From positions 81,541 through 145,540 of the forward strand of contig JAENZX010000001.1 of NCBI GenBank assembly GCA_016841045.1: 64,000 nt of DNA. The letters run 5' to 3'. Position 1 is the stretch's first letter. The number at the start of each line of letters is the position of its first letter. Positions 1 to 64,000 of the stretch are shown in pieces. The translations under genes were made by a program, and so were the position numbers. This DNA comes from Thermincola carboxydiphila. Its GTDB lineage: Bacteria; Bacillota; Thermincolia; Thermincolales; UBA2595. The notes beneath the pieces are model-generated. The model saw only the letters and a program-made list of their open reading frames with translations, ran no database searches and was not told the DNA's origin.

Positions 1-311
1 GGCATTAGCGCCCGTTTCAGCGGTTCGTCTGTCTGCAGCCCCACAATTATTTCATTTTCCCGATCGATATAGCCGGGTGGATGTGAACTTATCGAGGCAA
101 TTATCTCCGTATCAACATTTAAGCACCCGCCTTTTTTACGTTCTTCTGTAAGCAGCTCAACTACCTTCTGCCACACTGCCTGCGTTCTGGAAGTAGGCTT
201 CTCTAGAAACCCGCCGTCTCCCTTGTAGGGTATATAATTTCTCTGGATAAAATCTCTGACATCTATCCTCTCACTCCATGCGCCATTATTAAAACCGTCC
301 CATTGTTTCAT
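1..311 (-). CDS. pflB: Formate C-acetyltransferase (pyruvate formate-lyase), 5' part
   Basis: Non-oxidatively cleaves pyruvate plus CoA to acetyl-CoA and formate, a glycyl-radical reaction in the cytoplasm. Reading leftward from the ATG at 311, the protein starts MKQWDGFNNGAWSER, then VRDFIQRNYIPYKGD and, near the window edge, GYIDRENEIIVGLQTDEPLK. These are the conserved N-terminal landmarks of PflB. Only about 103 residues are inside the window, so the catalytic cysteines and glycyl loop are not seen. The ATG follows a strong AGAGGAGG, which lies inside a perfect short inverted repeat (317-332). An activase, if present, is outside the window. Identification of the family is firm; activity cannot be judged. 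Confidence 0.9.
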   Translation of the reverse strand, partial: MKQWDGFNNGAWSERIDVRDFIQRNYIPYKGDGGFLEKPTSRTQAVWQKVVELLTEERKKGGCLNVDTEIIASISSHPPGYIDRENEIIVGLQTDEPLKRALM

Positions 312-316
312 TGAAA

Positions 317-332
317 AGCCTCCTCTGAGGCT
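317..332 (-). promoter_or_regulatory. Inverted repeat covering the pflB ribosome binding site
   Basis: On the minus strand AGCCTC-AGAG-GAGGCT is a perfect 6-bp stem with a 4-nt loop. The Shine-Dalgarno AGAGGAGG occupies the loop and the 3' arm, five bases before the ATG. Folding would hide the ribosome binding site; whether this regulates translation is inference. Confidence 0.45.
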
Positions 333-388
333 ATTATTTCGCGGCATGTAAAAAATTATAAAATAACAACGATATCCGTGGCTTCTCT

Positions 389-421
389 AAAAAATAAAAA
401 GCATAGTCTAAATGACCATGC
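389..421 (-). terminator. Intrinsic terminator after the XRE regulator/61-aa unit
   Basis: Minus strand: GCATGGTC-ATTTA-GACTATGC (one mismatch) followed by CTTTTTATTTTTTAG-like T-rich sequence. It begins at the stop codon of the 61-aa frame and lies 78 bp before pflB, so pflB probably has its own promoter. Confidence 0.6.
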
Positions 422-606
422 TAACTGCTAACGCACACTCTATGTTGGCAATGTACTGACTCTATGCTCTGCGTTTCATCTTTCTTCTTTGAGCTTTCAC
501 CGAAAGCCCTAATCAACATCAGCCGCCGCCCCGCCTGGAGATCCATACCAATAGAATAGCCAGCCCTATCCAAATCAAGTAGTCTTCCATTATAATAACA
601 CCTCAC
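421..606 (-). CDS. Small hypothetical protein (61 aa)
   Basis: I do not recognise a family. The frame begins with GTG at 606, 35 bp downstream of the XRE regulator, and its stop abuts a terminator, so it is at least transcribed with the regulator. The N-terminal part (RCYYNGRLLDLDRAG) looks protein-like, while the C-terminal part is polar and Lys/Ser-rich with two cysteines (HCQHRVC). No membrane segment or signal peptide is visible. It could be a genuine small partner of the regulator or a chance frame in its 3' UTR; codon-level conservation in relatives would decide. Confidence 0.4.
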   Translation of the reverse strand: MRCYYNGRLLDLDRAGYSIGMDLQAGRRLMLIRAFGESSKKKDETQSIESVHCQHRVCVSS

Positions 607-641
607 AAATCAAAAATATTGAGAACGTCTTAGCCTTCCTG

Positions 642-1112
642 CTACTGTTGGTATATTTCCTTTAAAATGTTCATAATATGGTCCCTGTTAAATGAACTGC
701 ACCAACGATAGTCATCATCATCCAGTATACGGTAATGACCTGAAATCACGTTTCTCTGAAGTCGGAATCTGCCCATCTGTTTTTCGACTTTCCACCATAT
801 CTTGCCACCCAATGTTTTTTCTTTGCGGCTTGGAGACCCAATATCCATTAGAGCCTCAACTACCTCAAAAGGATTACCTCCACAGGCAGACTGCAATACC
901 TCACTTTCCCTAAAAAGAGAACATACTGCTATACAGACAGACCAATTAGCCAGAGCCCTGCCTTTCTCTATCTGAACCAGGGTTTTCTTGGACAGACCCA
1001 ATAGATCAGCCATTTTCTCCTGGGATAAATCATTCTCGGCACGGATTATTTTTAACTTCTGTGATACAAGCTGTATAAGATGATCCTTTGTCATAGCTTG
1101 ATCTACCGGCAT
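642..1112 (-). CDS. XRE-family helix-turn-helix transcriptional regulator
   Basis: DNA-binding regulator of 156 aa. Residues about 10-70 form a Cro/C1-type HTH: LKIIRAENDLSQEKMADLLG followed by LSKKTLVQIEKGRALANW. The C-terminal half (GGKIWWKVEKQMGRFRLQRNVISGHYRILDDDD) is not a domain I know and may bind a ligand or dimerise. The gene is divergent from a two-helix membrane protein, and the 139-bp gap holds two inverted copies of one operator, each overlapping a -10 box. Autorepression plus repression of the divergent gene is therefore the likely role (inference). Confidence 0.85.
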   Translation of the reverse strand: MPVDQAMTKDHLIQLVSQKLKIIRAENDLSQEKMADLLGLSKKTLVQIEKGRALANWSVCIAVCSLFRESEVLQSACGGNPFEVVEALMDIGSPSRKEKTLGGKIWWKVEKQMGRFRLQRNVISGHYRILDDDDYRWCSSFNRDHIMNILKEIYQQ

Positions 1113-1139
1113 GTCACGCCCCCAATCTGAGCTTCATTT

Positions 1140-1175
1140 AAGTGTAATAATACACTTTTTGAACAAAAAGCGCAA
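1140..1175 (-). promoter_or_regulatory. Promoter and operator of the XRE regulator gene
   Basis: Minus strand: -35 TTGCGC (1170-1175), 17-bp spacer, -10 TATTAT (1147-1152). The -10 sits inside the inverted repeat AGTGTA-TTAT-TACACT (1141-1156), which is the reverse complement of the operator at 1203-1218. Confidence 0.65.
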
Positions 1176-1183
1176 TATTAATA

Positions 1184-1218
1184 TTGATATTTTTTCACAA
1201 ATAGTGTATTATTACACC
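1184..1218 (+). promoter_or_regulatory. Promoter and operator of the 114-aa membrane protein gene
   Basis: Plus strand: -35 TTGATA (1184-1189), 17-bp spacer, -10 TATTAT (1207-1212). The -10 lies inside AGTGTA-TTAT-TACACC (1203-1218). Operator centres are 62 bp apart, close to six helical turns from the twin site at 1141-1156. Confidence 0.7.
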
Positions 1219-1286
1219 ATGAAATACATATTAATGTTATAATCTATCTAATGAAATCTATAATGATTAAAGGAAGGAGGAAGTTT

Positions 1287-1631
1287 ATGACTGGGAAATG
1301 GGATATTCGCAGGATCTATCTTTACCTTGTCAGCTTCGCAACACTAATGATGATGGTTTTCGGAATGGTAGAATTTCTGCAGGGAATTGTAAACTTAACT
1401 TATCCAAAACCGGGACCAACATACTACGAAATTGAGATGAAATATGGTCCCAACGCCACTGATAAACCTACACCGGCCGAACTAAAGGAGCGGGCTGAAG
1501 CTGAGAAAGTCCAGCAAAGATACTATGAAATAAGAAGTATGATTAATAGCCTGATACTTCTACTGGTTGCCTTACCGGTTTACCTATACCACTGGCGTAA
1601 GATACAGTCCTCGGAACAGTTGATACAGTAG
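1287..1631 (+). CDS. Small two-helix membrane protein, DUF5671-like
   Basis: A 114-aa integral membrane protein of unknown function. I chose the ATG at 1287 because GGAAGGAGG lies just upstream; an in-frame ATG at 1251 has no such site. Helix 1 is about residues 9-35 (RRIYLYLVSFATLMMMVFGM), then a charged loop with KPGPTYYEIEMKYGPN, and helix 2 near residues 78-97. The RRIYLYLVS pattern resembles DUF5671 proteins, a weak family guess. It is divergent from an XRE regulator, and its -10 box is covered by that regulator's presumed operator, so it is probably its main target. Confidence 0.7.
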   Translation: MTGKWDIRRIYLYLVSFATLMMMVFGMVEFLQGIVNLTYPKPGPTYYEIEMKYGPNATDKPTPAELKERAEAEKVQQRYYEIRSMINSLILLLVALPVYLYHWRKIQSSEQLIQ

Positions 1632-1710
1632 TTGAGAGTTGACAGTTAGCAATTGGCAGTTAGCAGATGAAAACATTTTCCGGGTGTGAGACTCGGAAGA
1701 TACCGAAAGG

Positions 1711-1745
1711 CGAGCCTGATTTCATTAACAGGCTTGTCTTTCTTT
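1711..1745 (+). terminator. Probable terminator after the 114-aa membrane protein
   Basis: CGAGCCTG, a 10-nt loop, CAGGCTTG, then TCTTTCTTT. One G-T pair in the stem. It lies about 80 bp after the stop, between convergent genes. Confidence 0.45.
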
Positions 1746-1813
1746 GCGAATGTTATTTTATACTTATCTTATATCCGGCTTTGCGCAGGCAAACCTTCCA
1801 CTTTCACTACCCA

Positions 1814-2968
1814 CTAATCACTACTTTCACTCGACTTGTTCTTGTTCAAATATGTAAACACTACTCCAACTATCAAAGCTGCGCCAACATTCCACATAGT
1901 TAAACCAGCTATTAAAGTAAGAATAGAGAAGTCGGCCTTACTCATTTCACTTACATAGCTCGAAAAGGCAAGCTCGGTTCCTGCTAAAAGCATAATTATC
2001 CCTAGTATCGATTTGGGAAACATGCTTAGAATTAGTTCTAATGATTCACCAAAAAACAGTGATAAAATCACTAACATAAGTCCCAAGAGAATTGTCGCCC
2101 CTCCTGTTCGTGCCCCAAATTTAACATGTCCTGCCATCCCGCCGGCACCATGACACACTGGAACTCCCCCCAGGAATGGCGATACCAAGTTCATTAAACC
2201 TGTGGTCATCGCGGTTTTACGAGTTGTAACAGCCCGGTCGGGAAACAATTCATTGTTCTCCTCCACCAAAGCAATTATTCCATTACCTAATGTGAGTGGT
2301 ATTTGAGGAATGGCTAACACTACTACTCCTTTAATAAATTCAGATAAATTAAAAACCCCCAAGTTTAATTCTGGTAAAATAAGCGATGGCCTGATATTTA
2401 TTATTTTTAAACCAATATCTGGGTTAGTAACAACAGAATAGATAATTCCAGCAAGCATTATTATGAAAATCGAAGGCACCTTATTATATCTTTGTAAGAC
2501 AAAATATAAACTGAGTCCGGCAATCGATAAGAAGGGTATCTGCAGCATCATTTTTATACCTTCAAGTATAAACGATAACCCCAATCCGAGAATAATCCCC
2601 TTCGCTATAGGCCTCTTAATTAGTTTTGCTACAACCTCAGTCATACCCGTGACGGCTAGAACACTCCAGAACAACCCTGAAAAAAGACCGGCTCCGGAAA
2701 CCATCCCGGAAGTCACCTGACCTGCATGTGTGGCTGCAAAACCGCCAATTGCTTTCATCGGTTGTACCGGAACAGGTGTTTTATAAAGGTATCCAATAAA
2801 AATATTAAAAATACCGAATGTCAAAAATACATACGCCGGGTTAAACTTCAGAATGGTTATGTATATCAAAATAAATGGTACCAAAGTTCCTAGGTCACCA
2901 AATGCACCTGCAAGTTCCATTAAATTAAACTCGTTTTTGAAGATCTTTTTGGAATTTTCTGCGGTCAT
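1814..2968 (-). CDS. MOT1/SulP-related molybdate (tungstate) permease
   Basis: Predicted secondary transporter of about 384 aa with roughly ten hydrophobic helices. Family marks of MOT1-type molybdate transporters are visible: GAFGDLGTLVPFI near the N-terminus, PVQPMKAI, and GGVPVCHGAGGMAGHVKFGARTGG in the second half. No STAS domain is present, unlike true SulP proteins. I chose the ATG at 2968 (TTTTGGGAGGTTTCTATG) over a start 51 bp upstream without a good site. It is the last gene of the riboswitch-led operon, after the 90-aa Cys protein. Substrate (molybdate versus tungstate or sulfate) is inferred from family and neighbours. Confidence 0.85.
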   Translation of the reverse strand: MTAENSKKIFKNEFNLMELAGAFGDLGTLVPFILIYITILKFNPAYVFLTFGIFNIFIGYLYKTPVPVQPMKAIGGFAATHAGQVTSGMVSGAGLFSGLFWSVLAVTGMTEVVAKLIKRPIAKGIILGLGLSFILEGIKMMLQIPFLSIAGLSLYFVLQRYNKVPSIFIIMLAGIIYSVVTNPDIGLKIINIRPSLILPELNLGVFNLSEFIKGVVVLAIPQIPLTLGNGIIALVEENNELFPDRAVTTRKTAMTTGLMNLVSPFLGGVPVCHGAGGMAGHVKFGARTGGATILLGLMLVILSLFFGESLELILSMFPKSILGIIMLLAGTELAFSSYVSEMSKADFSILTLIAGLTMWNVGAALIVGVVFTYLNKNKSSESSD

Positions 2969-3025
2969 AGAAACCTCCCAAAAATAAAATTCTTCATTTG
3001 AGTCGATTATCCTTCGCAATGCAAA

Positions 3026-3298
3026 TTAAGTCAGCGGAAACCCCTTTAAGCAGCTAAAGCCGTCATATGTCCAGCTGCGATATCGGCAGTTATAGCAGGT
3101 CTGATCCTCTTCAAAGCAAACTTCATCTTCAACATCAATGGTAAAACTGGTGCATGCCCCGGCAAAAGTTACAGTCGCACCAAAGTCCTCAGGTATGTCA
3201 TCCCTGCCTTGAAAAACCATATCCTGCCCGACTCGGGTTACATATTTGGCAATTAGGTTTGATAATTTATCATCAACGCACAATATATTTCCCTCCAT
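3026..3298 (-). CDS. 90-aa Cys-rich protein of unknown function
   Basis: I do not recognise the family. The protein has two acidic cysteine segments: CTSFTIDVEDEVCFEEDQ and then CYNCRYRSWTYDGFSC. The CxxC plus a third cysteine about 14 residues on could hold a metal or a redox disulfide. There is no signal peptide or membrane segment. It lies 22 bp after the TiaS-like gene and 57 bp before the MOT1 permease, all on the same strand, so it belongs to the Mo/W operon. A cytoplasmic metal-handling role is only suggested by this context. Confidence 0.75.
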   Translation of the reverse strand: MEGNILCVDDKLSNLIAKYVTRVGQDMVFQGRDDIPEDFGATVTFAGACTSFTIDVEDEVCFEEDQTCYNCRYRSWTYDGFSCLKGFPLT

Positions 3299-3320
3299 AC
3301 TCTGGGTACAATAGACATCC

Positions 3321-4064
3321 TTAATAACTTCTTAAATCCTTCATATTGCACGTTTCCCACCTGATTTCATTAGTGGAACCCTGTAAATATTTAACCAGTA
3401 GCACACTTTTTTCATTTATGAGAACGCTTTTAATTTTAACTCCCAGCCGGATTCTGTCATTTTCAGCCAGCAATTCACCTTCTAAACTCCGTACTTCTTC
3501 TATGCTGGTTTGTGCAATGATTTCTTTAACAGTTGCAGCATTGTTTTCTGCATCAATGCGATGTTTGCCCTTGAACCTCCCGTCATTCCCGGTTAAACGG
3601 AGGCCAACCCCCGCAAGAGCGCCAATTATCCCCTGTCCGGTCCCCCCGTGTTCTGACAGGTGAACTCCTTGTTTTCTGGCTAAATCGTACGCTTCTTTTT
3701 TGGTGAAAATTTCTTTCTTAGCCCTTTTCCCGAAGTCGATAAGCAGTTCAGGCCGCTGCAGCTGTGATAAATCAGCGACACATAAACCGGGATCAGAACC
3801 TTGCGCACTTTCTTTGACCAGAAATTCAGAGGCACAAACAATCACTTCATCCAGTCTTGAATCTTTTATATCAGCTTTGAAACACATTGAGCTGTTATGA
3901 GACGTATATGGAATATCCGGGTGAACAAACAATTGGTGCCTGGTTATTCCGGAACATGTTCCCCATCCGTTTTCTTTAATTACCTCTGTCAGGGTTTCCG
4001 CTAATTCTCCGGTGCCCCTACTCTCTATATTGTCTGTGTCATCAATACAAACCAGGATATTCAT
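3321..4064 (-). CDS. TiaS-like (COG1571-type) protein
   Basis: A 247-aa cytoplasmic protein whose N-terminus MNILVCIDDTDNIESRGTGE matches the domain found in archaeal tRNA-Ile2 agmatinylcytidine synthetase. It also has a glycine-rich HLSEHGGTGQGIIGALAGVG around residues 137-156. Bacterial members lack the full-length TiaS architecture and have no settled function. The gene lies inside a metal-transport operon, and a truncated paralogue lies at 11696-11977 just upstream of the same operon's promoter. That context argues for a role linked to Mo/W rather than tRNA modification, but this is inference. Confidence 0.7.
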   Translation of the reverse strand: MNILVCIDDTDNIESRGTGELAETLTEVIKENGWGTCSGITRHQLFVHPDIPYTSHNSSMCFKADIKDSRLDEVIVCASEFLVKESAQGSDPGLCVADLSQLQRPELLIDFGKRAKKEIFTKKEAYDLARKQGVHLSEHGGTGQGIIGALAGVGLRLTGNDGRFKGKHRIDAENNAATVKEIIAQTSIEEVRSLEGELLAENDRIRLGVKIKSVLINEKSVLLVKYLQGSTNEIRWETCNMKDLRSY

Positions 4065-4168
4065 TAACCATCCTCCTTTTAGTTTATGCGGTAACTAATT
4101 GCCGTTAGACTGCTGCTTGTCAATTATCTGGTAATGGATTCTAATGCGCCTGGATAACAGTTTCCAAA

Positions 4169-5290
4169 TTAGCCCTTACTGCCTTTGGATATTCTCATAC
4201 CCTTACCTGCAAGTATCTTTGTTACATCCTCATCTGTAAGTTCGAAATTAAAAAATTCCTTATAAAAAGCCTTCGTTTCAGCTGCCATATTGATTTCGGT
4301 AAACATTTCGGGATATAAGGTTTTGGCGGTCCACAATACCGCAAGCGGTGTTTCCAAAGATCCAGGGTGTCCCCATCTGGATATCCCGTTTGGCATTTGG
4401 TACACCTTTCGATCTTTTACCGCTTTAAGTCCAGCCCACTGTTTGTTGGTCAAAATATAATCAGCTACACCTGATTCATTCGCCATGATTACTTCAGGGT
4501 CCCATAAGTAAATCTGTTCCAGGGAAGCAAAGTGTTTATCTTCAATTAGTTTTAAATTTTTATCAACTGAAACGTTAATTGCACCGGTTACCTCTATCCA
4601 GTCTGCCGGCAGTGTATTCCTAGTATCTGTCCTGGCAGCCTCGTTGACTGAATGATATAGTCTCAATTTTTGTGACTCCGGGATTCGGTCCGCCTTATCC
4701 AAAACCTGCTTAATACAACTGTTATAGTAATCAATGTATTCCTTGGCCTTATCCTCAGCACCTATGGCCTTGCCAATCATCTCGATAGCAAACTGCTGTT
4801 CTTTAATACTATTGAAAGCTACCACAAGAAAAGGAATACCGGTCTTTTGAAGTTTTTCCACTTCTCCCGGATTGCTGGCTGTATCCGTCTGAACAAAAAC
4901 TATATCAGGGTCGGCTTTAATTAACTCTTCAATATTAATTGCGCCCGAGGAAACCGGGGTCATTGTATCTTTAATAGTTGGGACCATTTGGGTGAGAAGT
5001 TTATCCCGCTTGAGCCCCTCTACCACCGCTACTACGTTTGGCCCCTTTCCGAGCATTGCGACCACATGTCCCGAAAAGGCATATAGACAGCCAATCTTAT
5101 TAACTTTTTCCGGTACATTTACCGTGCGTCCAGCACTATCTGTTACTAAAACAGTGTTAGATGATTTATTCTGTTCTAAGCCAACTTTACCACCGTCTGT
5201 GCAACCGGTCAGTAATAACGAAATTATAATTAATAAAGATAAACTAAATACGAACAGTCTACTTAAAGCTGCTTTTCTCAAGAAAATCAC
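4169..5290 (-). CDS. ABC transporter substrate-binding lipoprotein (FepB/BtuF/MolA type)
   Basis: Exported binding protein, 373 aa, with a hydrophobic signal ending in LLLTGC, so it is lipid-anchored. It follows the cluster A-III fold: VTDSAGRTVNVPEKVNKIG, a middle helix, and a C-terminal lobe with RWGHPGSLETPLAVLWTAKTL. Such proteins serve FecCD-type permeases for siderophores, cobalamin or, as in Haemophilus MolBCA, molybdate and tungstate. The ATPase and permease genes precede it in the operon. The Moco/Tuco-like leader and the MOT1 gene favour an oxyanion substrate, but iron chelates are not excluded. Confidence 0.85.
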   Translation of the reverse strand: MIFLRKAALSRLFVFSLSLLIIISLLLTGCTDGGKVGLEQNKSSNTVLVTDSAGRTVNVPEKVNKIGCLYAFSGHVVAMLGKGPNVVAVVEGLKRDKLLTQMVPTIKDTMTPVSSGAINIEELIKADPDIVFVQTDTASNPGEVEKLQKTGIPFLVVAFNSIKEQQFAIEMIGKAIGAEDKAKEYIDYYNSCIKQVLDKADRIPESQKLRLYHSVNEAARTDTRNTLPADWIEVTGAINVSVDKNLKLIEDKHFASLEQIYLWDPEVIMANESGVADYILTNKQWAGLKAVKDRKVYQMPNGISRWGHPGSLETPLAVLWTAKTLYPEMFTEINMAAETKAFYKEFFNFELTDEDVTKILAGKGMRISKGSKG

Positions 5291-5306
5291 ACCTTTATAT
5301 TTCTAT

Positions 5307-6134
5307 TCACGCAATAGTTCCTGAATCAATATTGCTGTTTATAGGTATTATCTGTTTCAACTCAGTATCACTGCTAATAGGATATGAAACAACTTTCGCG
5401 TTAATATTATAAAGCTTCTTTATATTTGCTTCAGATAACACATTAGACGGGCTTCCTATTTGGGAAAAAGTCATATCACTCATTAAAGCCACTGACGTCG
5501 GAATCCTGTTGTTTTCGAAGTAAAAAGCATGGTTTGGAAAGTGAGTGGCCATTATCACTGATAACCTGGTATCTTTAACCAGTTTGACAATAGTCTCCAA
5601 AACTTTCATTTCGTGCCTGAAATCCAGATGTGCTGTAGGCTCATCCATAACTATCACAGAGGCCTTCTGCGCAAGAGCCCGGGCAATCATCACCAGCTGT
5701 CCTTCTCCTCCACTTAACTGGGTGTATGGTTTGTTTTTAAAATCACCTAATCCAACCATATCCAGTACACTCTCGGCTATTTCCGAGTCTTCTTTGGAGG
5801 GAGAACTAAACCACCCGGTATACGCCGCCCGTCCCATCATCACAATTTCCTTCACTAAATAAGGAAAGGTTTTTTCATGCAATTGAGGGACATAAGATAT
5901 TAGTTTGGCAATTTCACCCGGAGTCATGGTTTTAATATTCTGACCTTCTAAAAATATATCTCCTTCATTTAGCTTCAGAATACCAAGAAGACAGTCAATG
6001 AAGGTGGTCTTACCACATCCGTTAGGGCCAACAATGCAGAAAATTTCACCGCTGTCAATCTTACAATTAATTTCATTAAAAACGTCCTGAGATCCATATC
6101 CGAAGCCTGCACCTTGAACAAATACCTTAGCCAT
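5307..6134 (-). CDS. ABC transporter ATP-binding protein (FepC/BtuD/MolC type)
   Basis: Cytoplasmic ATPase subunit, 275 aa. Walker A GPNGCGKTT is near residue 38, a Q-loop follows at YVPQLHEKTF, the signature is LSGGEGQLV, Walker B is ASVIVMDEPTAHLD, and the switch histidine is in MATHFPNHA. The order and spacing are those of class II importers that pair with FecCD-type permeases. It ends 17 bp before the lipoprotein gene and starts 5 bp after the permease stop, so the three subunits are translated together. Confidence 0.9.
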   Translation of the reverse strand: MAKVFVQGAGFGYGSQDVFNEINCKIDSGEIFCIVGPNGCGKTTFIDCLLGILKLNEGDIFLEGQNIKTMTPGEIAKLISYVPQLHEKTFPYLVKEIVMMGRAAYTGWFSSPSKEDSEIAESVLDMVGLGDFKNKPYTQLSGGEGQLVMIARALAQKASVIVMDEPTAHLDFRHEMKVLETIVKLVKDTRLSVIMATHFPNHAFYFENNRIPTSVALMSDMTFSQIGSPSNVLSEANIKKLYNINAKVVSYPISSDTELKQIIPINSNIDSGTIA

Positions 6135-6139
6135 TATGT

Positions 6140-7165
6140 TTACCAGCCTCCTCCCTTGGTTGTTTTCAGGAGGTAAATAAAAAACGGCCCTCCAACCAAT
6201 GCTGTTAATATCCCTAACGGCACTTCTGATCCGCTGATAACCCTGCCTAAGTTATCTACAATGATGAGAAAGCAAGCCCCCAAAGAGAGGCTTGTCGGTA
6301 TAAGTACCTTATTGTCATTGCCAACCAACATTCTTCCTATATGGGGTATAACCAGTCCCACCCAACCAATAATTCCGCTGACACATACGGCACCTGCAGT
6401 TGCCAAAGTGGCGAAAGCTATAATAATCGCCTTATATAGTGCTGTATTAATACCAAGCGTTCGTGCCTCCTTATCACCCATAGACAGAACATTTATTTTC
6501 CACCTAAGAGCAATAAGACCGATTATGCCAACTATCATTGGAACTCCGGCAATAAATATATCCTTGAACTGTAGGGAGGCTAAACTTCCCATTAGCCAAA
6601 ATACTATTGTAGGCAGCTGGTTATAAGGATCGGCCACATACTTAATAAATGAAATCAGGGCTGAAAAGATGGAAGATACAATTACTCCTCCAAGAACAAG
6701 CATTATCGTGAGAGTAGTATTATAGACCCTTCCGATAATGTAACTTAAAAACACGGCAACACCGCCAAAAACAAAGGAAAAAAGATACACATAGGAGGTT
6801 GAGCTAAATAGCAGAATAGCCAACGCTGCTCCAAAACCCGCACCCGAGCTTACTCCAAGTATACCCGAGCTGACCAGCGGATTTCGGAAGAGCCCCTGGA
6901 AGGCAGCACCGCTTATAGCCAGCGAACCACCCACCAGTGCTCCTACAATCGCCCTCGGCATCCGTATCTCCCAAATTATCGCATAATATTTTTCCGGGAT
7001 GCCGCTTGGATTTTGAGTAAGTTTAGACCATAAAACGCCGGTTACATCGGCAATGGTGATAGGGTATCTGCCAATGAAGAGAGACGCAACAACACATACA
7101 AGGGGGCCAATTATAAGTAATATGTAAACAAGCTTTTTTCTCGTTATGTTCACCCCCAATAACAA
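6140..7165 (-). CDS. ABC transporter permease, FecCD family
   Basis: Integral membrane importer subunit of about 341 aa with nine to ten helices. Typical FecCD marks are seen: RMPRAIVGALVGGSLAISG, AAFQGLFRNPLVSSGILGVSSGAG, VSGIIGWVGLVIPHIGRMLVG (the loop that touches the ATPase) and SEVPLGILTALVGGPFF near the end. The start is uncertain: TTG at 7165 is used, but the upstream Shine-Dalgarno is weak and the next in-frame GTG is at 7153. It follows the Ig-like membrane protein by 11 bp. Together with its ATPase and lipoprotein it forms a MolBCA/BtuCDF-like importer. Confidence 0.88.
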   Translation of the reverse strand: MLLGVNITRKKLVYILLIIGPLVCVVASLFIGRYPITIADVTGVLWSKLTQNPSGIPEKYYAIIWEIRMPRAIVGALVGGSLAISGAAFQGLFRNPLVSSGILGVSSGAGFGAALAILLFSSTSYVYLFSFVFGGVAVFLSYIIGRVYNTTLTIMLVLGGVIVSSIFSALISFIKYVADPYNQLPTIVFWLMGSLASLQFKDIFIAGVPMIVGIIGLIALRWKINVLSMGDKEARTLGINTALYKAIIIAFATLATAGAVCVSGIIGWVGLVIPHIGRMLVGNDNKVLIPTSLSLGACFLIIVDNLGRVISGSEVPLGILTALVGGPFFIYLLKTTKGGGW

Positions 7166-7176
7166 AGTTTTAAACC

Positions 7177-8094
7177 TTAATATTTCTTTCTTCTCATATA
7201 AACGAATCCAGCCAATGCTGCTGCCGCAGCTAATAATAGGAAGAATACATAATTACCCGGATTATTACCATCAGGCTTTTGATCTTCTGCTTTCTGCTCT
7301 TCTGCCGCTGAGGTTGCAGCGGGTTTATTTTCACCATTCTGATCTTCGGAAGGTCCGGCTGAAGATACACCCTGATCCTGTATTTCTTGTTTAGTGGTGT
7401 CATTCACGGTAGAAGTAGTATCAGCTTTTGAAGTTGATTTATTTTCAGAATTAGTTTGAGAGATTGGCTGTTCTTTGGCGGGTAATTCATTTTGTTTTGA
7501 GCTCACTTTGTCGGGTGATTTTGGTGCCGGTGATGGAATCGCTGCCGGGGCCTTCGGAGAAGGGGTATTGTTTGAGACCGTAGACGTTTTCTGGGTAACT
7601 TCTGGCACCTTAACTCCGGCCGTTGTGAAGCGAATTTCCTGTGGCTGACCCAATGTGACACCGCTTTTTGACTGTAATTCAGGCAAAATCTTTACTGTGT
7701 AGGATGTACCCGGTTTCAGTTTCTCAGTTGGAGAAATAACAATTATTCGTTTTTTCTCAGGTTCAATCTGATCGTCTGCCAGAATAACCTTGGCAGATAC
7801 CTTGTTCTTGTTATCGTCGTATAGTTCAAAACACTTTTCGTTGTTATCTCTGACAGACATGTTTACCACATTCTTACTGAAAGTAAGAGTTATCTCAGGT
7901 GTTAAAGAAACATCCTTCTGTCCATTGGCAGGAGTAGAAGAAACCAGGGCGAGGGGGTTACCCTGCCCCCCGCCTGATGAGTCTCCTTCACCTGCCAAAA
8001 CCGGTATGCAAAACAGAAAAATCATCATAACTACAATTAGAAGTATGCTTTTTTGTTTTGCTTTATATATTAACACTCTCGACCACCCCTTCAT
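7177..8094 (-). CDS. Membrane-anchored Ig-like (Big_5/CopC-like) surface protein
   Basis: A 305-aa exported protein. A signal peptide covers about residues 1-34. One Ig-like domain (about 46-155) starts ALVSSTPANGQKDVSLTPEI and ends TSYTVKILPELQSK...IRFTTAG, the Big_5/CopC-type pattern. A long Pro/Ser/Thr/Gln-rich spacer follows (about 160-275). A C-terminal hydrophobic helix then ends in MRRKKY, which leaves the Ig domain tethered outside the membrane. No LPXTG motif is visible. It is 3 bp downstream of the SLH gene and 11 bp upstream of the permease, so it may bridge the S-layer protein and the importer (inference). Confidence 0.8.
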   Translation of the reverse strand: MKGWSRVLIYKAKQKSILLIVVMMIFLFCIPVLAGEGDSSGGGQGNPLALVSSTPANGQKDVSLTPEITLTFSKNVVNMSVRDNNEKCFELYDDNKNKVSAKVILADDQIEPEKKRIIVISPTEKLKPGTSYTVKILPELQSKSGVTLGQPQEIRFTTAGVKVPEVTQKTSTVSNNTPSPKAPAAIPSPAPKSPDKVSSKQNELPAKEQPISQTNSENKSTSKADTTSTVNDTTKQEIQDQGVSSAGPSEDQNGENKPAATSAAEEQKAEDQKPDGNNPGNYVFFLLLAAAAALAGFVYMRRKKY

Positions 8095-8097
8095 TTT

Positions 8098-11000
8098 TTA
8101 CAGACTAGTAACAGGTGTGGCTGTAAAATTATCTAAGACCCCACCATCTGCTGACTTTATCTCTGCATCGGTGTTAGAACTTTTTGTGTAAGCTAAAGTT
8201 ACCACCTGGCCGGGCAGTATATCATCGCCCATAACCAGCTTAATTTTCCCAACGGTATTGGTTGACTCAATAATAGTTACTGCTCTATCTGTTCCATCAA
8301 CATTTACCGTAAACTGTGCACATGCATCAGCCATAGCAGTCGGAATGGACATATCTTTATCAAAAGTAAGGCTGATATCTCCCTTTGAAGTAACTTCAAG
8401 AGCCAACAATACCGGTGCCGGAATCAGAACCGTATTAGTTACCGGCTGCGCACTGAAACTCTCCAGTACACCACCGTTCTCAGCTGCTATTGTACCCTGA
8501 GTATAGGCTACTGTCACGGCGTCCCCGCCTATAACAGGTGTTGTGAGTGTTAATTTGATTTTCAACTTATCGCTGCTTAAGGAAGCAGCTGTCGCAGGAT
8601 TGCTAGCACCATTTACAAGGATAGTAAACTGATCCTGCTTATCTGCCGGACTGGCCATTGTTTTATCAAAGGTAATATTTATATAATTTCCGTCAGCACT
8701 TGTAGCTGCACTTACGAAAAGCGGAGCGACAGGCAGCAGACTATTTGTTACAAACTGATTGCTGAAAGATTCCAGAAACTCTCCGTCAGCCGAAGTAACG
8801 GTGCCCTTAGTATATGACACTGTTATTTCTTCAGTACCAGCCGTAGGGTTAGTTAATATTAATTCAATCTTCGTATCATTATAAACAGCTCCGGTCACCG
8901 TGTCTGGAGTCCCATTAACCAGCACTGAAAACTGATCATGTTTTCCGCTCGGGTCAGCCATAGACTTGTTAAAAGTTAAAATTACCTTACTACCATCTAA
9001 GCCTGTTACTGCACTTACTAGCAATGGTGCCGTTCCTGGCAGGTTGTTGGTTACCGTCTGGGCGGTAAAGGAATCCAAAAGCCCTCCATCTTCTGACTTT
9101 ATCTGAACGTCTGAATTTGAACTTTTACTGTAGGCAACAGTTACAGATTGCCCATAGGTAATTTTGGGGCTCATTGTAAGCTTTAGCTTTCCGGTTGTAT
9201 CTGTACAACTTATTGATCCTACCGTACGGTCAATTCCGTTTACTTTTACCGTAAATTGTATACAAGCTTCAGCCATCCCTGAAGAGGAAGGAATTGCCAT
9301 ACTCTTACTGAAAGTAAGACTAATATCCCCCTTAGTTGTAACCTCGGCACCGGACAATACCGGTGGTGCTGAGGCAGCCGGTGTCTCGTCGCCACTTCCT
9401 CCACCTCCACCAGAGGAAGAAACCACAGTAAAGGTTACGGTTTCTTCATGTCCAAGGGTATTGTCATTATTGGCCATAAGGTTCGCGCTTATAATGATTT
9501 TATAAGTTTGGCCTTTGCCTAAATCGCTCACAGGTCTTATAAAAATACTTTCTTTTTCGCCATCAACCGATGTAGATGTTCTTAAGACAGTAATCGGTAT
9601 ATTGGTGCCGCTATTGTTTTGCAGGGAGACACAGCCCTGATTGTTTTCCCAGTGGTCCCTAGCGACTCCTCTGTCAAAAAGAAGTTTTATTGTCGGTCTC
9701 ACAGGTATTGAACTACTTCCGTCAACCTCATATCCGGTTGTTGACGATTGGCCATCAGAGCTAATAGTAGTCAGATATGCTCCCATTAAGTTAAGCGGAT
9801 TATTTCCATCACCGCCCCCGGTTCCGTTATTATTTCCGGAACTACCATCAGTGGTTGAACCTGAAGTTGAAGTTGATTCCCCGATGGTTACAGGTAAACT
9901 GCCAGGGTTTTGCACAGTCCCCGGCTTTTGCTGCATAGTCACTCCTGAAGCATTGACTTTTGCAGTGTCAATTTTTCCTGTACCTGTTACATTTACAGCA
10001 GCATTTAACTCTAAAGTACCTACTTTGGCATCACTTGCCAGATTGACAGCAGTTTCCCCGGCAGTTTTGGCAATTTCTAATTTGCCAATTGTCCCACGGG
10101 CTGCATCCAGTTTTATTTTTTTTGCTTCGACATAAATTTCATTAATGTTTCCGTTAAGGCTTATCTTGGTGCTGGCAGAAACCTTTGCTGATACATATAC
10201 CGATCCAATTCCAGAACCGGACATACCCGATTCGGCCAAAGTAACACCTGTTTCCAACCATAGACTGCGAACCGAGGTTTTACCTGAGGCAACAATCCGG
10301 ACACCTTCCTTGGCTACAGACATTGATGGTATGGAGCAGTCTTCCAAAACTACGCTGTGTGACCCTCCGCCTTTAACAACGGTATTTCTAGAAACGACCA
10401 CATTTTTGAGAGTAACTTCACCCTCACCGATTGCTTCGTCCAAGATGAGGTTTCCATTAATTTTTGTATTTTGAACTATAACCCCAGATGCGCTGATAAT
10501 TAGATTTCCGTCAATTTCCTGTATGCCTGAAACAGGACCAAAGGTTCCCTGTTTGTTATATTCGGTATTATTATCTGATATGCTTGAGGAATTAAGTAAG
10601 ACGGCTACTTCTGCTCTTGTTATTGCCTTTGCGGGACGGAAGGTTTTGTCAGGATAACCATTGATAATACCCTTGGCTGTAATTGCATTTACAGCTGATT
10701 TGCTCCATGCAGCTATTTCACCTGCATCTTTAAAATCATTCAGATCTTCACCAGCAGTTCCAAGGTTCAATACCTTTGCCAGTATAATAGCAGCTTCCTG
10801 TCTCTGTATCTGTTTATTTGGTTTGAAGGAGCCGTCAGGGTAACCTGATATATAACCGGCAGCTTTTGCTTTTGTAATCTCATCCGAGAACCATTCAGAT
10901 GATTTAACATCATTAAAACCAGTCTCAGCAGCCTCACTAAAGCCAAAGGATTTATTGACCAATGTAACAAACTCTGCACGGGTGATATTATTATCTGGCT

Positions 11001-11175
11001 TAAACGTACCATCCTTGTAACCTGATATTATCTCCTGACTCAACAATTCAATAACTTGCTTACCGGCCCAGTGTCCTTTAGTGTCCTGTGGAATTGCAGC
11101 CGCGAAATTTGTCAATGTGAAGATAAGTATAACTAATAGAGATAATGTCAAAGAATACTTAAACTTTCTTTTCAT
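8098..11175 (-). CDS. S-layer homology (SLH) protein with adhesin-like and Ig-like repeats
   Basis: A 1025-aa secreted surface protein. After a signal peptide (about 1-28), three SLH repeats (about 29-200) bind secondary cell-wall polymer; see FVTLVNKSFGF, DGSFKPNKQIQRQEAA and DKTFRPAKAITRAEVA. Residues about 215-430 are a beta-helix-like stretch (NTKINGNLILDEAIGEGE). A Gly/Ser/Asn linker and a Big_5-like domain follow (about 465-590). Four SwmB-like repeats of about 100 aa end the protein; the first and fourth are closest to each other, the second and third to each other. It is the first gene behind the Moco/Tuco-like leader. A role in metal capture or only in cell-surface structure cannot be told from sequence. 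Confidence 0.88.
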   Translation of the reverse strand: MKRKFKYSLTLSLLVILIFTLTNFAAAIPQDTKGHWAGKQVIELLSQEIISGYKDGTFKPDNNITRAEFVTLVNKSFGFSEAAETGFNDVKSSEWFSDEITKAKAAGYISGYPDGSFKPNKQIQRQEAAIILAKVLNLGTAGEDLNDFKDAGEIAAWSKSAVNAITAKGIINGYPDKTFRPAKAITRAEVAVLLNSSSISDNNTEYNKQGTFGPVSGIQEIDGNLIISASGVIVQNTKINGNLILDEAIGEGEVTLKNVVVSRNTVVKGGGSHSVVLEDCSIPSMSVAKEGVRIVASGKTSVRSLWLETGVTLAESGMSGSGIGSVYVSAKVSASTKISLNGNINEIYVEAKKIKLDAARGTIGKLEIAKTAGETAVNLASDAKVGTLELNAAVNVTGTGKIDTAKVNASGVTMQQKPGTVQNPGSLPVTIGESTSTSGSTTDGSSGNNNGTGGGDGNNPLNLMGAYLTTISSDGQSSTTGYEVDGSSSIPVRPTIKLLFDRGVARDHWENNQGCVSLQNNSGTNIPITVLRTSTSVDGEKESIFIRPVSDLGKGQTYKIIISANLMANNDNTLGHEETVTFTVVSSSGGGGGSGDETPAASAPPVLSGAEVTTKGDISLTFSKSMAIPSSSGMAEACIQFTVKVNGIDRTVGSISCTDTTGKLKLTMSPKITYGQSVTVAYSKSSNSDVQIKSEDGGLLDSFTAQTVTNNLPGTAPLLVSAVTGLDGSKVILTFNKSMADPSGKHDQFSVLVNGTPDTVTGAVYNDTKIELILTNPTAGTEEITVSYTKGTVTSADGEFLESFSNQFVTNSLLPVAPLFVSAATSADGNYINITFDKTMASPADKQDQFTILVNGASNPATAASLSSDKLKIKLTLTTPVIGGDAVTVAYTQGTIAAENGGVLESFSAQPVTNTVLIPAPVLLALEVTSKGDISLTFDKDMSIPTAMADACAQFTVNVDGTDRAVTIIESTNTVGKIKLVMGDDILPGQVVTLAYTKSSNTDAEIKSADGGVLDNFTATPVTSL

Positions 11176-11293
11176 TCATATTCCCTCCCAGTAAATATTA
11201 CATTCTTTTGTCTTTAGAAGCCTTGATCTGTGAAAAATTTTCAAAACACCTCCCATGGTAATCCTATTGTTGAAAAGAACCAGCTAACAAATA

Positions 11294-11341
11294 ACAAAAA
11301 CAAAAGAAGCCGGACAACTGAATAGAGTACAGTTGTCCGGC
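11294..11341 (-). terminator. Leader terminator between the riboswitch and the SLH operon
   Basis: Minus strand: GCCGGACAACTG, 9-nt loop, CAGTTGTCCGGC (perfect 12-bp stem, 11309-11341), then TTCTTTTGTTTTTG. It stands after the folded leader and before the SLH start, as expected for transcription control by a riboswitch. Confidence 0.8.
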
Positions 11342-11362
11342 ATATTATGCCAAACAAATACT

Positions 11363-11458
11363 GCACTCCTTTTCAAAAGGAAGGCACAGCAGTTTCCCAC
11401 TATACCCAGACGGCCATTTACCATGTCTCAAGAGATTTAGGCTGCAGGCTCGGAGTAC
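11363..11458 (-). ncRNA. Moco/Tuco-type (Mo/W cofactor) riboswitch candidate
   Basis: Structured leader of about 96 nt on the minus strand. A closing stem pairs GTACTCC (11452-11458) with GGAGTGC (11363-11369, one G-U pair). Inside are GAGCCTGCAGCC, a small TCTC-TT-GAGA hairpin, GGCCGTC and GGGAAACTGC. The CTCCGAGCC start and AAAGGAGT end resemble the Moco RNA motif as I remember it. A promoter lies just upstream and a perfect terminator just downstream, and the operon encodes metal transport. A covariance search was not possible; another purine- or cofactor-sensing RNA remains possible. Confidence 0.55.
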
Positions 11459-11489
11459 TTAATAAACTCAAACCAAAGAATTTAGTTCT

Positions 11490-11518
11490 ATTTTAAATTA
11501 GTAAAACAATCCTGTCAA
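11490..11518 (-). promoter_or_regulatory. Promoter of the riboswitch-led Mo/W operon
   Basis: Minus strand: -35 TTGACA (11513-11518), 17-bp spacer, -10 TAAAAT (11490-11495), an almost perfect sigma-A promoter. A near-identical promoter precedes the tup operon (17375-17403), including the downstream AGAACTAAATTCT inverted repeat. Confidence 0.85.
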
Positions 11519-11590
11519 TCATTTTAGTTTGTTTTAGTTCGTTTTAGTTTGTTTTAGTTCGCTTTAGTTTGGTTAGATTTGGTTTATCCG
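11519..11590 (-). repeat. Array of 10-bp phased direct repeats upstream of the promoter
   Basis: About seven consecutive 10-mers of the type GTTTTAGTTT/C (plus strand) run from 11521, immediately upstream of the -35 box. The period equals one helical turn, so every unit faces the same side of the helix. A matching array lies upstream of the tup operon promoter. A regulator-binding array or curved A-tract UP element are both possible. Confidence 0.75.
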
Positions 11591-11695
11591 ATTAACAGGA
11601 ATTGGCAGCATTTGGCAGCAATTGGCAAACTAAATTGGCAATTGGCAATTGGCAATTAAGGGTAATTTTTTGCCCGCCCCCATGAATTACTAAGT
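11591..11695. repeat. Short TTGGCA-type repeats
   Basis: Degenerate tandem copies of AATTGGCA/TTTGGCAGCA. Similar TTGGCA-rich sequence occurs near 1640-1665 and 17565. No coding potential is seen; this looks like slippage-type low-complexity DNA. Confidence 0.5.
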
Positions 11696-11977
11696 CTACG
11701 CGGCTGTATAAGGAAGTAACACACAGTCCATGGATAGAAATGATGAAATAAAATTAATTGCTTCTTCTAGTTTAGATTGTTTAATATCGGCTTTAAAGCA
11801 CATAGAAATTTTATGTGAATCCGAAATATCAGAATGAACCGATAATTGCTGACAGGTAACCCCCGAGCATACTCCCCATCCCTCTTTCTCAATCATGGTT
11901 ACCAAATATTCACTTAATTCCCCATTTCCCATACTGGCTATATTACCTCTGTCATCAATATGAATCAGGATTTTCAA
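11696..11977 (-). pseudogene. Truncated TiaS-like paralogue (N-terminal part only)
   Basis: This 93-aa frame matches the first about 90 residues of the TiaS-like protein at 3321-4064: ILIHIDDRGNIASMGNGELSE, then CSGVTCQQLSVHSDI and MCFKADIKQSKLEEAI. After SSFLSMD the similarity stops and the frame ends at once. The otherwise conserved IDDTDN is IDDRGN here, so a key acidic site is lost. A TTG at 11977 follows GGGGGC and is the likeliest start; the frame also extends upstream without homology. I read it as a decaying duplicate, though a stand-alone domain is possible. Confidence 0.7.
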
Positions 11978-12373
11978 TATCGACGCCCCCTTAAAACCTG
12001 TTTTGGAAGACCGAAGTTCTGAGTAAGATGTTTTTATTATGCCTAAAAAAACATAATGCAATTTTTATACCAACTATATAAAATCCCCAATAAGCTGTAA
12101 TTTCGCTATCTCCAATGCTTAGAAGAATTCTGCTTTACGATTTTTTGTAAAATTGCTTTACACTACTTTGTACTGCTTGTTTACAAGTTTGCATGACTTT
12201 TTATTAATATTTAGTCGATTTGAACTTCCATTATGTCAGTAAAAGCATAATGGCTTTATAAGGTTCCACCCGTACTTAGCAGCAAATCTACTTTACAATT
12301 TATTTCAACTTGCTTTACACCTCTTTACACTTTTCACGATCATCTACCAATTACTACTTTGGCCTCTTAACGA
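11978..12373. other. AT-rich intergenic stretch, no gene seen
   Basis: No plausible coding frame. It holds at least four copies of a CTTTACA-type motif (TGCTTTACGA, TGCTTTACAC, TACTTTACAA, TGCTTTACAC, CTCTTTACAC), which look like degenerate repeats of unknown meaning. Confidence 0.4.
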
Positions 12374-12404
12374 CAAAAAAACCGGTGATTTTTATATCGC
12401 CGGG
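12374..12404 (-). terminator. Terminator of the metallophosphoesterase gene
   Basis: Minus strand: CCGGCGAT-ATAAAA-ATCACCGG (one mismatch) followed by TTTTTTTG, 24 bp after the stop codon. Confidence 0.75.
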
Positions 12405-12427
12405 CGTCAGGTAACAACCGATTTTAT

Positions 12428-13120
12428 TTAGATAACCCTCTCAACCTTGTTAAACAATAATGTCATTTTATCCGACAATTTTATATCCCTATGGTAATGA
12501 CCAAAATACCAGTGTTTATACTTTACTTTTTTATTCAGTTCATCAAAGTAAACATGAAGCTCATTTGCTTTACCTTTAACGCCGTATTGACTAATACATT
12601 CTAAAGCAGCCCCGGGACATGTATGAGTAACAATATAGTCAACATTCCAGTTATGACGTTCGAGCACCTCTATCCCTTCTTTATACTCCTCTTCTGACGG
12701 CATTTCTTCCTTCCACCATGAACCATTCTGTACTTTACGCTCAATGCCTTTGGATTTTGCACCGCCAAAGGTAAATATCTTTATACCATCGAAGTCAAAA
12801 ACCTGACCCCTCATTAGATGAATAATGCTGTCATTAATCATATGGACCTTACCGCCACGCCATCGTTCAATTGGATGACTGTTAAGAAAATCAAAGTTTT
12901 CATTATTTCCATCAACAAACAATGTAGTAAAATTTTTCTGTTCAAACCATTCTAGCCAATATCTATCTTGATGCTTGATATCCAGAACAATTCCAAAGTC
13001 ACCTGCAACTATAACGTAATCATTCTTGGAAAGTAAGCTATTTTCAACAAATGATTTTGAATTTAACTTTGCAATATTGGTCCCTGCATGCGTATCTCCA
13101 GTTACGTATATCAAATGCAC
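12428..13120 (-). CDS. Calcineurin-like metallophosphoesterase
   Basis: Cytoplasmic hydrolase of 230 aa with all the dimetal motifs of the family: GDTHAG near residue 8, GDFGI near 41, GNNEN near 71, THTCP about 165 and GHYHRD about 206. The substrate is unknown; relatives cleave phosphodiesters or nucleotides. The length is typical for a single-domain enzyme. It stands alone between the truncated TiaS-like gene and the ModE-like regulator, with its own terminator. No link to metal transport can be shown beyond position. Confidence 0.88.
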   Translation of the reverse strand: MHLIYVTGDTHAGTNIAKLNSKSFVENSLLSKNDYVIVAGDFGIVLDIKHQDRYWLEWFEQKNFTTLFVDGNNENFDFLNSHPIERWRGGKVHMINDSIIHLMRGQVFDFDGIKIFTFGGAKSKGIERKVQNGSWWKEEMPSEEEYKEGIEVLERHNWNVDYIVTHTCPGAALECISQYGVKGKANELHVYFDELNKKVKYKHWYFGHYHRDIKLSDKMTLLFNKVERVI

Positions 13121-13200
13121 TTACCTCGTTCCGATTAATAATTCAAAAATCCCTGCTGGTCTGTCTTGGTCTAAAAGACAAACCCGGTTAAAAACAAATC

Positions 13201-13587
13201 CTAAGTATTCATAAACTTATTAAAGTAGCTGACAAACAAATTGTCTACTGCTTTAACTGAGTCTTCCTTGAATTTATGATAAAGAACAAGCATTTCTCGG
13301 GCCTCAGGAGTCAGCACAGCGCCACTTTGGGAACCACCCGCATGTTTTTCCACCAATTCGAAGCCCAAACGCTGCTCAGTAGCCTTTATTTTGCCCCATG
13401 CCGCCCGGTAGGACATACCTAAATTCAGAGCCGCCTGCCGGATGGATCCATATCTATCAATAGCCTCAAAGAGAGCCATTCTCCCCCCGCCAAAAACTAC
13501 TTCACCATCAATTTCAATCCATATTTTTGACTTAGGTCTTAGTCCGGCAACAAATCTATTTGTATTATCATCAGCCACTTTGACCAC
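13201..13587 (-). CDS. ModE-type DNA-binding protein without TOBE domains
   Basis: A 128-aa protein corresponding to the N-terminal winged-helix half of ModE: GGGRMALFEAIDRYGSIRQA, then AALNLGMSYRAAWGKIKATE and RLGFELVEKHAGGSQSG. The C-terminal molybdate-binding Mop/TOBE domains of full ModE are absent. A separate single Mop protein is encoded divergently 197 bp away, so sensor and DNA-binding parts may be split. Likely role: regulation of the Mo/W genes around it, by analogy to ModE (inference). Confidence 0.85.
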   Translation of the reverse strand: MVKVADDNTNRFVAGLRPKSKIWIEIDGEVVFGGGRMALFEAIDRYGSIRQAALNLGMSYRAAWGKIKATEQRLGFELVEKHAGGSQSGAVLTPEAREMLVLYHKFKEDSVKAVDNLFVSYFNKFMNT

Positions 13588-13784
13588 CTCTTTATCAAAT
13601 AGATTTCTCCTCTATTTTAGCAGTTTCCTCCTAAGATGTCCAAGTCACCGAATAAAGTGGTGCAAAAGTAAAGCAGCTGAAACAAACAACTAAATACCTT
13701 ATTTTGGAAGTAGTACGTATTGTATATTAATTGCCCAATTTCGACAATAATTTAATGAAACATAATAGACAGGGGGGTGATTAG

Positions 13785-13988
13785 ATGAACATCAGCGGAA
13801 GAAATAAGCTAACGGGAAAAATAAAAGATGTAAAAACCGGAGCAGTAATGGCCCAGATAACTGTAGATGTAGGAGGTCAACAGGTAGTAGCTGCCATTAC
13901 TAATGATTCCGTCTTAGAATTAGGGTTAAAAGCAGGGGATGATGTAGCAGCCCTGATTAAGTCTACCGATGTAATGATAATGAAATAA
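13785..13988 (+). CDS. mop: Mop-domain molybdate/tungstate-binding protein (molbindin)
   Basis: A 67-aa single TOBE/Mop domain protein: MNISGRNKLTGKIKDVKTGA, VMAQITVDVGG, AAITNDSVLELGLKAGDD and VAALIKSTDVMI. Molbindins assemble as hexamers in the cytoplasm and store or buffer molybdate and tungstate. The ATG follows CAGGGGGGTGATTAG. It is divergent from the ModE-like HTH gene and convergent with the tup operon, sharing a bidirectional terminator. It could also be the sensor partner of the split ModE. Confidence 0.92.
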   Translation: MNISGRNKLTGKIKDVKTGAVMAQITVDVGGQQVVAAITNDSVLELGLKAGDDVAALIKSTDVMIMK

Positions 13989-13993
13989 AATAA

Positions 13994-14016
13994 TTAGCCC
14001 GTCAATGACGGGCTAA
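13994..14016. terminator. Bidirectional terminator between mop and the tup operon
   Basis: TTAGCCCGTCA-A-TGACGGGCTAA, an 11-bp inverted repeat flanked by T-rich sequence on both sides, between convergent genes. Confidence 0.8.
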
Positions 14017-14023
14017 CTTAATT

Positions 14024-14758
14024 TTATGAAGACTTTTTCCATTCCTTTTTCCAATGCGCAAGGAAATTTTCGACTTGAATTGAAGAAGAACCATTTAGTA
14101 ACGCAACTGGCATGTTGTCAGCTTCTACTCTTCCATTTATAAGAACAACTGCACGCTGCGTCAGGCGAAGAATATCCCTAAAGTCATGACTTACAAGAAT
14201 TGCAGCAGTTTTTGTTGTGTTAAGAATCTTATCCAAGTCATCAATCAAGGCTTCCTTTGTCGGAGTATCCAGCGCAGAAAAGGGCTCATCCAAAAAAAGT
14301 ATATCGGGTTCGAGTACAAATGCACGGGCCAAACTTACACGTTGAGCTTCACCACCAGACAAGGAGTTAGCTGCCTGGTTGACGAGATGAAGAATACCAA
14401 AAGAGTCCAGCCATTTTTCTACTCGATGTTTTATGTCACGCTTCGCTAAGCCACGAATCCTTAACCCCGATGCGACGTTCTCAAACACCGTTGTATTAAA
14501 CAAAAGTGATTCTTGAAAAACCACTGCTATTCGTCGTCTTATCATTAAAGGAGCATTCCCGGTTATTTCTTTCCCTTGAAATGCTAACTGTCCTGAAGTA
14601 GGCTCCTCCAGAAAAGAAAGAATCTTTAACAAACTGCTTTTCCCCGAACCATTGGGGCCAACCAATCCAACAATTTCCCCTTTTTTTAGATGAAAATCAA
14701 TATCTTTCAATATATCTTTGCCATCCTGCTGCCAACATATATTTTGCGCTAATAACAA
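14024..14758 (-). CDS. tupC: Tungstate ABC transporter ATP-binding protein
   Basis: ATPase of 244 aa: Walker A GPNGSGKSS near residue 36, Q-loop VVFQESLLF, signature LSGGEAQRV, Walker B PDILFLDEPFSALD, switch H in LVSHDFRD. It starts with TTG at 14758 behind AGGGGGACC and lies 12 bp after the permease. The gene order substrate-binding protein, permease, ATPase is that of Tup systems. The final about 30 residues are not a TOBE domain, in contrast to ModC. Confidence 0.88.
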   Translation of the reverse strand: MLLAQNICWQQDGKDILKDIDFHLKKGEIVGLVGPNGSGKSSLLKILSFLEEPTSGQLAFQGKEITGNAPLMIRRRIAVVFQESLLFNTTVFENVASGLRIRGLAKRDIKHRVEKWLDSFGILHLVNQAANSLSGGEAQRVSLARAFVLEPDILFLDEPFSALDTPTKEALIDDLDKILNTTKTAAILVSHDFRDILRLTQRAVVLINGRVEADNMPVALLNGSSSIQVENFLAHWKKEWKKSS

Positions 14759-14770
14759 GATTTGGTCCCC

Positions 14771-15460
14771 CTATCGTTTCTGCTGCAAAAGAGTCAACCA
14801 TAACGTGGTAAGGTAAGTAAGAAGGACAAGAATAGCACTTAAGGCGATTGCTACATCAAAATTGCCCTTGGAAACTTCCATCACTGTAGCTGTGGTTAGT
14901 ACCCGAGAATACCCTTTTACATTTCCTCCCACCATCATCGAGGCACCCACTTCTGATACGACTGCCCCAAAGCCTGCGATTACAGCAGCAAGCAAAGAAA
15001 ACCGGGCTTCCTTCAACAAAAACCAAAGATATTGAAGCCTCGTTGCCCCCAAGGCTTTTATCTGTAATCTCAACTTAGGGTTTATTTGTTGAATAGCAGC
15101 ACTGGTTAGCCCAATGACGATTGGAGAAGCAATAACCGCCTGGGCAATAATGATAGCAGTAGGTGTATAAAGCAGATTAAGAGAACCTAAGGGTCCTGAC
15201 CGCCAAAGAAAAATTGAAATCCAAAGTCCTGCAACTACCGGAGGTAGTCCCATCCCTGTATTGACTAAACTCAACAGCAGGCGCTGTCCCGGGAAACGGG
15301 TTAAAGCCAAAAGAGTTCCCAAGGGAATTCCTATCAGAAGACTAATTAAAGTAGCAGTTCCGGATACCTGAAGTGTCAAAAGTGTAATGCGAAATACTTC
15401 AGGATCACCGGTGATAAGCATATAAATTGCCTTCCTAAGTCCTTCTAAAACTAGTTCCAT
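14771..15460 (-). CDS. tupB: Tungstate ABC transporter permease
   Basis: Membrane subunit of 229 aa with about six helices. It contains the inner-membrane component signature region GATRLQYLWFLLKEARFSLLAAVIAGFG and the Tup-typical SEVGASMMVGGNVKGYSRVLTTA. The gene starts with ATG at 15460, 12 bp after tupA. It imports tungstate delivered by TupA for tungsten enzymes such as aldehyde:ferredoxin oxidoreductases and formate dehydrogenases, none of which is in the window. Confidence 0.9.
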   Translation of the reverse strand: MELVLEGLRKAIYMLITGDPEVFRITLLTLQVSGTATLISLLIGIPLGTLLALTRFPGQRLLLSLVNTGMGLPPVVAGLWISIFLWRSGPLGSLNLLYTPTAIIIAQAVIASPIVIGLTSAAIQQINPKLRLQIKALGATRLQYLWFLLKEARFSLLAAVIAGFGAVVSEVGASMMVGGNVKGYSRVLTTATVMEVSKGNFDVAIALSAILVLLTYLTTLWLTLLQQKR

Positions 15461-15472
15461 TTTACCACAGCC

Positions 15473-16378
15473 TTATTTTCCTATCTGGTCTTCACTCTTA
15501 CCCGCATCCGGGAAGAAGAGAGGCTGCCCAAATTTGTCCTTGCCAAATTCACCGATAATAGTCTGGGCTTTAGAATCAATCATAAAATCAGCAAATGCTT
15601 TGGACCCATCTGCATTGACTTTGGGGAATTTATCAGGATTTACCTGCATCACATGATAAATGTTTAACAGTGATTTCTCACCTTCAACCACTATCTCAAG
15701 CTGCAAATTCTTTTTTAAAGACAGGAATGTCGCACGGTCCGTTAACGTATAACCAGCTTTCTCAGATGCTATATTTAGAGTTTGCCCCATTCCAGAACCA
15801 CTTTCTTGATACCATTTCCCTTCTGGCTTAATGTTTACTTTTTCCCATAATGATTTCTCTTTTTTGTGTGTACCGGAATCATCCCCACGTGACATAAAAA
15901 TAGATTGACTGTCGGAAATAGCTTTTAGAGCTTCAGAGGGGGATTTCATACCTTTAGCCTTTGCCGGATCGCTTGGGGGTCCAACAAGTACGAAATCATT
16001 ATGCATAACCAGTTGATAATTGACAGCGGCTTGGCTGTCAACCAATTTTTTCTCAGAGGCTGGAGCATGAGTAAGAAGTACATCAGCTTCACCCTTTTCT
16101 CCCATTGCCAAAGCCTGCCCAGTACCGACAGCAATGGTCTTAATCTTATAACCAGTTGCCTTTTCAAACTCTGGGATTAACTCATCCAGTAGTCCTGAGT
16201 CTTGGGTACTGGTTGTTGTAGCAAGGATAACACTGGGATTAGCAGGTGTCTGAACCTGTGAAGGTTGTTCACCAGTACCAGAAGGAGCCTGTGAATCGGA
16301 ATTACTTGATGTAGTTGTCCCACAACCGGCAATTAATAATACAAAGATTGAAGACAACACTAGAAACCATTTTTTCAT
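15473..16378 (-). CDS. tupA: Tungstate-binding lipoprotein
   Basis: Exported lipoprotein of about 301 aa with lipobox LLIAGC followed by a Thr/Ser-rich linker. The TupA signature ATTTSTQDSGLLDELIPEF binds the oxyanion, and GEADVLLTHAPASEKKLVD follows; a later SRGDDSGTHKKE is also typical. I chose ATG 16378 (GGAAGGAGAATTATT before it). An upstream ATG at 16402 overlaps the stop of the regulator gene (ATGA), so translational coupling is possible. Its operon is headed by the HTH-PBP regulator. Confidence 0.92.
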   Translation of the reverse strand: MKKWFLVLSSIFVLLIAGCGTTTSSNSDSQAPSGTGEQPSQVQTPANPSVILATTTSTQDSGLLDELIPEFEKATGYKIKTIAVGTGQALAMGEKGEADVLLTHAPASEKKLVDSQAAVNYQLVMHNDFVLVGPPSDPAKAKGMKSPSEALKAISDSQSIFMSRGDDSGTHKKEKSLWEKVNIKPEGKWYQESGSGMGQTLNIASEKAGYTLTDRATFLSLKKNLQLEIVVEGEKSLLNIYHVMQVNPDKFPKVNADGSKAFADFMIDSKAQTIIGEFGKDKFGQPLFFPDAGKSEDQIGK

Positions 16379-16398
16379 AATAATTCTCCTTCCCTTAA

Positions 16399-17334
16399 TC
16401 ATAAGTCATCTTTCCCTCCCATTAAATATGTACCTGTTAAGGTTGTATCATAACCAGCAAAACTATGGACCGCATGCTGAAAATGATCTGAAGTTAATAT
16501 GGACATTATGTTTTGCCATAGTTTGGTCTGGCTTGTTTCCTTTAGACAGATAAGGTCATACCTTTCATTAAACAAGGGTACAAAATCAAGTCCAAGCCGG
16601 TTCGCAACAGATTGGACACCTATTCCAGCATCAGCTTCTCCATTAGCTACTCGGCAGGCAATTCCCATATGTGTATTCTCTTCATCCTGATATCCGTCTA
16701 TAGCTGCAGGAGATATTCCGTTAATGCGCAGAAATGAGTCCAATCTTAATCTGGTGCCAGAACCCTTTTGCCGATTTATGAACCGTAAACCTTTTTTGGC
16801 AATATCTTCCCAGGCATTAATTTTTAAATGATTACCGGGACGGAAAATCCACCCTTGTATTCGCTGCACCAGATTCACTACCACAACAGATTCTCCTGGT
16901 AATACGTAGTGAATAAAGGGAAGGTTATATTCTTCTGTTTGATCATCCCAAAGATGCACACCCGCTATATCTGCTTTTCGTCTATATAAAGCGATCAACC
17001 CGTCCATGCTCCCCTTAAAAGAAGGAAGAAGATTGATTTTTTCTGAAGAGTGCTTTAAAAATTCTATGAGAAGTTCCAGTACAGGGTCATGGCTGCCGAC
17101 AAAGCGAAGGTCCTGTGAATTTCTTTGATTGATATCTGTGATCTGTTCACTCAAAGGAGGTTGTTCTATATTTCCCCTAAGATATTTTTGCAAAACATCT
17201 CGGTCAAAACGCAGCTGACGCCCAATTCGCCGGGCCGGAATTCCCCCACGCTTTACTAACTCATAAAGAGTGTATTTAGAGATTTTTAGTATTTTCGCAG
17301 CCTCTTCTGCAGTTAATAGCGATTCATCGACCAT
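16399..17334 (-). CDS. HTH (excisionase-type) regulator fused to a periplasmic-binding-protein-like domain
   Basis: A 311-aa cytoplasmic regulator. Residues about 5-55 are a MerR/excisionase-type HTH (LLTAEEAAKILKISKYTLYE, RRIGRQLRFDRDVLQ). The rest is a PBP-like ligand domain (SHDPVLELLIEFLKHSS, then RQKGSGTRLRLDSFLR and GEADAGIGVQSVANRLGLDF), resembling TupA/ModA folds. It therefore probably senses the oxyanion inside the cell and controls tupABC, which follows directly. Its own promoter carries the 10-bp repeat array also found before the riboswitch-led operon, making it the best candidate to bind both (inference). Confidence 0.88.
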   Translation of the reverse strand: MVDESLLTAEEAAKILKISKYTLYELVKRGGIPARRIGRQLRFDRDVLQKYLRGNIEQPPLSEQITDINQRNSQDLRFVGSHDPVLELLIEFLKHSSEKINLLPSFKGSMDGLIALYRRKADIAGVHLWDDQTEEYNLPFIHYVLPGESVVVVNLVQRIQGWIFRPGNHLKINAWEDIAKKGLRFINRQKGSGTRLRLDSFLRINGISPAAIDGYQDEENTHMGIACRVANGEADAGIGVQSVANRLGLDFVPLFNERYDLICLKETSQTKLWQNIMSILTSDHFQHAVHSFAGYDTTLTGTYLMGGKDDL

Positions 17335-17374
17335 GAGCTTCTCCTTATAATCAATAATTACAGAATTTAGTTCT

Positions 17375-17403
17375 ATTTTAATTTAGCAAAACAATTCTGT
17401 CAA
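17375..17403 (-). promoter_or_regulatory. Promoter of the HTH-PBP/tupABC operon
   Basis: Minus strand: -35 TTGACA (17398-17403), 17-bp spacer, -10 TAAAAT (17375-17380). From the initiation region to the -35 box it is nearly identical to 11478-11520, including AGAACTAAATTCT beside the start of transcription. Confidence 0.85.
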
Positions 17404-17453
17404 TCATTTTGTTTTGGTTTAGTTTGTTCTAGTTTGTTTTAGTTTGTTTTGCT
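17404..17453 (-). repeat. 10-bp phased repeats upstream of the tup promoter
   Basis: Consecutive 10-mers AGTTTGTTCT, AGTTTGTTTT, AGTTTGTTTT with flanking degenerate units, the same motif and period as at 11519-11590. Confidence 0.7.
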
Positions 17454-17777
17454 TAGGTGCATTAAAAATCCAAACTTAATTGAACTCCAAAAATCCAAAC
17501 TTAAAATTAAAATTAAAAACTAAAAAACTAAAAACTAAAACTAAAAACTAAATTAAAATTAAAATTGGCAAACATCGGTTTCCATTAGTGTCTGAGCTGT
17601 CATTTCTTCTAGTTAAAAGTGTTTACCTTCGCTATACTCCTTATACAGAGGCCTCCTACGCTTAAATTGAACTACCGCTGACTGTTAATTTTTCACCAAG
17701 TTCTTAGAAAATCCGGAAGGAATCCCATCTTTTGGGGAGAATAAATGGAATTAGCAACCAAAAAAGGAAGGGATTCT
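17454..17777. other. A-rich low-complexity stretch upstream of metF
   Basis: From 17465 to 17565 the plus strand is an AAAACTAAAAACT/AAAATTAAA-type run containing two copies of AAAAATCCAAACTTAA. No gene is seen. An alternative metF start (ATG 17745 behind GGGGAG) lies at its end. Confidence 0.45.
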
Positions 17778-18641
17778 ATGGGACTAAAAGAAAAATTAGG
17801 CAAACAATTTGTTTTTACCACAGAACTTGGTCCAACTGAGGGAACAGATGTAAAGACAACATTGGAAAAAGCGCGTGGTTACGTGAAACTTGACGGCATT
17901 AACATTCATGATTGTCCGATGGCAAAAATGCGGATTAACTCTGTTTCACTAGCCCACATAGTTCAGTCTGAACTCGGCATTGATACTATACCTCACTTTA
18001 CATGCCGCGACCGCAGCCTGTTAGGTACACAGGCTGACCTCTTAGGGGCATCTGCTCTGGGTATCAGTTTTCTGCTGCCAACAACAGGTGATCCACCCCA
18101 ACATGGGCCGTATAAGTCTTCGTCCGCCGTGTATGACCTCAATACAATATCATTGATAAAACTAATCAAAGACATGAACCAAGGTTTAGATGCCAACGGA
18201 AAAGAATTCAGAGGCCCTACCAATTTTATGATTAGCGGAACTACCAGTACCTCAGCAACAAATATGGACGCTGTCTTCAACAGAGTTCAGCGAAAAATCG
18301 AAGCCGGGGTTGATTTCTTCCAAACCCAACCGTGTTACGATGCAGAACAAACTATCGAATTTGTAACTAAAATGAAGGAATTCGGAAAACCTGTAATTAT
18401 CGGCCTTATGCCCTTAAAAGGTGTTAAGATGGCTGAATACATGAACGACCACGTTGACGGAATAGAAATTCCGGATGATGTAATGGCAAAGGTAAGAGAA
18501 GGCGTATCCGGTGCAAAAATATCCTGTGACTTCATCGAAAAGGTGTATAAACACATTGACGGAATACACATCATGGCCATGGGTGATGTCAATGCTACTA
18601 ATGAGATAATTGAATTTACAAGAGGGCTTTTAAAAGAATAA
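17778..18641 (+). CDS. metF: Methylenetetrahydrofolate reductase, MetF type
   Basis: Cytoplasmic flavoprotein of 287 aa reducing methylene-THF to methyl-THF, the methyl-branch step before acetyl-CoA synthase. TIM-barrel landmarks: FVFTTELGPTEGTD, PHFTCRDRS, TTGDPP, DFFQTQPCYDAEQ and GLMPLKG. I chose ATG 17778 (GGAAGGG before it) since homologous sequence starts there; ATG 17745 is a fair alternative. It is convergent with a second, longer MTHFR. No MetV gene is adjacent on this strand, so it may use the fused protein's domain or act alone. Confidence 0.85.
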   Translation: MGLKEKLGKQFVFTTELGPTEGTDVKTTLEKARGYVKLDGINIHDCPMAKMRINSVSLAHIVQSELGIDTIPHFTCRDRSLLGTQADLLGASALGISFLLPTTGDPPQHGPYKSSSAVYDLNTISLIKLIKDMNQGLDANGKEFRGPTNFMISGTTSTSATNMDAVFNRVQRKIEAGVDFFQTQPCYDAEQTIEFVTKMKEFGKPVIIGLMPLKGVKMAEYMNDHVDGIEIPDDVMAKVREGVSGAKISCDFIEKVYKHIDGIHIMAMGDVNATNEIIEFTRGLLKE

Positions 18642-18764
18642 CCACAGAGGGAGTGAATTGATTCATTTAAGGCAAAAGAGAGGACACAGAGAGAACGCAG
18701 AGAGTTACTGCCTTTTCTGAATATTGCCTTCTTCCCCCAACAATAATGAACAGTTGAAAGAGGA

Positions 18765-18809
18765 AACCCCCCTTCGATTTTTTGAAATCGAAGGGGGGTT
18801 ATCTTTTTT
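18765..18809 (+). terminator. Strong terminator after metF
   Basis: AACCCCCCTTCGATTT-TTTG-AAATCGAAGGGGGGTT then ATCTTTTTT: a 16-bp stem and 4-nt loop. Confidence 0.92.
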
Positions 18810-18890
18810 ATGGACTATGAAACTATTATTATCAAAGTTTAAAGATTAACTTTTGATGGTCTTTCTTTTTCATACTCTCCTTGCGGATAA

Positions 18891-18955
18891 GTCCGGGAAT
18901 CCGGTGGGGCATTGTGCAAGATTTTCCTTGCGCAATGCCTCGACGGATTCCCCGG
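18891..18955. repeat. Long imperfect palindrome between convergent reductase genes
   Basis: GTCCGGGAATCCG (18891-18903) pairs with CGGATTCCCCGG (18943-18954), and inside it GGCATTG-TGCAAG pairs with CTTGCG-CAATGCC. It lies between the two outward terminators, so neither gene needs it. It looks like a REP/MITE-type element or a small structured RNA. Confidence 0.6.
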
Positions 18956-18976
18956 CCCTAAGTTTCGGGAGGTTAC

Positions 18977-19014
18977 AAAAAAAAGAAGAGCATCTCATAT
19001 TTGAGACACTCCCT
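18977..19014 (-). terminator. Terminator of the long MTHFR gene
   Basis: Minus strand: AGTGTCTCA-AATA-TGAGATGCT followed by CTTCTTTTTTTTG. Confidence 0.8.
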
Positions 19015-19024
19015 CTTAGCTAAA

Positions 19025-20602
19025 TTATTTATGCTTTGGTGGAATATATTCCACACCGTATTTTTTGGAGGTATGGTCCCTACCAAGGTATAGGTTAGAC
19101 CACGACGGTGTCTGGTATAAATCCCAGTTTGCCGGTGGAACAATATCACCGTTCAAATTCTCTTCTTTACCGGAATTCTTAAGTCTGGCATAAGCTCTAA
19201 CATAGGCACACTTTTTCTTTTCACCATAAACTTCACACCAGCCATCCCAACTTCCCCCGCAGGCACCATTCCTCTGGTTCTTGGGGCAGTTAGACATGGG
19301 ACAGACATAACCAACATCCGGAAGAGCACAGTCGCCACAGTCCTTGCAGTCAAAGATAGCAACCTTGGCCATATGCTCAATGAAATGATACGGTTTTTCC
19401 ATTGAAGTACCGTCAACTGCTTTTGAAATTGCCTTCATTGGCCCCCACAAAGGAGTTCCGGGCTCTAACATCAAATGGTGCATAATATTGGAAAGCCTAT
19501 AGGTAAACTCAACGTTAGTATCCAGCGGACGACCTTTTCTCTCTGTAAGTTTCGTTGAGTTCAGACCGGTTTTTTCATCTTTTTCGTACATGTAGAAGCC
19601 ACCGGGAATAGGATAATCAAATTCATGAACCAGATCCTGCCAATTCTTGTAATACTCTTCCCCTTTATCAAGGATATATTCTACTTGCTCATAAACCATG
19701 CCGTGTCCACCGATATGAACACCGGAATAACCCATGCCCTTCATAAAAGCATACATCTTAGCTGCCCGGTCTAGCCTTGCTTGTTTACCCTTATCATCTG
19801 CCTTGCTTTCTTTTTCCAGATCCGCAACCATTTTATCCGGAACAACACAGCCCGGAAGGCCATTACGGTTCATAAGTCTTGCCGCGCCAAGAGGCAGCAG
19901 ATAGATGTTTCCTACTACCGGAATATCCCATCCACTTAATTTTACAAACTGAATTAACTCATGAATTTTGCGAACATCATAACCCAACTGGCTCACGATA
20001 AACTCGGCACCAGCGGCTATTTTCTTTTTCAATTTATAATATTGAACCATTTGTTCAGCTTCGGTCCTTTTAAAGGGAGAAACTGCAGCGCCGGCAAAAA
20101 AGTCACTGGCTTGGTGTTTGATGGTCCCTTTCATTCCCTGGTACTCTAAACCATTGTTCATTTCTGTAATTAATTGCAGGATATGCATTACATCAATATC
20201 AAATACTGGTTTAGGCCTGCCCTTATAGCCTGTGTAAACATAGTCTCCGGTCATTACAAGCAGGTTACGGACATTAACTCTGTCCATTGAGTAAAGCTGA
20301 CCTTCAATTTGGTTCCTGTTCTTATCTTTACAGGTGAAGTGAACCAATGGCTCAATACCCTTTTGGAAGCATTCCATCCCCAGGTAATCAGCAAGAATAG
20401 CAGGGTTACCGCCAGGCATGTCAGTTATTGTCAAAGCATGAACTCTGCCGCCTTTAACCGCTGCCTCTGCGTCTGCCATAGCCTTTTCCTGAGCTTTTTC
20501 TCTGGCCCCCCTGCCTGGAACTAATTCCCAGGTGATGCCAAAGGTATTCTTGTCCAATAAGGACTTTTTGAAACGATTTTCCATTGTGTACATCGACTCC
20601 AT
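19025..20602 (-). CDS. Methylenetetrahydrofolate reductase fused to a MetV-like C-terminal domain
   Basis: A 525-aa protein. Residues about 10-330 form a MetF barrel (FGITWELVPGRGAREKAQEK, PLVHFTCKDKNR, LLVMTGDYV, FIVSQLGYD). The last about 150 residues are the MTHFR_C/MetV-type domain with a cysteine cluster: CKDCGDCALPDVGYVCPMSN, then CPKNQRNGACGG and EVYGEKKKCAYVRAY. In acetogens MetV is usually a separate gene. Start uncertain: ATG 20602, 20593 or 20584, with a GGAG nearest the second. A likely promoter is TTACGA-16-TATAAT at 20741-20768, giving a leader of about 130 nt. Confidence 0.85.
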   Translation of the reverse strand: MESMYTMENRFKKSLLDKNTFGITWELVPGRGAREKAQEKAMADAEAAVKGGRVHALTITDMPGGNPAILADYLGMECFQKGIEPLVHFTCKDKNRNQIEGQLYSMDRVNVRNLLVMTGDYVYTGYKGRPKPVFDIDVMHILQLITEMNNGLEYQGMKGTIKHQASDFFAGAAVSPFKRTEAEQMVQYYKLKKKIAAGAEFIVSQLGYDVRKIHELIQFVKLSGWDIPVVGNIYLLPLGAARLMNRNGLPGCVVPDKMVADLEKESKADDKGKQARLDRAAKMYAFMKGMGYSGVHIGGHGMVYEQVEYILDKGEEYYKNWQDLVHEFDYPIPGGFYMYEKDEKTGLNSTKLTERKGRPLDTNVEFTYRLSNIMHHLMLEPGTPLWGPMKAISKAVDGTSMEKPYHFIEHMAKVAIFDCKDCGDCALPDVGYVCPMSNCPKNQRNGACGGSWDGWCEVYGEKKKCAYVRAYARLKNSGKEENLNGDIVPPANWDLYQTPSWSNLYLGRDHTSKKYGVEYIPPKHK

Positions 20603-20981
20603 TCTCTTGTTTTTTGTACATTAATGCTTCAACCAAAACTCAACGACGTACAGTGGTGCTTAAGCTAGAAGAAAAAAATAGTAGGTTCTTTGAGGAATGC
20701 TTGGATATAGATATAGAAATATATGATAAGTACTAGCTATATTATACTGAACTTTCTGTAAATCGTAAAGGTACAAAATAATCTGAAAATATACTTTTCT
20801 TGTGAAAATTACTTCCATCGACAAAATTTGACCCTTAAGTAGTTTGACCGCCCCCTTGTCACCAGTAGGGGCGTGTATTATTTCATTAAAATTAAAAAGG
20901 TAGTAACCCTTTAACTTAGATTTCAATATAATGTACCAAGACCGGCGCAAAGCCGTAGATTCTAAATAAGGAGGATTGACC
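20603..20981. other. Divergent intergenic region between long MTHFR and YjcZ-like gene
   Basis: Contains the minus-strand promoter candidate TTACGA (20763-20768), 16 bp, TATAAT (20741-20746), and a CGCCCC/GGGGCG hairpin at 20849-20873. No convincing gene other than the microprotein at 20982. An open minus-strand frame at 20660-21001 lacks family features. Confidence 0.4.
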
Positions 20982-21059
20982 ATGGGATTTTTTAATGACA
21001 AGATGGCGTATGTTCTGTTCCTTATTCTGATCCTTTTGATTCTTGGGGATGTTGACTAA
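20982..21059 (+). CDS. YjcZ-like small membrane protein (25 aa)
   Basis: Starts MGFFNDKMAYVLFLILIL and ends LILGDVD after one hydrophobic helix, the pattern of YjcZ-type sporulation-associated microproteins of spore formers. A strong AAGGAGG sits seven bases before the ATG, and a perfect terminator follows. A close relative at 56526-56615 shares the FFN start, FLILILL core and GDVD end. Probably made in the developing spore (family knowledge); function unknown. Confidence 0.75.
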   Translation: MGFFNDKMAYVLFLILILLILGDVD

Positions 21060-21099
21060 TTAAAGTCATACAGTAATACCCACACGCTTTTTGGTTTTC

Positions 21100-21137
21100 A
21101 AGAAAAAGACCCCGGCTTTGTCCGGGGTCTTTTTCTT
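21100..21137. terminator. Bidirectional terminator between YjcZ-like and HPP genes
   Basis: AAGAAAAAGACCCCGG-CTTTGT-CCGGGGTCTTTTTCTT, a perfect 16-bp stem between convergent genes with T-runs in both directions. Confidence 0.92.
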
Positions 21138-21142
21138 GAATA

Positions 21143-21670
21143 TCATTTATCTTCACTGTTATCCCTTACAAGGCATTGGGAGGATTTAAATGTTTTATGC
21201 ACTACTATAGCAATGGCTAATAGAACAAGCACCCCTACTGCCACAGGTTTCAAAACAAATATATACTCCTGTTGCGTAAAAACTGCCGCAAATGCTGTAG
21301 CGCCTCCGGGCGGGTGGAGGGTATCGGTAAACATCATTACCAAAATAGCCAGAGCCACGCCTAAAGCAAGAGTCCACCAAGATAAGCCCCATAACTGATA
21401 AATGGTGACTCCTACCAGCGCCGATATCAAGTGGCCCACCAAAACATTCTTTGATTGTGCCATAGGAACGTGAGAAGCAGCATATAGAAGAACTGCAGAA
21501 GCGCCAAATGAAGGCACCAGTAAACTCATCTCCTGGTTTAGACTAAAGTAAGCCACAATTGCAATACCTGTAAAACTTCCAACAAACGCAGCAATTAGCT
21601 GTCTTATGTTAGGGATGGTTACTTTATGTTTATAAAACCAGCCCGGCATTTTATAATTTAGCACTGCCAT
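21143..21670 (-). CDS. HPP-family integral membrane protein
   Basis: A 175-aa protein with four to five helices and the family motif in MFTDTLHPPGGATAFAAVF, preceded by SFGASAVLLYAASHVP. HPP proteins have been linked to nitrite transport in cyanobacteria and chloroplasts. Here the gene is 42 bp downstream of nrfA on the same strand, so a role in moving nitrite or ammonium at the membrane fits the neighbourhood. Direct evidence in Firmicutes is lacking. Confidence 0.85.
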   Translation of the reverse strand: MAVLNYKMPGWFYKHKVTIPNIRQLIAAFVGSFTGIAIVAYFSLNQEMSLLVPSFGASAVLLYAASHVPMAQSKNVLVGHLISALVGVTIYQLWGLSWWTLALGVALAILVMMFTDTLHPPGGATAFAAVFTQQEYIFVLKPVAVGVLVLLAIAIVVHKTFKSSQCLVRDNSEDK

Positions 21671-21712
21671 CGCATCCTTATATATAGCATTATAATGGAG
21701 ATGCTTGAAATA

Positions 21713-22957
21713 TTAGTATGCATGATCAGCCAATTCTCTTGCCTGATGGGCGTAATCTACGGCTAGACCCAAGGAGTCTATTGCCTGTATAGGATTATGA
21801 AATCCCCGGCTGTTTTCGGCAGCAACCCAATCCCAATACCATTGAGCCTTAACCACCATTTTTTGAGCTTCTTTAATTTTATTCTGGTCAGCTGTTTCAA
21901 CCTCAAGTGCCTTTTTAATAGCCCGATGACCTTCCTGGATGAGCCTGCTTGCTCTGGTTTGCATGTTAAAGGTCCTTGTCTGGGTGTTTAGAACCCTATC
22001 CTTGAGCCACTTGGCATCCTGTTTATGGCAAACCTTACACGAAACATCAATAGTTTTCAGTGGACTGGTCCACCAGTGAGAAGAAAACTTCTTCCCTTCT
22101 TCCCTCATGTAAGGCATATGGCAGTCGCTGCAGCTAACCCCTGCTGAACCATGTGTTCCTGTACTCCATGTTTCGAATTCCGGGTGCTGAACCTTTCTCA
22201 TTTTGGCTTTTGAATCAGGGTGTTCCCAGTCTGAAAAGCTCCTAAAATCGTAATATGCTTCTATTTGGTTTGGTTCCACTCCATCAGCCCAAGGGTAAGT
22301 AACCTCTTTAGTATCTTTTTGGAAGTAATATTCCACGTGGCACTGCCCGCAGACATAAGTCCTCATGTCTTGCTTTGTGGCTTTACTGACATCTATACCC
22401 CGTTCTTTCATCGCTTTTATAAAGGCCGGTCTAGTTACCTTCAATTCCATTGTTTGTGAATCATGACAGTCGGAACATGCAACAGGGTGTTTAACATTCT
22501 TGGCTAAGTCCAGCACCGGTGTAGTATAATAGGCAGGGCCCAATTCCTTCATTAATTGAGGTACTGAAGGGGTCTTGCACGTTAGACAGGAACCCGGTGT
22601 TGTTGCATTTACCCGTTTGCTTGATAATAAATCCTGTAAGGCATAAGTATGTCCACGGTCTTCGTTATACTCTATACTAAATCCATAGCCTTTAAAAAGT
22701 TCCTTTATTTCCGGTTCGGTATTGAATTTGGATTCCTTCACCGCCCCCCCGAAGTCAGTTTTAGAACCTTCCTTATTTTTCAGATAGCTATTATACTGCA
22801 AAGGAAATACCTTACCCCAGACTGCAGGGTCCAGTTCATTTACATTTATAGATGTAACGTCGGCTGCTGTCTCTGACTTAACCGCGCACCCTGCTCCCAC
22901 GAAAATTATAACTATAAACAGCGCCGTGACTAAAAACCAATACCTTGTCTTCGTCAA
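21713..22957 (-). CDS. nrfA: Cytochrome c nitrite reductase, catalytic subunit
   Basis: Extracytoplasmic pentaheme enzyme reducing nitrite to ammonium with six electrons. The 414-aa protein has a lipobox-like VGAGC at residue 24, so it is probably lipid-anchored. The catalytic heme uses CLTCK (C124, C127, K128), and four CxxCH motifs follow (CSDCH, CGQCH, CSDCH, CKVCH). The His/Tyr/Arg environment is consistent with NrfA. It starts with TTG at 22957, 39 bp after nrfH. Electrons come from menaquinol through NrfH. Confidence 0.95.
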   Translation of the reverse strand: MTKTRYWFLVTALFIVIIFVGAGCAVKSETAADVTSINVNELDPAVWGKVFPLQYNSYLKNKEGSKTDFGGAVKESKFNTEPEIKELFKGYGFSIEYNEDRGHTYALQDLLSSKRVNATTPGSCLTCKTPSVPQLMKELGPAYYTTPVLDLAKNVKHPVACSDCHDSQTMELKVTRPAFIKAMKERGIDVSKATKQDMRTYVCGQCHVEYYFQKDTKEVTYPWADGVEPNQIEAYYDFRSFSDWEHPDSKAKMRKVQHPEFETWSTGTHGSAGVSCSDCHMPYMREEGKKFSSHWWTSPLKTIDVSCKVCHKQDAKWLKDRVLNTQTRTFNMQTRASRLIQEGHRAIKKALEVETADQNKIKEAQKMVVKAQWYWDWVAAENSRGFHNPIQAIDSLGLAVDYAHQARELADHAY

Positions 22958-22996
22958 TTAAAGCACCACCTTTTTAAATCTTTTTTGTGAATCAAT

Positions 22997-23425
22997 TTAA
23001 ATTTTTCTATGAACCAAATCCCGGTGACAGTCCATACATAATCTTCCCTCACCCATTCCGGTAAGTTCTATTGTAGACTTATGGCACCTGGCACAATTGT
23101 CAGAGATAATTTTTTTACTTTCTTCAGTAGCCACAAATAGCTGTGGGGTTTCACCCAGTACTGTCACGTAAAGGTCTCTTAATCCCGACTTCGTTTTAAA
23201 AGCTACCTTTGGAATATACGACTTTGGAGCATGACACTCGGTGCATTTAAATTGCTTGTGATTGGAATTTTGTAGAGTTTCATAGGCTTCGCTCATTGAA
23301 TGACAGTTTAAACAAAACTGAGGATTATCCGAATAACTGATTGCTGAATCTGCCAACAGAAAGAAAAAACTCAGTAACCCTACAATCAGCCCGACAATAA
23401 TCATCTTTGACTTTGCAGCGTCCAT
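22997..23425 (-). CDS. nrfH: Cytochrome c nitrite reductase, membrane quinol-dehydrogenase subunit
   Basis: NapC/NirT-family tetraheme protein, 142 aa. One N-terminal membrane anchor (about residues 9-30), then CLNCH, CTECH, CARCH and CMDCH. NrfH oxidises menaquinol and feeds NrfA, with which it forms a membrane complex. The gene order nrfH-nrfA is canonical. The upstream hcp gene is on the same strand 132 bp away. Confidence 0.95.
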   Translation of the reverse strand: MDAAKSKMIIVGLIVGLLSFFFLLADSAISYSDNPQFCLNCHSMSEAYETLQNSNHKQFKCTECHAPKSYIPKVAFKTKSGLRDLYVTVLGETPQLFVATEESKKIISDNCARCHKSTIELTGMGEGRLCMDCHRDLVHRKI

Positions 23426-23475
23426 CCCTTCACCTCCTTAGCTCATCATGCTAACCTCAATCAATAACTTATGTA

Positions 23476-23503
23476 AAGGCCTGCATATTAAAGTGCAGGC
23501 CTT
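23476..23503 (-). terminator. Hairpin between hcp and nrfH
   Basis: AAGGCCTGCA-TATTAAAG-TGCAGGCCTT, a perfect 10-bp stem. The T-run after it on the minus strand is short (TTTACAT), so it may only partly terminate and set the hcp to nrf ratio. Confidence 0.55.
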
Positions 23504-23557
23504 AGATTACCCATCAAGGGTAGTTTACACAGACCGACTTACAGTTCTCCGCAAACC

Positions 23558-24967
23558 TTATATGAAAAAACTGAATAGCTTTTTAATAAACCCTATTTTT
23601 TCAGTTTTTGGAACATCATTTTTGACGTTGCTTACCTCACCGGTCTTATAGTCGCCCGTATCTGGACTATTAACTCCGTTCGGCCCCAAAATGGCTGCAA
23701 TATCTTCCTGTACTGTGCCAATAAGCTGTAAATTAAAGTGTTCTTGTAGTACCTTAAGAACGCCGGGAGTTATCCACTCAGGAGCTTTAGGGCCGACGTA
23801 AATATCCTTTACTCCCAGGCTGAACAGACCCAGCAGTATTGCCACTGCTTTTTGTTCAAACCAGGAAAGGATAATGCTTACCGGCAGATCGTTAACCGTG
23901 CACCCAAAGGCATCCGCAAGGGCAAGGGCTATCTTTACGGCTGAACCTGAATTGTTGCACTGCCCGAGATCGATATAACGCGGAATACCTGTTCCAGGTA
24001 CAACCCCAAAGTCAAGATCATTAAACCGGAATTTTCCGCATGAAGTAGTAAGGATTACACAGTTTTTTGGCAGTGAGGCTGCCAGTTCCCTGTAATAGTC
24101 ATTGCCGCGGCCAGGTGTATCACAACCGGCAATTACGAAAAAGCGTTTGATCTTACCTGTTTTAACCGCATCAATGATTTCGGGAGCAATTTTAATCACG
24201 GTCTCATGATGAAACCCGGTGGTAAGAACCTGCTTGGATTCTACCTTTGCTGCAGGCAGGGATAAAGCTTTATTTATAATGGGAGCAAAGTCATTGTTCT
24301 CGATTTTGGAGACTCCCTCCAATCCCGTTACCTCATAAGTCCACATCCGGTCTGCGTAGCTTCCTTTTATCGGCATTAGGCAGTTGGTTGTACCGAGAAT
24401 CGCTCCCGGAAACTCTTCAAACAGTTTCCGCTGGTCAGTCCACGACTTGCCCACATTCCCCTTCAGGTGAGGATATTTTTTAAGGGCAGGATAACCGTGG
24501 GCAGGCAGCATTTCTGAGTGGGTGTAAACATTAATGCCTTTTCCAGCAGTTTGTTTCAAAAGTTCCTCAAGGGCAAAAAGGTTATGCCCGGTAACAAGGA
24601 TACAGTGCCCTTCTATTTTGTTTTGGCTTACAGTTACAGGCTCCGGAATACCGAATTTACTTGTATGGGCTTTGTCAAGCACATCCATAATTTTAACAGT
24701 GGCTGTACCAACTTTAAGGGCCATCCCTATGGTTTGCTCTAAATTAAAATTAACATTGGTCAGAGTACTGTACAGAGCCTCCTGAGTAATCTTGTTTACT
24801 TCTTCGTCCACAAAACCAAGTTCCTTAGCGTGGGTTGCATATGCCGCTACACCCTTTAACGCGAAAATAATTGTATCCTGAAGACTGGCGATATCCTCGT
24901 TTTTTCCGCATACCCCTACTTTGGTACACCCACCTTTAGGTGTTTGTTCACACTGGTTACAAAACAT
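23558..24967 (-). CDS. hcp: Hybrid-cluster protein / hydroxylamine reductase
   Basis: A 469-aa iron-sulfur protein acting on hydroxylamine or nitric oxide. The N-terminal cluster motif is CNQCEQTPKGGCTKVGVCGK. Hybrid-cluster ligands are all seen in order: H in VTGHNLFAL, E in THSEMLP, C in TTNCLMP, C in AGCDTPGRGNDY, C in TTSCGKFRF, C in GQCNNSG, and E/K in SWFEQKAV. The length is about 80 residues below typical class I/II enzymes and suggests loss of the second helical bundle, as in class III. It lies upstream of nrfHA, and a Crp/Fnr-type site is in its promoter region. Confidence 0.93.
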   Translation of the reverse strand: MFCNQCEQTPKGGCTKVGVCGKNEDIASLQDTIIFALKGVAAYATHAKELGFVDEEVNKITQEALYSTLTNVNFNLEQTIGMALKVGTATVKIMDVLDKAHTSKFGIPEPVTVSQNKIEGHCILVTGHNLFALEELLKQTAGKGINVYTHSEMLPAHGYPALKKYPHLKGNVGKSWTDQRKLFEEFPGAILGTTNCLMPIKGSYADRMWTYEVTGLEGVSKIENNDFAPIINKALSLPAAKVESKQVLTTGFHHETVIKIAPEIIDAVKTGKIKRFFVIAGCDTPGRGNDYYRELAASLPKNCVILTTSCGKFRFNDLDFGVVPGTGIPRYIDLGQCNNSGSAVKIALALADAFGCTVNDLPVSIILSWFEQKAVAILLGLFSLGVKDIYVGPKAPEWITPGVLKVLQEHFNLQLIGTVQEDIAAILGPNGVNSPDTGDYKTGEVSNVKNDVPKTEKIGFIKKLFSFFI

Positions 24968-25038
24968 TTAATATTCCCCCTTACAAATTGTTGTTGTCAT
25001 CCGTTACTGAAATCATACCTAAAAGGAGAGTTTCAGAC

Positions 25039-25055
25039 AGTGAGTCAAATCACAT
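25039..25055 (-). promoter_or_regulatory. Crp/Fnr/HcpR-type operator upstream of hcp
   Basis: Minus strand TGTGA-TTTGAC-TCACT, matching TGTGA-N6-TCACA at nine of ten positions, 72 bp upstream of the hcp ATG. Such sites are used by Crp/Fnr-family regulators including HcpR in nitrogen-oxide stress. Confidence 0.55.
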
Positions 25056-25190
25056 TATGCAGTGAGATTTACTCAATCCATGTGTGAGCAAACTTTGTCA
25101 GGGGGAAGTAGAATCTGCATTAGTGAGTTATCTTTTGGTTCTTAAAATCGTAGGTATTCATATTATGTTGTAATTAACAGGATTCTTAGC

Positions 25191-25217
25191 TCAGATGGAG
25201 TTTAAGACTCCACCTGA
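25191..25217 (+). promoter_or_regulatory. Hairpin in the leader of the serine hydrolase gene
   Basis: TCAG-A-TGGAGT-TTAAG-ACTCCA-C-CTGA, ten base pairs with one A/C internal mismatch. No T-run follows. Purpose unknown. Confidence 0.35.
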
Positions 25218-25284
25218 ACTTAGAAACCGTTATCCAGGAGATAAGCGGGGTTTAGCTATTGGATAAATTTAAGGAGTGGCAGCA

Positions 25285-26748
25285 ATGAAATTCAGTCCCA
25301 ACAAATTAATAACTGAATTTGAGCATTGTATCGGGCATTCCATGAAAGTCTGGCGCGTTCCGGGCATGTCGGTTGCGATTGTCAATGATGCTCATGTGAT
25401 TTATGCTAAAGGCTTTGGAGTAAAGAAACTGGGCAGTAATGATAAGATTGATGAACAAACAGTCTTTCAAATAGGGTCTGTCTCAAAATCATTTACTGCA
25501 ACTCTGGTATCTATGCTGGTAGATGAAGGAAAAGTGTCTTGGAATGATAAAGTCAGAGACTTTTTACCGGATTTCAAATTACATAACCTGGAGGTAACCT
25601 CCGATTTCCGTGTAGAGGACCTTATGTCGCAGCGAAGCGGTCTCCCTCCACATTCCGGTTGTCTGCTCCCTTATTTGGGATTTACAGGCCGGGATATTAT
25701 AAAAAAATTAAATTTCATAAAGCCCACCAACAGGTTTCGTAAAGACTATACCTATCAGAATAATTTATTTCTCGTTGCTGCCGAGCTAATTAAGAAGCTA
25801 ACCGGGAAAACCTGGAGACAAAACCTTCATGATAAAATCCTTAATCCCCTCGGAATGAAGAATACTACGTCTACACTTAAAGGCTATCTCGGTTCAAACA
25901 ATAGTGCCTGGGGACATTACTATAACGGCCTTGGCCCGAAAAGTCCCATAAAAACGCTGCCTGACCACTGGCCTCATCATAATTGGCTCTACACCGTGGC
26001 TCCTGCGGGAGGAATCAATTCCACCGCTTTGGATATGGCAAACTGGCTGTTATTTAATCTTAAGAAAGGTTCTTTTAAAGAAAATCGACTACTAAGTGAA
26101 AATCAAATAAAGTACCTTTACACTCCGAAAATTGCTGCGGGTATGGGAGTGTGGGGCGAGGATAGATATTACTGTCAGGGTTGGGTCTTGTCACGATATT
26201 CCCCCCGCTCTATACTCTGGCATAATGGCGGTACCTCGGGAATGAAAAGCATTGCAGCTTTAGTTCCTGAATCAGGGATAGGCATAGTTGTCTTAAGCAA
26301 CCTATATGAATCTCTTCTCCCCGAGGCCCTAAGCCGGATATTCTTTGACTTATGGTTTGGCAATCCCATGCAGAACTGGAACCGTAAATTAATGGACTTA
26401 CAGAATATCCAGGCGGAAGCATTGGGGGAATCCCCAGCCCCTGATCTCCCTCCCCGGCCTTTAAAGTACTACATCGGGACCTATTATAATGACCTTTACG
26501 GTCATCTCACTGTTTCCAAAAGTAGAGACGCTCTCGCAATAACTCTTGGACCACAGAAAATAGAATTAAAGTTAAAACACTGGGGTGGAGATACATTTGT
26601 ACTTTATTGGCCCGGGATATTGACAAATGGCGCTGGAGTCCAGTTCTATTCCAGCAGGACCGGTATGGTTGATAAGCTAAGTATTGAAGGAATGAATGAT
26701 GATATTTCGGGATTTTTTCATCGCCAACACATCAAAAAAAAGCCATAA
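25285..26748 (+). CDS. Serine hydrolase, beta-lactamase class C/PBP4-like family
   Basis: A 487-aa protein without a clear signal peptide. Catalytic motifs: SVSKSFT (SxxK, near residue 71) and YTYQNN (YxN); IGSVSK, DLMSQRSGLPPH and LWHNGGTSGMKS support the family. The C-terminal about 100 residues (YIGTYYNDLYGHLTVSKSRD) are the lipocalin-like extension seen in many of these hydrolases. Start ATG 25285 with AAGGAG eight bases upstream; a GTG at 25276 overlaps that site. Substrate unknown, esterase or peptidase. Confidence 0.88.
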   Translation: MKFSPNKLITEFEHCIGHSMKVWRVPGMSVAIVNDAHVIYAKGFGVKKLGSNDKIDEQTVFQIGSVSKSFTATLVSMLVDEGKVSWNDKVRDFLPDFKLHNLEVTSDFRVEDLMSQRSGLPPHSGCLLPYLGFTGRDIIKKLNFIKPTNRFRKDYTYQNNLFLVAAELIKKLTGKTWRQNLHDKILNPLGMKNTTSTLKGYLGSNNSAWGHYYNGLGPKSPIKTLPDHWPHHNWLYTVAPAGGINSTALDMANWLLFNLKKGSFKENRLLSENQIKYLYTPKIAAGMGVWGEDRYYCQGWVLSRYSPRSILWHNGGTSGMKSIAALVPESGIGIVVLSNLYESLLPEALSRIFFDLWFGNPMQNWNRKLMDLQNIQAEALGESPAPDLPPRPLKYYIGTYYNDLYGHLTVSKSRDALAITLGPQKIELKLKHWGGDTFVLYWPGILTNGAGVQFYSSRTGMVDKLSIEGMNDDISGFFHRQHIKKKP

Positions 26749-26858
26749 CTTTTATTTATGGCCACTTACAGCATTATCTGACTTTTCTATTGGCTTAATG
26801 AGCTTCTAGATATTATAATAAGACTCACACCAAAATTTTACATAAGGAGTAAGATAAC

Positions 26859-27074
26859 ATGGTGAATAAAAATATTACCATTCTCGACCTGGTAAATAAG
26901 CATCCTGAAACAATCCCTGTTTTTACTGAGTATGACCAAAAATTTTCAACATGTATTTGCTGCAACTCGCTTTTTGATACCCTTCAAACCGCCGCCATCA
27001 AAAACAACCTTGATCTAGAAAATCTTCTCGCTGATATTAACAAAGTACTAAAAACAAATAACAAAAAAGCATAG
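26859..27074 (+). CDS. DUF1858 / hybrid-cluster-protein-associated disulfide domain protein
   Basis: A 71-aa cytoplasmic protein: ITILDLVNKHPETIPVFTEY, then the cysteine site STCICCNSLFDTLQTAA. Family members usually have CxGC; here the site is C-I-C-C, with one extra cysteine. These domains are often encoded near hcp and may handle redox or persulfide chemistry. hcp lies 1.9 kb away on the other strand. ATG with AAGGAG ten bases upstream. Confidence 0.85.
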   Translation: MVNKNITILDLVNKHPETIPVFTEYDQKFSTCICCNSLFDTLQTAAIKNNLDLENLLADINKVLKTNNKKA

Positions 27075-27096
27075 CCTAAGTTTTTCTTATGCTCAC

Positions 27097-27132
27097 AAAA
27101 GTGGTGCCCCCGTTTTTAGGGGCACCACTTTT
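27097..27132. terminator. Bidirectional terminator
   Basis: AAAAGTGGTGCCCC-CGTTTTTA-GGGGCACCACTTTT, a perfect 14-bp stem between the DUF1858 gene and the convergent SBF transporter. Confidence 0.9.
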
Positions 27133-27153
27133 GGTCTGTATCTTTTTCTATGT

Positions 27154-28152
27154 TTAGCTTCCTTCACGCAATGCTTGGGATTTCTTTAAGATTTGATAAC
27201 GCTCGTTCAGACGGATAAACCATGCGGCAGCCTGTGCTTGTATTAAAAAGGCCAGAGAAACCATCAGTGCCGCATTGGGGCCAAAGGCGGTCGCGGCTAA
27301 GCCTATGGAAATAGAGAGATTCCTTAGCACGGTGGCAAACACAAGAGCAAGAGCATCGGGCTCCTTAAATAATACTCGTCCCGCAACTACGGCCATCCCG
27401 TAGTTAATGACGTAAAAAGCTACCTGAACTAACAGGGCAATAACAAAGATATTAAGATGTGAAGCTATCCGGTCAGCATTCATGCTGATGCTGGCAAATA
27501 CTATAAAAATCATACCCCAGGCGCTTGCAGCGGGCAGAAGGGGTTTAATGTTTTTCTGAAAATGTTCCTGAGTATACTTTCTTAACAATAAGCTGTATGT
27601 CACTACACCCATAAAAAGTGGAAGTAAAATTACAAGCAGAATTGTTTTCAAAGTCGCAATTACATCTACCGGAACATATTTACCAACCATTGCCAACAAG
27701 TACCAGGGTGCCAGCAGAGCTCCAAGAATAAGACTCAGGGTTGTTAATTTTACCGCACCGGGAACATTTCCCTTGGCAAGCATCGTAAAGGCAATAGTCA
27801 TGTTACTAGTTGGCAGTAATGACGTAATAGCTAACCCGGCAAAAAGCTGTGGGTCACTGAGTAAAAATCCAGTTCCCAAAAGCCAGGCTACAACCGGTAC
27901 CACCAAGAAGTTTAGTATCATAGTTGTAAATAGCAGTTTCCCTTGACTGAAATTTACAATTTCCTTTAATTTAAAACCTATCATAGTTGGATATATCATA
28001 AGAACAGTAACCGGGAGAATAAACTGTTTTAAAACCGAAGTATCCACATACAATCCGGTAATAAAGCCTACCAATAAAATCATTGGAATTACCCGTGCAA
28101 TATTTTTCGACGGCCATAAAAACAATCTTTTCAGTAATTTTTGCTGTTCCAA
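27154..28152 (-). CDS. SBF/ACR3-type transporter (bile acid:sodium symporter fold)
   Basis: Membrane protein of 332 aa with about ten helices. FLVVPVVAWLLG, SLLPTSNMTIAFTMLAKGNV and ATVLRNLSISIGLAATAFG match the SBF fold of arsenite efflux pumps (ACR3) and related transporters. The ACR3 catalytic cysteine cannot be recognised, so the substrate is open. The promoter spacer holds a perfect CsoR/CstR-type operator, which would suggest control by copper or by persulfide/sulfite rather than arsenic. No arsR or arsC is nearby. Confidence 0.8.
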   Translation of the reverse strand: MEQQKLLKRLFLWPSKNIARVIPMILLVGFITGLYVDTSVLKQFILPVTVLMIYPTMIGFKLKEIVNFSQGKLLFTTMILNFLVVPVVAWLLGTGFLLSDPQLFAGLAITSLLPTSNMTIAFTMLAKGNVPGAVKLTTLSLILGALLAPWYLLAMVGKYVPVDVIATLKTILLVILLPLFMGVVTYSLLLRKYTQEHFQKNIKPLLPAASAWGMIFIVFASISMNADRIASHLNIFVIALLVQVAFYVINYGMAVVAGRVLFKEPDALALVFATVLRNLSISIGLAATAFGPNAALMVSLAFLIQAQAAAWFIRLNERYQILKKSQALREGS

Positions 28153-28264
28153 AACACTCGCCTCCAGCCATTAAAATTGAATTGCTTAATAAGTCATATT
28201 TTCATTTACCCATAATGCTCACCACAGAAAGTAGTTCATCCAAGCAATACCATTTCACTAATTC

Positions 28265-28294
28265 ATTATACCCCTATGGGGTATTTTTTGTCAA
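28265..28294 (-). promoter_or_regulatory. Promoter with CsoR/CstR-type operator, SBF transporter
   Basis: Minus strand: -35 TTGACA (28289-28294), 18-bp spacer, -10 TATAAT (28265-28270). The spacer contains ATACCCC-ATA-GGGGTAT (28268-28284), the palindrome typical of CsoR/CstR-family repressors. Confidence 0.8.
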
Positions 28295-28310
28295 CAGCGA
28301 TGAAATAATA

Positions 28311-28330
28311 AATCTCCCTTTCGGGAGATT
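28311..28330 (-). terminator. Terminator of the 98-aa Cys protein gene
   Basis: AATCTCCC-TTTC-GGGAGATT with TTATTATTT following on the minus strand. Confidence 0.7.
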
Positions 28331-28347
28331 AAGTCTAATCTAATATT

Positions 28348-28644
28348 CTACTTTGACCTGGGTTTAAACTCCAGAATCCTGCCAGGTTTGGCTGCCTGTC
28401 TTTGTTCCGGCCCTGTATTACAAGAACCGCATCCGCTGCATCCCCCTCCAAAGCCAAGAAAAACCTTTCGCCAGCGAACCTGCCAACCTTCATCTGTTTG
28501 CAAAATCTCAGTTTCAATATCGTACTTTGCGCCATTGGGACTGCTTTGCAATCTTGATTCCGTGATACTAATTATATTGGCGGCTTTCAGCGCTTTTTCT
28601 TCAGTAGGAAATACCTTGTTTACCATAACCCATTCTTCCACCAA
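28348..28644 (-). CDS. 98-aa protein with a C-terminal Gly/Cys cluster
   Basis: Unknown family. The N-terminal about 65 residues look like a small alpha/beta domain (FPTEEKALKAANIISITESR), and the end carries FLGFGGGCSGCGSCNTG with three cysteines in CxxCxxC spacing, suited to metal or sulfur binding. A TTG at 28644 or GTG at 28641 follows GAGGAG. Its promoter has the same spacer-embedded ATACCCCCTAT element as the downstream SBF transporter gene, so the two are probably co-regulated. Confidence 0.75.
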   Translation of the reverse strand: MVEEWVMVNKVFPTEEKALKAANIISITESRLQSSPNGAKYDIETEILQTDEGWQVRWRKVFLGFGGGCSGCGSCNTGPEQRQAAKPGRILEFKPRSK

Positions 28645-28692
28645 AACTCAACTCCTCATAAACCTTTAAAAATCCTGCGGACATTCAAGACA

Positions 28693-28722
28693 ATTTTACC
28701 AATTGGATACCCCCTATGTCAA
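28693..28722 (-). promoter_or_regulatory. Promoter with CsoR-like half-site, 98-aa Cys protein
   Basis: Minus strand: -35 TTGACA (28717-28722), 18-bp spacer, -10 TAAAAT (28693-28698); the spacer carries ATAGGGGGTATCC. Same design as the SBF promoter but only one good half-site. Confidence 0.65.
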
Positions 28723-28769
28723 ATTCCCGTTCCAAAAAACTAACTTCCGGAGATTTCCGGAAGCTTATG

Positions 28770-29459
28770 CTATACTTCTTCTGTTTTGAAGAGAATCCCA
28801 TATCTGGGTACAGTCATCACCTGCTCGGCACCTTTACCAAGTCTTTTCCTCAACCTGTAAACAAGGGCGTTTATTTCGTCATTTCCCACTTCAGGTACAG
28901 CTTCTCCGCTAATTTTCCTTTCCGGCCAGAGGGTTTCTCTTATCTCATCATAACTGACAGCCTTGTTCTTACTGCAATACAGCAGCAGTAGTAGTTCTTT
29001 CTCCTTACCTGAAAAATTGATAATTTGTCCTTCTACAGTTACTTTTCTTTTATCCAGATCAATTGACACCAAGCCTTCCGGTTTAGGAAAAATATTAGTC
29101 ATGGTAATTGTACGGTCGTCAAATTCTCTATCAACTTTATAAGTCAGAATAACAATGCCTTTAGCAATGGTAATCTGATCACCATTGTTAACCGGGAAAG
29201 GCTGGTGTGGCTTAATTTCAAAACCGTTGATCTGAGTCCCATGTTTGCTATTTAGATCCTCAATTACGAGTGAGTCTCCTCTTAACATAAGCACGGCGTG
29301 CTTTCTCGAAACATAAGGACTTTCAAATATAATGTCGGGTTCATCACTTGCCGACGAACGACCTATCATCATTGTCTTCGAATCAAGTTGAATCCTGTTT
29401 AGTTTACTGCGAGGCTCTCCTTTTTCAATAACGAGGTAATGATTAACATATGGATTCAT
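28770..29459 (-). CDS. FHA-domain winged-helix transcriptional regulator
   Basis: A 229-aa protein. An FHA domain (about residues 25-105: MIGRSSASDEPDI, SPYVSRKHAVLML, EDLNSKHGTQINGFEI) binds phosphothreonine. A C-terminal OmpR/PhoB-type winged helix follows (about 135-225: FSGKEKELLLLLYCSKNKAV, ALVYRLRKRLGKGAEQV). No receiver domain is present, so input is likely from a Ser/Thr kinase outside the window. It is divergent from the DUF4173 membrane protein, a possible target. Confidence 0.9.
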   Translation of the reverse strand: MNPYVNHYLVIEKGEPRSKLNRIQLDSKTMMIGRSSASDEPDIIFESPYVSRKHAVLMLRGDSLVIEDLNSKHGTQINGFEIKPHQPFPVNNGDQITIAKGIVILTYKVDREFDDRTITMTNIFPKPEGLVSIDLDKRKVTVEGQIINFSGKEKELLLLLYCSKNKAVSYDEIRETLWPERKISGEAVPEVGNDEINALVYRLRKRLGKGAEQVMTVPRYGILFKTEEV

Positions 29460-29654
29460 TCTGTTAACCTCCGCTGGTCATCAATTTTGATATAAATTGA
29501 TTTCGCTTATTTTTGGGTAATCCCTTTTTCCAAAAGTAGTAACATCATAAAATTAACATGGTTTTGTCATGGTTGCAGAGCCATTTTAATAGTATTATTT
29601 CTAATAACCAGGATCTGTCTTGGTGAACATGAACTTGCTTGGAGGTATGATTAA

Positions 29655-31151
29655 ATGAATGATTCCACATTAACAAAAAAAGATAAACTTCTCGCGGTTA
29701 TGTTATCTGTTATTTCCGGGATTCTGTTCGACTATTTCTTTTATGGTAAAATACCAGGAATTTCTTATCCGCTGTATTTGTTACTGATGCTGTGCCTATT
29801 CTCGTGGAATACACGGAAGATTCTTAAGGTGCAAAGAAGTTTCGAATGGTTGTTAATTGTTTCTATTATCTTATTGTCATCAACCTTTGCCTTATTTTCC
29901 AACCCCATTCTAAGGGCTGTTAATTTTCTGCTTATTCCCTTGCTTTTAGTCTCTTATACCATTTTGGCTGTCCACAAAGAATCTACGTGGTGGAGGTTGG
30001 AATTTATAGGAGATATTCTTAAAAGAGTTACCATCATCACTATGCAAAATGTTCATAAACCCTTTATATTCACCCTTGAGCAGATTGCCCCAAAAGAAAA
30101 AGACTCCTTTAGAGAGTCTGGAAAAAAAATATTTATCGGCATTCTGATATCAATCCCCATCCTTATGGTGATTATTCCCCTGCTATCCTCAGCAGACCTG
30201 GTATTTAACCATTACCTCTCAAATATTACAAAACTAAGCGAACTAATCAACTTCAGAAAGCCGTTCAGCCATGGATTCCTGATTTTATTTGTCTCCGTTT
30301 ATATCTTTTCTTATATGTGGAGCTTTAAAACAGATCATCCACCCAGTCCGGCTCCTAAATATCCTACGGTTTTATGGGATCCTACAATAGCCCTTACTGT
30401 ACTTATTATTATTAATTCAGTTTACCTGATTTTTTCAGTTATTCAGGTTTCATATCTCTATGGTGCCGGTAGTCAACTGCTTCCACAAGGGTTTACTTAC
30501 GCCCAATATGCCCGAAGAGGGTTCTTTGAACTGGTTGCTGTAACAATCTTTAATCTAGCCATAATACTGCTTAACATAAAATTTGTTAAGAAAGATTATA
30601 AAAAGCCCTATAAACTGGCCAAAATCGCCCTATCCCTGCTGGTTATTTTTTCACTTAACCTGCTTTTCTCAGCCAATTTTAAAATGTTCCTCTACGAGGA
30701 AGCTTATGGTTTAACATACCTCCGGGTATTTGTACATTACTTCATGGGACTTCTGCTGGTTCTTCTTCTGCTGACCCTGGGCAGAATTTGGAGAAGCGGC
30801 TTCCCCCTTATCAAATCTTACATTATATTTAGCCTTATATTTTACACCACTATTAACTTTATAAATGTCGATACAATAATTGCCAAAAGAAATTTCCAAA
30901 TGTTCCAAAAGAGCGGTTCTATCGATGTCTATTATCTTCAGGGACTTTCTTACGATGCCGTACCGGAACTAGTCCGTCTGGCTAACAACGAGAATCCTGA
31001 AATATCCCGTCAAGCTCATGAATATCTCCAATTTAAAAAAGCAGAACTATCACCCCCTACCCCCTGGCAGTCCTTCAACTACTCCCAATACAAAGCCCGA
31101 ACAGCACTAAAAAAATATTTCGAACACACCAAACGCAGTGGCACAACTTAA
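29655..31151 (+). CDS. DUF4173-type integral membrane protein
   Basis: A 498-aa protein with about eleven hydrophobic helices through residue 420 and a soluble C-terminal tail rich in Tyr, Pro and Lys (NNENPEISRQAHEYLQFKK). Helix patterns such as FKMFLYEEAYGLTYLRVFVH match DUF4173/DUF4153 proteins, whose function is unknown. ATG behind TTGGAGGTATGATTAA. A weak promoter TTGTCA-17-TAATAG is seen upstream. Divergent from the FHA regulator. Confidence 0.8.
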   Translation: MNDSTLTKKDKLLAVMLSVISGILFDYFFYGKIPGISYPLYLLLMLCLFSWNTRKILKVQRSFEWLLIVSIILLSSTFALFSNPILRAVNFLLIPLLLVSYTILAVHKESTWWRLEFIGDILKRVTIITMQNVHKPFIFTLEQIAPKEKDSFRESGKKIFIGILISIPILMVIIPLLSSADLVFNHYLSNITKLSELINFRKPFSHGFLILFVSVYIFSYMWSFKTDHPPSPAPKYPTVLWDPTIALTVLIIINSVYLIFSVIQVSYLYGAGSQLLPQGFTYAQYARRGFFELVAVTIFNLAIILLNIKFVKKDYKKPYKLAKIALSLLVIFSLNLLFSANFKMFLYEEAYGLTYLRVFVHYFMGLLLVLLLLTLGRIWRSGFPLIKSYIIFSLIFYTTINFINVDTIIAKRNFQMFQKSGSIDVYYLQGLSYDAVPELVRLANNENPEISRQAHEYLQFKKAELSPPTPWQSFNYSQYKARTALKKYFEHTKRSGTT

Positions 31152-31224
31152 AGAAGCACAGCTTGTCTACCCTTAGTTCAGACAAACCCCGGTAAAAAGA
31201 AAGGGGGTATGGGATTTTTCCTAA

Positions 31225-31249
31225 GCGGCGAGTCTGGCATCCGCTCACC
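31225..31249 (+). repeat. Partial copy of the palindromic element's core
   Basis: GGCGAGTCTGGCATCCGCT is repeated with one change at 31354-31372 inside the adjacent palindromic element. Confidence 0.55.
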
Positions 31250-31286
31250 TTTTTCTTTTACGCCCAGCGCCCCCTAAAGCCATATT

Positions 31287-31496
31287 ATAGCAGCTTTTTC
31301 CCCAGGTATACCGTTTCTAACAAAAGTCTGGAGGGGACAGATTTTTCCGGAACGGCGAGTCTGACATCCGCTTGTCGAAGAGCGACGAAGGAGCGATTCG
31401 GTAACAAGCTGAGTTGTAGCCGCCGTGGAGGAAATATCTGTCCCCTCCTGCCCGAGGTCAGCAAAAAAGGTTTTACCGGAACCCAAAAGCTGCTAT
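31287..31496. repeat. 210-bp nested palindromic element (MITE-like)
   Basis: Outer arms ATAGCAGCTTTT (31287-31298) and AAAAGCTGCTAT (31485-31496) are perfect inverted repeats. GGAGGGGACAGAT (31330-31342) and ATCTGTCCCCTCC (31436-31448) form a perfect inner pair. ATTTTTCCGGAACGGCG against the reverse of CGCCGTGGAGGAAATAT extends it inward. No transposase is present. The whole can fold into one long hairpin. A non-autonomous element or a structured RNA are the main options. Confidence 0.75.
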
Positions 31497-31511
31497 CATC
31501 CGGCGCTTAAG

Positions 31512-31958
31512 CTAATCTGTACCACAAGTCACCTCTCGGGTAACCTTCATACCACCCAGGAAAATTCCATCCCATTCAAATACAGGTCTGGTACTGCTGG
31601 TTTGAAGCACTATAAAGGTTACATTTACCCCAATCACCCCTCCGCCAAGAGGCCATTCAACTGCATCTAAAAATGCTGTACAGTTAGTAAACTTCCTGCC
31701 GGAGGTTTCGTTTTTAACAGTAGTATTGGCAAAGACAGCATGAATATGGTCTGATAAATTGTTTTCCTCAGTATTAATTTCTATAGGAGTATTAGAGCTG
31801 ATTCGCCATATTCCCTTGCCGGAGGTTGACATGTTTAAGTTGCCTGTAGGTCTGGCATCAATACAAGACAGTACTGTAGTTAATTTGGCTTTATAGTCCT
31901 CAGACGTGAAATTAGCATTTATTGATGCATCAGGTACTTGAGCCTTTGTTTTAGACAA
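31512..31958 (-). CDS. Hypothetical protein, 148 aa
   Basis: I do not recognise it. It begins at a TTG (31958) behind AAGGGGGG. The sequence is Thr/Asn-rich with no membrane segment or signal peptide and ends in VTREVTCGTD. Central features are IEINTEENNLSDHIHAVFAN and GVNVTFIVLQTSSTRP, suggesting beta-rich structure. It is monocistronic, between the palindromic element and the Mn riboswitch. It could be a spore or surface-related protein; nothing proves it. Confidence 0.65.
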   Translation of the reverse strand: MSKTKAQVPDASINANFTSEDYKAKLTTVLSCIDARPTGNLNMSTSGKGIWRISSNTPIEINTEENNLSDHIHAVFANTTVKNETSGRKFTNCTAFLDAVEWPLGGGVIGVNVTFIVLQTSSTRPVFEWDGIFLGGMKVTREVTCGTD

Positions 31959-32060
31959 TATAAATCCCCCCTTTTATTAACATAATATGAGGGGAGTCAA
32001 AATTTGTTCAGTGAAATTTGGTTGTGTTTCGAAGCAAAACTATATAAAATCAATCTTATA

Positions 32061-32089
32061 TTGACTCCTTGTCTAGTTTATAGTAATAT
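32061..32089 (+). promoter_or_regulatory. Promoter of the Mn riboswitch-terC transcript
   Basis: -35 TTGACT (32061-32066), 17-bp spacer, -10 TAATAT (32084-32089), 10 bp before the riboswitch. Confidence 0.75.
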
Positions 32090-32099
32090 TAATTCAGTT

Positions 32100-32197
32100 A
32101 AAGGGGAGTAACCGGCGGTAATATTACGCTATATGGAGTCAACATCCTGGTGTAAAGCACCTGGCTCCATACTTGGTATCAAGTGGTGAGACTTTTA
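32100..32197 (+). ncRNA. Manganese riboswitch (yybP-ykoY family)
   Basis: Starts AAAGGGGAGTAACCGGCGG and later has GGAGTCAACATCCTGG with a GGTGTAAAGCACC hairpin, closing at CAAGTGGTGAGACTTTT. These are the conserved helices and L1/L3 sequences of the yybP-ykoY element, which senses Mn2+. A terminator follows and a TerC-family gene, a well-known target in bacteria, is downstream. The 3' strand overlaps the terminator 5' arm, as required for switching. Confidence 0.92.
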
Positions 32198-32242
32198 ACA
32201 CATATAACATTTTATGTTATATGTGTTAAAAGTCTTTTATTT
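32190..32242 (+). terminator. Riboswitch-controlled terminator before terC
   Basis: GACTTTTAACACATATAAC-ATTTTAT-GTTATATGTGTTAAAAGTC then TTTTATTTTG, a perfect 19-bp stem. Confidence 0.9.
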
Positions 32243-32270
32243 TGCAACATCATTTCAGCGGAGGTGCGGT

Positions 32271-33137
32271 ATGTCATTCAAAAAAGCAGCTTTATGGACC
32301 CTTTTCTGGTTCCTCATTGCCACAAGTTTTGCAATCGGGGTTTTCTACTACCAAGGGTCAGAAAAGGCCCTGGAGTTTTCTGCCGGTTACCTGATTGAAT
32401 TATCACTTAGTATAGATAATTTATTTTTGTTTCTGATGCTTTTTAGTGCCTATCGTATTGAGTGCGAATCACAGCGGCGGATTCTGAATTGGGGAATCAT
32501 AGGCGCTGTAATCATGAGACTTATCTTCATTGTTTTGGGAATTTCTATAGTAGAAAAATTTCATTGGGTTCTTTATGTTTTTGGGGTTATACTAATTATT
32601 ACAGGATATAAAATGGCCTTTGGCAAGGAATCAGAACCCAGCGTGAATGACAACTGGTCTGTCAAGCTATTAAAACGGTTTATTCCGGTTACCTGCGATA
32701 CTTATGGAGACAAGTTCTTTACCCGTATCGGCGGGGTTCTTCATGCAACTCCTCTTTTTATGGTACTGCTTCTAATTGAAAGTACAGACCTGTTATTTGC
32801 TGTTGACTCTATCCCGGCCGTTTTCGCAGTAACTACCGACCCTTTTATCGTCTACAGCTCAAATGTGCTGGCCATTCTTGGCCTAAGGTCCATGTATTTT
32901 TTCCTTGAAAGAGTCCAAAAGGCGTTTGTATATGTCAAGTATGGAGTGGCTCTTCTGCTGTCGGTAACAGGTATAAAGATGCTGCTTACCATGTGGGGAA
33001 TTAAAGTCCCAGTCCCTGCGGCCCTGGGGATAATTGCCTCAATTCTTATAGGAAGTATTATTGCTTCAGTTCTGTTTGGCAAGAAGGAAATTCCGGCTGT
33101 TAGCTGCATAAATAAGGATCAATCATCAAATAAGTAA
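32271..33137 (+). CDS. TerC/Alx-family membrane protein, probable Mn exporter
   Basis: A 288-aa protein with about eight helices. ELSLSIDNLFLFLMLFSAY, IFIVLGISIVEKFHW and STDLLFAVDSIPAVFAVTTD carry the membrane aspartates typical of TerC proteins. Relatives (Alx, MeeF/MeeY) export manganese, and the Mn riboswitch upstream agrees. Start ATG 32271 behind GGAGGTG; a more upstream in-frame start falls inside the terminator. Confidence 0.92.
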   Translation: MSFKKAALWTLFWFLIATSFAIGVFYYQGSEKALEFSAGYLIELSLSIDNLFLFLMLFSAYRIECESQRRILNWGIIGAVIMRLIFIVLGISIVEKFHWVLYVFGVILIITGYKMAFGKESEPSVNDNWSVKLLKRFIPVTCDTYGDKFFTRIGGVLHATPLFMVLLLIESTDLLFAVDSIPAVFAVTTDPFIVYSSNVLAILGLRSMYFFLERVQKAFVYVKYGVALLLSVTGIKMLLTMWGIKVPVPAALGIIASILIGSIIASVLFGKKEIPAVSCINKDQSSNK

Positions 33138-33180
33138 TCCCGGATTTTATTTCATAGAGGGACTTTCGGAGGTACTCAGA

Positions 33181-33816
33181 TTGACAGGTATAACAGGCTT
33201 TTTAGAAAACCCAATAGATTTTTTTCTGGAATACGGAGTCTGGGGATTGATTACTCTATCTTTTTTGGAGTCCTCCTTTTTTCCCATTCCTCCTGATGTC
33301 ATCCTTATCCCATTATCTATAGTAAATCCAGGTATGGCGGTTTGGTATGCACTGTTTACAACACTCGCATCAGTAGTAGGAGGAATTTTAGGATACTTCA
33401 TAGGATGTAAAGCTGGAAGACCGGTTTTGAAAAGGTTTATTTCCCCAGAAAAACTGGGCAAGGTAGATTCTATGTTATATAAATATGGAGGATGGGCAGT
33501 AGCAATCGCCGGATTCACACCCATACCTTACAAAGTTTTTACCATTGCTTCAGGTATTTCAAGGGTTAAAATGTCAACCTTTTTAATAGCCTCATTTGTT
33601 GGCCGGGGAACGAGATTTCTTCTTGAAGGTATTATCATTGTAGCCCTTGGCGAAAAGGCCAGCCAATTCCTGGATAAGTACCTTCAAACTGGAACTATAG
33701 CAACATCTCTGGTTCTGGTGGCCGGTGTACTTGCATTCAAATACAGAAAGCGCCTGAAATTTGCTAAATTAAAGGAGTTGTCTCCGCAATGCAAGAGAAA
33801 TTCAAACATTATCTAA
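33181..33816 (+). CDS. DedA/YqaA-type (VTT domain) membrane protein
   Basis: A 211-aa membrane protein: YGVWGLITLSFLESSFFPIP, GGILGYFIGCKAGRPVL and a C-terminal TPIPYKVFTIASGISRVKMS with FVGRGTRFLLEG. These match DedA-like flippase or membrane-homeostasis proteins. The start is TTG at 33181, behind GGAGG. It follows terC by 43 bp and overlaps the next gene, so all three are probably under the Mn riboswitch. Confidence 0.88.
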   Translation: MTGITGFLENPIDFFLEYGVWGLITLSFLESSFFPIPPDVILIPLSIVNPGMAVWYALFTTLASVVGGILGYFIGCKAGRPVLKRFISPEKLGKVDSMLYKYGGWAVAIAGFTPIPYKVFTIASGISRVKMSTFLIASFVGRGTRFLLEGIIIVALGEKASQFLDKYLQTGTIATSLVLVAGVLAFKYRKRLKFAKLKELSPQCKRNSNII

Positions 33817-34064
33817 TAATCGCTTTCGGTTGGTTCTTTCTAATATTGGGAATTATCGGGCTGTTCCTTCCCTTTCTGCAGGGTATACTTTTTATTCTCA
33901 TTGGTCTGTATTTGCTCTCCTATGAGTACCATTGGGCCCGTTGCATTTTCAAAACACTGAAAAAACGTTACCCGAAAATGTATAAGAAGTTTTATGATAT
34001 TAAAGAAAAAACTTCCGAGAAGTTCGAAAAAATCCTCAGTCTGAAAAGAATTAAAAAGAATTAA
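33789..34064 (+). CDS. Small membrane protein, PGPGW-like
   Basis: A 91-aa protein with two helices (about 8-25 and 28-45: GWFFLILGIIGLFLPFLQGI, LFILIGLYLLSYEY) and a basic tail. The layout resembles PGPGW-type (PF09656) proteins, though the PGPGW box is degenerate (PFLQG). Its start lies 28 bp inside the DedA gene, so it is translationally coupled. Function unknown. Confidence 0.75.
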   Translation: MQEKFKHYLIIAFGWFFLILGIIGLFLPFLQGILFILIGLYLLSYEYHWARCIFKTLKKRYPKMYKKFYDIKEKTSEKFEKILSLKRIKKN

Positions 34065-34078
34065 ATACCCCATAAAAC

Positions 34079-34106
34079 AATAACCCGGATGAAAATCCGG
34101 GTTATT
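34079..34106. terminator. Terminator after the terC-dedA operon
   Basis: AATAACCCGGAT-GAAA-ATCCGGGTTATT, 12-bp perfect stem followed by GTTATCC; A/T-rich on both sides. Confidence 0.8.
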
Positions 34107-34130
34107 GTTATCCTTCGGAAAATAAGCAAC

Positions 34131-34164
34131 AAAAAAATGCTGCTGGGTGCCAACCAGCAGCATT
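34131..34164 (-). terminator. Terminator of the cooS-acsB operon
   Basis: Minus strand: AATGCTGCTGG-TTGGCAC-CCAGCAGCATT followed by TTTTTGTTGC, 55 bp after acsB. Confidence 0.9.
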
Positions 34165-34218
34165 AAGGAGGTTAAATTTTCAAGAGAATGCCCTCCTGAA
34201 AACAATCGGAATCTAATA

Positions 34219-36423
34219 TTACATCATTGGTTCCATAGCCAATGCCGGATGTCCTTTCTCCTCGAGGAAGGGGAGAATTTCTTCACCTGACACACCAACG
34301 GTTTCGTCAGCAATCTTATCTACAAAGTCCTTACCAAGACCATCTTCCTCAGCTCTTTCTTCAAGGATAGAACGGAGGGACTCTTTAAGAGCCTTAGGCA
34401 TCCATACCAGACGACCTAGACCACCGTCAGCCTTGATGAACTTACGGGAGCCAAAGTAAGCTTTACCAATACCCATGAATCCAGGCATCTGGGCTCCACC
34501 ACCGCAAGAACCGGCCAGAGTTGAGAAGTTCATACCACAGGGGGTATCACCGGAGTGTTCACGGTTAACAACCATTACACCGTTTGCTTCGGGAACCATT
34601 GTCATAATAACCTCGAAGCAGCCGCAGGAGGTCATTGGCTGGTCCATCAGAGTATAGAAGTTAACAGTATCAACGGTACGCTGTGAATTCTGATAGATGA
34701 ATTCGTTGAACGCCTTCCACTGACCCTTAACTTCGTCAATGCACTCACCCTTGGGAATTGGAACGTTAGCACCCAGTGGGTTAATCTCATAAGCAGCTTT
34801 AGCATCGAGCCAGCTAACTGCACCACACAGACCAACACGCTCAGGAGCAACTACGCACACATGAGTAGGAGCGAAGGACTGGCACAGTGTACAGGAGTAA
34901 AACTCCTCAACACCCTCGTCAGTAAGCTCACGGAGACGAGCGTCACGGGCATTGTACTTCTCACGGGCATATTCACGACGCTTGATAACTTCCTGCTCGT
35001 CAGTGATGATGTCAATTTGTACCCGGTCAACGATAGCTGGGAACTCTGATTTGAACTTAGCATAAAGTAGTTTACCCAAATGTTCCATCTTAAATCCTTT
35101 ACCAACTGCATCTTTTGTAAAACGCAGCCAGCAGAGGTCACGCTGAGCAACGTGCCACAGACCTTCACCATAGTTTGTGAAGTAGTGAATCCTACGCTCG
35201 AGAACAGGCTCGAAGTCGGTCTGCATCTTACGTCCGTAAATCTTGATATGCATACCGATAGGCAGTCTGCCGCCATCTGGGCCTAAGCTGTCAAGGTCGG
35301 GACCAATCAAAGTAATCTTGCCGTCTTCGATGTCATCGCCAGCCATTTCAACTAATTCGAAACCAGGTGTACGTCCACCACCGAACTCTGCAAACATATC
35401 GCCTTTACGAACAGTCTCACCTTCGAAGGCAGGACCATGGGTGATGGGGATATCGATTTCGATGTTGGTAAGCTTGATACCACGAACCTCGAGAGCAACC
35501 TGAACGATCTTATCATAGTCAGGCTCAGAAATGAACCAGTCAGGAATTTGCTCATCTTCAGCCATCGGCTGGTCAGTGATAACGGGGAAACCAGTCCAGA
35601 TAGCACCTGCACAAGCTGCATCCTTAACGAAGTCATGCTCGCCAAGGTACAGGATGAAGGCAAGTACACGACGACGCTGGTAATCTCTCTGGGCGTCACG
35701 AAGACCAGCCTGAATACCACCGAACATCATACCTGCACGGAGAGCATAGTTGGCAGCGTGAACTACCTGAGTAAAGTTACCAAGTGGGAATGCGATATAG
35801 TCAACACCGATTTTAACGTTTTCTTCGAGGAGCTGCTCAATAATCTCGTCACAGAGGAAGAGCATTAAGCCTTTACCCATCATATCGTCAATCAGTTTCT
35901 TGGCAGCCTTGCTGTCTTTAGCACGGCCTACAACAACAGCCTCACCAGGAATGGTCCAGTCAACCATCTTAATACCATAGGAACGAACAATGGGGTCACC
36001 GAGGAATCCGGTCCAGGGTGATGGATAAAGCGGTTTTGCCGGGTCATAGTCGATATATTTGAGTACTTCAATGATATCTGCAGCATACCATGTGGACTCA
36101 CCGTTTAACCTATACTGCTCAAAAGTGAGGGCCTCAGTAATCTGGTTACGCATTTTGTTAAGAACGGGCACCATTTCACCAAGCATGGTTACCTTCTCAC
36201 CAGTCATACAGCGAATGATGGGTACAAAGTAAGCTGTATCAGGATAAGCAACTTTCTTTTCTTTACCATATTTCTGAATAGCACGAGTTAAAAGGATTTC
36301 AGCATAGCTGACAGCAGTAATAGCGCCTTTATAGGCTCTTCTATACATTTTAATAGGCTCTTTGCCTTCCATTGCTTTTTCTGCATCAGCATATATTAAA
36401 TCAAAATTAAGTTCTTCAGACAC
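34219..36423 (-). CDS. acsB: Acetyl-CoA synthase (CODH/ACS beta subunit)
   Basis: Joins CO, a methyl group from the corrinoid protein and CoA to make acetyl-CoA. At 734 aa it is a normal bacterial length. A-cluster cysteines are present: SCTLCQSFAPTHVC...GLC (about C511, C514, C523, C533) and SCGC (C600, C602), with the same spacing as the Moorella enzyme. The N-terminal CO-channel domain is intact (YRRAYKGAITAVSYAEILLT). It starts 28 bp after cooS, so it forms the bifunctional complex with that CO dehydrogenase. acsC, acsD and acsE are not in the window, so the cluster is split in this genome. Confidence 0.96.
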   Translation of the reverse strand: MSEELNFDLIYADAEKAMEGKEPIKMYRRAYKGAITAVSYAEILLTRAIQKYGKEKKVAYPDTAYFVPIIRCMTGEKVTMLGEMVPVLNKMRNQITEALTFEQYRLNGESTWYAADIIEVLKYIDYDPAKPLYPSPWTGFLGDPIVRSYGIKMVDWTIPGEAVVVGRAKDSKAAKKLIDDMMGKGLMLFLCDEIIEQLLEENVKIGVDYIAFPLGNFTQVVHAANYALRAGMMFGGIQAGLRDAQRDYQRRRVLAFILYLGEHDFVKDAACAGAIWTGFPVITDQPMAEDEQIPDWFISEPDYDKIVQVALEVRGIKLTNIEIDIPITHGPAFEGETVRKGDMFAEFGGGRTPGFELVEMAGDDIEDGKITLIGPDLDSLGPDGGRLPIGMHIKIYGRKMQTDFEPVLERRIHYFTNYGEGLWHVAQRDLCWLRFTKDAVGKGFKMEHLGKLLYAKFKSEFPAIVDRVQIDIITDEQEVIKRREYAREKYNARDARLRELTDEGVEEFYSCTLCQSFAPTHVCVVAPERVGLCGAVSWLDAKAAYEINPLGANVPIPKGECIDEVKGQWKAFNEFIYQNSQRTVDTVNFYTLMDQPMTSCGCFEVIMTMVPEANGVMVVNREHSGDTPCGMNFSTLAGSCGGGAQMPGFMGIGKAYFGSRKFIKADGGLGRLVWMPKALKESLRSILEERAEEDGLGKDFVDKIADETVGVSGEEILPFLEEKGHPALAMEPMM

Positions 36424-36451
36424 TCTTGTTCCTCCTTTCGAATTTCAGAAT

Positions 36452-38464
36452 TTAGTAGTTCTGGCATAATTCTGTTTCAAATTTTTCAGCAGTCTTATTA
36501 TGAACACCCAACTTCCAGGTTCTGTACTCCAATGCGCTGAGCAGTTTCTGAGCAGCTATTTTATGGTCAACCTCAAAGATGAAGTAGCCACCGTAAACAT
36601 CACTTGCGATCTGGGTGCAAATACTGTAGAACAGGTCACTGCCCTCAACAGGCGGCAGAGTTCCAACATGAACGGGCATACCGAGAGTCACACACCAGCA
36701 GCCAATAGAAACAGCTTTACCGGACATGGCCTCTGGAGCAGAAGCTATCCATGGAACTTTCGGGGTGTCTACTCCCAATTCATCTGCCATATCCATCAGC
36801 AGGTCGGAACAGCGGGTATTGTCAACACAGGATCCCATATGGAAAACTGCAGGGAGATTCTCCTTGGCTTTACCGTCAAACTGAGCCAGGAACGCCTTCA
36901 AGCCGTCACCGCACAGTGAATCTCTGTTTGCAGGATCCATTAAACCAAGTTTGGCGTACGCCTGGGCGGCACAACCTGTCGCAATAACAAAAACGTTGTT
37001 TTTCAACAGTTCTTTTACAATACCGATGTGGTTTTCGTCCTGAACACCTTTTAGGTTATTGCAGCCTGCCATCAGTGCAACACCCTGAACCTGACCGGAC
37101 AGAATAGCATCGGTTAGAGCTTTAACCGGCTTGTCAGGATTTACGGCAGAGAAAATCTCATAAATTGCTTCCAGGCTAAAACCTGCAACAACCTTATTCT
37201 TAAGTGCCGGTACATATACTCTGGAAGCATCGCGTTCCTTATATGAATCAATAGCCATACGCACGATTTCCTTAGCATCTTCCATCGCAGTATCTACATT
37301 GAAGGGTACATGCATAGTTCCCGGCAGCTTGACGATTGCCTGGGTGGTGATAATTTTGGTATGGAAACAATTAGCCGCTGTAGTAAGACCCGGCATAATG
37401 CACTGTACGTCAACTACCATGGCATCAACAGCACCGGTAGTAATTGCCAGTTCTTGAGAACTAAAGGAAGTGGCTATGGGAACACCCTGACGCATAAGTA
37501 CCTCATTACCTGTACAGCAGATACCGGAGAACTGAATACCGGCAGCACCGGCTTCCTTAGCCTCGTTTTCCAGTTCACGGCCTGCTGCGACAATCATTTC
37601 ACTAAGCAGCGGGTTATGTCCGTGGAGAATAATGTTTACCTTGGCAGGATCGATAACACCTAGATTAGCTTCTGATACCACCGGTTCGGGAGTACCAAAA
37701 AGAACATCAGAGAAATCAGTAGCTATGTGCATACCGGTGTAATCGGCCATAGCAGCTCTTAAAGCACTGAAGGTAATATTAACAGGGTCGTTATCCTGTC
37801 CAACGTGGGCCTGTGCCAACAGATCCGCCATAGCAGACTGGATGCCATTAGGAGTAATGTCACAATCCTCTAGCTTCTGTTTCCTGCCTTCAGTGATAGT
37901 TGATGTACACCATACACATTCACCCATATCAGTGAGAATTCGAAAATCATTAAGGGCCATTTTGGCAGTCTCTTTTGCTATTTCTAAATCAGATTTTCCT
38001 TCTATTTCAATACCAACTCTCTTAGCAACCTTGTGAAGTTTTTTAACATCAGTGATCTTATAGTCTGCTGCTTTGCCTTCTGCCATCTCCAATACAGTAT
38101 GCGCCATATGACGGCCATGCTCGCAGTGAGCAGCACAACCTGTAAGGAGCATAGTTCCTGTGCTTCTGGCTGCAATTGTCCACGCATCGGCGCCACAGAT
38201 ACCTTTGCTCTTAGGTCCTACATCAGCGGTTACACGGCAGGGTCCCATCATACAGAATCGACAGCAGGTACCCTTGTATCCGAACTGGCACTGAGGCTGT
38301 TGGGCAACAGCACGGTCAAAAGCAGTAATAATTCCCTGCTCCTGAGCCCTATCAATCATTTCAAGGGCTGCGGGATCAATCGTACGTTTTACATTTTTGG
38401 GTTCAAAAACCCTTGGTGCGTCTGATGTTTTGCTGGTATGATCAGGGTCTCTAAATCTTGGCAT
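36452..38464 (-). CDS. cooS: CO dehydrogenase catalytic subunit (CODH/ACS alpha)
   Basis: A 670-aa Ni-Fe-S enzyme (AcsA/CooS-III type) interconverting CO and CO2. The D and B cluster cysteines are in CQFGYKGTCCRFCMMGPCRV. C-cluster marks follow: ILHGHNPLL, ICCTGNEVLMRQG, DVQCIMPGL, AGCNNLKG, TGCAAQAYAKLGLM and HMGSCVDNTR. It is followed directly by acsB, so here it serves carbon fixation or acetate metabolism. ATG behind AAGGAGG. Transcription probably starts near 38978, leaving an unusually long leader. Confidence 0.96.
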   Translation of the reverse strand: MPRFRDPDHTSKTSDAPRVFEPKNVKRTIDPAALEMIDRAQEQGIITAFDRAVAQQPQCQFGYKGTCCRFCMMGPCRVTADVGPKSKGICGADAWTIAARSTGTMLLTGCAAHCEHGRHMAHTVLEMAEGKAADYKITDVKKLHKVAKRVGIEIEGKSDLEIAKETAKMALNDFRILTDMGECVWCTSTITEGRKQKLEDCDITPNGIQSAMADLLAQAHVGQDNDPVNITFSALRAAMADYTGMHIATDFSDVLFGTPEPVVSEANLGVIDPAKVNIILHGHNPLLSEMIVAAGRELENEAKEAGAAGIQFSGICCTGNEVLMRQGVPIATSFSSQELAITTGAVDAMVVDVQCIMPGLTTAANCFHTKIITTQAIVKLPGTMHVPFNVDTAMEDAKEIVRMAIDSYKERDASRVYVPALKNKVVAGFSLEAIYEIFSAVNPDKPVKALTDAILSGQVQGVALMAGCNNLKGVQDENHIGIVKELLKNNVFVIATGCAAQAYAKLGLMDPANRDSLCGDGLKAFLAQFDGKAKENLPAVFHMGSCVDNTRCSDLLMDMADELGVDTPKVPWIASAPEAMSGKAVSIGCWCVTLGMPVHVGTLPPVEGSDLFYSICTQIASDVYGGYFIFEVDHKIAAQKLLSALEYRTWKLGVHNKTAEKFETELCQNY

Positions 38465-38984
38465 TAATTTTCCTCCTTAAGACTTATTATTTTTAAATTT
38501 CTTTTCCGCGAAGTCTAAGCTTGAGGACTTTCAAGTCCCAAAATAAAATAAATGACCTTTCTCAATCCACCTCCTGTTGTAGACTTTTGTTAACCCCTTT
38601 CTCATTCCCAATCTTTAAAGAAACACTACTGCCTTATTTGTGTGATTTCGTCCCTAAAATCGAATTGATTTAATAAAAAAGTCAGTGGTGGGGATTTCTT
38701 ACCTATATCCTGACATTTATCAATTTCTGAATAATATAGCTTCTTTTATGGATAGATTAAAAACATAGGCGTGTACATAAGGCGGTTTCTTATTATCGCG
38801 AATCTCAGTGGTCAAGAATGAAAAGGGTTTACAGAAACTGTTCAGATATTTCTGAAATCTTAAGGCGGCATAAATGAGTATTGGTTAAAAAGTGGGGGTA
38901 ACCTTTAACGGTTAAGCTTTCAAGTGGTCGCTAGTCTTGGCTGCTATTTCTAAGCCAGCACATTTTGGGCATACGCCCTTAAAT

Positions 38985-39013
38985 ATTATACTCCAGTTTT
39001 TGGTTTTGGTCAA
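38985..39013 (-). promoter_or_regulatory. Candidate promoter of the cooS-acsB operon
   Basis: Minus strand: -35 TTGACC (39008-39013), 17-bp spacer, -10 TATAAT (38985-38990). Confidence 0.65.
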
Positions 39014-39058
39014 ATGCCCATAATTTTTTTCATTAAAGATATATGCATTTTATATAAC

Positions 39059-39087
39059 AAAAATCCGGTTTTCGCCCGGATTTTTTT
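39059..39087. terminator. Terminator-like hairpin between cooS leader and ynfA pair
   Basis: AAAAATCCGG-TTTTCGC-CCGGATTTTTTT. No gene is visible just upstream on either strand; it could insulate the two divergent units or end an unannotated small RNA. Confidence 0.6.
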
Positions 39088-39153
39088 CACACTTGCTCTT
39101 TAACTTAACACAAGATAAACTTTAATGTAGCACAAGGAAAGGGAGTGCAATTC

Positions 39154-39498
39154 ATGCTAACAAAGGTAGTAAAATCCAGTTTCCTTTTTTTCCTTGCCGG
39201 TCTTGCCGAAATTGGTGGAGGATACTTAATCTGGATCTGGTTAAGAAACGACGCAGGTTTTGTATGGGGAATCCTTGGCGGCATTATTTTGATTATATAT
39301 GGCGTAATTCCCGCCCTTCAGCAATTCCCCAGTTTCGGACGCATTTATGCCGCTTATGGTGGTATCTTTATTATTATGTCTATTCTCTGGGGTTGGTGGA
39401 TTGACGGAATAAAACCTGATACTTATGATTGGCTTGGTACCTTTGTTGGACTGATTGGAACAGCAATTATTTTATGGTCACCAAGAAAAAAAGTTTAG
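39154..39498 (+). CDS. YnfA/UPF0060 family membrane protein, copy 1
   Basis: About 114 aa and four helices. LFFLAGLAEIGGGYLIWIWL, QFPSFGRIYAAYGGIFI and a final WLGTFVGLIGTAIILW are UPF0060 hallmarks. Members resemble small multidrug resistance proteins; transport of a cation or drug is presumed. Start ATG 39154 behind GGGAG; the GTG at 39145 overlaps that site. The second copy follows after 18 bp. Confidence 0.88.
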   Translation: MLTKVVKSSFLFFLAGLAEIGGGYLIWIWLRNDAGFVWGILGGIILIIYGVIPALQQFPSFGRIYAAYGGIFIIMSILWGWWIDGIKPDTYDWLGTFVGLIGTAIILWSPRKKV

Positions 39499-39516
39499 AC
39501 AGGAAGGTGAATCACA

Positions 39517-39840
39517 ATGTTAAAGTCGGCAATTTTATTCATTTTATCAGGATTAGCAGAAATCGGTGGCGGGTATTTAGTTTGGTTGTGGCTCCGCGAG
39601 AAAAGGAGCATTTTTATTGGTATAGCCGGTGCAATAATTCTTGTTTTATATGGAGTTATTCCTACCTTTCAGTTATATCCCCAATTTGGCAGAGTATATG
39701 CTGCATATGGTGGTATATTCATTGTTTTATCTCTCTTTTGGGGTTGGATAGTAGACAAAAAAAGACCCGACCGCTTTGACTGGATAGGTGGGTTGGTTGC
39801 ACTAGCGGGGGCCGCAATTATTATTTGGATACCAAGATAA
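39517..39840 (+). CDS. YnfA/UPF0060 family membrane protein, copy 2
   Basis: A 107-aa four-helix protein clearly paralogous to the one before it (ILSGLAEIGGGYLVWLWLRE, QFGRVYAAYGGIFIVLSLFW). ATG behind GGAAGGTG. Tandem, non-identical SMR-like genes often encode antiparallel heterodimers, as EbrAB does; that is a possibility here, not shown. Confidence 0.88.
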   Translation: MLKSAILFILSGLAEIGGGYLVWLWLREKRSIFIGIAGAIILVLYGVIPTFQLYPQFGRVYAAYGGIFIVLSLFWGWIVDKKRPDRFDWIGGLVALAGAAIIIWIPR

Positions 39841-39848
39841 ACTTCAGC

Positions 39849-40421
39849 CTACTTTTGACCTAACACTGCATAAAAATGGTCACCTATATCTGTGGTCAGA
39901 ATATTTTTGAAGCCGGCATTTTGCAATAGCTGCTCAACATATTCCTTATCCAAACGATGGCTAACAGGAGGACCAATATGGCTCTCTACTTTTTGCCATT
40001 CTATAACAGCTATTCTGCCGTTATCCAAGAGGATTCTGCTTACTTCACCCAAAGATTTTGCAGTCTCATTCACTTCATGGAGAACATTGCTCATCAGAGC
40101 AAAAGTCACAGTTTCATCTTTAAGATTGAGAGTATCCTCGTCCGTGGATGTTGTCTTAACATTTGAAACGTCTTTCTCAGCTAACGATTTTTCGACTTCC
40201 TCCAGCATTTCAGATGATATATCTATCGCAAATACTTGTCCCTCGGGCCCAACAATTTCGGCTGCGGGAATAGTGAAATAACCAATTCCACAACCGATAT
40301 CAGCCATTATATCCCCTTCAGAAAGTCCTAATTTCATGAGAGTTTCACGAGGTGGGATTATCCTCCTTCTTTCTGCAGTATCAAGCTTATGCTTTTTCTT
40401 TACATCAAATTTATGTGCCAT
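39849..40421 (-). CDS. Class I SAM-dependent methyltransferase
   Basis: A 190-aa cytoplasmic enzyme with motif I MADIGCGIGYFTIPAAEIVG (near residue 38), the acidic motif II VFAIDISSEML and motif IV-like VTFALMSNVLHEV. The family (Methyltransf_11/25, UbiE-like) includes arsenite and small-molecule methylases; no arsenite-type cysteines are seen. Monocistronic, convergent with the ynfA pair by 8 bp. Substrate unknown. Confidence 0.88.
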   Translation of the reverse strand: MAHKFDVKKKHKLDTAERRRIIPPRETLMKLGLSEGDIMADIGCGIGYFTIPAAEIVGPEGQVFAIDISSEMLEEVEKSLAEKDVSNVKTTSTDEDTLNLKDETVTFALMSNVLHEVNETAKSLGEVSRILLDNGRIAVIEWQKVESHIGPPVSHRLDKEYVEQLLQNAGFKNILTTDIGDHFYAVLGQK

Positions 40422-40624
40422 AATCTCCTCCGGTTTAATTTATTCAAATATTGTGGCATTGGAGCTACTGGTATTATAGTAATTATATTCTCATGGTTTA
40501 TGGAAATTATGACCAAATTGTTAAAAAAATATGAATTTTACATTTACCAAGCCCGGTGAAGCGCTGGCTGGATTTCTTTAATCTTCGGTTAGCCAATCTT
40601 AATCCCCTCCGTACTTGTCATTTG

Positions 40625-40909
40625 TTAACCGTTAACAATTCTAATTAAATTTTTTCTTATATCAGAAATTGAACGCTTTGAAAAAACCAGCGGGAGCCTC
40701 AATTTTTTAGCCTTTTCTTTGATTGAGTTCATCATGTCATGGCCGATAAAATCATGAAAAACTACCACCATATCAACTTTTTTCGGTATTTCCTTTTTCC
40801 TCGCTGTCGGTTTCCGGCAATCCCAGTGTATAACCTCCTGGCACCCATGCTTTTCTAACTCTTGTGGTAAGTTGCCCAGCTTATCAGCTCCGACTATCAA
40901 TACAGTCAT
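40625..40909 (-). CDS. DUF2325 domain protein
   Basis: A 94-aa protein: MTVLIVGADKLGNLPQELEK, then HWDCRKPTARKKEIPKKVDM and a C-terminal LPLVFSKRSISDI. This is the DUF2325 pattern (Rossmann-like half domain, often in redox or metal contexts). It ends the minus-strand iron region, 29 bp after the flavodoxin remnant, and may be co-transcribed with it. Function unknown. Confidence 0.85.
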   Translation of the reverse strand: MTVLIVGADKLGNLPQELEKHGCQEVIHWDCRKPTARKKEIPKKVDMVVVFHDFIGHDMMNSIKEKAKKLRLPLVFSKRSISDIRKNLIRIVNG

Positions 40910-40938
40910 TTTTATTACCCGCCTTCACCTTAATACTT

Positions 40939-41151
40939 TTATTCTGAGACCTGAGATTGTGAATCCTCCAGCGCATCGGCCAGTTTTTTTCCCAGTTCAC
41001 GGCACTTTATAAGTCCTTCTTCATCCGGCGTATTTTGCAGGATTAAACCTTCACTCACTAGATTCACACCATAATTTTTCATTCTTTCCTCCCAGTCCCT
41101 CATCCACTGCCCATCACCCCAGTCATAAGAACCGAACAATACTAATGGCAC
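40939..41151 (-). pseudogene. Flavodoxin remnant (C-terminal half only)
   Basis: The 70-aa frame matches only the end of a flavodoxin: PLVLFGSYDWGDGQWMRDWE with EERMKNYGVNLVSEGLI and a final KCRELGKKLADAL. The N-terminal FMN phosphate loop (TGNTE-type) is missing, and the frame begins at a GTG inside the last codons of the cytochrome gene. An N-terminal deletion joined it to that gene. FMN binding is unlikely, so I call it a decayed gene; it could still be translated. Confidence 0.8.
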
Positions 41152-41366
41152 TGTGTGCAGTTAGGACGGTCCAGATGTTTGGTAACAGGCGCCTTATTCT
41201 TTCCTTCCTTATGACAATCTGCGCAGACCATACTGTTATCAATTTCATGTGGAATTGAAGGAATTTCTTTTTGCTTAGAAACTGATTGTTTGCCTTGGCC
41301 GCCGCACCCTATGACAGCGATCAAGAGAAACATAATGGTAATAATACTAAACAGCAGCTTTTTCAT
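41142..41366 (-). CDS. Small diheme cytochrome c lipoprotein
   Basis: Exported lipoprotein of 74 aa with lipobox LIAVIGC and two heme sites, CADCH and CTQCH. The second is immediately followed by the stop codon, which is abrupt and may mark a truncation made by the same deletion that left the flavodoxin remnant. Start ATG 41366 behind GAGGATATTT, overlapping the ABC ATPase end. In the comparable Campylobacter P19 locus thioredoxin-like proteins occupy this position, so it may deliver electrons for iron reduction (inference). Confidence 0.8.
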   Translation of the reverse strand: MKKLLFSIITIMFLLIAVIGCGGQGKQSVSKQKEIPSIPHEIDNSMVCADCHKEGKNKAPVTKHLDRPNCTQCH

Positions 41367-42018
41367 AAATATCCTCACTTACTTTTCCGTGTTCCAGTTT
41401 TATTGATCTTTCCGCCAGCGTTCCAACCTCCGGGTCATGGGTAACTACAATTATGGTATGCCCTTCTCTATGAAGCGCCTTAAATAGTTCTGTAACAATC
41501 CGTTCGTTCTCCTCGTCAAGATTCCCCGTCGGTTCATCAGCTAGAACAATAGCTGGATAGTTAATAAGCGCCCTGGCAATGCAAACCCTTTGCTGTTCTC
41601 CTCCTGATAACTGGCTGGGCAGATGGTGGCCTCTGTTTAAGAGTCCCACCCTTTTTAAGGCCTCTACTGCTTCGTTTTCATCGGGCATGCTGTGATAATA
41701 CTGTGCCAGCATGATGTTCTCAATAGCGGTCAAATGAGGCACCAGGTGAAACTGCTGAAAAACCAGACCAATCTTATCCCGCCTGATTTCAGTCAGTTGT
41801 TTTTGGTTCAGACAGCTGGTATCAACTCCGTCAATAATTACTGATCCCGTTGTTGGCTTGTCCATACATCCAATAATATTCAGCATTGTACTTTTGCCTG
41901 AGCCGGAGGGCCCCATTATTGAAACCCATTCACCGGCCTCAACAGCAAGGTTAAACTCTTTTAAAGCATGAACATTCCCGTAGGATTTTGAGACTTGTTT
42001 CATTTCCAAAATGGCCAT
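41347..42018 (-). CDS. ABC transporter ATP-binding protein (MacB/LolD type), P19 iron locus
   Basis: ATPase of 223 aa: Walker A GPSGSGKST, Q-loop VFQQFHLVPHLT, signature LSGGEQQRV, Walker B PAIVLADEPTGNLD, switch H in VVTHDPE. Its class works with FtsX/MacB-type permeases, and two such genes precede it. Equivalent to the Cj1663 ATPase of the Campylobacter P19-FTR1 locus by gene order. Ends 32 bp inside the following cytochrome frame. Confidence 0.9.
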   Translation of the reverse strand: MAILEMKQVSKSYGNVHALKEFNLAVEAGEWVSIMGPSGSGKSTMLNIIGCMDKPTTGSVIIDGVDTSCLNQKQLTEIRRDKIGLVFQQFHLVPHLTAIENIMLAQYYHSMPDENEAVEALKRVGLLNRGHHLPSQLSGGEQQRVCIARALINYPAIVLADEPTGNLDEENERIVTELFKALHREGHTIIVVTHDPEVGTLAERSIKLEHGKVSEDIYEKAAV

Positions 42019-42065
42019 GGTTATCTCCCCTTCAATTCAAATAAGTTCGGTTATACATCTTTCGG

Positions 42066-43199
42066 TTATTCACCTTTGAGTATCAAGGCCGGCTCTACAT
42101 TTGCTGCTGTTCTAACAGGGATCACACTGGCAATGGCAGCTACTGCAACAGACATTGCAATTACAATCATTACCACTTCAGTTCTGAAAGATATATATGA
42201 TTTAAAGACACTCTGTCCAATTACCTGGGCCAGACCCATTCCCAATACAGTTCCTGCCAAACCTCCAACTAACCCAAGAGCTAAACCTTCACCCATGAAT
42301 TCTGAAATTATACTGCGATTTTGGGCACCCAGAGCTTTTCTCAAACCTATTTCTCTGCGCCGCTCAATAACCATTGTCATCATTGTGGTAGACACGCATA
42401 ATAGGGTCGATAGCAAAATAACTACTATAACCAGATGTATTAGGGATTTAATTTTTTCCAGTATTATACCTTCGCTTTTGGAAATCTGTTTAATAGGTTT
42501 CAAATCAACACCCAGGACGGAGCGGCTCATTTTTTCCGCACTGCGGTTAAGTTCATCTGTTTTTCCCATTATACTTAAATAAACAAGATTAGCCTGATTA
42601 TTTAGGCTAAAGATCTTTTGAGCTAAAGACAGGCTGATAAAAACCTGGTTATCCTCGGTACTGCCGGTTTTTACAACACCTTTTACTGTCACGGTTGTAT
42701 TTTTCCCGGATATCTCGTCTTTTAGATTTATTGTTTTACCTATGGTTAGGCCAAGTTTATCGGCAACATTATTTCCTATCAGCACAGAATTCATATCTTC
42801 TCTATTAAATTTGTCGGTCCCGGTTATCTCCCAATAAGGTGCCACTTTCTTAACCTGATCTAGCCACAAGCCAACTACTACCAATTTTCTTTTGTCTACC
42901 AGTCCAATCCGGTATAAGTATGGACTATACCCAACCAGGTTTTCTCGATTAATACCGGAAACTACCTCGTTAATTTGTTTTTCGCTGAGCACTTCCCCGT
43001 GCTTCGGTGTCAGGACGAAATTGGCTCCATAAGTACGGAGTTCTTTACTCATCTTGATATTAATATCATAATAAACGCTTAATACCCCGGAGATAACCCC
43101 TGTTCCGATAATGAGGGAAGCCAGAGCGATGAAAACCCTTGATTTTCTTTTAATCAGTGCGCGTGTAACCATTTTAATGTACATTGATAGCTTCAGCAT
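42066..43199 (-). CDS. FtsX/MacB-type ABC permease 2
   Basis: A 377-aa membrane protein with one N-terminal helix, a large outside domain (about 45-250) and three C-terminal helices. Features include LIKRKSRVFIALASLIIGTG, then ERRREIGLRKALGAQNRSII and VGGLAGTVLGMGLAQVIG. It pairs with the related permease upstream and the ATPase downstream. The outside domain may act on surface proteins of the iron pathway. Confidence 0.88.
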   Translation of the reverse strand: MLKLSMYIKMVTRALIKRKSRVFIALASLIIGTGVISGVLSVYYDINIKMSKELRTYGANFVLTPKHGEVLSEKQINEVVSGINRENLVGYSPYLYRIGLVDKRKLVVVGLWLDQVKKVAPYWEITGTDKFNREDMNSVLIGNNVADKLGLTIGKTINLKDEISGKNTTVTVKGVVKTGSTEDNQVFISLSLAQKIFSLNNQANLVYLSIMGKTDELNRSAEKMSRSVLGVDLKPIKQISKSEGIILEKIKSLIHLVIVVILLSTLLCVSTTMMTMVIERRREIGLRKALGAQNRSIISEFMGEGLALGLVGGLAGTVLGMGLAQVIGQSVFKSYISFRTEVVMIVIAMSVAVAAIASVIPVRTAANVEPALILKGE

Positions 43200-43211
43200 T
43201 TGCCATCCCTC

Positions 43212-44528
43212 CTAACGGCTGCCATGCAGCACTTCCGCCGGTCTCAATCGTGTAATCATCTTCATTGCAGACAAACTACCTGCAACAGCAACTCCCATGG
43301 ATAAAATCAGAACCACGGGAATTACCATTAAGTTCATACTAAGGCTTGTACCAAAAACATTACGCCCAATGATCTGGGCAAAGCCAAGCCCCAGCCCGTA
43401 ACCAGCCAGCCCTCCCAGTAAACCCGTTATGGAAGCTTCAATCAGAAACAGGAGAACAACCTGCCAGTTTTCTGCACCAATTGCCTTCATCAAACCAATT
43501 TCCTTACTTCTTTCCAGGACCTTGGTAGTCATCAGACTCGAAATACCCAGGGAAGAACTAACCAGTGCCGTTACCGTCAACAGAGCCATCAGAAGCTGGA
43601 TTTTGCTTAAAATGACCCCCTCCGAACTGGCTACTTTACGAATTGGTTTGGCTACTACGCCGGGTATCGCTTCCTCAATCTGGTACGCTATAGATGTTAC
43701 GTATGCTGTACAATACCATCTTTCAAATTCTTCAGCAGTCAGCGAATCTTTATCCTTTTCAGCTTTTCTCGCCAGTTCATTCTCCGGTGTCGTGAGGGCG
43801 CTTACCTCCACCTTCGCAACCTTACCCTCAAGACCGGTTATGTCCTGGACAAGTTTTAAAGGAGCATAAATCCTTCCCTCATCCTCGCTGCCACCTTCTA
43901 TTATGCCGCTGACAACCAGGTTACGTTCCACTTCCCCATCAGCCGTATTAATTCTAATGTTAAATGTATCACCCGGGACTACTTTAAGTCTTTGAGCAAT
44001 TTTACTGCCAACCATTACTTCATTGTTGGATTTTGAATCACCGTTGGAATTCGAATCATCGGCCCATTTTCCCCTGACTTCCCACCATGGCTTAATTTGC
44101 TTCACTCCGGTCACCACAGTTTCTCCGGTATCAATCTGAATCCTTTTATTAAACCATGTTCCAATTAAACTAATCCCGTCTACATTCTCTACATTCCCCT
44201 GAACTTCAAGATAAGGAGCAAAGGCCACTATATTATGTGCCCAAAAAATCATCTTCAGCCTTTGTAAATTGCTTTCCTTAATATATTCATTGCCTTGTAA
44301 CGGATTATAATCTATTCCGCCAAGTTCTACAGGTATTGTTTCACGCTGGGGTTCCACCATCAAATTAGCGCCATAGGTTTTTAACTCTTTATTGACCTTA
44401 TCCCCCACATCTAGCGTCACTGTCAGCATCGCACCTGCCAGTGAAGCGCCAAAAGCAATAGTAACAATAGCCAGAATCTTTGTCTTTATACCTTTGGTAA
44501 ACGCTGTACGCAGCAGTCTAAAAAACAT
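43212..44528 (-). CDS. FtsX/MacB-type ABC permease 1
   Basis: A 438-aa paralogue of permease 2: TKILAIVTIAFGASLAGAML at the N-terminus, a large periplasmic-type domain with INTADGEVERNLVVSGIIEG, and ERSKEIGLMKAIGAENWQVV near the end. It lies 12 bp after the DUF2318 gene and 12 bp before permease 2, forming a heterodimeric permease. Corresponds to Cj1661/Cj1662-type genes. Confidence 0.88.
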   Translation of the reverse strand: MFFRLLRTAFTKGIKTKILAIVTIAFGASLAGAMLTVTLDVGDKVNKELKTYGANLMVEPQRETIPVELGGIDYNPLQGNEYIKESNLQRLKMIFWAHNIVAFAPYLEVQGNVENVDGISLIGTWFNKRIQIDTGETVVTGVKQIKPWWEVRGKWADDSNSNGDSKSNNEVMVGSKIAQRLKVVPGDTFNIRINTADGEVERNLVVSGIIEGGSEDEGRIYAPLKLVQDITGLEGKVAKVEVSALTTPENELARKAEKDKDSLTAEEFERWYCTAYVTSIAYQIEEAIPGVVAKPIRKVASSEGVILSKIQLLMALLTVTALVSSSLGISSLMTTKVLERSKEIGLMKAIGAENWQVVLLFLIEASITGLLGGLAGYGLGLGFAQIIGRNVFGTSLSMNLMVIPVVLILSMGVAVAGSLSAMKMITRLRPAEVLHGSR

Positions 44529-44540
44529 GTTTAATCACCC

Positions 44541-45818
44541 CTAATCCTGGAAAACTTCCTGTTTTGCTTCCAAATCAGCTGTGTTGATAATGAGATTACT
44601 GCCATCGATCCTATTTTTTATGGGAATGGGATTACATCCACCTGGAAAACCAATTGTAGGTATATTAATAACAACGTCACAGTTTGCGCAAATTACGTCT
44701 TTTCCTCTCTGGTAATAACCGGCCTGGCCACAGATATCACAAGCATCAAGACCGGTTCCAAACAGGGTTTCCCCTTTTTTAATTACTATAAATCTGGTTT
44801 CGATGTTCTGGAGAGTGAGGTATGAGTACCTGTGCAATTTACCGTCACTAACCTGTTCCAATGGTATTAATATGTTAGCACCTTGTGCTGATACAGGTAT
44901 GGGAGGCTCAAGCTTAGCACCTTTATTGGCAAATGCAATATTCGCACCTAGGACTAAAATTAGTGTCAATAGACAGAACCCTAAACCTTTTATCCAGCGC
45001 TTCTCTGTCTTAAAACCAGCCAGCAGTTTTCGTTTTTGGGCAGGATTCGTAGTAGATGAAGTGTCGGGATAATCTTTTTTTATCCGTCTTCCTAACACAC
45101 TCCATAGGATAATTGCCATTCCAATAAGTGTATAAAAAAACATAGGATAATAGTTATTAATTAAAGGAGCGATTATAGTTACGGCCCAGGTTGTTAAAGG
45201 AAGCACTCCGGTAGCAAATAAAACCTGCAAGAAGGTAATTACCTGTCTAAAAATCACGACTAATAATGCAGCAGAACTAAAGACCATAAATTCCTTACGG
45301 GTAATTCTCTTTTCCATGCGAAGAAAAATGAAAACGAAAACAACAGTAATAATCAAAGCAAGTATTGCCCCGGCAATTTTTAACACCACTTCGGTATTAA
45401 GTAAATTAGAAGACATTAAAAAAATCGAACTTGGGAACATCACTATTTCTATCATTTTACCGAGAATGACAATACCTGTAGCTAAAATTATAACTAATGC
45501 TGCAAAAATTCGGGATTGTTCCTGAATAACAAACGCATCTTTACCTGACTGCCTGCACTTTTGCCACAGCCACAGCCAACATCCTACTGCAGTTACTGAA
45601 ATAACAAGAGATAAATACCCTTCAAAAACTTCTCTGTCACCAAAGAAATCTACCCAGTAAACCAAAATAACAGCTAAAACAGATGCCAGGATAATGCCAA
45701 AGTATACTGCAGTCTTTTTTTTATTAAAACCGGCTTTGTTTAAACCAATCATAATAACTAACAGAATTAAACCTGCTTCCAATGAACTTTTTAAGATTGT
45801 GGCCATTGCTGAAAGCAC
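44541..45818 (-). CDS. Membrane protein with C-terminal DUF2318 (iron/Fe-S type) domain
   Basis: A 425-aa protein. Residues about 1-260 hold seven to eight helices, and after a signal-anchor-like helix (near 290) comes an outside DUF2318 domain. Its cysteine sites are GLDACDICGQAGYYQRGKDV, then ICANCD and GFPGGCNPIP. This family is the constant partner of P19/FTR1 (Cj1660-like) and may hold or reduce iron. GTG start behind GGGGAGG. The membrane half is FTR1-like in topology but lacks REGxE. Confidence 0.88.
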   Translation of the reverse strand: MLSAMATILKSSLEAGLILLVIMIGLNKAGFNKKKTAVYFGIILASVLAVILVYWVDFFGDREVFEGYLSLVISVTAVGCWLWLWQKCRQSGKDAFVIQEQSRIFAALVIILATGIVILGKMIEIVMFPSSIFLMSSNLLNTEVVLKIAGAILALIITVVFVFIFLRMEKRITRKEFMVFSSAALLVVIFRQVITFLQVLFATGVLPLTTWAVTIIAPLINNYYPMFFYTLIGMAIILWSVLGRRIKKDYPDTSSTTNPAQKRKLLAGFKTEKRWIKGLGFCLLTLILVLGANIAFANKGAKLEPPIPVSAQGANILIPLEQVSDGKLHRYSYLTLQNIETRFIVIKKGETLFGTGLDACDICGQAGYYQRGKDVICANCDVVINIPTIGFPGGCNPIPIKNRIDGSNLIINTADLEAKQEVFQD

Positions 45819-45890
45819 TGTCTTAACACCTCCCCGAATTCAATTAAAAGGGAATACCCGACCGGTCAAACCGGCCGGGATTAAGATTAA

Positions 45891-46532
45891 TTACCACTTT
45901 CTGGGAACCCATGGGAACTCCCAGGTTAGTTCAACAGGCTTCTTCCAGAAATTTCCGGCAACACCAGTCTCCTCATCTGTATGGATAAGGAAATCCTGCT
46001 TTTCGGGAGAGTCAATCAAATAGGTAAGTTTATATGTACCTGCTCCCATCAATTTAATGTTGGCACCATAATGAGAACCATCACCAGCATTCATCGGCAT
46101 GAAACTGCCTTCCTGTGTCTGACCGCTGTCTTTATGAACCAGCTTGTACTTTACAGTCAGGTAGGGTACGAATTCTCCGACACCGAATCCCAGCGGGTTA
46201 TTTTCAAGTGCCGAAATGTCTGCTTCCAGATGCATATCAGACTGGTCAATCTTCAGCCCTGCCTTTTGTGCCGGTTCCATAACAACAGGCTGTAAGTAAA
46301 TTGCTGCAACTTTAAGTCCTGCTTCAGCTACATCAACTTCATCTCCAATTGGATATTCCCTGAATCCGGCGTCACCTGGTGCGGGGGCAGCGCTGTCCTT
46401 TGATTCGTTTTGAGCTCTTTCTGTTTGAGCTGTTTCTTTTTTAGCACCTTCTTCATCTTTTGTTGTACCGCAGCCTGCGGCAACTCCAATAAGTAACAGT
46501 CCCATTACCATCAATACCAAAAACTTTTTCAT
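45891..46532 (-). CDS. P19/Tp34-family iron-binding lipoprotein
   Basis: Exported lipoprotein of 213 aa (lipobox LIGVAAGC). The mature part matches P19/Tp34: REYPIGDEVDVAEAGLKVAA, QSDMHLEADISALENNPLGF, KLVHKDSGQTQEGSFMPMNA and DGSHYGANIKLMGAG. The Met/His residues MHLE and GSHYG are the metal-site positions of the family, which binds Fe and Cu. It passes iron to FTR1, encoded 3 bp upstream. Confidence 0.93.
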   Translation of the reverse strand: MKKFLVLMVMGLLLIGVAAGCGTTKDEEGAKKETAQTERAQNESKDSAAPAPGDAGFREYPIGDEVDVAEAGLKVAAIYLQPVVMEPAQKAGLKIDQSDMHLEADISALENNPLGFGVGEFVPYLTVKYKLVHKDSGQTQEGSFMPMNAGDGSHYGANIKLMGAGTYKLTYLIDSPEKQDFLIHTDEETGVAGNFWKKPVELTWEFPWVPRKW

Positions 46533-46535
46533 TTT

Positions 46536-47741
46536 TTAACCTCCTGAATTTATAATGTAGTTTTTTTGGTTTTTAGTCAGAATCACCTTCTGATACATCA
46601 AACCTACAACAGCGGCCAAAACCAGCACTCCCTGGAGAGCTACAGATTCCAATGTCGGGTAAATGCCCAGGAATCCTATAGTTGGAATATTGACAGTGGT
46701 AATTCCTACGGCCCCACCGGCCTGAAGCTCATTAATTCCCTGGCCGGCAAAGACGAAGGCCAGGTAATACATAAGAATGCTTGTCCCGATAAAAAACGGC
46801 TTAACAGGGATTCTTACGGAACCGTAACGAACAACCATGAAAATTGCGACCAAACTAATAGCTCCTGCAAGCATCCCGGCAACGATGATATTCGAATGTC
46901 CCTGATCGGCTCCAGAGAACATGGCCATGTAAAACAGTACTGTTTCGGCCCCCTCCCGGTACACTGCAAGAAACACGGTAAACCACAAAGCTAATACACT
47001 TCCCCTGCCAAGAGACTGTTTTACTTTGCCTTCAATGTAGTTCTGCCATTTCTTAGCTTCTACTTTGCTTATCAGCCAAAAACTGACGGAGAACAGCACT
47101 CCTACAGCTATTAACATGGTCACTCCCTCAAGGATTTCCTGACTGGCCCCGCTTATATTGAATAAAAATTTTATAACTACAGCGGTTGCAAGACTTGCTA
47201 TAATCGCTAGTAGACCGCTCTGATAAATAACCCGAACTTTATCCTTGTTTCCTGATTTAATCAGATATGCAATAATTGCCCCAAGAATCAGAATTGCTTC
47301 AAAACCTTCCCGGACTATAATCAGAAATGATGACAGAAATACTCCAAAACCGGTGGTGTTTGTCCCATCCATTTGATCAGCTAACTGACGAAGCTGGTTC
47401 ATTAGTTCCAAGCGCTTTTTTTCGATTTCCCCAATGTTTTTTCCCTCTGTCATGGATTTCTTTATATCCCTGAATTGCCCCTCCACTTGAGCATTGACCT
47501 TTGCCGATACCGTTAGACGTACGGCTTTTTCCATTTGATAACCCTCATAAGGCCCAAAATAAGCCTCATTTACAAATTCTTTTGCTGCTGTTACATCACC
47601 TTTAAGGTAAGCTTTAGCTGCCTTATCGAGTTCATTTCCTATTTCGCTAACTACGTCATTCCATGTTCTTTGCGCACCCATGACTGGTGTGGCGAGTAAA
47701 GTGATTATGACCAGAGAAATAATCAGGGCTAACTTTTTCAC
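46536..47741 (-). CDS. FTR1-family iron permease
   Basis: A 401-aa protein with a signal peptide, an N-terminal extracytoplasmic helical domain (about 25-125) and seven helices. The two REGxE iron motifs are present (IIVREGFEAILILGA and AVYREGAETVLFYM). GTG start behind GAGGGGGGTGG. First gene of the P19 locus, with a Fur-type box about 30 bp upstream, so it is expected to be made under iron limitation. Confidence 0.93.
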   Translation of the reverse strand: MKKLALIISLVIITLLATPVMGAQRTWNDVVSEIGNELDKAAKAYLKGDVTAAKEFVNEAYFGPYEGYQMEKAVRLTVSAKVNAQVEGQFRDIKKSMTEGKNIGEIEKKRLELMNQLRQLADQMDGTNTTGFGVFLSSFLIIVREGFEAILILGAIIAYLIKSGNKDKVRVIYQSGLLAIIASLATAVVIKFLFNISGASQEILEGVTMLIAVGVLFSVSFWLISKVEAKKWQNYIEGKVKQSLGRGSVLALWFTVFLAVYREGAETVLFYMAMFSGADQGHSNIIVAGMLAGAISLVAIFMVVRYGSVRIPVKPFFIGTSILMYYLAFVFAGQGINELQAGGAVGITTVNIPTIGFLGIYPTLESVALQGVLVLAAVVGLMYQKVILTKNQKNYIINSGG

Positions 47742-47766
47742 CTTTCCACCCCCCTCGCATTGATTT

Positions 47767-47781
47767 TGATTGTCATTATCA
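47767..47781 (-). promoter_or_regulatory. Fur box upstream of the FTR1 operon
   Basis: Minus strand TGATAAT-G-ACAATCA, a 7-1-7 site with two mismatched pairs, 26 bp before the FTR1 start codon. Confidence 0.65.
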
Positions 47782-47857
47782 TTTAATCGGCAAAAAATTT
47801 TACTGCATTGCTAATCTAATGCTGTCAGCTTCACCCCATTTCACAAAAGACTAATTG

Positions 47858-48013
47858 CTAGCTCCGACCAGCAGCACCGTCACTCAAAACGCGCCCTTGA
47901 TACGACCATCCTTTTTCAATGAACCCCTTCGAGGAATACAGTAGTTTGATAACCTTGTTGTTTGAGACTTCATAATTTATTAACCACGGGCCCTTTTTAA
48001 CTGATCGTACCAT
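47858..48013 (-). CDS. Small protein of 51 aa in the Fur-controlled DUF3793 unit
   Basis: Starts MVRSVKKGPWLINYEVSNNK and continues with KLLYSSKGFIEKGWSYQGR. An AAGGAG eight bases before the ATG and its position 40 bp after DUF3793 support translation. No family recognised. No hydrophobic helix. The opening looks by chance like ribosomal S19, but the rest does not. Confidence 0.5.
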   Translation of the reverse strand: MVRSVKKGPWLINYEVSNNKVIKLLYSSKGFIEKGWSYQGRVLSDGAAGRS

Positions 48014-48052
48014 AGCACTCACTCCTTAGTCTTCACTGTCAATTTTTCTCCT

Positions 48053-48742
48053 CTAACCTACTCTTATCCATTTCTCCTGTTCTATAGAACTATACTGTTC
48101 TAAACGGTTACACTTCAACCTGAGCGGCTTTTTTAGAAGATTCACCGGATCTTCACCGGAACAGATTAATTGGATAACCTGGTGCCGTGCAGTACGGTAT
48201 CTTTGGAACAATCTTTGTGATTTCTCAGGATTTCCATATACTTTCCAATAGCCGCAGTAACTACATTCTAAAGGAATAAGCTTTAAGTATCCCAAAACAT
48301 CCTTTAGCGGTATACCTAGGAACAAGCCTATCTCATGCGGACAGGAAATATGGTATCTCCGCTTTAGATGTTCGAGCATATCGTCAAGGGACATATGTTG
48401 ATTATAGCCAAAACGTTCTAAAAACCTTAAATGTTTTCCGGCAAAAATCTGCCTAGAGAGATAACGGCGGTGATAGAAAAGAACAACAAGGTTGTTTGGG
48501 TCACGCTTTAATTCGATAAAATGGATATTTGGGTCAAAAATAATGTCCTGTTTATGTATGTCCCATAGTTTTATTAAATCCTTATCCTTTCGGCTGGAGA
48601 AACTTAACAATGTCCCTGGCTTAATCCCATAAAGTGTAGGCGAAATATTTATCAGTATCTTCGCGGCAACATACCTCTTACCGGAGCAAAAAATTTCGAT
48701 ATATTGAATGCCTCGAATATCAGCTCGTTCACATATCTTCAT
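48053..48742 (-). CDS. DUF3793 family protein
   Basis: A 229-aa cytoplasmic protein. The family core HISCPHEIGLFLGIPLKDVL and CSYCGYWKVYGNPEKSQRLF followed by QRYRTARHQVIQLI is clear. DUF3793 genes in Clostridia often sit by flavodoxin or iron-uptake genes. I chose ATG 48742 (GAGGAGAGGTGTAT before it) rather than GTG 48748. A perfect Fur box lies right after its promoter. Function unknown, presumably part of the low-iron response. Confidence 0.88.
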   Translation of the reverse strand: MKICERADIRGIQYIEIFCSGKRYVAAKILINISPTLYGIKPGTLLSFSSRKDKDLIKLWDIHKQDIIFDPNIHFIELKRDPNNLVVLFYHRRYLSRQIFAGKHLRFLERFGYNQHMSLDDMLEHLKRRYHISCPHEIGLFLGIPLKDVLGYLKLIPLECSYCGYWKVYGNPEKSQRLFQRYRTARHQVIQLICSGEDPVNLLKKPLRLKCNRLEQYSSIEQEKWIRVG

Positions 48743-48844
48743 ATACACCTCTCCTCTGAAGTTTATTTTTATTGGTAATTGATAATGCTTCTCATCCTAT
48801 GATTAAAAAAAATCAGTCAATCAATATTAGATATTATTTGATAT

Positions 48845-48897
48845 TGAAAATCATTTTCATTTGTTATTATTATAATTATAATATCCCGGTAAGTCAA
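48845..48897 (-). promoter_or_regulatory. Promoter and perfect Fur box of the DUF3793 unit
   Basis: Minus strand: -35 TTGACT (48892-48897), 17-bp spacer, -10 TATAAT (48869-48874). Downstream at 48845-48859 is TGAAAAT-G-ATTTTCA, a perfect 7-1-7 palindrome covering the start of transcription. Confidence 0.82.
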
Positions 48898-48961
48898 TCT
48901 GTTTTCTACAATTTTCTACAATTTTTTCTTCATTTCTAATGCTATAATCGTTAATAAAAGC

Positions 48962-48984
48962 GCCCGGTCTAAAAACGACCGGGC
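48962..48984 (-). terminator. Terminator of the thiamine operon
   Basis: GCCCGGTC, 7-nt loop, GACCGGGC; T-rich tail GCTTTTATTAACG on the minus strand, about 10 bp after thiS. Confidence 0.85.
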
Positions 48985-48994
48985 TTGCTGATTA

Positions 48995-49195
48995 TTATCC
49001 TCCACCAAGAAATCTGATTATCTCAATATTATCTCCTTCACTGATTATGATATCTCCCCACGTTTCCCTTTTAGGGATATCATGATTATATTCGATTACC
49101 ACCATAGAAGGATTGAGCCCTTTACTCTCCAATAGGGATAAAATTGTCATCCCTTTTTCCAGTTGAATCCCTTTTCCATTAACTGTTACCTTCAT
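48995..49195 (-). CDS. thiS: Sulfur carrier protein ThiS
   Basis: A 66-aa ubiquitin-like protein ending in the required GGG, whose C-terminal thiocarboxylate gives sulfur to the thiazole. MKVTVNGKGIQLEKGMTILS starts at ATG 49195 behind AAGGAGGTAACT. No thiF adenylyltransferase is in the operon, so activation must come from a gene elsewhere. Last gene of the thi operon. Confidence 0.92.
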   Translation of the reverse strand: MKVTVNGKGIQLEKGMTILSLLESKGLNPSMVVIEYNHDIPKRETWGDIIISEGDNIEIIRFLGGG

Positions 49196-49256
49196 AGTTA
49201 CCTCCTTAGTGGAGCGTGGGGAGTGGTTAGTGCCCACTCCCCACTCCCACTCCCCA

Positions 49257-50558
49257 CTACAAGATATTCAAGTCTTCTCCCTTAAGCACTTTGTTGACTG
49301 TCCTTACTGCACACATCTTACCACACATAGTACAAGAGTCGCTGTGTTCAGGCATGGAACTCTCACGATATTCCCGGGCTTTCTCAGGGTCAATGGCCAG
49401 ACTGAACATTTTCTCCCAGTCCAGTTCCCTCCTTGCCTCGCTCATTTCGTTATCCCATGCCCTGGCACCCTTTATCCCCTTGGCAATATCAGCTGCATGA
49501 GCTGCAATCCTAGCTGCTATAATACCTTCCTTCATATCTTTTAGATCAGGAAGTCTCAAGTGTTCAGCAGGAGTTACATAACAAAGAAAGTCTGCCCCCT
49601 TGGCCGCAGCAATTGCCCCGCCAATGGCACTGGTTATATGGTCATAACCAGGTGCCACATCGGTAACTAAAGGCCCTAATACATAAAAGGGTGCTCCATG
49701 ACACAAACGCTTTTCCAAGACTACATTGGCCTCTATCTCGTCTAGAGCCATATGTCCCGGGCCTTCTATCATAACCTGAACATTTTTGGCCCAGGCCCTT
49801 TTTGTCAGCTCTCCAAGTACAATTAATTCCTCTATCTGGGATGCATCGGTAGAATCATTAATACTCCCCGGTCTACAGGCATCACCAAGGCTTATGGTAA
49901 CATCATATTTGGCAAAGATATCTAGCACTCTGTCGTAATGTTCAAAAAACGGGTTTTCATTTCCTGTTAACTCCATCCAGGCAAACAAAAGGGATCCGCC
50001 CCTTGAAACTATGTTGGTAAGCCTGCCATTCTTTTTGAAGCGTTCTGCAGTAGCCCTGTTTATCCCCGCATGGATAGTCATAAAATCGACTCCGTCTTGG
50101 GCATGGCGCTCAACCACTTCCAAAAACTCTTCAGCGGAGATGCTGGATAGGTCTTTGTCATAAAAGCCTACCGCATCATATATAGGGACAGTTCCAATCA
50201 TTGCCGGCGAGGTTTCTATGAGCCGTTTTCTGAATTCCTGTGTTTTTCCATAGGAGCTTAGATCCATAATGGCTTCTGCTTTAAGCTCGACTGCTTTTTT
50301 GACTTTCTCCAATTCCATTTCAAAGTCACAGCAGTCCCTGGAAATCCCGAGGTTAACGTTTATCTTGGTCCTTAAGCCCTGGCCTACACCTTCCGGGTTA
50401 AGAGACTTATGATTTTTATTTGCAGGAATAATCACTTTTCCTTCAGCCAAAAGCCCTCTGATCTCTTCTGCTGTTTTACCTTCTTTTTGAGCTACTATCT
50501 CCATTTCACGGGTAATAATTCCCTGCCTGGCGGCATCCATTTGGGTGCTATACACCAT
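49257..50558 (-). CDS. thiC: Phosphomethylpyrimidine synthase ThiC
   Basis: Radical SAM enzyme converting AIR to HMP phosphate. The 433-aa length is the short bacterial form. Landmarks: [44 protein letters not shown] and the C-terminal cluster motif [11 protein letters not shown] start; its first bases overlap the thiE stop by 11 bp, so the two are translationally coupled. Confidence 0.96.
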
Positions 50559-51609
50559 TTACACATCCCTTCATCTTTTGCCTTATGCTTTTGATCTTCT
50601 TCTCTATCGATTCTGCCCCTACAATTTCTGTAATCAGAGCCGCGCACCTTGCTCCCCTGGCAACAACTTCCTCAATATTGTGTTCCTTGATTCCTCCTAT
50701 GGCCACAAAAGGAATATCAATGTTATTTGCCACATACTCAAGATACTCCAAACCGACAGGTTCACATACATCCTTTTTAGTAAACGTCCGGTATATCGGC
50801 CCAACCCCTATGTAGTCGGCCCCTCTTTGCACAGCATCCAGTGCTTGCTCTGGTGAATGGGTCGATAATCCGATTATCATTTCTACACCAACAAGTTCCC
50901 TGACCTTTTCAATGGGGAGATCATCCTGACCGATATGGACCCCGTCAGCCTGCACCAGCATAGCAATGTCAATGTCATCATTGATAATAAAGGTTACACC
51001 CGCTTCTTTGGTCAGTTGGCGAATCTTAAGGCATTCCCTGTACTTCTGCAGTAATTTTTTATCCTTTTCCCGGTACTGGATTATCTTTATTCCTGCCCTA
51101 ATCATCGACTCCACTACCTGAATGTTATCCCGCCCCGCTGAATACTCTTCTCCTGTTATACAGTACAAGTCGGTATCCAACTTGACTTTTTTTACCTCAG
51201 GTAAGTTCATCATGTGAAATTCTTTTTCCAAAGAATAAGCCTCAAAACGGAAACCTTCATACATTTTTGCAGCGGTATATTCACCCAACACTTTCAAGTA
51301 TTCTTCTATCACTCGCAGTGCTTCCTGAGCCCTTTTAAAATTTGCAGAAACTAAATCCTCAAGGGATTGCCTGTCATCGACAGTCAGCTTCTTTGAAACT
51401 TTGACGCCTACATCTGTTTGGGAATCTCTTGCCTTCAGGCACATTTCTCTGCATATCTCAACATTTTTCCTGACCTTATGCCTCAGCTGTTTAATCATCT
51501 CTGAAAGACTTTGGTCATTGTAATAAAACCGTGCCAAATCTTCCAGAACCCTTAGCCCCTCTGATGCCCGGTTCAAGTTAGCATCTATTATCCGGTAAAT
51601 CGGATGCAA
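50548..51609 (-). CDS. thiE: ThiD2-ThiE fusion (HMP-P kinase-type domain plus thiamine phosphate synthase)
   Basis: A 353-aa two-domain protein. Residues about 1-130 are a ThiD2 domain ([45 protein letters not shown]). Residues about 145-345 are ThiE ([45 protein letters not shown]). ThiD2 is reported to phosphorylate HMP-P in organisms lacking ThiD; no separate thiD is in the operon. TTG start behind GGAGGG. Confidence 0.92.
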
Positions 51610-51645
51610 GGTTTACCCTCCTTCACAAGATACTTAAAAGTGCGT

Positions 51646-52746
51646 TTAAATAGCCTGCCAGTCTTTGAAAACAGGTTGAAAACCTTTGTTATATATCATT
51701 TCTTTAATTTCCCGTACACTCCGCTCATCAGAAATGTCAAACTGGCCCTCAGTCTTCTCTGCGGAACCATAACCGCCAACTTCAGTGGAAGAACCCGCAG
51801 ACATCCTAGTTACCCCAAGACCAATCAGATTATCACGAAATTGAGCCCGTTCCCGTGTAGAGACTGCTATACTAACCCTTGGCATAAAAAGCCGCATTGC
51901 AAGCATAAACTGAACCAGGTTCCTGTCGCTAACCTCAAATTTAGGCTGAAATGCACCTTTGTGGGGCCTGATTCTCGGCATAGAAAAGCCGATTTCAGTT
52001 TCCGGGAATTTATCCTGCAGATAACGGGCATGAAGGCCGGTAAAGAAGGCTTCGGTTCGCCATTCCTCCAAGCCCAGCAGTGCTCCTATATTTACACTTC
52101 TCATCCCCGCTTGAGCTGCTCGTTCGGGAGTATCAAGCCTATACCTGTAATTACTCTTGGGTCCCTTCAAATGAAGAGTTGCATACGTATCTTCATTGTA
52201 GACTTCCTGATACATAGTCATACCATCTACACCCGCATTTACTAATTCTTCGTATTCTTGTTCCTCCAGAGAATAGACTTCAATGGCAATAGATGTGAAA
52301 TACTTTTTTAGTACCTCTACACAATCTTTTATATAGGAAACAGAACTTTTCTCTCTTGACTCACCTGTAAGTATTAGTGTGTGTTTTATGCCCGTAGAAG
52401 CTAAAATTCTACCTTCTGTTTCAACTTCCTCCAGGCTGAGCCTTCGCCTGCTGATCCGGTTATGAGTACCGAACCCGCAGTAAACGCAATGATTAGTGCA
52501 GTAATTGGCAAGGTATATCGGCGCATAAAGGAATATAACCCTGCCAAAGTGCTGAAAAGTAAGCTGCTGGGCACGACGTGCCATTGGTTCGAGAAATTTT
52601 TCAGCCGGTTTTGACAGCAGCACAAGAAGGTCACCTTCTAAAAGGTGGTCTTTGTTCAACACACGCAGTACATCTGCGTCAGTTATGTGTTCGAAAACAT
52701 CCGGGCTCAGGTCTTTATATTGGAGATACTTTTCATAAAAACTCAT
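51646..52746 (-). CDS. thiH: 2-iminoacetate synthase ThiH
   Basis: Radical SAM tyrosine lyase making dehydroglycine for the thiazole, typical of anaerobes in place of ThiO. The 366-aa protein has [11 protein letters not shown] (CxxxCxxC cluster), [16 protein letters not shown] and [19 protein letters not shown] 52746. thiG precedes it; the 86-bp gap carries GATACTTCTTTT-type direct repeats. Confidence 0.96.
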
Positions 52747-52749
52747 TTA

Positions 52750-52828
52750 TATAACCCTTTCTTATGATACTTCTTTTGATACTTCTTTTATATTTCTCTA
52801 GATACTTTTCTTACACCTCTCCTGATAC
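52750..52828. repeat. GATACTTTT-type short direct repeats between thiG and thiH
   Basis: Five or so degenerate copies of GATACTT(C/T)TTTT in 70 bp. They interrupt what is otherwise a tight operon. Confidence 0.5.
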
Positions 52829-52832
52829 TTTT

Positions 52833-53600
52833 TTAATCAAGGAATCCTGTCAATGGAGAAGATGCTTCAGCAAAATTCTTTACAGCTCCCGCACCTGCCA
52901 AATAAGCTTTTCTTCCAGCTTTTACTGCGAGACCAAAAGCCTCCCCCATCATTACCGGGTTCCCTGCCGTAGCAAGAGCTGTATTGACAAGTACAGCATC
53001 AGCCCCAATTTCCATTGCTTCAGCAGCATGGGAAGGTTTACCCAGACCGGCGTCCACAATAACAGGTATATCAATTTCGTCCACAAGTATCCTGACCATT
53101 TCTTTTGTCTTCAGGCCCTTGTTTGTACCAATGGGCGCTCCTAAAGGCATTACTGCCGCAGCTCCGGCATCCCTCATACGTTTAGCATCCATTAGGTCAG
53201 GGGTCATGTACGGCAGAACCACGAAACCTTCCTTTACCAGTATCTCTGTAGCTTTTGTTGTTTCATAATTGTCTGGCAGGAGATACTTATTGTCGGAAAT
53301 GACTTCAATTTTTATCCAGTTACCGCATCCTGCTGACCTGGCCAGCTTTGCTATCCTTACAGCTTCTTCTGCATTTCTGGCCCCTGATGTATTTGGCATA
53401 AGGATACATTCCTCAGGGATATGCTCCAGAATGTTTTCATCAGGGGAGTCAAAATCAACCCTTCTTAAGGCAACAGTAACAACCTGAGCTCCCGAACTCC
53501 TGATTACCTCCGGAATTATCCGGTTTGAATGGAACTTGCCGGTTCCGACAAATAATCGGCTTTTTAATTCCCGGCCACCAATTACCAATTTATCTTCCAT
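52833..53600 (-). CDS. thiG: Thiazole synthase ThiG
   Basis: A 255-aa TIM-barrel enzyme condensing DXP, dehydroglycine and ThiS-thiocarboxylate. [19 protein letters not shown] opens it; [18 protein letters not shown] contains the catalytic lysine region, and [20 protein letters not shown] with [10 protein letters not shown] binds phosphate. First gene after the TPP riboswitch. Confidence 0.95.
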
Positions 53601-53675
53601 AACTGCCTCCTAAAAAAATATAAATAAAAAAAGCTCACCACAAAGAGGTAAGCAAAGGATTAAATAATTCATTCC

Positions 53676-53757
53676 GCTTCCCTACGATGGTCCTAACCAT
53701 GTCAGGTTCAAAGGGTTAAGATAGAATCTCTCTCAGCCTTAAGGCACCCCCAGCACA
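53676..53757 (-). ncRNA. TPP riboswitch (THI element)
   Basis: Minus strand: GTGCTGGGGGTGCC, then GGCTGAGAGAGA, ACCCTTTGAACCTGA, and CATCGTAGGGAAGCGG, all conserved THI-box blocks in order. It lies between a sigma-A promoter and thiG. No clear terminator is seen after it, so translation or a weaker structure may be the control point. Confidence 0.96.
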
Positions 53758-53777
53758 TCTATTTAGTTATTTCTTAT

Positions 53778-53806
53778 ATTATAGGTGAATTTAGCTTTCT
53801 TGTAAA
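53778..53806 (-). promoter_or_regulatory. Promoter of the thi operon
   Basis: Minus strand: -35 TTTACA (53801-53806), 17-bp spacer, -10 TATAAT (53778-53783), 20 bp before the riboswitch. Confidence 0.8.
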
Positions 53807-53808
53807 GG

Positions 53809-53877
53809 TTCTTCTTATTTCTTCTTATCTCTTATGTGTTCTTCTTATCTCTTATGTGTTCTTCTTATCTCTTAGCC
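53809..53877. repeat. 20-bp tandem repeat (about three copies) upstream of the thi promoter
   Basis: CTTCTTATCTCTTATGTGTT at 53821-53840 and 53841-53860 is identical, with a third partial copy to 53874 and a degenerate one before. Likely slippage-prone VNTR. Confidence 0.8.
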
Positions 53878-53972
53878 CAATAGTTCATTTAAGGTTAAAT
53901 TTAAAGCATACGAAACATATCTAACAAAAATTCATATCATAGAATAAATAACAATTAAAGGAACGCTGCCAG

Positions 53973-54251
53973 ATGTCAAATAACCTAGAAAAGTTCGAAA
54001 AATTAATTGGTGCGGACTTGTTCAGGTCCCTACAAAATGGCGACGTTATCGATATCGTTCAGTTAAACGCCGTTATTGCCTTACTGATAAAATTAAACCT
54101 GACATTTACCCTAAACTTTAATGAAGCAACAAACCAAAATGTCGCAGCAGCCCAGCTTAACATTACTCTATCACCAAACATGACTTTAACCCTGCTTCTG
54201 CCATTCGCACGAGGCCCGGTTCTTCCTTTAGTTGCGAGGATTGAGCTATAA
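53973..54251 (+). CDS. Hypothetical protein, 92 aa, beta-repeat-like
   Basis: Unknown family. MSNNLEKFEKLIGADLFRSL opens it; the middle and end are alternating hydrophobic stretches LIKLNLTFTLNFNEATNQN, QLNITLSPNMTLTLLLPF. No signal peptide. A start ATG 12 bp after AAAGGAACG and a strong terminator after it support a real gene. It resembles small spore-associated proteins in style only. Confidence 0.65.
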   Translation: MSNNLEKFEKLIGADLFRSLQNGDVIDIVQLNAVIALLIKLNLTFTLNFNEATNQNVAAAQLNITLSPNMTLTLLLPFARGPVLPLVARIEL

Positions 54252-54252
54252 A

Positions 54253-54283
54253 AACCCGGGGATTCAGAAAAAGCCCCCGGGTT
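54253..54283. terminator. Terminator between the 92-aa gene and the chemoreceptor gene
   Basis: AACCCGGGG, 13-nt loop, CCCCGGGTT then CTTATT; between convergent genes. Confidence 0.75.
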
Positions 54284-54296
54284 CTTATTACATATG

Positions 54297-56153
54297 CTAT
54301 ATTTTAAATTGTGCAATTATGTTTTTGAGTCCATCAGCCATTTCATGTAACTGTTCACTGGAAGCGTTAATTTCTTCTATTGCAGCTGTAAGTTCCTCAG
54401 TTGATGCTGATACTTCTTCTGCTGTTGATGCATTCTCCTGGGAAATAGTAGATATACTTCTGATAGTAGAATTTACCTCCTGAGCAGAAGCAGTCATTTC
54501 CTCTGTCGAGGCGCTGCTTTCTTCTGTAATAGCTGAGGCATTGTTCATAGCTTCGGCAACCTTATTGCTATTAACCAAAATGTCTTTAATTACTGCCATT
54601 ATCTTTTCTGTCCGTTCCCCGGATAATTGAACTCCTTTAACTATTTCCTGTAATGAAGCTCCTGCCTCTTCTGCAAGAATAACTCCCTGTTCAACATCCC
54701 TGGTTCCAACATTCATTGAATCCACTGCCGTTACTGTACCTCGCTGTATTTCTGTAATTAAGAGAGCAATTTCCTTAGTCGCCTTACCGGACCTTTCAGC
54801 AAGTTTCCGCACTTCATCTGCAACGACCGCAAATCCCTTGCCGTGCTCACCGGCACGTGCTGCTTCTATGGCCGCATTCAGGGCTAAAAGGTTCGTCTGC
54901 TCAGCAATTTCATCGATTACTTCTATAATTTCGCCTATCCTTTGAGACTGGCTGCCTAACTCATTGATTTTTTGAGCAGTGGTGAAAACGGCCTCTTTCA
55001 CCTGATTCATCCCCTCTATAGTCCTCTCGACCGCTTTTCCACCTTTTAATGCAACCTCTCCGTTCTGTTCAGCCAGCTCTTGAACTGCTTCCATACTTTC
55101 TGCCATGTCATCCATTTGGAGTTTCATTGAATTAACCATAGATGCAGTTTCAACTATATTACGGCTCTGTTCCTGTGCTCCAAGAGAAATCTGTTCTATG
55201 GCTGCAGCCACCTGATCTATCATTTCTACCGCATTTGTGACATTTCCGGATTGTTCGGTTGATCCGTAAGCAACATTTCCGATGGCCTGTGCTACATTCT
55301 GGGTAGCCTGGGCGGCTTCACCGGAATTATTGGCAAGCTGTTGGCTGGTGGCAGCAACCTGCCTTGAGGTCTCATTAACCCTTAAAATAAGATCTCGTAA
55401 ATTAGAAACCATAATTCTAAAGGCATCCGCCAGAGATTCTATCTCATCTTTGGTCCTGATTTTGGACACTTCCTTTGTCAGGTCACCTTTGGAGATGGTA
55501 TCTGCGATTTCTGTCAGTTCGATAATTGGTTTGGAGATTGAACGTCCCAGGAACAACCCAAAGCCAATACATAAGACCGTACTAATCAGAGCAATCACTA
55601 GTGTTAGAGACTTTTGAAAATTTGCTATTGATTTTGCGGTACTTATATTTTCCTTTATAAGTTTATCGTTTAATTCCTCCAGTTCATCAAGAGCGCTTTT
55701 AAACTCTTTACTATTTTCTAATGCAGCGATTATATATGGCTGGGCAGCCGCCTCATTATCCACTTTATAATACTCAATTATTTTATCAGCTTTTTCTGCG
55801 TATTCATCTCCGTTGCTTGTAATCACGGCTAGCAGCTTTCTGCCTTGTTCTGTAGTAAGTTCTTTCTGTAAATCCTTTTCAACAGTTGATATCTCTTCCT
55901 GAACCTTTGCAAGTTCATTTAAGTATTTCTCATTTTTATATAACATAAAGCCCCTGACATTTGCTATTTCCTGATTTAACAAACTCTCAAGATCCATAAT
56001 CCCTTCTGTAACAGGGATTCTTCTGTCAGTCACATAGTCGTATTTTTGTATAACCTGTGTAAGTCCGTTGATACCAAAAAAGGATACCAGACCAAGCAAA
56101 ATAATAGAAACTGCATAACCTAAAAGAATCTTTACACCAACGTTTAACCTCAT
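54297..56153 (-). CDS. Methyl-accepting chemotaxis protein
   Basis: A 618-aa membrane receptor. TM1 about residues 8-28, a four-helix-bundle-type sensor (about 35-180), TM2 about 187-208, a HAMP domain ([20 protein letters not shown]), and a long signalling domain whose tip is [42 protein letters not shown] (given here as the well-known hairpin, positions about 435-475). Ligand unknown. No che genes are adjacent, so it is an orphan receptor. The leader carries two mutually exclusive stems. Confidence 0.92.
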
Positions 56154-56176
56154 AAGTCAACACTCCCCTCAGCTGT

Positions 56177-56220
56177 TGTAGATTTACATCACGATTGTGC
56201 AAATCTACATTTTCACAATC
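56177..56220 (-). promoter_or_regulatory. Two overlapping, mutually exclusive inverted repeats in the chemoreceptor leader
   Basis: TGTAGATTT (56177-56185) pairs with AAATCTACA (56201-56209). GATTGTG (56193-56199) pairs with CACAATC (56214-56220). The second stem uses the loop of the first, so only one can form at a time. They lie 24-67 bp before the start codon. Confidence 0.55.
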
Positions 56221-56525
56221 ATTTCATATACTGGCTTTACTTTTCTTTTTATTCCTGCCCTTTGGGCAGCTTCGGCTATATTTCGACATATTCTGAAATA
56301 ATATGCGTTATTCCTCCTTATTTCCATTATCTTCAGCAATAATATGCATCATTTTTTTTTATCGGTACAATAAAATATTTTTTGTTTCGCAAATGCCCCT
56401 AACGTGAGGAATAATCGCCATCCATTTATTACTAAGCAACTTGGCTGAACATCTTAAACTTAATTTGCGTAATATACATCAAATCGGTTCATCCGATATC
56501 TAACAACTAGAAGGGAGGCCAACGG
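56221..56525. other. Intergenic region between chemoreceptor and YjcZ-like gene
   Basis: AT-rich, no gene. A CCCTTTGGGCAGC-type short hairpin at about 56259 and several ATAATATGC repeats (56300, 56338) are seen. No recognisable riboswitch. Confidence 0.4.
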
Positions 56526-56615
56526 ATGAGTGGTTTAGGTGGTTTCTTTAATGGCAGCGGTACATTTGTAATATTTCTAATTCTGATTCTCCTTGTCATC
56601 GGAGATGTTGACTAG
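56526..56615 (+). CDS. YjcZ-like small membrane protein (29 aa)
   Basis: MSGLGGFFNGSGTFVIFL followed by ILILLVIGDVD. One hydrophobic helix. Behind AGAAGGGAGG, followed by a perfect terminator. Twin of the 25-aa protein at 20982, sharing FFN, FLILILL and GDVD. Sporulation-associated by family; function unknown. Confidence 0.75.
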   Translation: MSGLGGFFNGSGTFVIFLILILLVIGDVD

Positions 56616-56632
56616 TTAGAATTTAGGGATGC

Positions 56633-56662
56633 AAAAAGCCGCCCGGCCCCGGGCGGCTTTTT
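56633..56662. terminator. Bidirectional terminator
   Basis: AAAAAGCCGCCCGG-CC-CCGGGCGGCTTTTT, 14-bp stem, serving the YjcZ-like gene and the convergent coo operon. Confidence 0.92.
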
Positions 56663-56666
56663 GTTT

Positions 56667-57902
56667 TTACCACAAAATTCTTTGTCCTATTCGTCCTTGT
56701 TTGAGATCATTCTTGGTCTTACCCAGCGGTACTCCTTCTTTGATGAGAGAAGTCAGCACCCCGGCACGTACTGTGTTACCCACCATAATGTAACCTACCA
56801 GCCTATCCCCTTTAAAAATCAGCCTGCGGTATAGGTTGCCACCGGGGAACAGTTTCACAACTTCATAGTTTTCCCCTTCTGCTCTGGTTAAGCCGGCAGC
56901 GATTGTTGACAAACCAAAAAAATCAGCTGAGTTCATGCCCATCGAACCTTCATAAACTGTAGGGGCGCCAGCCATATTTCGCCCTGCTGCAATTCCCTGT
57001 TCTGCAGCATTGGGCCATATTGCATTAATCCTTTTTTCACCGGTTAATACATCTGCAGCCTGAGCTACATCTCCTGCAGCATAAATATCTGGGATATTCG
57101 TTGCCAGATATTCATTAACCAAAATCCCTCTGTCAAGAGCAATACCACTTCCTGACAGAAATCCGGTGTTAGGGGTAACCCCCTTGCCTATTATCACAAC
57201 CTCTGCAGGGATTGTTTCACCTGTAGTCAATCGTACACCTTGTGCGAAAGTTTCTCCATTAATGTCTTTTCCAATTATCTCAACAACATCGGAATAAAAT
57301 TTCACATTCAACCCATTTCTAATGAGCACATCACCCAGAATCCCTGCGGCCTCACTGTCCAGCATCTGTGACAGTATCTGACCTGAAGATACCAAGCAGG
57401 TTACTGTTAAACCGGCTTTCATTAATGCGTAAGCGGCCTTGAGGGACACAAAACCACCGCCCACAACAACCGCTTGTTTACCCTTACCGGTGAAAGCGGT
57501 TATTCCTTTAGCATCTTCCAGTGTACGAAGGCCAAAGACACCTTTCATTCCTACACCCGGTATATCTGGTATGCTGGGTGAGGCGCCGGTAGCAATCAGA
57601 AGCCTGTCATACTTGTAGAGGTGTTCTTTATCTGTGTGCACCTCGCGTTTGGCGGTATCAATACTTGTTACCTTTTGTCCGGTCGTCAGGAAAATCCTGT
57701 TTTGGACATAAAAATCCGCACTTCTGATTAACATCTGCTCATCAGATATATTACCTTCTAGATAGTAGGAGGTCATACATCTTGCGTAGGCAGGATATTT
57801 CTCATCACTGATTATTTCTATCCGGCCTGCTTTATCAACACCGCGAATAGTCTCAGCTGCAAAAACTCCGGCGGCGCTGTTACCTATAATCAAATAGCGC
57901 AT
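56667..57902 (-). CDS. FAD/NAD(P)-dependent oxidoreductase of the coo operon
   Basis: A 411-aa flavoprotein of the pyridine nucleotide-disulfide class (NADH oxidase/ferredoxin reductase-like). FAD-binding MRYLIIGNSAAGVFAAETIR, NAD-binding QAVVVGGGFVSLKAAYALM, second FAD motif IYAAGDVAQAADV. No redox disulfide CxxxxC; RCMTSYY takes that place. Start ATG 57902 behind GGGGGTGG. Similar CooF-CooS-oxidoreductase sets are known in Clostridia and Carboxydothermus and are thought to pass electrons from CO to NAD(P). Confidence 0.9.
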   Translation of the reverse strand: MRYLIIGNSAAGVFAAETIRGVDKAGRIEIISDEKYPAYARCMTSYYLEGNISDEQMLIRSADFYVQNRIFLTTGQKVTSIDTAKREVHTDKEHLYKYDRLLIATGASPSIPDIPGVGMKGVFGLRTLEDAKGITAFTGKGKQAVVVGGGFVSLKAAYALMKAGLTVTCLVSSGQILSQMLDSEAAGILGDVLIRNGLNVKFYSDVVEIIGKDINGETFAQGVRLTTGETIPAEVVIIGKGVTPNTGFLSGSGIALDRGILVNEYLATNIPDIYAAGDVAQAADVLTGEKRINAIWPNAAEQGIAAGRNMAGAPTVYEGSMGMNSADFFGLSTIAAGLTRAEGENYEVVKLFPGGNLYRRLIFKGDRLVGYIMVGNTVRAGVLTSLIKEGVPLGKTKNDLKQGRIGQRILW

Positions 57903-57920
57903 TACGCCACCCCCATTCAT

Positions 57921-59828
57921 TTATATCCCGAGGGCTTGGCGTTTGGTGATGATATGTTTGATCAGCCCTTGAGCCGCCTTGATGGGGTCTGTTTCAACAT
58001 AAAACCTTCCGCCCAAAAGGCTTTCAGCAGTCTCTCCAGTAAGAATTTCCGTCACCTTCCTGCCTCCAATTAGTTGAGGGACAATACCGAGGTGTGTCAG
58101 TACTCCCAATGAAACAGCCCAGGTCCCTATACTCAGGGCCTTTTCATGCTGGTGCTCAGGGGCGGAGGCAGCAACCGGAAGATCCTTAATTGACACTTTT
58201 AGATAATTCGCCAGAGCAGTTAACAAATCTCCAATACGGGAGTTGTCTACACAACTGCCCATATGAAGCACTGGAGGCAGTGGCCCTCCAATACCGGCGG
58301 CGTTGCCTACAGCAGTGAGCACTGCCTTCAAGGTGTCCCCGGCGTAGGTTTCCGTTGCCTCAGGAGTCATTAACCCGGCTTTGGCAAGAGCCTGGGCAGA
58401 GCATCCTGTAGTTACTACCAGAACGTTATTTTTGATTAATTCCTTAACCATGTTAACATGGAAGGAATCCTGAGCAACTTTTACGTTGTTACACCCGACT
58501 GTACCAACTGCTCCTAGTATGTTTCCGTTGGCTATGTTATCTACTAACGGCTTCAACGGGTTATCAGCATCAAGCTTGGAAAGAGCGGCAACTATTGCCT
58601 CAACACTGAAACCAGCCATCATTTTGGTTTTTATGTTCGGTATATCAACCCGGCTCTTATCACGTCTGGAGTAGTTATCTATTGCTTTGCGCACAATTTC
58701 TTCTGCTTTTTCGTCTGCATCCTTCAGGGTAAACTCTATATGTTCTGTTCCCGGTATCTTTACAATGGGGGCTGTTGTAAATATCTTGGTGTGGTAGCAA
58801 GCAGCAACTCTTGATAGAGATGGCATAATACACTGAACATCTACCACCATAGCGTCAACCGCTCCTGTTATAATAGCAAGCTCCTGAGCCAGGTAGTTAG
58901 ATGCTACGGCCACTCCCTGGCGCATCAAAATTTCGTTACCTGTACAGCAGACACCGGACAATTGAATTCCCTTAGCCCCTTTAGCCTGTGCTTCACCTGA
59001 CAGCTTCCTGGCCCACTCAAGAATTTTCTCAGACAACATCGGTTCATGGCCATGAACGACGATGTTTACATGATCCTCCTTTAGTACACCAAGATTGGCC
59101 TCTGTGACCACCGGAGCGGGTATGCCAAATAAAATATCCTGTATATCTGTTCCCAGGTGTAATCCGGCATAGCCATCAACCAGACCCTGTTTTACAGTTG
59201 CCAAAATGAGGTTTACAGGATCGGCATCCATTCCCATGGTGGTCTGGTGCAGAGCTTCCCTGATTTCCCTGTCCGGGTTCCGCGGTAATACCCCTAGCTT
59301 GCCCCAGGTTTCAACCCTTTCTTTTGGCGCTGTGGCAGTAAGCCACCTCAAAGTGGACTCTGAATGATTTCCAAAATCAGATCTGGCTATATCTACAATT
59401 TCTTTAGCAATATCAGCATCGTCTTTATTTTCCGTCTCAATACCAAGCTTCCCCGCAACTGCCAGGAGCTTTTCCCGGCTTTTGACAGAGTACGTCGCAC
59501 TCCCACCTGCCGCGACGGCTAATGTTTCTACAGCCTCATAAGCATGGTCAACATGAGCCGATGCCCCGGCAGCTACCTGCCTCAGTAAATTACGAGCCAC
59601 AATCAGGTCAGCATCAGCCCCGCAAACTCCAAAAGCCGGGCCATCACCAAAGGGGTCAATACGGCACGGCCCCTGGTTGCAGTGTCTACAGCAAAGGCCG
59701 GTTAATCCGAATCCACACTGAGGCTGTTGAGCTTCAAAACGGTCCCATACAGTCTCTATCCCTTCCTTCTCAGCCTTTTGAATCATTTTTCCCACAGCTG
59801 GGTCAATAGTCTTTTTCAGATAATCCAT
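57921..59828 (-). CDS. cooS: CO dehydrogenase catalytic subunit, CooF-linked form
   Basis: A 635-aa monofunctional CO dehydrogenase, distinct from the one beside acsB. Cluster B/D cysteines lie in CGFGLTGLCCRHCNQGPCRI; C-cluster marks are VVHGHEPMLSEK, VCCTGNEILMRQG, DVQCIMPSL, VGCNNVKVAQD, TTGCSAQALAKAGLM and HMGSCVDNSR. It starts 2 bp after cooF and is followed by the FAD oxidoreductase. CO oxidation feeding ferredoxin-like CooF and NAD(P) is the expected role. Confidence 0.96.
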   Translation of the reverse strand: MDYLKKTIDPAVGKMIQKAEKEGIETVWDRFEAQQPQCGFGLTGLCCRHCNQGPCRIDPFGDGPAFGVCGADADLIVARNLLRQVAAGASAHVDHAYEAVETLAVAAGGSATYSVKSREKLLAVAGKLGIETENKDDADIAKEIVDIARSDFGNHSESTLRWLTATAPKERVETWGKLGVLPRNPDREIREALHQTTMGMDADPVNLILATVKQGLVDGYAGLHLGTDIQDILFGIPAPVVTEANLGVLKEDHVNIVVHGHEPMLSEKILEWARKLSGEAQAKGAKGIQLSGVCCTGNEILMRQGVAVASNYLAQELAIITGAVDAMVVDVQCIMPSLSRVAACYHTKIFTTAPIVKIPGTEHIEFTLKDADEKAEEIVRKAIDNYSRRDKSRVDIPNIKTKMMAGFSVEAIVAALSKLDADNPLKPLVDNIANGNILGAVGTVGCNNVKVAQDSFHVNMVKELIKNNVLVVTTGCSAQALAKAGLMTPEATETYAGDTLKAVLTAVGNAAGIGGPLPPVLHMGSCVDNSRIGDLLTALANYLKVSIKDLPVAASAPEHQHEKALSIGTWAVSLGVLTHLGIVPQLIGGRKVTEILTGETAESLLGGRFYVETDPIKAAQGLIKHIITKRQALGI

Positions 59829-59830
59829 TA

Positions 59831-60337
59831 TTAAGCCTCCTCTCCGGCAATAAACCTTGTCAGGAAATCCTTTTTCCTGCTTTTATCAAATTCATTAACT
59901 TCTGTAAATTTTATGGCCTTTGTCGGACAAGCCTTTACGCAAGCCGGATTATGCCCTTTTGAGAGACATTGGTCACATTTGACTGCCTTTCTGGTATTCT
60001 CACTGGGGACAATAACGCCATATGGACAGACCATAACACACATCCAACAACCTACACACTTTTCCTCCTGGTTTAAAACCAAGCCCGTCGTTTCATCAAT
60101 CCGCATGGCACCGGTCATGCAGGCGGTTACACACTTTGGTTCCCGGCACTGCCTGCACTGCACCGGAATGTTTACCGTGTTCTCCGTATTAGTCTCAACA
60201 CTTACCCTTCTAACGGGTCGTTCCCCTTTTAATACGGCACTGATAATTTCCCCGCTTTCCGAATGAACAGTACTGCATGCCAGTTCACATGACTTGCAGC
60301 CAATACACCGTTCTGTTTTAACCAGTATCTGTTTCAC
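59831..60337 (-). CDS. cooF: CooF-like polyferredoxin
   Basis: A 168-aa iron-sulfur electron carrier with four cluster motifs: CIGCKSCELAC, CRQCREPKCVTAC, CVGCWMCVMVC and CDQCLSKGHNPACVKAC. It accepts electrons from CooS. GTG start at 60337 behind AAGGGGGG. First gene of the operon; its upstream region holds a CooA-type operator and a TACAAT -10 box. Confidence 0.94.
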   Translation of the reverse strand: MKQILVKTERCIGCKSCELACSTVHSESGEIISAVLKGERPVRRVSVETNTENTVNIPVQCRQCREPKCVTACMTGAMRIDETTGLVLNQEEKCVGCWMCVMVCPYGVIVPSENTRKAVKCDQCLSKGHNPACVKACPTKAIKFTEVNEFDKSRKKDFLTRFIAGEEA

Positions 60338-60386
60338 TTATTTCCCCCCTTCTTGTATTCTATATGACGCTTTACATCTAATAATA

Positions 60387-60392
60387 ATTGTA
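60387..60392 (-). promoter_or_regulatory. Candidate -10 box of the cooF promoter
   Basis: TACAAT on the minus strand, with no good -35. If transcription starts near 60380, the CooA-type site centre (60421.5) lies at about -41.5, the class II activation position. Confidence 0.5.
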
Positions 60393-60401
60393 AATTAAAA
60401 A

Positions 60402-60426
60402 CGGCGGGATTTCTGTCATCCCGCCG
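60402..60426 (-). terminator. Terminator of the CooA-like regulator gene
   Basis: Minus strand: CGGCGGGAT-GACAGAA-ATCCCGCCG then TTTTTAATTT, 26 bp after the regulator stop. Its 5' arm overlaps the CooA-type operator. Confidence 0.85.
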
Positions 60427-60429
60427 ACA
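60414..60429. promoter_or_regulatory. CooA-type operator TGTCA-N6-CGACA
   Basis: TGTCA-TCCCGC-CGACA matches exactly the consensus known for Rhodospirillum CooA, and lies between a CooA-like gene and cooF. Confidence 0.75.
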
Positions 60430-60451
60430 TTTTTTGAAGTTGATTTAAAGT

Positions 60452-61093
60452 TTAACTCATCCCAATAAGCTTATCTATGTTCTTAACAACATAATTCTTT
60501 TTGTTTACTGAAATGATCCCTATCGCTTCAAAGCGTTTTAGAATGGTAGTTACTGTCTGCCGTGAACTGCTTATAATACCGGCAATTTCTTCATGAGTTA
60601 ATCCCAGGTAAAATTCTATTCCTTTCTCGGTGCGAACACCTTTTTCTCTTGCTGTTTTTAACAGCAATGAAGCAAGTCTGGAGTTAACTTCTTTAAAAGC
60701 AAGATTAAGCAGGGCATCATTTGTGTTTTTCAGGATGATTCCCAGGATTTTAAACAGACTGACAGATAGTTCCGGAGTCTTCATTAAAATCTTTCTGAAT
60801 CCCTCGGAACTTATATAAAGAATTTCTGCTGGTTCGAGAACTGTTGCATTTGCTTCTGAATGCAGGCTGTACATGTCACCAGGATCTAAAATGGTAACGA
60901 TTATCTCCTTACCTTCTGGTGACAGGTAGGAAATCTTAACACGTCCGGATTTAACAAGGTAAATATAGTCTTGATAAGAATTCTCGAAACTGATTTGCTC
61001 CTTCTTAGCAAAACACGAACTCGAAAAGCAGTCCAAAATTTGAGTTATTTCACTTTCAGACATTCCCTGAAAAATTTTAAACTGTTTGAACAT
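60452..61093 (-). CDS. Crp/Fnr-family regulator, CooA-like (possible CO sensor)
   Basis: A 213-aa protein with an N-terminal cyclic-nucleotide-fold domain and a C-terminal winged HTH (LTHEEIAGIISSSRQTVTTI). Alignment by eye to Rhodospirillum CooA: GDMYSLHSEA matches GDMFCMHSGC, so heme ligand His77 is kept (H78 here) while Cys75 is Ser76. In the recognition helix the position that is Glu in CRP is Gln (Q179), as in CooA (Q178), which fits a TGTCA half-site. It sits directly upstream of cooF-cooS with its own terminator. Heme binding is not proven. Confidence 0.85.
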   Translation of the reverse strand: MFKQFKIFQGMSESEITQILDCFSSSCFAKKEQISFENSYQDYIYLVKSGRVKISYLSPEGKEIIVTILDPGDMYSLHSEANATVLEPAEILYISSEGFRKILMKTPELSVSLFKILGIILKNTNDALLNLAFKEVNSRLASLLLKTAREKGVRTEKGIEFYLGLTHEEIAGIISSSRQTVTTILKRFEAIGIISVNKKNYVVKNIDKLIGMS

Positions 61094-61190
61094 ATCTTGT
61101 TCCTCTTATATCCTGTATTCTCAAGCCTATATTTATATTTTAATTCATCCTTCTGTTTGAGACAACATCCTTTATAGGTTCCTATTAACA

Positions 61191-62597
61191 TTAATCAACT
61201 CCCGGATACGATTTAGATGCAAGGAAATAGGCAAATCTTATTGGATTTGCGTGAACCTGTTGTATAAGGTTCTGGTCAAGCAGCCGTTTCAGACTAACCT
61301 TCAGGGGCTTGGCATTGACCTCAATAACCCATACTTTTCCCTGAGCATCAATACCCATATCTAATCCAAGTTCTCCACAGCAGCCATAGTGTTGTTCAAT
61401 AATCCGGCAGATTCTGAAGGCTGTATTTGTTATTTTTGAAGCAATACCACCGGGCACGTCTTCATCCTGATTAAAAACAGTTTTTAGGGCTTGAGGCAAA
61501 CTAACCACTCTTCCACCGCTCCGGGGACTGGTAATAATACTTCGGGGTGCAGCAACACGAACAGCTATTCCTCCAATAATCCATGTGCCGTTAATATCTT
61601 TTTGACAAAGTACTCTCATGTCAAACTTTCTACCTTTATACCTGGCTAACGGTATTTCCTCCTGAATTATGTATCCTCCGCCCCTTTCAAAATAGGGCTC
61701 AAATAGTTCATCTAGCTTCTTAAGGCTGTCAATCTTGAAAACCTCATTAGCTTTAGGTCCACGATGTCTAATTGTAAATCCTCCGGAGGGACTGCAGCCT
61801 ATTGTGTATATTCCCGTACCTTTGCTCAGTCCATCCGGCTTCAAATAAACCCGGCCTGGTTTACGTAATAACTTTTTTAATTTCTCTGGATCCGAATGTG
61901 GCATGGTTTTAGGTAAACAATCCCTAATATCCGAATAAGTTCGTAATATCTCATAAGTTTCCCACTTTCTAAGCTTGGGCATAGCGTTAAAGACTGTAAC
62001 TTCTGGGATATCCGCAAGGCGCGAGCGTAATTCATATCCGTCTGTCTTTCCACTGGCTCCAAAGCATCTGTCATAAATCACAGTCGGAATCGGTAATATC
62101 CTGGAAACCCATTTTTCATCTAATGCATCTTCTTGCAGCATCCATCCTTTAACCTGACGATGTTCCCATAAGATATCTTCTAAGCTAAAGAAACAATAAA
62201 TTGCGTTCAGTTCTTTACATGTTCTTATGTATTTATAAAAGTTCTTATTTTTACAAATACCCTGAGCTAAATTTTCAGTCTCCCAATTAGAAACAAAGAC
62301 TCCAATTAAAGGTCCGAATATTATATTCTTCTGTCGTACTAATACCTGTATGTTTTTATTGTATGGTACAGAAAGTTGTTGAAGTATTTCGCTAGATACA
62401 AGCAACTTTTTAAAAGGGCCTTCAGAAGGCTTCGTTTTTATATTTGAGAAAATAGCGGAAATACCGAAGCTTAAACATACACTAGAATGCTTAGCTAACT
62501 CCGAGAGAGCCGACCTGTCTACTTTAACCGAACAAAAAGCTTGGGAATCGTCATTTTCCGATAGTACTTTTATTTCACCTTCTTTAATCCCGGTCAA
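61191..62597 (-). CDS. YheC/YheD-family ATP-grasp spore protein
   Basis: A 468-aa protein. The N-terminal about 200 residues carry WMLQEDALDEKWVSRILPIP and VIYDRCF. The ATP-grasp follows: VYLKPDGLSKGTGIYTIGCS, then GGGYIIQEEIPLARYKGRKF, DMRVLCQKD and GELGLDMGIDAQGKVWVIEV. This family is associated with the endospore coat in bacilli and clostridia. Divergent from a second family member at 62737. Confidence 0.9.
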   Translation of the reverse strand: MTGIKEGEIKVLSENDDSQAFCSVKVDRSALSELAKHSSVCLSFGISAIFSNIKTKPSEGPFKKLLVSSEILQQLSVPYNKNIQVLVRQKNIIFGPLIGVFVSNWETENLAQGICKNKNFYKYIRTCKELNAIYCFFSLEDILWEHRQVKGWMLQEDALDEKWVSRILPIPTVIYDRCFGASGKTDGYELRSRLADIPEVTVFNAMPKLRKWETYEILRTYSDIRDCLPKTMPHSDPEKLKKLLRKPGRVYLKPDGLSKGTGIYTIGCSPSGGFTIRHRGPKANEVFKIDSLKKLDELFEPYFERGGGYIIQEEIPLARYKGRKFDMRVLCQKDINGTWIIGGIAVRVAAPRSIITSPRSGGRVVSLPQALKTVFNQDEDVPGGIASKITNTAFRICRIIEQHYGCCGELGLDMGIDAQGKVWVIEVNAKPLKVSLKRLLDQNLIQQVHANPIRFAYFLASKSYPGVD

Positions 62598-62736
62598 TTA
62601 AACCACCACCACTTTAGTTTAGAGGCATAGTTATCAGTAAGTCCTTTATTCTATCTTATGGAAATCTATTTACAAGGTGACACATCCTCTTTACTCGGTA
62701 GAATATAATACACAAAAATTTAAGGAGAAATCTATC

Positions 62737-64000
62737 ATGATTAATGAATCGGGTCCGTTAATTGGGTATTTTATTTCAATAAATAAAATTAAAGAACTAA
62801 AATCAGGAATCTTTGACTCTGTCTACGAAACAATTATGGACTGTACCAAAACTCTGGGTGGAAAAGCGTTTCTATTCTCAATTGATGACATTGATTGGTC
62901 TAATGAGTTAGTAACCGGTTACACTTACAGTTCCAAAGATCCCGGGGTACTGCTATCTCATAAATACGCAATCCCCCGTGTCATTAATAACCGTTGTTTC
63001 GGATCTGGCAGTACAAACCAGATTAAACAACTTCTCTCAGGAATTAATTCAAAACAAAATATAATTGTACCCAGCCCAGGAATTCTTAAAACTCAAAATT
63101 GGACCAATTTACCGGCTTACAGGTCTAAACCCGCACAAATTTTGGGCTGTCCCATAAAAGCCAGGATCCTTATACAAAGGGATTATCGTGGCATATGGCA
63201 GCATTCAGCCGGGGTTATCAGTCTTAACTCGCAGAAAACCGGACAAAAGATAAGGGGCTATTTTAGAAACTACCCCCTAGACTGCGGCCTTCAGGAGGCT
63301 TTCCCGTCTGAACATCAAAAAGTCAAACTAGATCTGATTAAACAGGCTACTGAAGCAGCCGAGAAATTGGGCATGGGTTTACCAGCTCTGGCAGAACTTG
63401 AGGTTCGCTTTAACATAGACCGTGAAGGTTTTGGCCAGATTACAAAGGTATATGAAAGGCCACTGAAAAAATATGCAATTGGTTTTAAAGGGTCAACCTC
63501 AGCATATCTGGCTATCAACCGCCCATTGCATTACTGTTTTAAGTTGGCTGGATATCCTCTTAAGGAAGAACCCCGGCCAATGTTAACTCAGTCTGCTAAT
63601 AGTCCTCTAATCGGAATATTTGAAGAGTTATGGGAAATTGAGGATTTTAAATCACAAAGAGTAGGAACCTATCAACATCTTTTAGCCAGAGCAAGCGCTG
63701 AACTAGGCTGCATTACATACCATTTTTCAATAAATGAATTAAGAGGAACCAATTGTATTGAGGGATGGTATTACGATACTAAACAGGAAAAATGGCTTCA
63801 GAAAGAGTTTCCATGGCCGCAGGTTTTATATGATAGAGCCACTTTCCCTTACGCTTCACAAAGAGAAAAAGCAAAAGAATTCCGCCGAATTTTAAAGCGT
63901 TTTGGCAGGACAATATTTTTAAATACCAGGTCCGTCTTTGGAAAGGGTTATACAAGTGACATTCTGGGTAAAATGCCGTTTTTGAACAAATATCTGCCTT
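62737..64000 (+). CDS. Double-domain YheC/YheD-like protein, 3' end outside the window
   Basis: At least 421 residues. Starts MINESGPLIGYFISINKIKE at ATG 62737 behind AAGGAGA. The first about 280 residues look like a YheC/YheD unit lacking the ATP-binding lysine region, with ARILIQRDYRGIWQHSAGV and GLPALAELEVRFNIDREGFG retained. A second unit then begins (SPLIGIFEELWEIEDFKSQR, EGWYYDTKQEKW, FPWPQVLYDRATF) and runs to the edge. The fusion is unusual; the frame stays open to base 64000. Function presumably in spore assembly. Confidence 0.82.
   Translation, partial: MINESGPLIGYFISINKIKELKSGIFDSVYETIMDCTKTLGGKAFLFSIDDIDWSNELVTGYTYSSKDPGVLLSHKYAIPRVINNRCFGSGSTNQIKQLLSGINSKQNIIVPSPGILKTQNWTNLPAYRSKPAQILGCPIKARILIQRDYRGIWQHSAGVISLNSQKTGQKIRGYFRNYPLDCGLQEAFPSEHQKVKLDLIKQATEAAEKLGMGLPALAELEVRFNIDREGFGQITKVYERPLKKYAIGFKGSTSAYLAINRPLHYCFKLAGYPLKEEPRPMLTQSANSPLIGIFEELWEIEDFKSQRVGTYQHLLARASAELGCITYHFSINELRGTNCIEGWYYDTKQEKWLQKEFPWPQVLYDRATFPYASQREKAKEFRRILKRFGRTIFLNTRSVFGKGYTSDILGKMPFLNKYLP

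Follow-up and report, generated by a model that had tools for sequence, protein, structure and literature searches.

The window analyzed here, that is, the whole 64-kb stretch of DNA from the anaerobic Firmicute Thermincola carboxydiphila, carries on its minus strand, in this order, a gene for a CooA-like regulator, a gap of 114 nt, cooF, cooS and a gene for an FAD/NAD(P) oxidoreductase. The features of the locus are as follows.

60452–61093, minus strand: CooA-like Crp/Fnr regulator of 213 aa, with His78 at the heme ligand position, Ser76 at the Cys75 position and Gln179 in the recognition helix
60414–60429: CooA-type operator, TGTCGGCGGGATGACA on the minus strand and TGTCA-N6-CGACA on the plus strand
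60402–60426, minus strand: hairpin of the predicted intrinsic terminator of the regulator gene, with its 5' arm (60426–60418) inside the operator
60397–60401, minus strand: the terminator's T tract, TTTTT, with AATTT after it
60387–60392, minus strand: putative -10 box TACAAT, starting 21 nt after the operator, with the transcription start predicted near 60380
59831–60337, minus strand: cooF, 4Fe-4S ferredoxin-like protein of 168 aa
57921–59828, minus strand: cooS, catalytic subunit of Ni-CO dehydrogenase, 635 aa (755.8 bits to TIGR01702, above the curated cut-off of 478 for anaerobic CO dehydrogenase)
56667–57920, minus strand: FAD/NAD(P) oxidoreductase of 417 aa, closing the putative operon (gene order common to L021, L022 and L024)

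A second Ni-CO dehydrogenase gene, 47% identical to the first, was found in the window at 36515–38392 on the minus strand, and no TGTC-N8-GACA site was found ahead of it.

The three residues that an earlier note on this DNA had pointed out in the regulator were all confirmed: His78, within YSLHS, aligns with the proximal heme histidine of known CooAs, Ser76 occupies the position of the redox Cys75 of R. rubrum CooA, and Gln179 is located in the recognition helix SRQTVTTIL. Across 31 aligned relatives, neither the heme His nor the recognition-helix Gln varies. The proximal heme histidine is His77 in R. rubrum CooA and His82 in C. hydrogenoformans CooA, while the redox ligand Cys75 is of the R. 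rubrum type only and is not required of the CooA family, of which other members likewise carry Ser. The closest solved relative by sequence is Carboxydothermus CooA-1 (3.4e-34, against 8e-22 for the next family), which is also the top match by profile (8e-50) and by predicted fold (9e-20; pLDDT of the regulator model, 89.6). The CooA/Crp tree proposed in the earlier note supported the assignment: the regulator does not fall into a non-CooA clade, His-bearing and His-less Crp/Fnr proteins being split at 100/99 with a limited outgroup, but its cooF-cooS-linked clade (97/88) is sister to, and not inside, the clade of the two proven CooAs from R. rubrum and Carboxydothermus (100/94). The branch of R. 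rubrum CooA is very long in this tree. On this evidence, the regulator belongs to the CooA family in a broad sense, with its function predicted.

Between the Crp/Fnr gene and cooF, the element TGTCATCCCGCCGACA had been reported at 60414–60429, and its sequence, strand and coordinates were all correct. The minus (coding) strand through the operator region reads TGTCGGCGGGATGACAGAAATCCCGCCGTTTTTAATTTACAAT; within the cooA–cooF gap, the operator TGTCGGCGGGATGACA is followed by GAAATCCCGCCGTTTTTAATT and then by TACAAT. This -10 box begins exactly 21 nt past the operator, and the proposed operator center at -41.5 holds if transcription starts at about 60380. The conserved spacing fits, with the start as predicted, the class II Crp-type position (about -41.5, overlapping the -35 region); an operator of the form TGTCR-N6-YGACA stands in front of the coo genes, where its position is predicted to be an activating one, and a distance of 20–22 nt between operator and -10 box recurs in CooA loci of other lineages. 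The CooA operator consensus is TGTCRNNNNNNYGACR (PMC6085454).

By chance, 64 kb should hold 0.08 copies of the exact motif TGTCA-N6-CGACA. The genome-wide search suggested in the earlier note yielded seven exact copies in 4.16 Mb, about the number given by chance, and this count was discarded as evidence; the other six copies are all inside open reading frames, and no wider CooA regulon was found in the Thermincola carboxydiphila genome. The sole intergenic TGTCA-N6-TGACA site (L002) was rejected as a regulon member, as it looks like a -35 box. The composite pattern of operator, 21 nt and TANNNT occurs only once in the 4.16-Mb genome, at the cooA–cooF gap (reversed-pattern control, 0), and is present in 30 of the 41 genomes with a CooA-like gene, several-fold more than the reversed control. 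In these 41 genomes, many of the matches fall in the gap that follows cooA or at the head of a further coo operon.

The operator region also carries the parts of an intrinsic terminator downstream of the regulator gene, namely a GC-rich hairpin composed of CGGCGGGAT (60426–60418), the loop GACAGAA (60417–60411) and ATCCCGCCG (60410–60402), and directly thereafter TTTTT. The hairpin folds at -17.8 kcal/mol (z -4.7), and none of 200 shuffles was as good. Operator bases 4–12 pair with ATCCCGCCG; the claim that the operator bases are the 5' arm of the terminator therefore stands for nine of the 16 bases, but not for the second half-site (GACA), which opens the loop. In the Thermincola carboxydiphila locus, the search between cooA and cooF revealed no second terminator, and no Rfam family was found at the operator/hairpin site. 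The hairpin is located wholly upstream of the predicted cooF start (about 60380).

Orthologous loci were found in Thermincola (L021, L022, L025–L027), a Peptococcaceae MAG (L023/L028), Ca. Formimonas warabiya (L024) and G113 (L029), and no further orthologues were found in the classes of G113, G112 and G108. The earlier note had made its reading depend on the presence of the site in close relatives, and the operator was identified in every orthologous locus found, always between cooA and cooF. It is kept as TGTC[GA]GCGGG[AC]TGACA, varying at two positions only, both of which are tolerated by the CooA consensus, and its half-sites are intact; the -10 box is TACAAT or TAAAAT, 21–22 nt after the operator. 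Operator, hairpin and spacing are all retained in each of these loci, and because the relatives retain both features together, the overlap looks selected rather than accidental. Both operator changes are matched in the 3' arm of the hairpin, G5 to A by C to T in L029 and A11 to C by T to G in L023/L028, these being the only two compensating changes in the clade, from about five distinct sequences. When the flanks were shuffled with the operator fixed, the observed hairpin was reached in 0 of 150 trials in each of five members; the hairpin of L024 is weaker (z -1.5). Since the 3' arm compensates and shuffled flanks are never as strong, the hairpin looks selected in its own right. The proposal that a protein site and an RNA hairpin share one sequence was thus upheld, the overlap being more than coincidence and the hairpin being kept by compensating changes.

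The whole reading, which we consider probable, is that a CooA sensor activates cooFS from the operator and that the same bases terminate the regulator transcript. The gene at 60452–61093 would encode a CooA-type, heme-based sensor of CO, and the CO-bound dimer would bind to 60414–60429, centered at -41.5, and activate cooF, cooS and the FAD/NAD oxidoreductase gene from a class II promoter with the box TACAAT and a start near 60380. Within the regulator transcript, the operator bases should form, as RNA, the 5' arm of the regulator's intrinsic terminator, and this hairpin would halt read-through from cooA and be missing from transcripts that initiate at the CooA promoter. Because it ends upstream of the predicted start, the hairpin should act on cooA-derived RNA alone, and the level of cooS, but not of cooA, is therefore expected to increase with CO. 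CO dehydrogenase would stay off in the absence of CO despite transcription of the sensor gene immediately upstream. In agreement with the prediction, CO raises cooS6 but not the adjacent upstream cooA in Calderihabitans (PMC7306483). The parts, their conservation, the compensating changes and the spacing are shown by the sequence itself; heme, the binding of CO and DNA, activation and termination are predictions.

It is rather unlikely that the CooA system holds while the hairpin is a by-product, a near-palindromic GC-rich operator and an AT-rich spacer mimicking a terminator that is not used. For the self-palindromic operators of L039, L037, L040 and L059, 21–50% of shuffled flanks yielded a hairpin of -9 kcal/mol or below, which speaks for a by-product, but the stem of the Thermincola clade is not the operator palindrome and depends on a 3' arm of its own beyond the operator. 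Such an arm arose by chance in 0–8% of shuffles, never at the observed strength, and the arm tracks the operator through the compensating changes; that no alternative terminator was found between cooA and cooF also argues against an unused hairpin. The regulator itself could be a CooA look-alike, sensing a signal other than CO or free of heme, to which we assign little likelihood. Its clade is separate from the proven CooAs and it passes no NCBIfam equivalog cut-off, but the heme His is invariant, a gap of CooA size is found at the cAMP-binding place of CRP, the close orthologues all adjoin cooF-cooS, and the operator agrees with the consensus TGTCRNNNNNNYGACR (PMC6085454). Ser in place of Cys75 points in the direction of a look-alike, but family members with YSTH or YSGH are also without Cys.

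An active switch, in which operator-bound CooA obstructs or changes the elongation and termination of the cooA transcript, would link the level or the 3' end of cooA RNA to CO. That CO-bound CooA alters cooA termination in this manner, by roadblock or relief, and that such coupling explains the repeated operator–terminator fusion in CooA lineages, both appear improbable. The nine bases common to binding site and terminator are kept together in all orthologues and the overlap recurs in other lineages, as would suit a switch, but the lineages of L030, L032, L033 and L034 manage without overlap, and the cooA RNA of Calderihabitans is unchanged by CO (PMC7306483). Bound CooA may act on termination directly, although this is unsupported.

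The overlap is not special to the Thermincola-type clade, as it is clearly present in Desulfosporosinus-type loci and probably in Carboxydothermus. In the Desulfosporosinus-type loci (L066–L082 and L088–L090; the genus is presumed from the locus type), a variant of TGTC-N8-GACA serves as operator and forms the center of an inverted repeat whose arms run past it by as much as 14 nt on either side; the -10 box stands at 21 nt. Outside the operator, the pairs of this repeat vary among G-C, A-T and G-T, with a change of T-A to A-T in L071. The inverted repeat of L068 is 44 nt long (-28.9 kcal/mol), is centered on the operator and lies about 12–56 nt past the cooA stop codon, between cooA and cooS. 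In L037 and L039, which are Carboxydothermus-type loci, a T10 run comes after the operator palindrome. Upon shuffling, none of the overlaps of L037, L039, L040 and L059, taken singly, stood clearly beyond chance, and those of L040 and L059, each alone, were rejected as evidence, as not beyond chance.

A separate terminator is located ahead of the operator in L030, L032, L033, L034, L042 and L055. The cooA–cooF terminator of L031, 82–112 nt past the cooA stop codon, extends over the -10 box and start. Transcripts initiated at the CooA promoter would thus miss the 5' arm of this terminator, a candidate alternative form of terminator–promoter fusion. The overlap trait requires at least four changes on the tree. 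Among four independent pairs, the lack of a separate terminator and the overlap went together, as predicted, in a mean of 2.8, with 0 against and 1.2 ties, which is not significant with so few pairs. At CooA-type operators that precede cooM or cooF and do not adjoin cooA (L104, L108, L121, L122, L124), a hairpin with T tract is absent; the absence of the T tract at operators not behind cooA is as expected if it serves cooA termination.

The Thermincola system resembles that of R. rubrum CooA and cooFSCTJ in having a Crp-fold regulator with heme His and recognition-helix Gln and a TGTC-N8-GACA operator upstream of cooF, but the two regulators share about 25% identity by fold alignment and the Thermincola protein has Ser for Cys75. 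For the nearest solved relative, Carboxydothermus hydrogenoformans CooA-1 (2fmy; L039), the operator is likewise downstream of cooA, with the -10 box at 21 nt, and itself forms a hairpin followed by T10; there the operator palindrome itself serves as the stem and cooC comes next, whereas the Thermincola stem is offset, with a separate 3' arm. In Calderihabitans maritimus, TGTC-N8-GACA is located between uninduced cooA and CO-induced cooS6, and a terminator goes unmentioned (PMC7306483). A DNA motif recognized by protein doubles as a terminator stem also in the DNA uptake sequences of Neisseria and Pasteurellaceae (PMC1852404), but these are uptake signals and not an operator, with hundreds of genomic copies against one promoter.

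The sensor and operon are ordinary, while the sharing of operator and terminator appears undescribed. Linkage of cooA and cooS in Firmicutes is known. CooA and its operator have also been described (PMC545781, PMC6085454), but in the literature outside most subscription journals, no description was found of an activator operator doubling as a terminator stem or of CooA with a terminator. One short sequence is under two constraints, protein binding and RNA folding, both exposed by the compensating changes. The recurrence of the overlap across CooA lineages offers a clean test case for the insulation of adjacent genes when the operator of an activator sits directly behind the activator's own gene. 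Anaerobic CO oxidizers thereby also provide a promoter design that is compact, inducible by CO and low in leakage.

A subgroup of CooA-like proteins whose genes lie beside cooS (L043, L044, L046, L047, L048, L051) carries the pocket YSGHTRAFG or FSGHTRAFG and the helix [ST]RQTL in place of RQTV; its operator reads [TC]GTAAA-N4-TTTAC[AG], with the -10 box exactly 21 nt downstream. DNA specificity thus appears to have changed within the CooA family. Two CooA-like genes each, beside different cooS clusters, were found in G433 (L063, L089) and G346 (L064, L085), and in the L059 protein (L059/L101, G436) the residues leading up to the heme histidine read GQVYSEHS, where G[DE] is usual.
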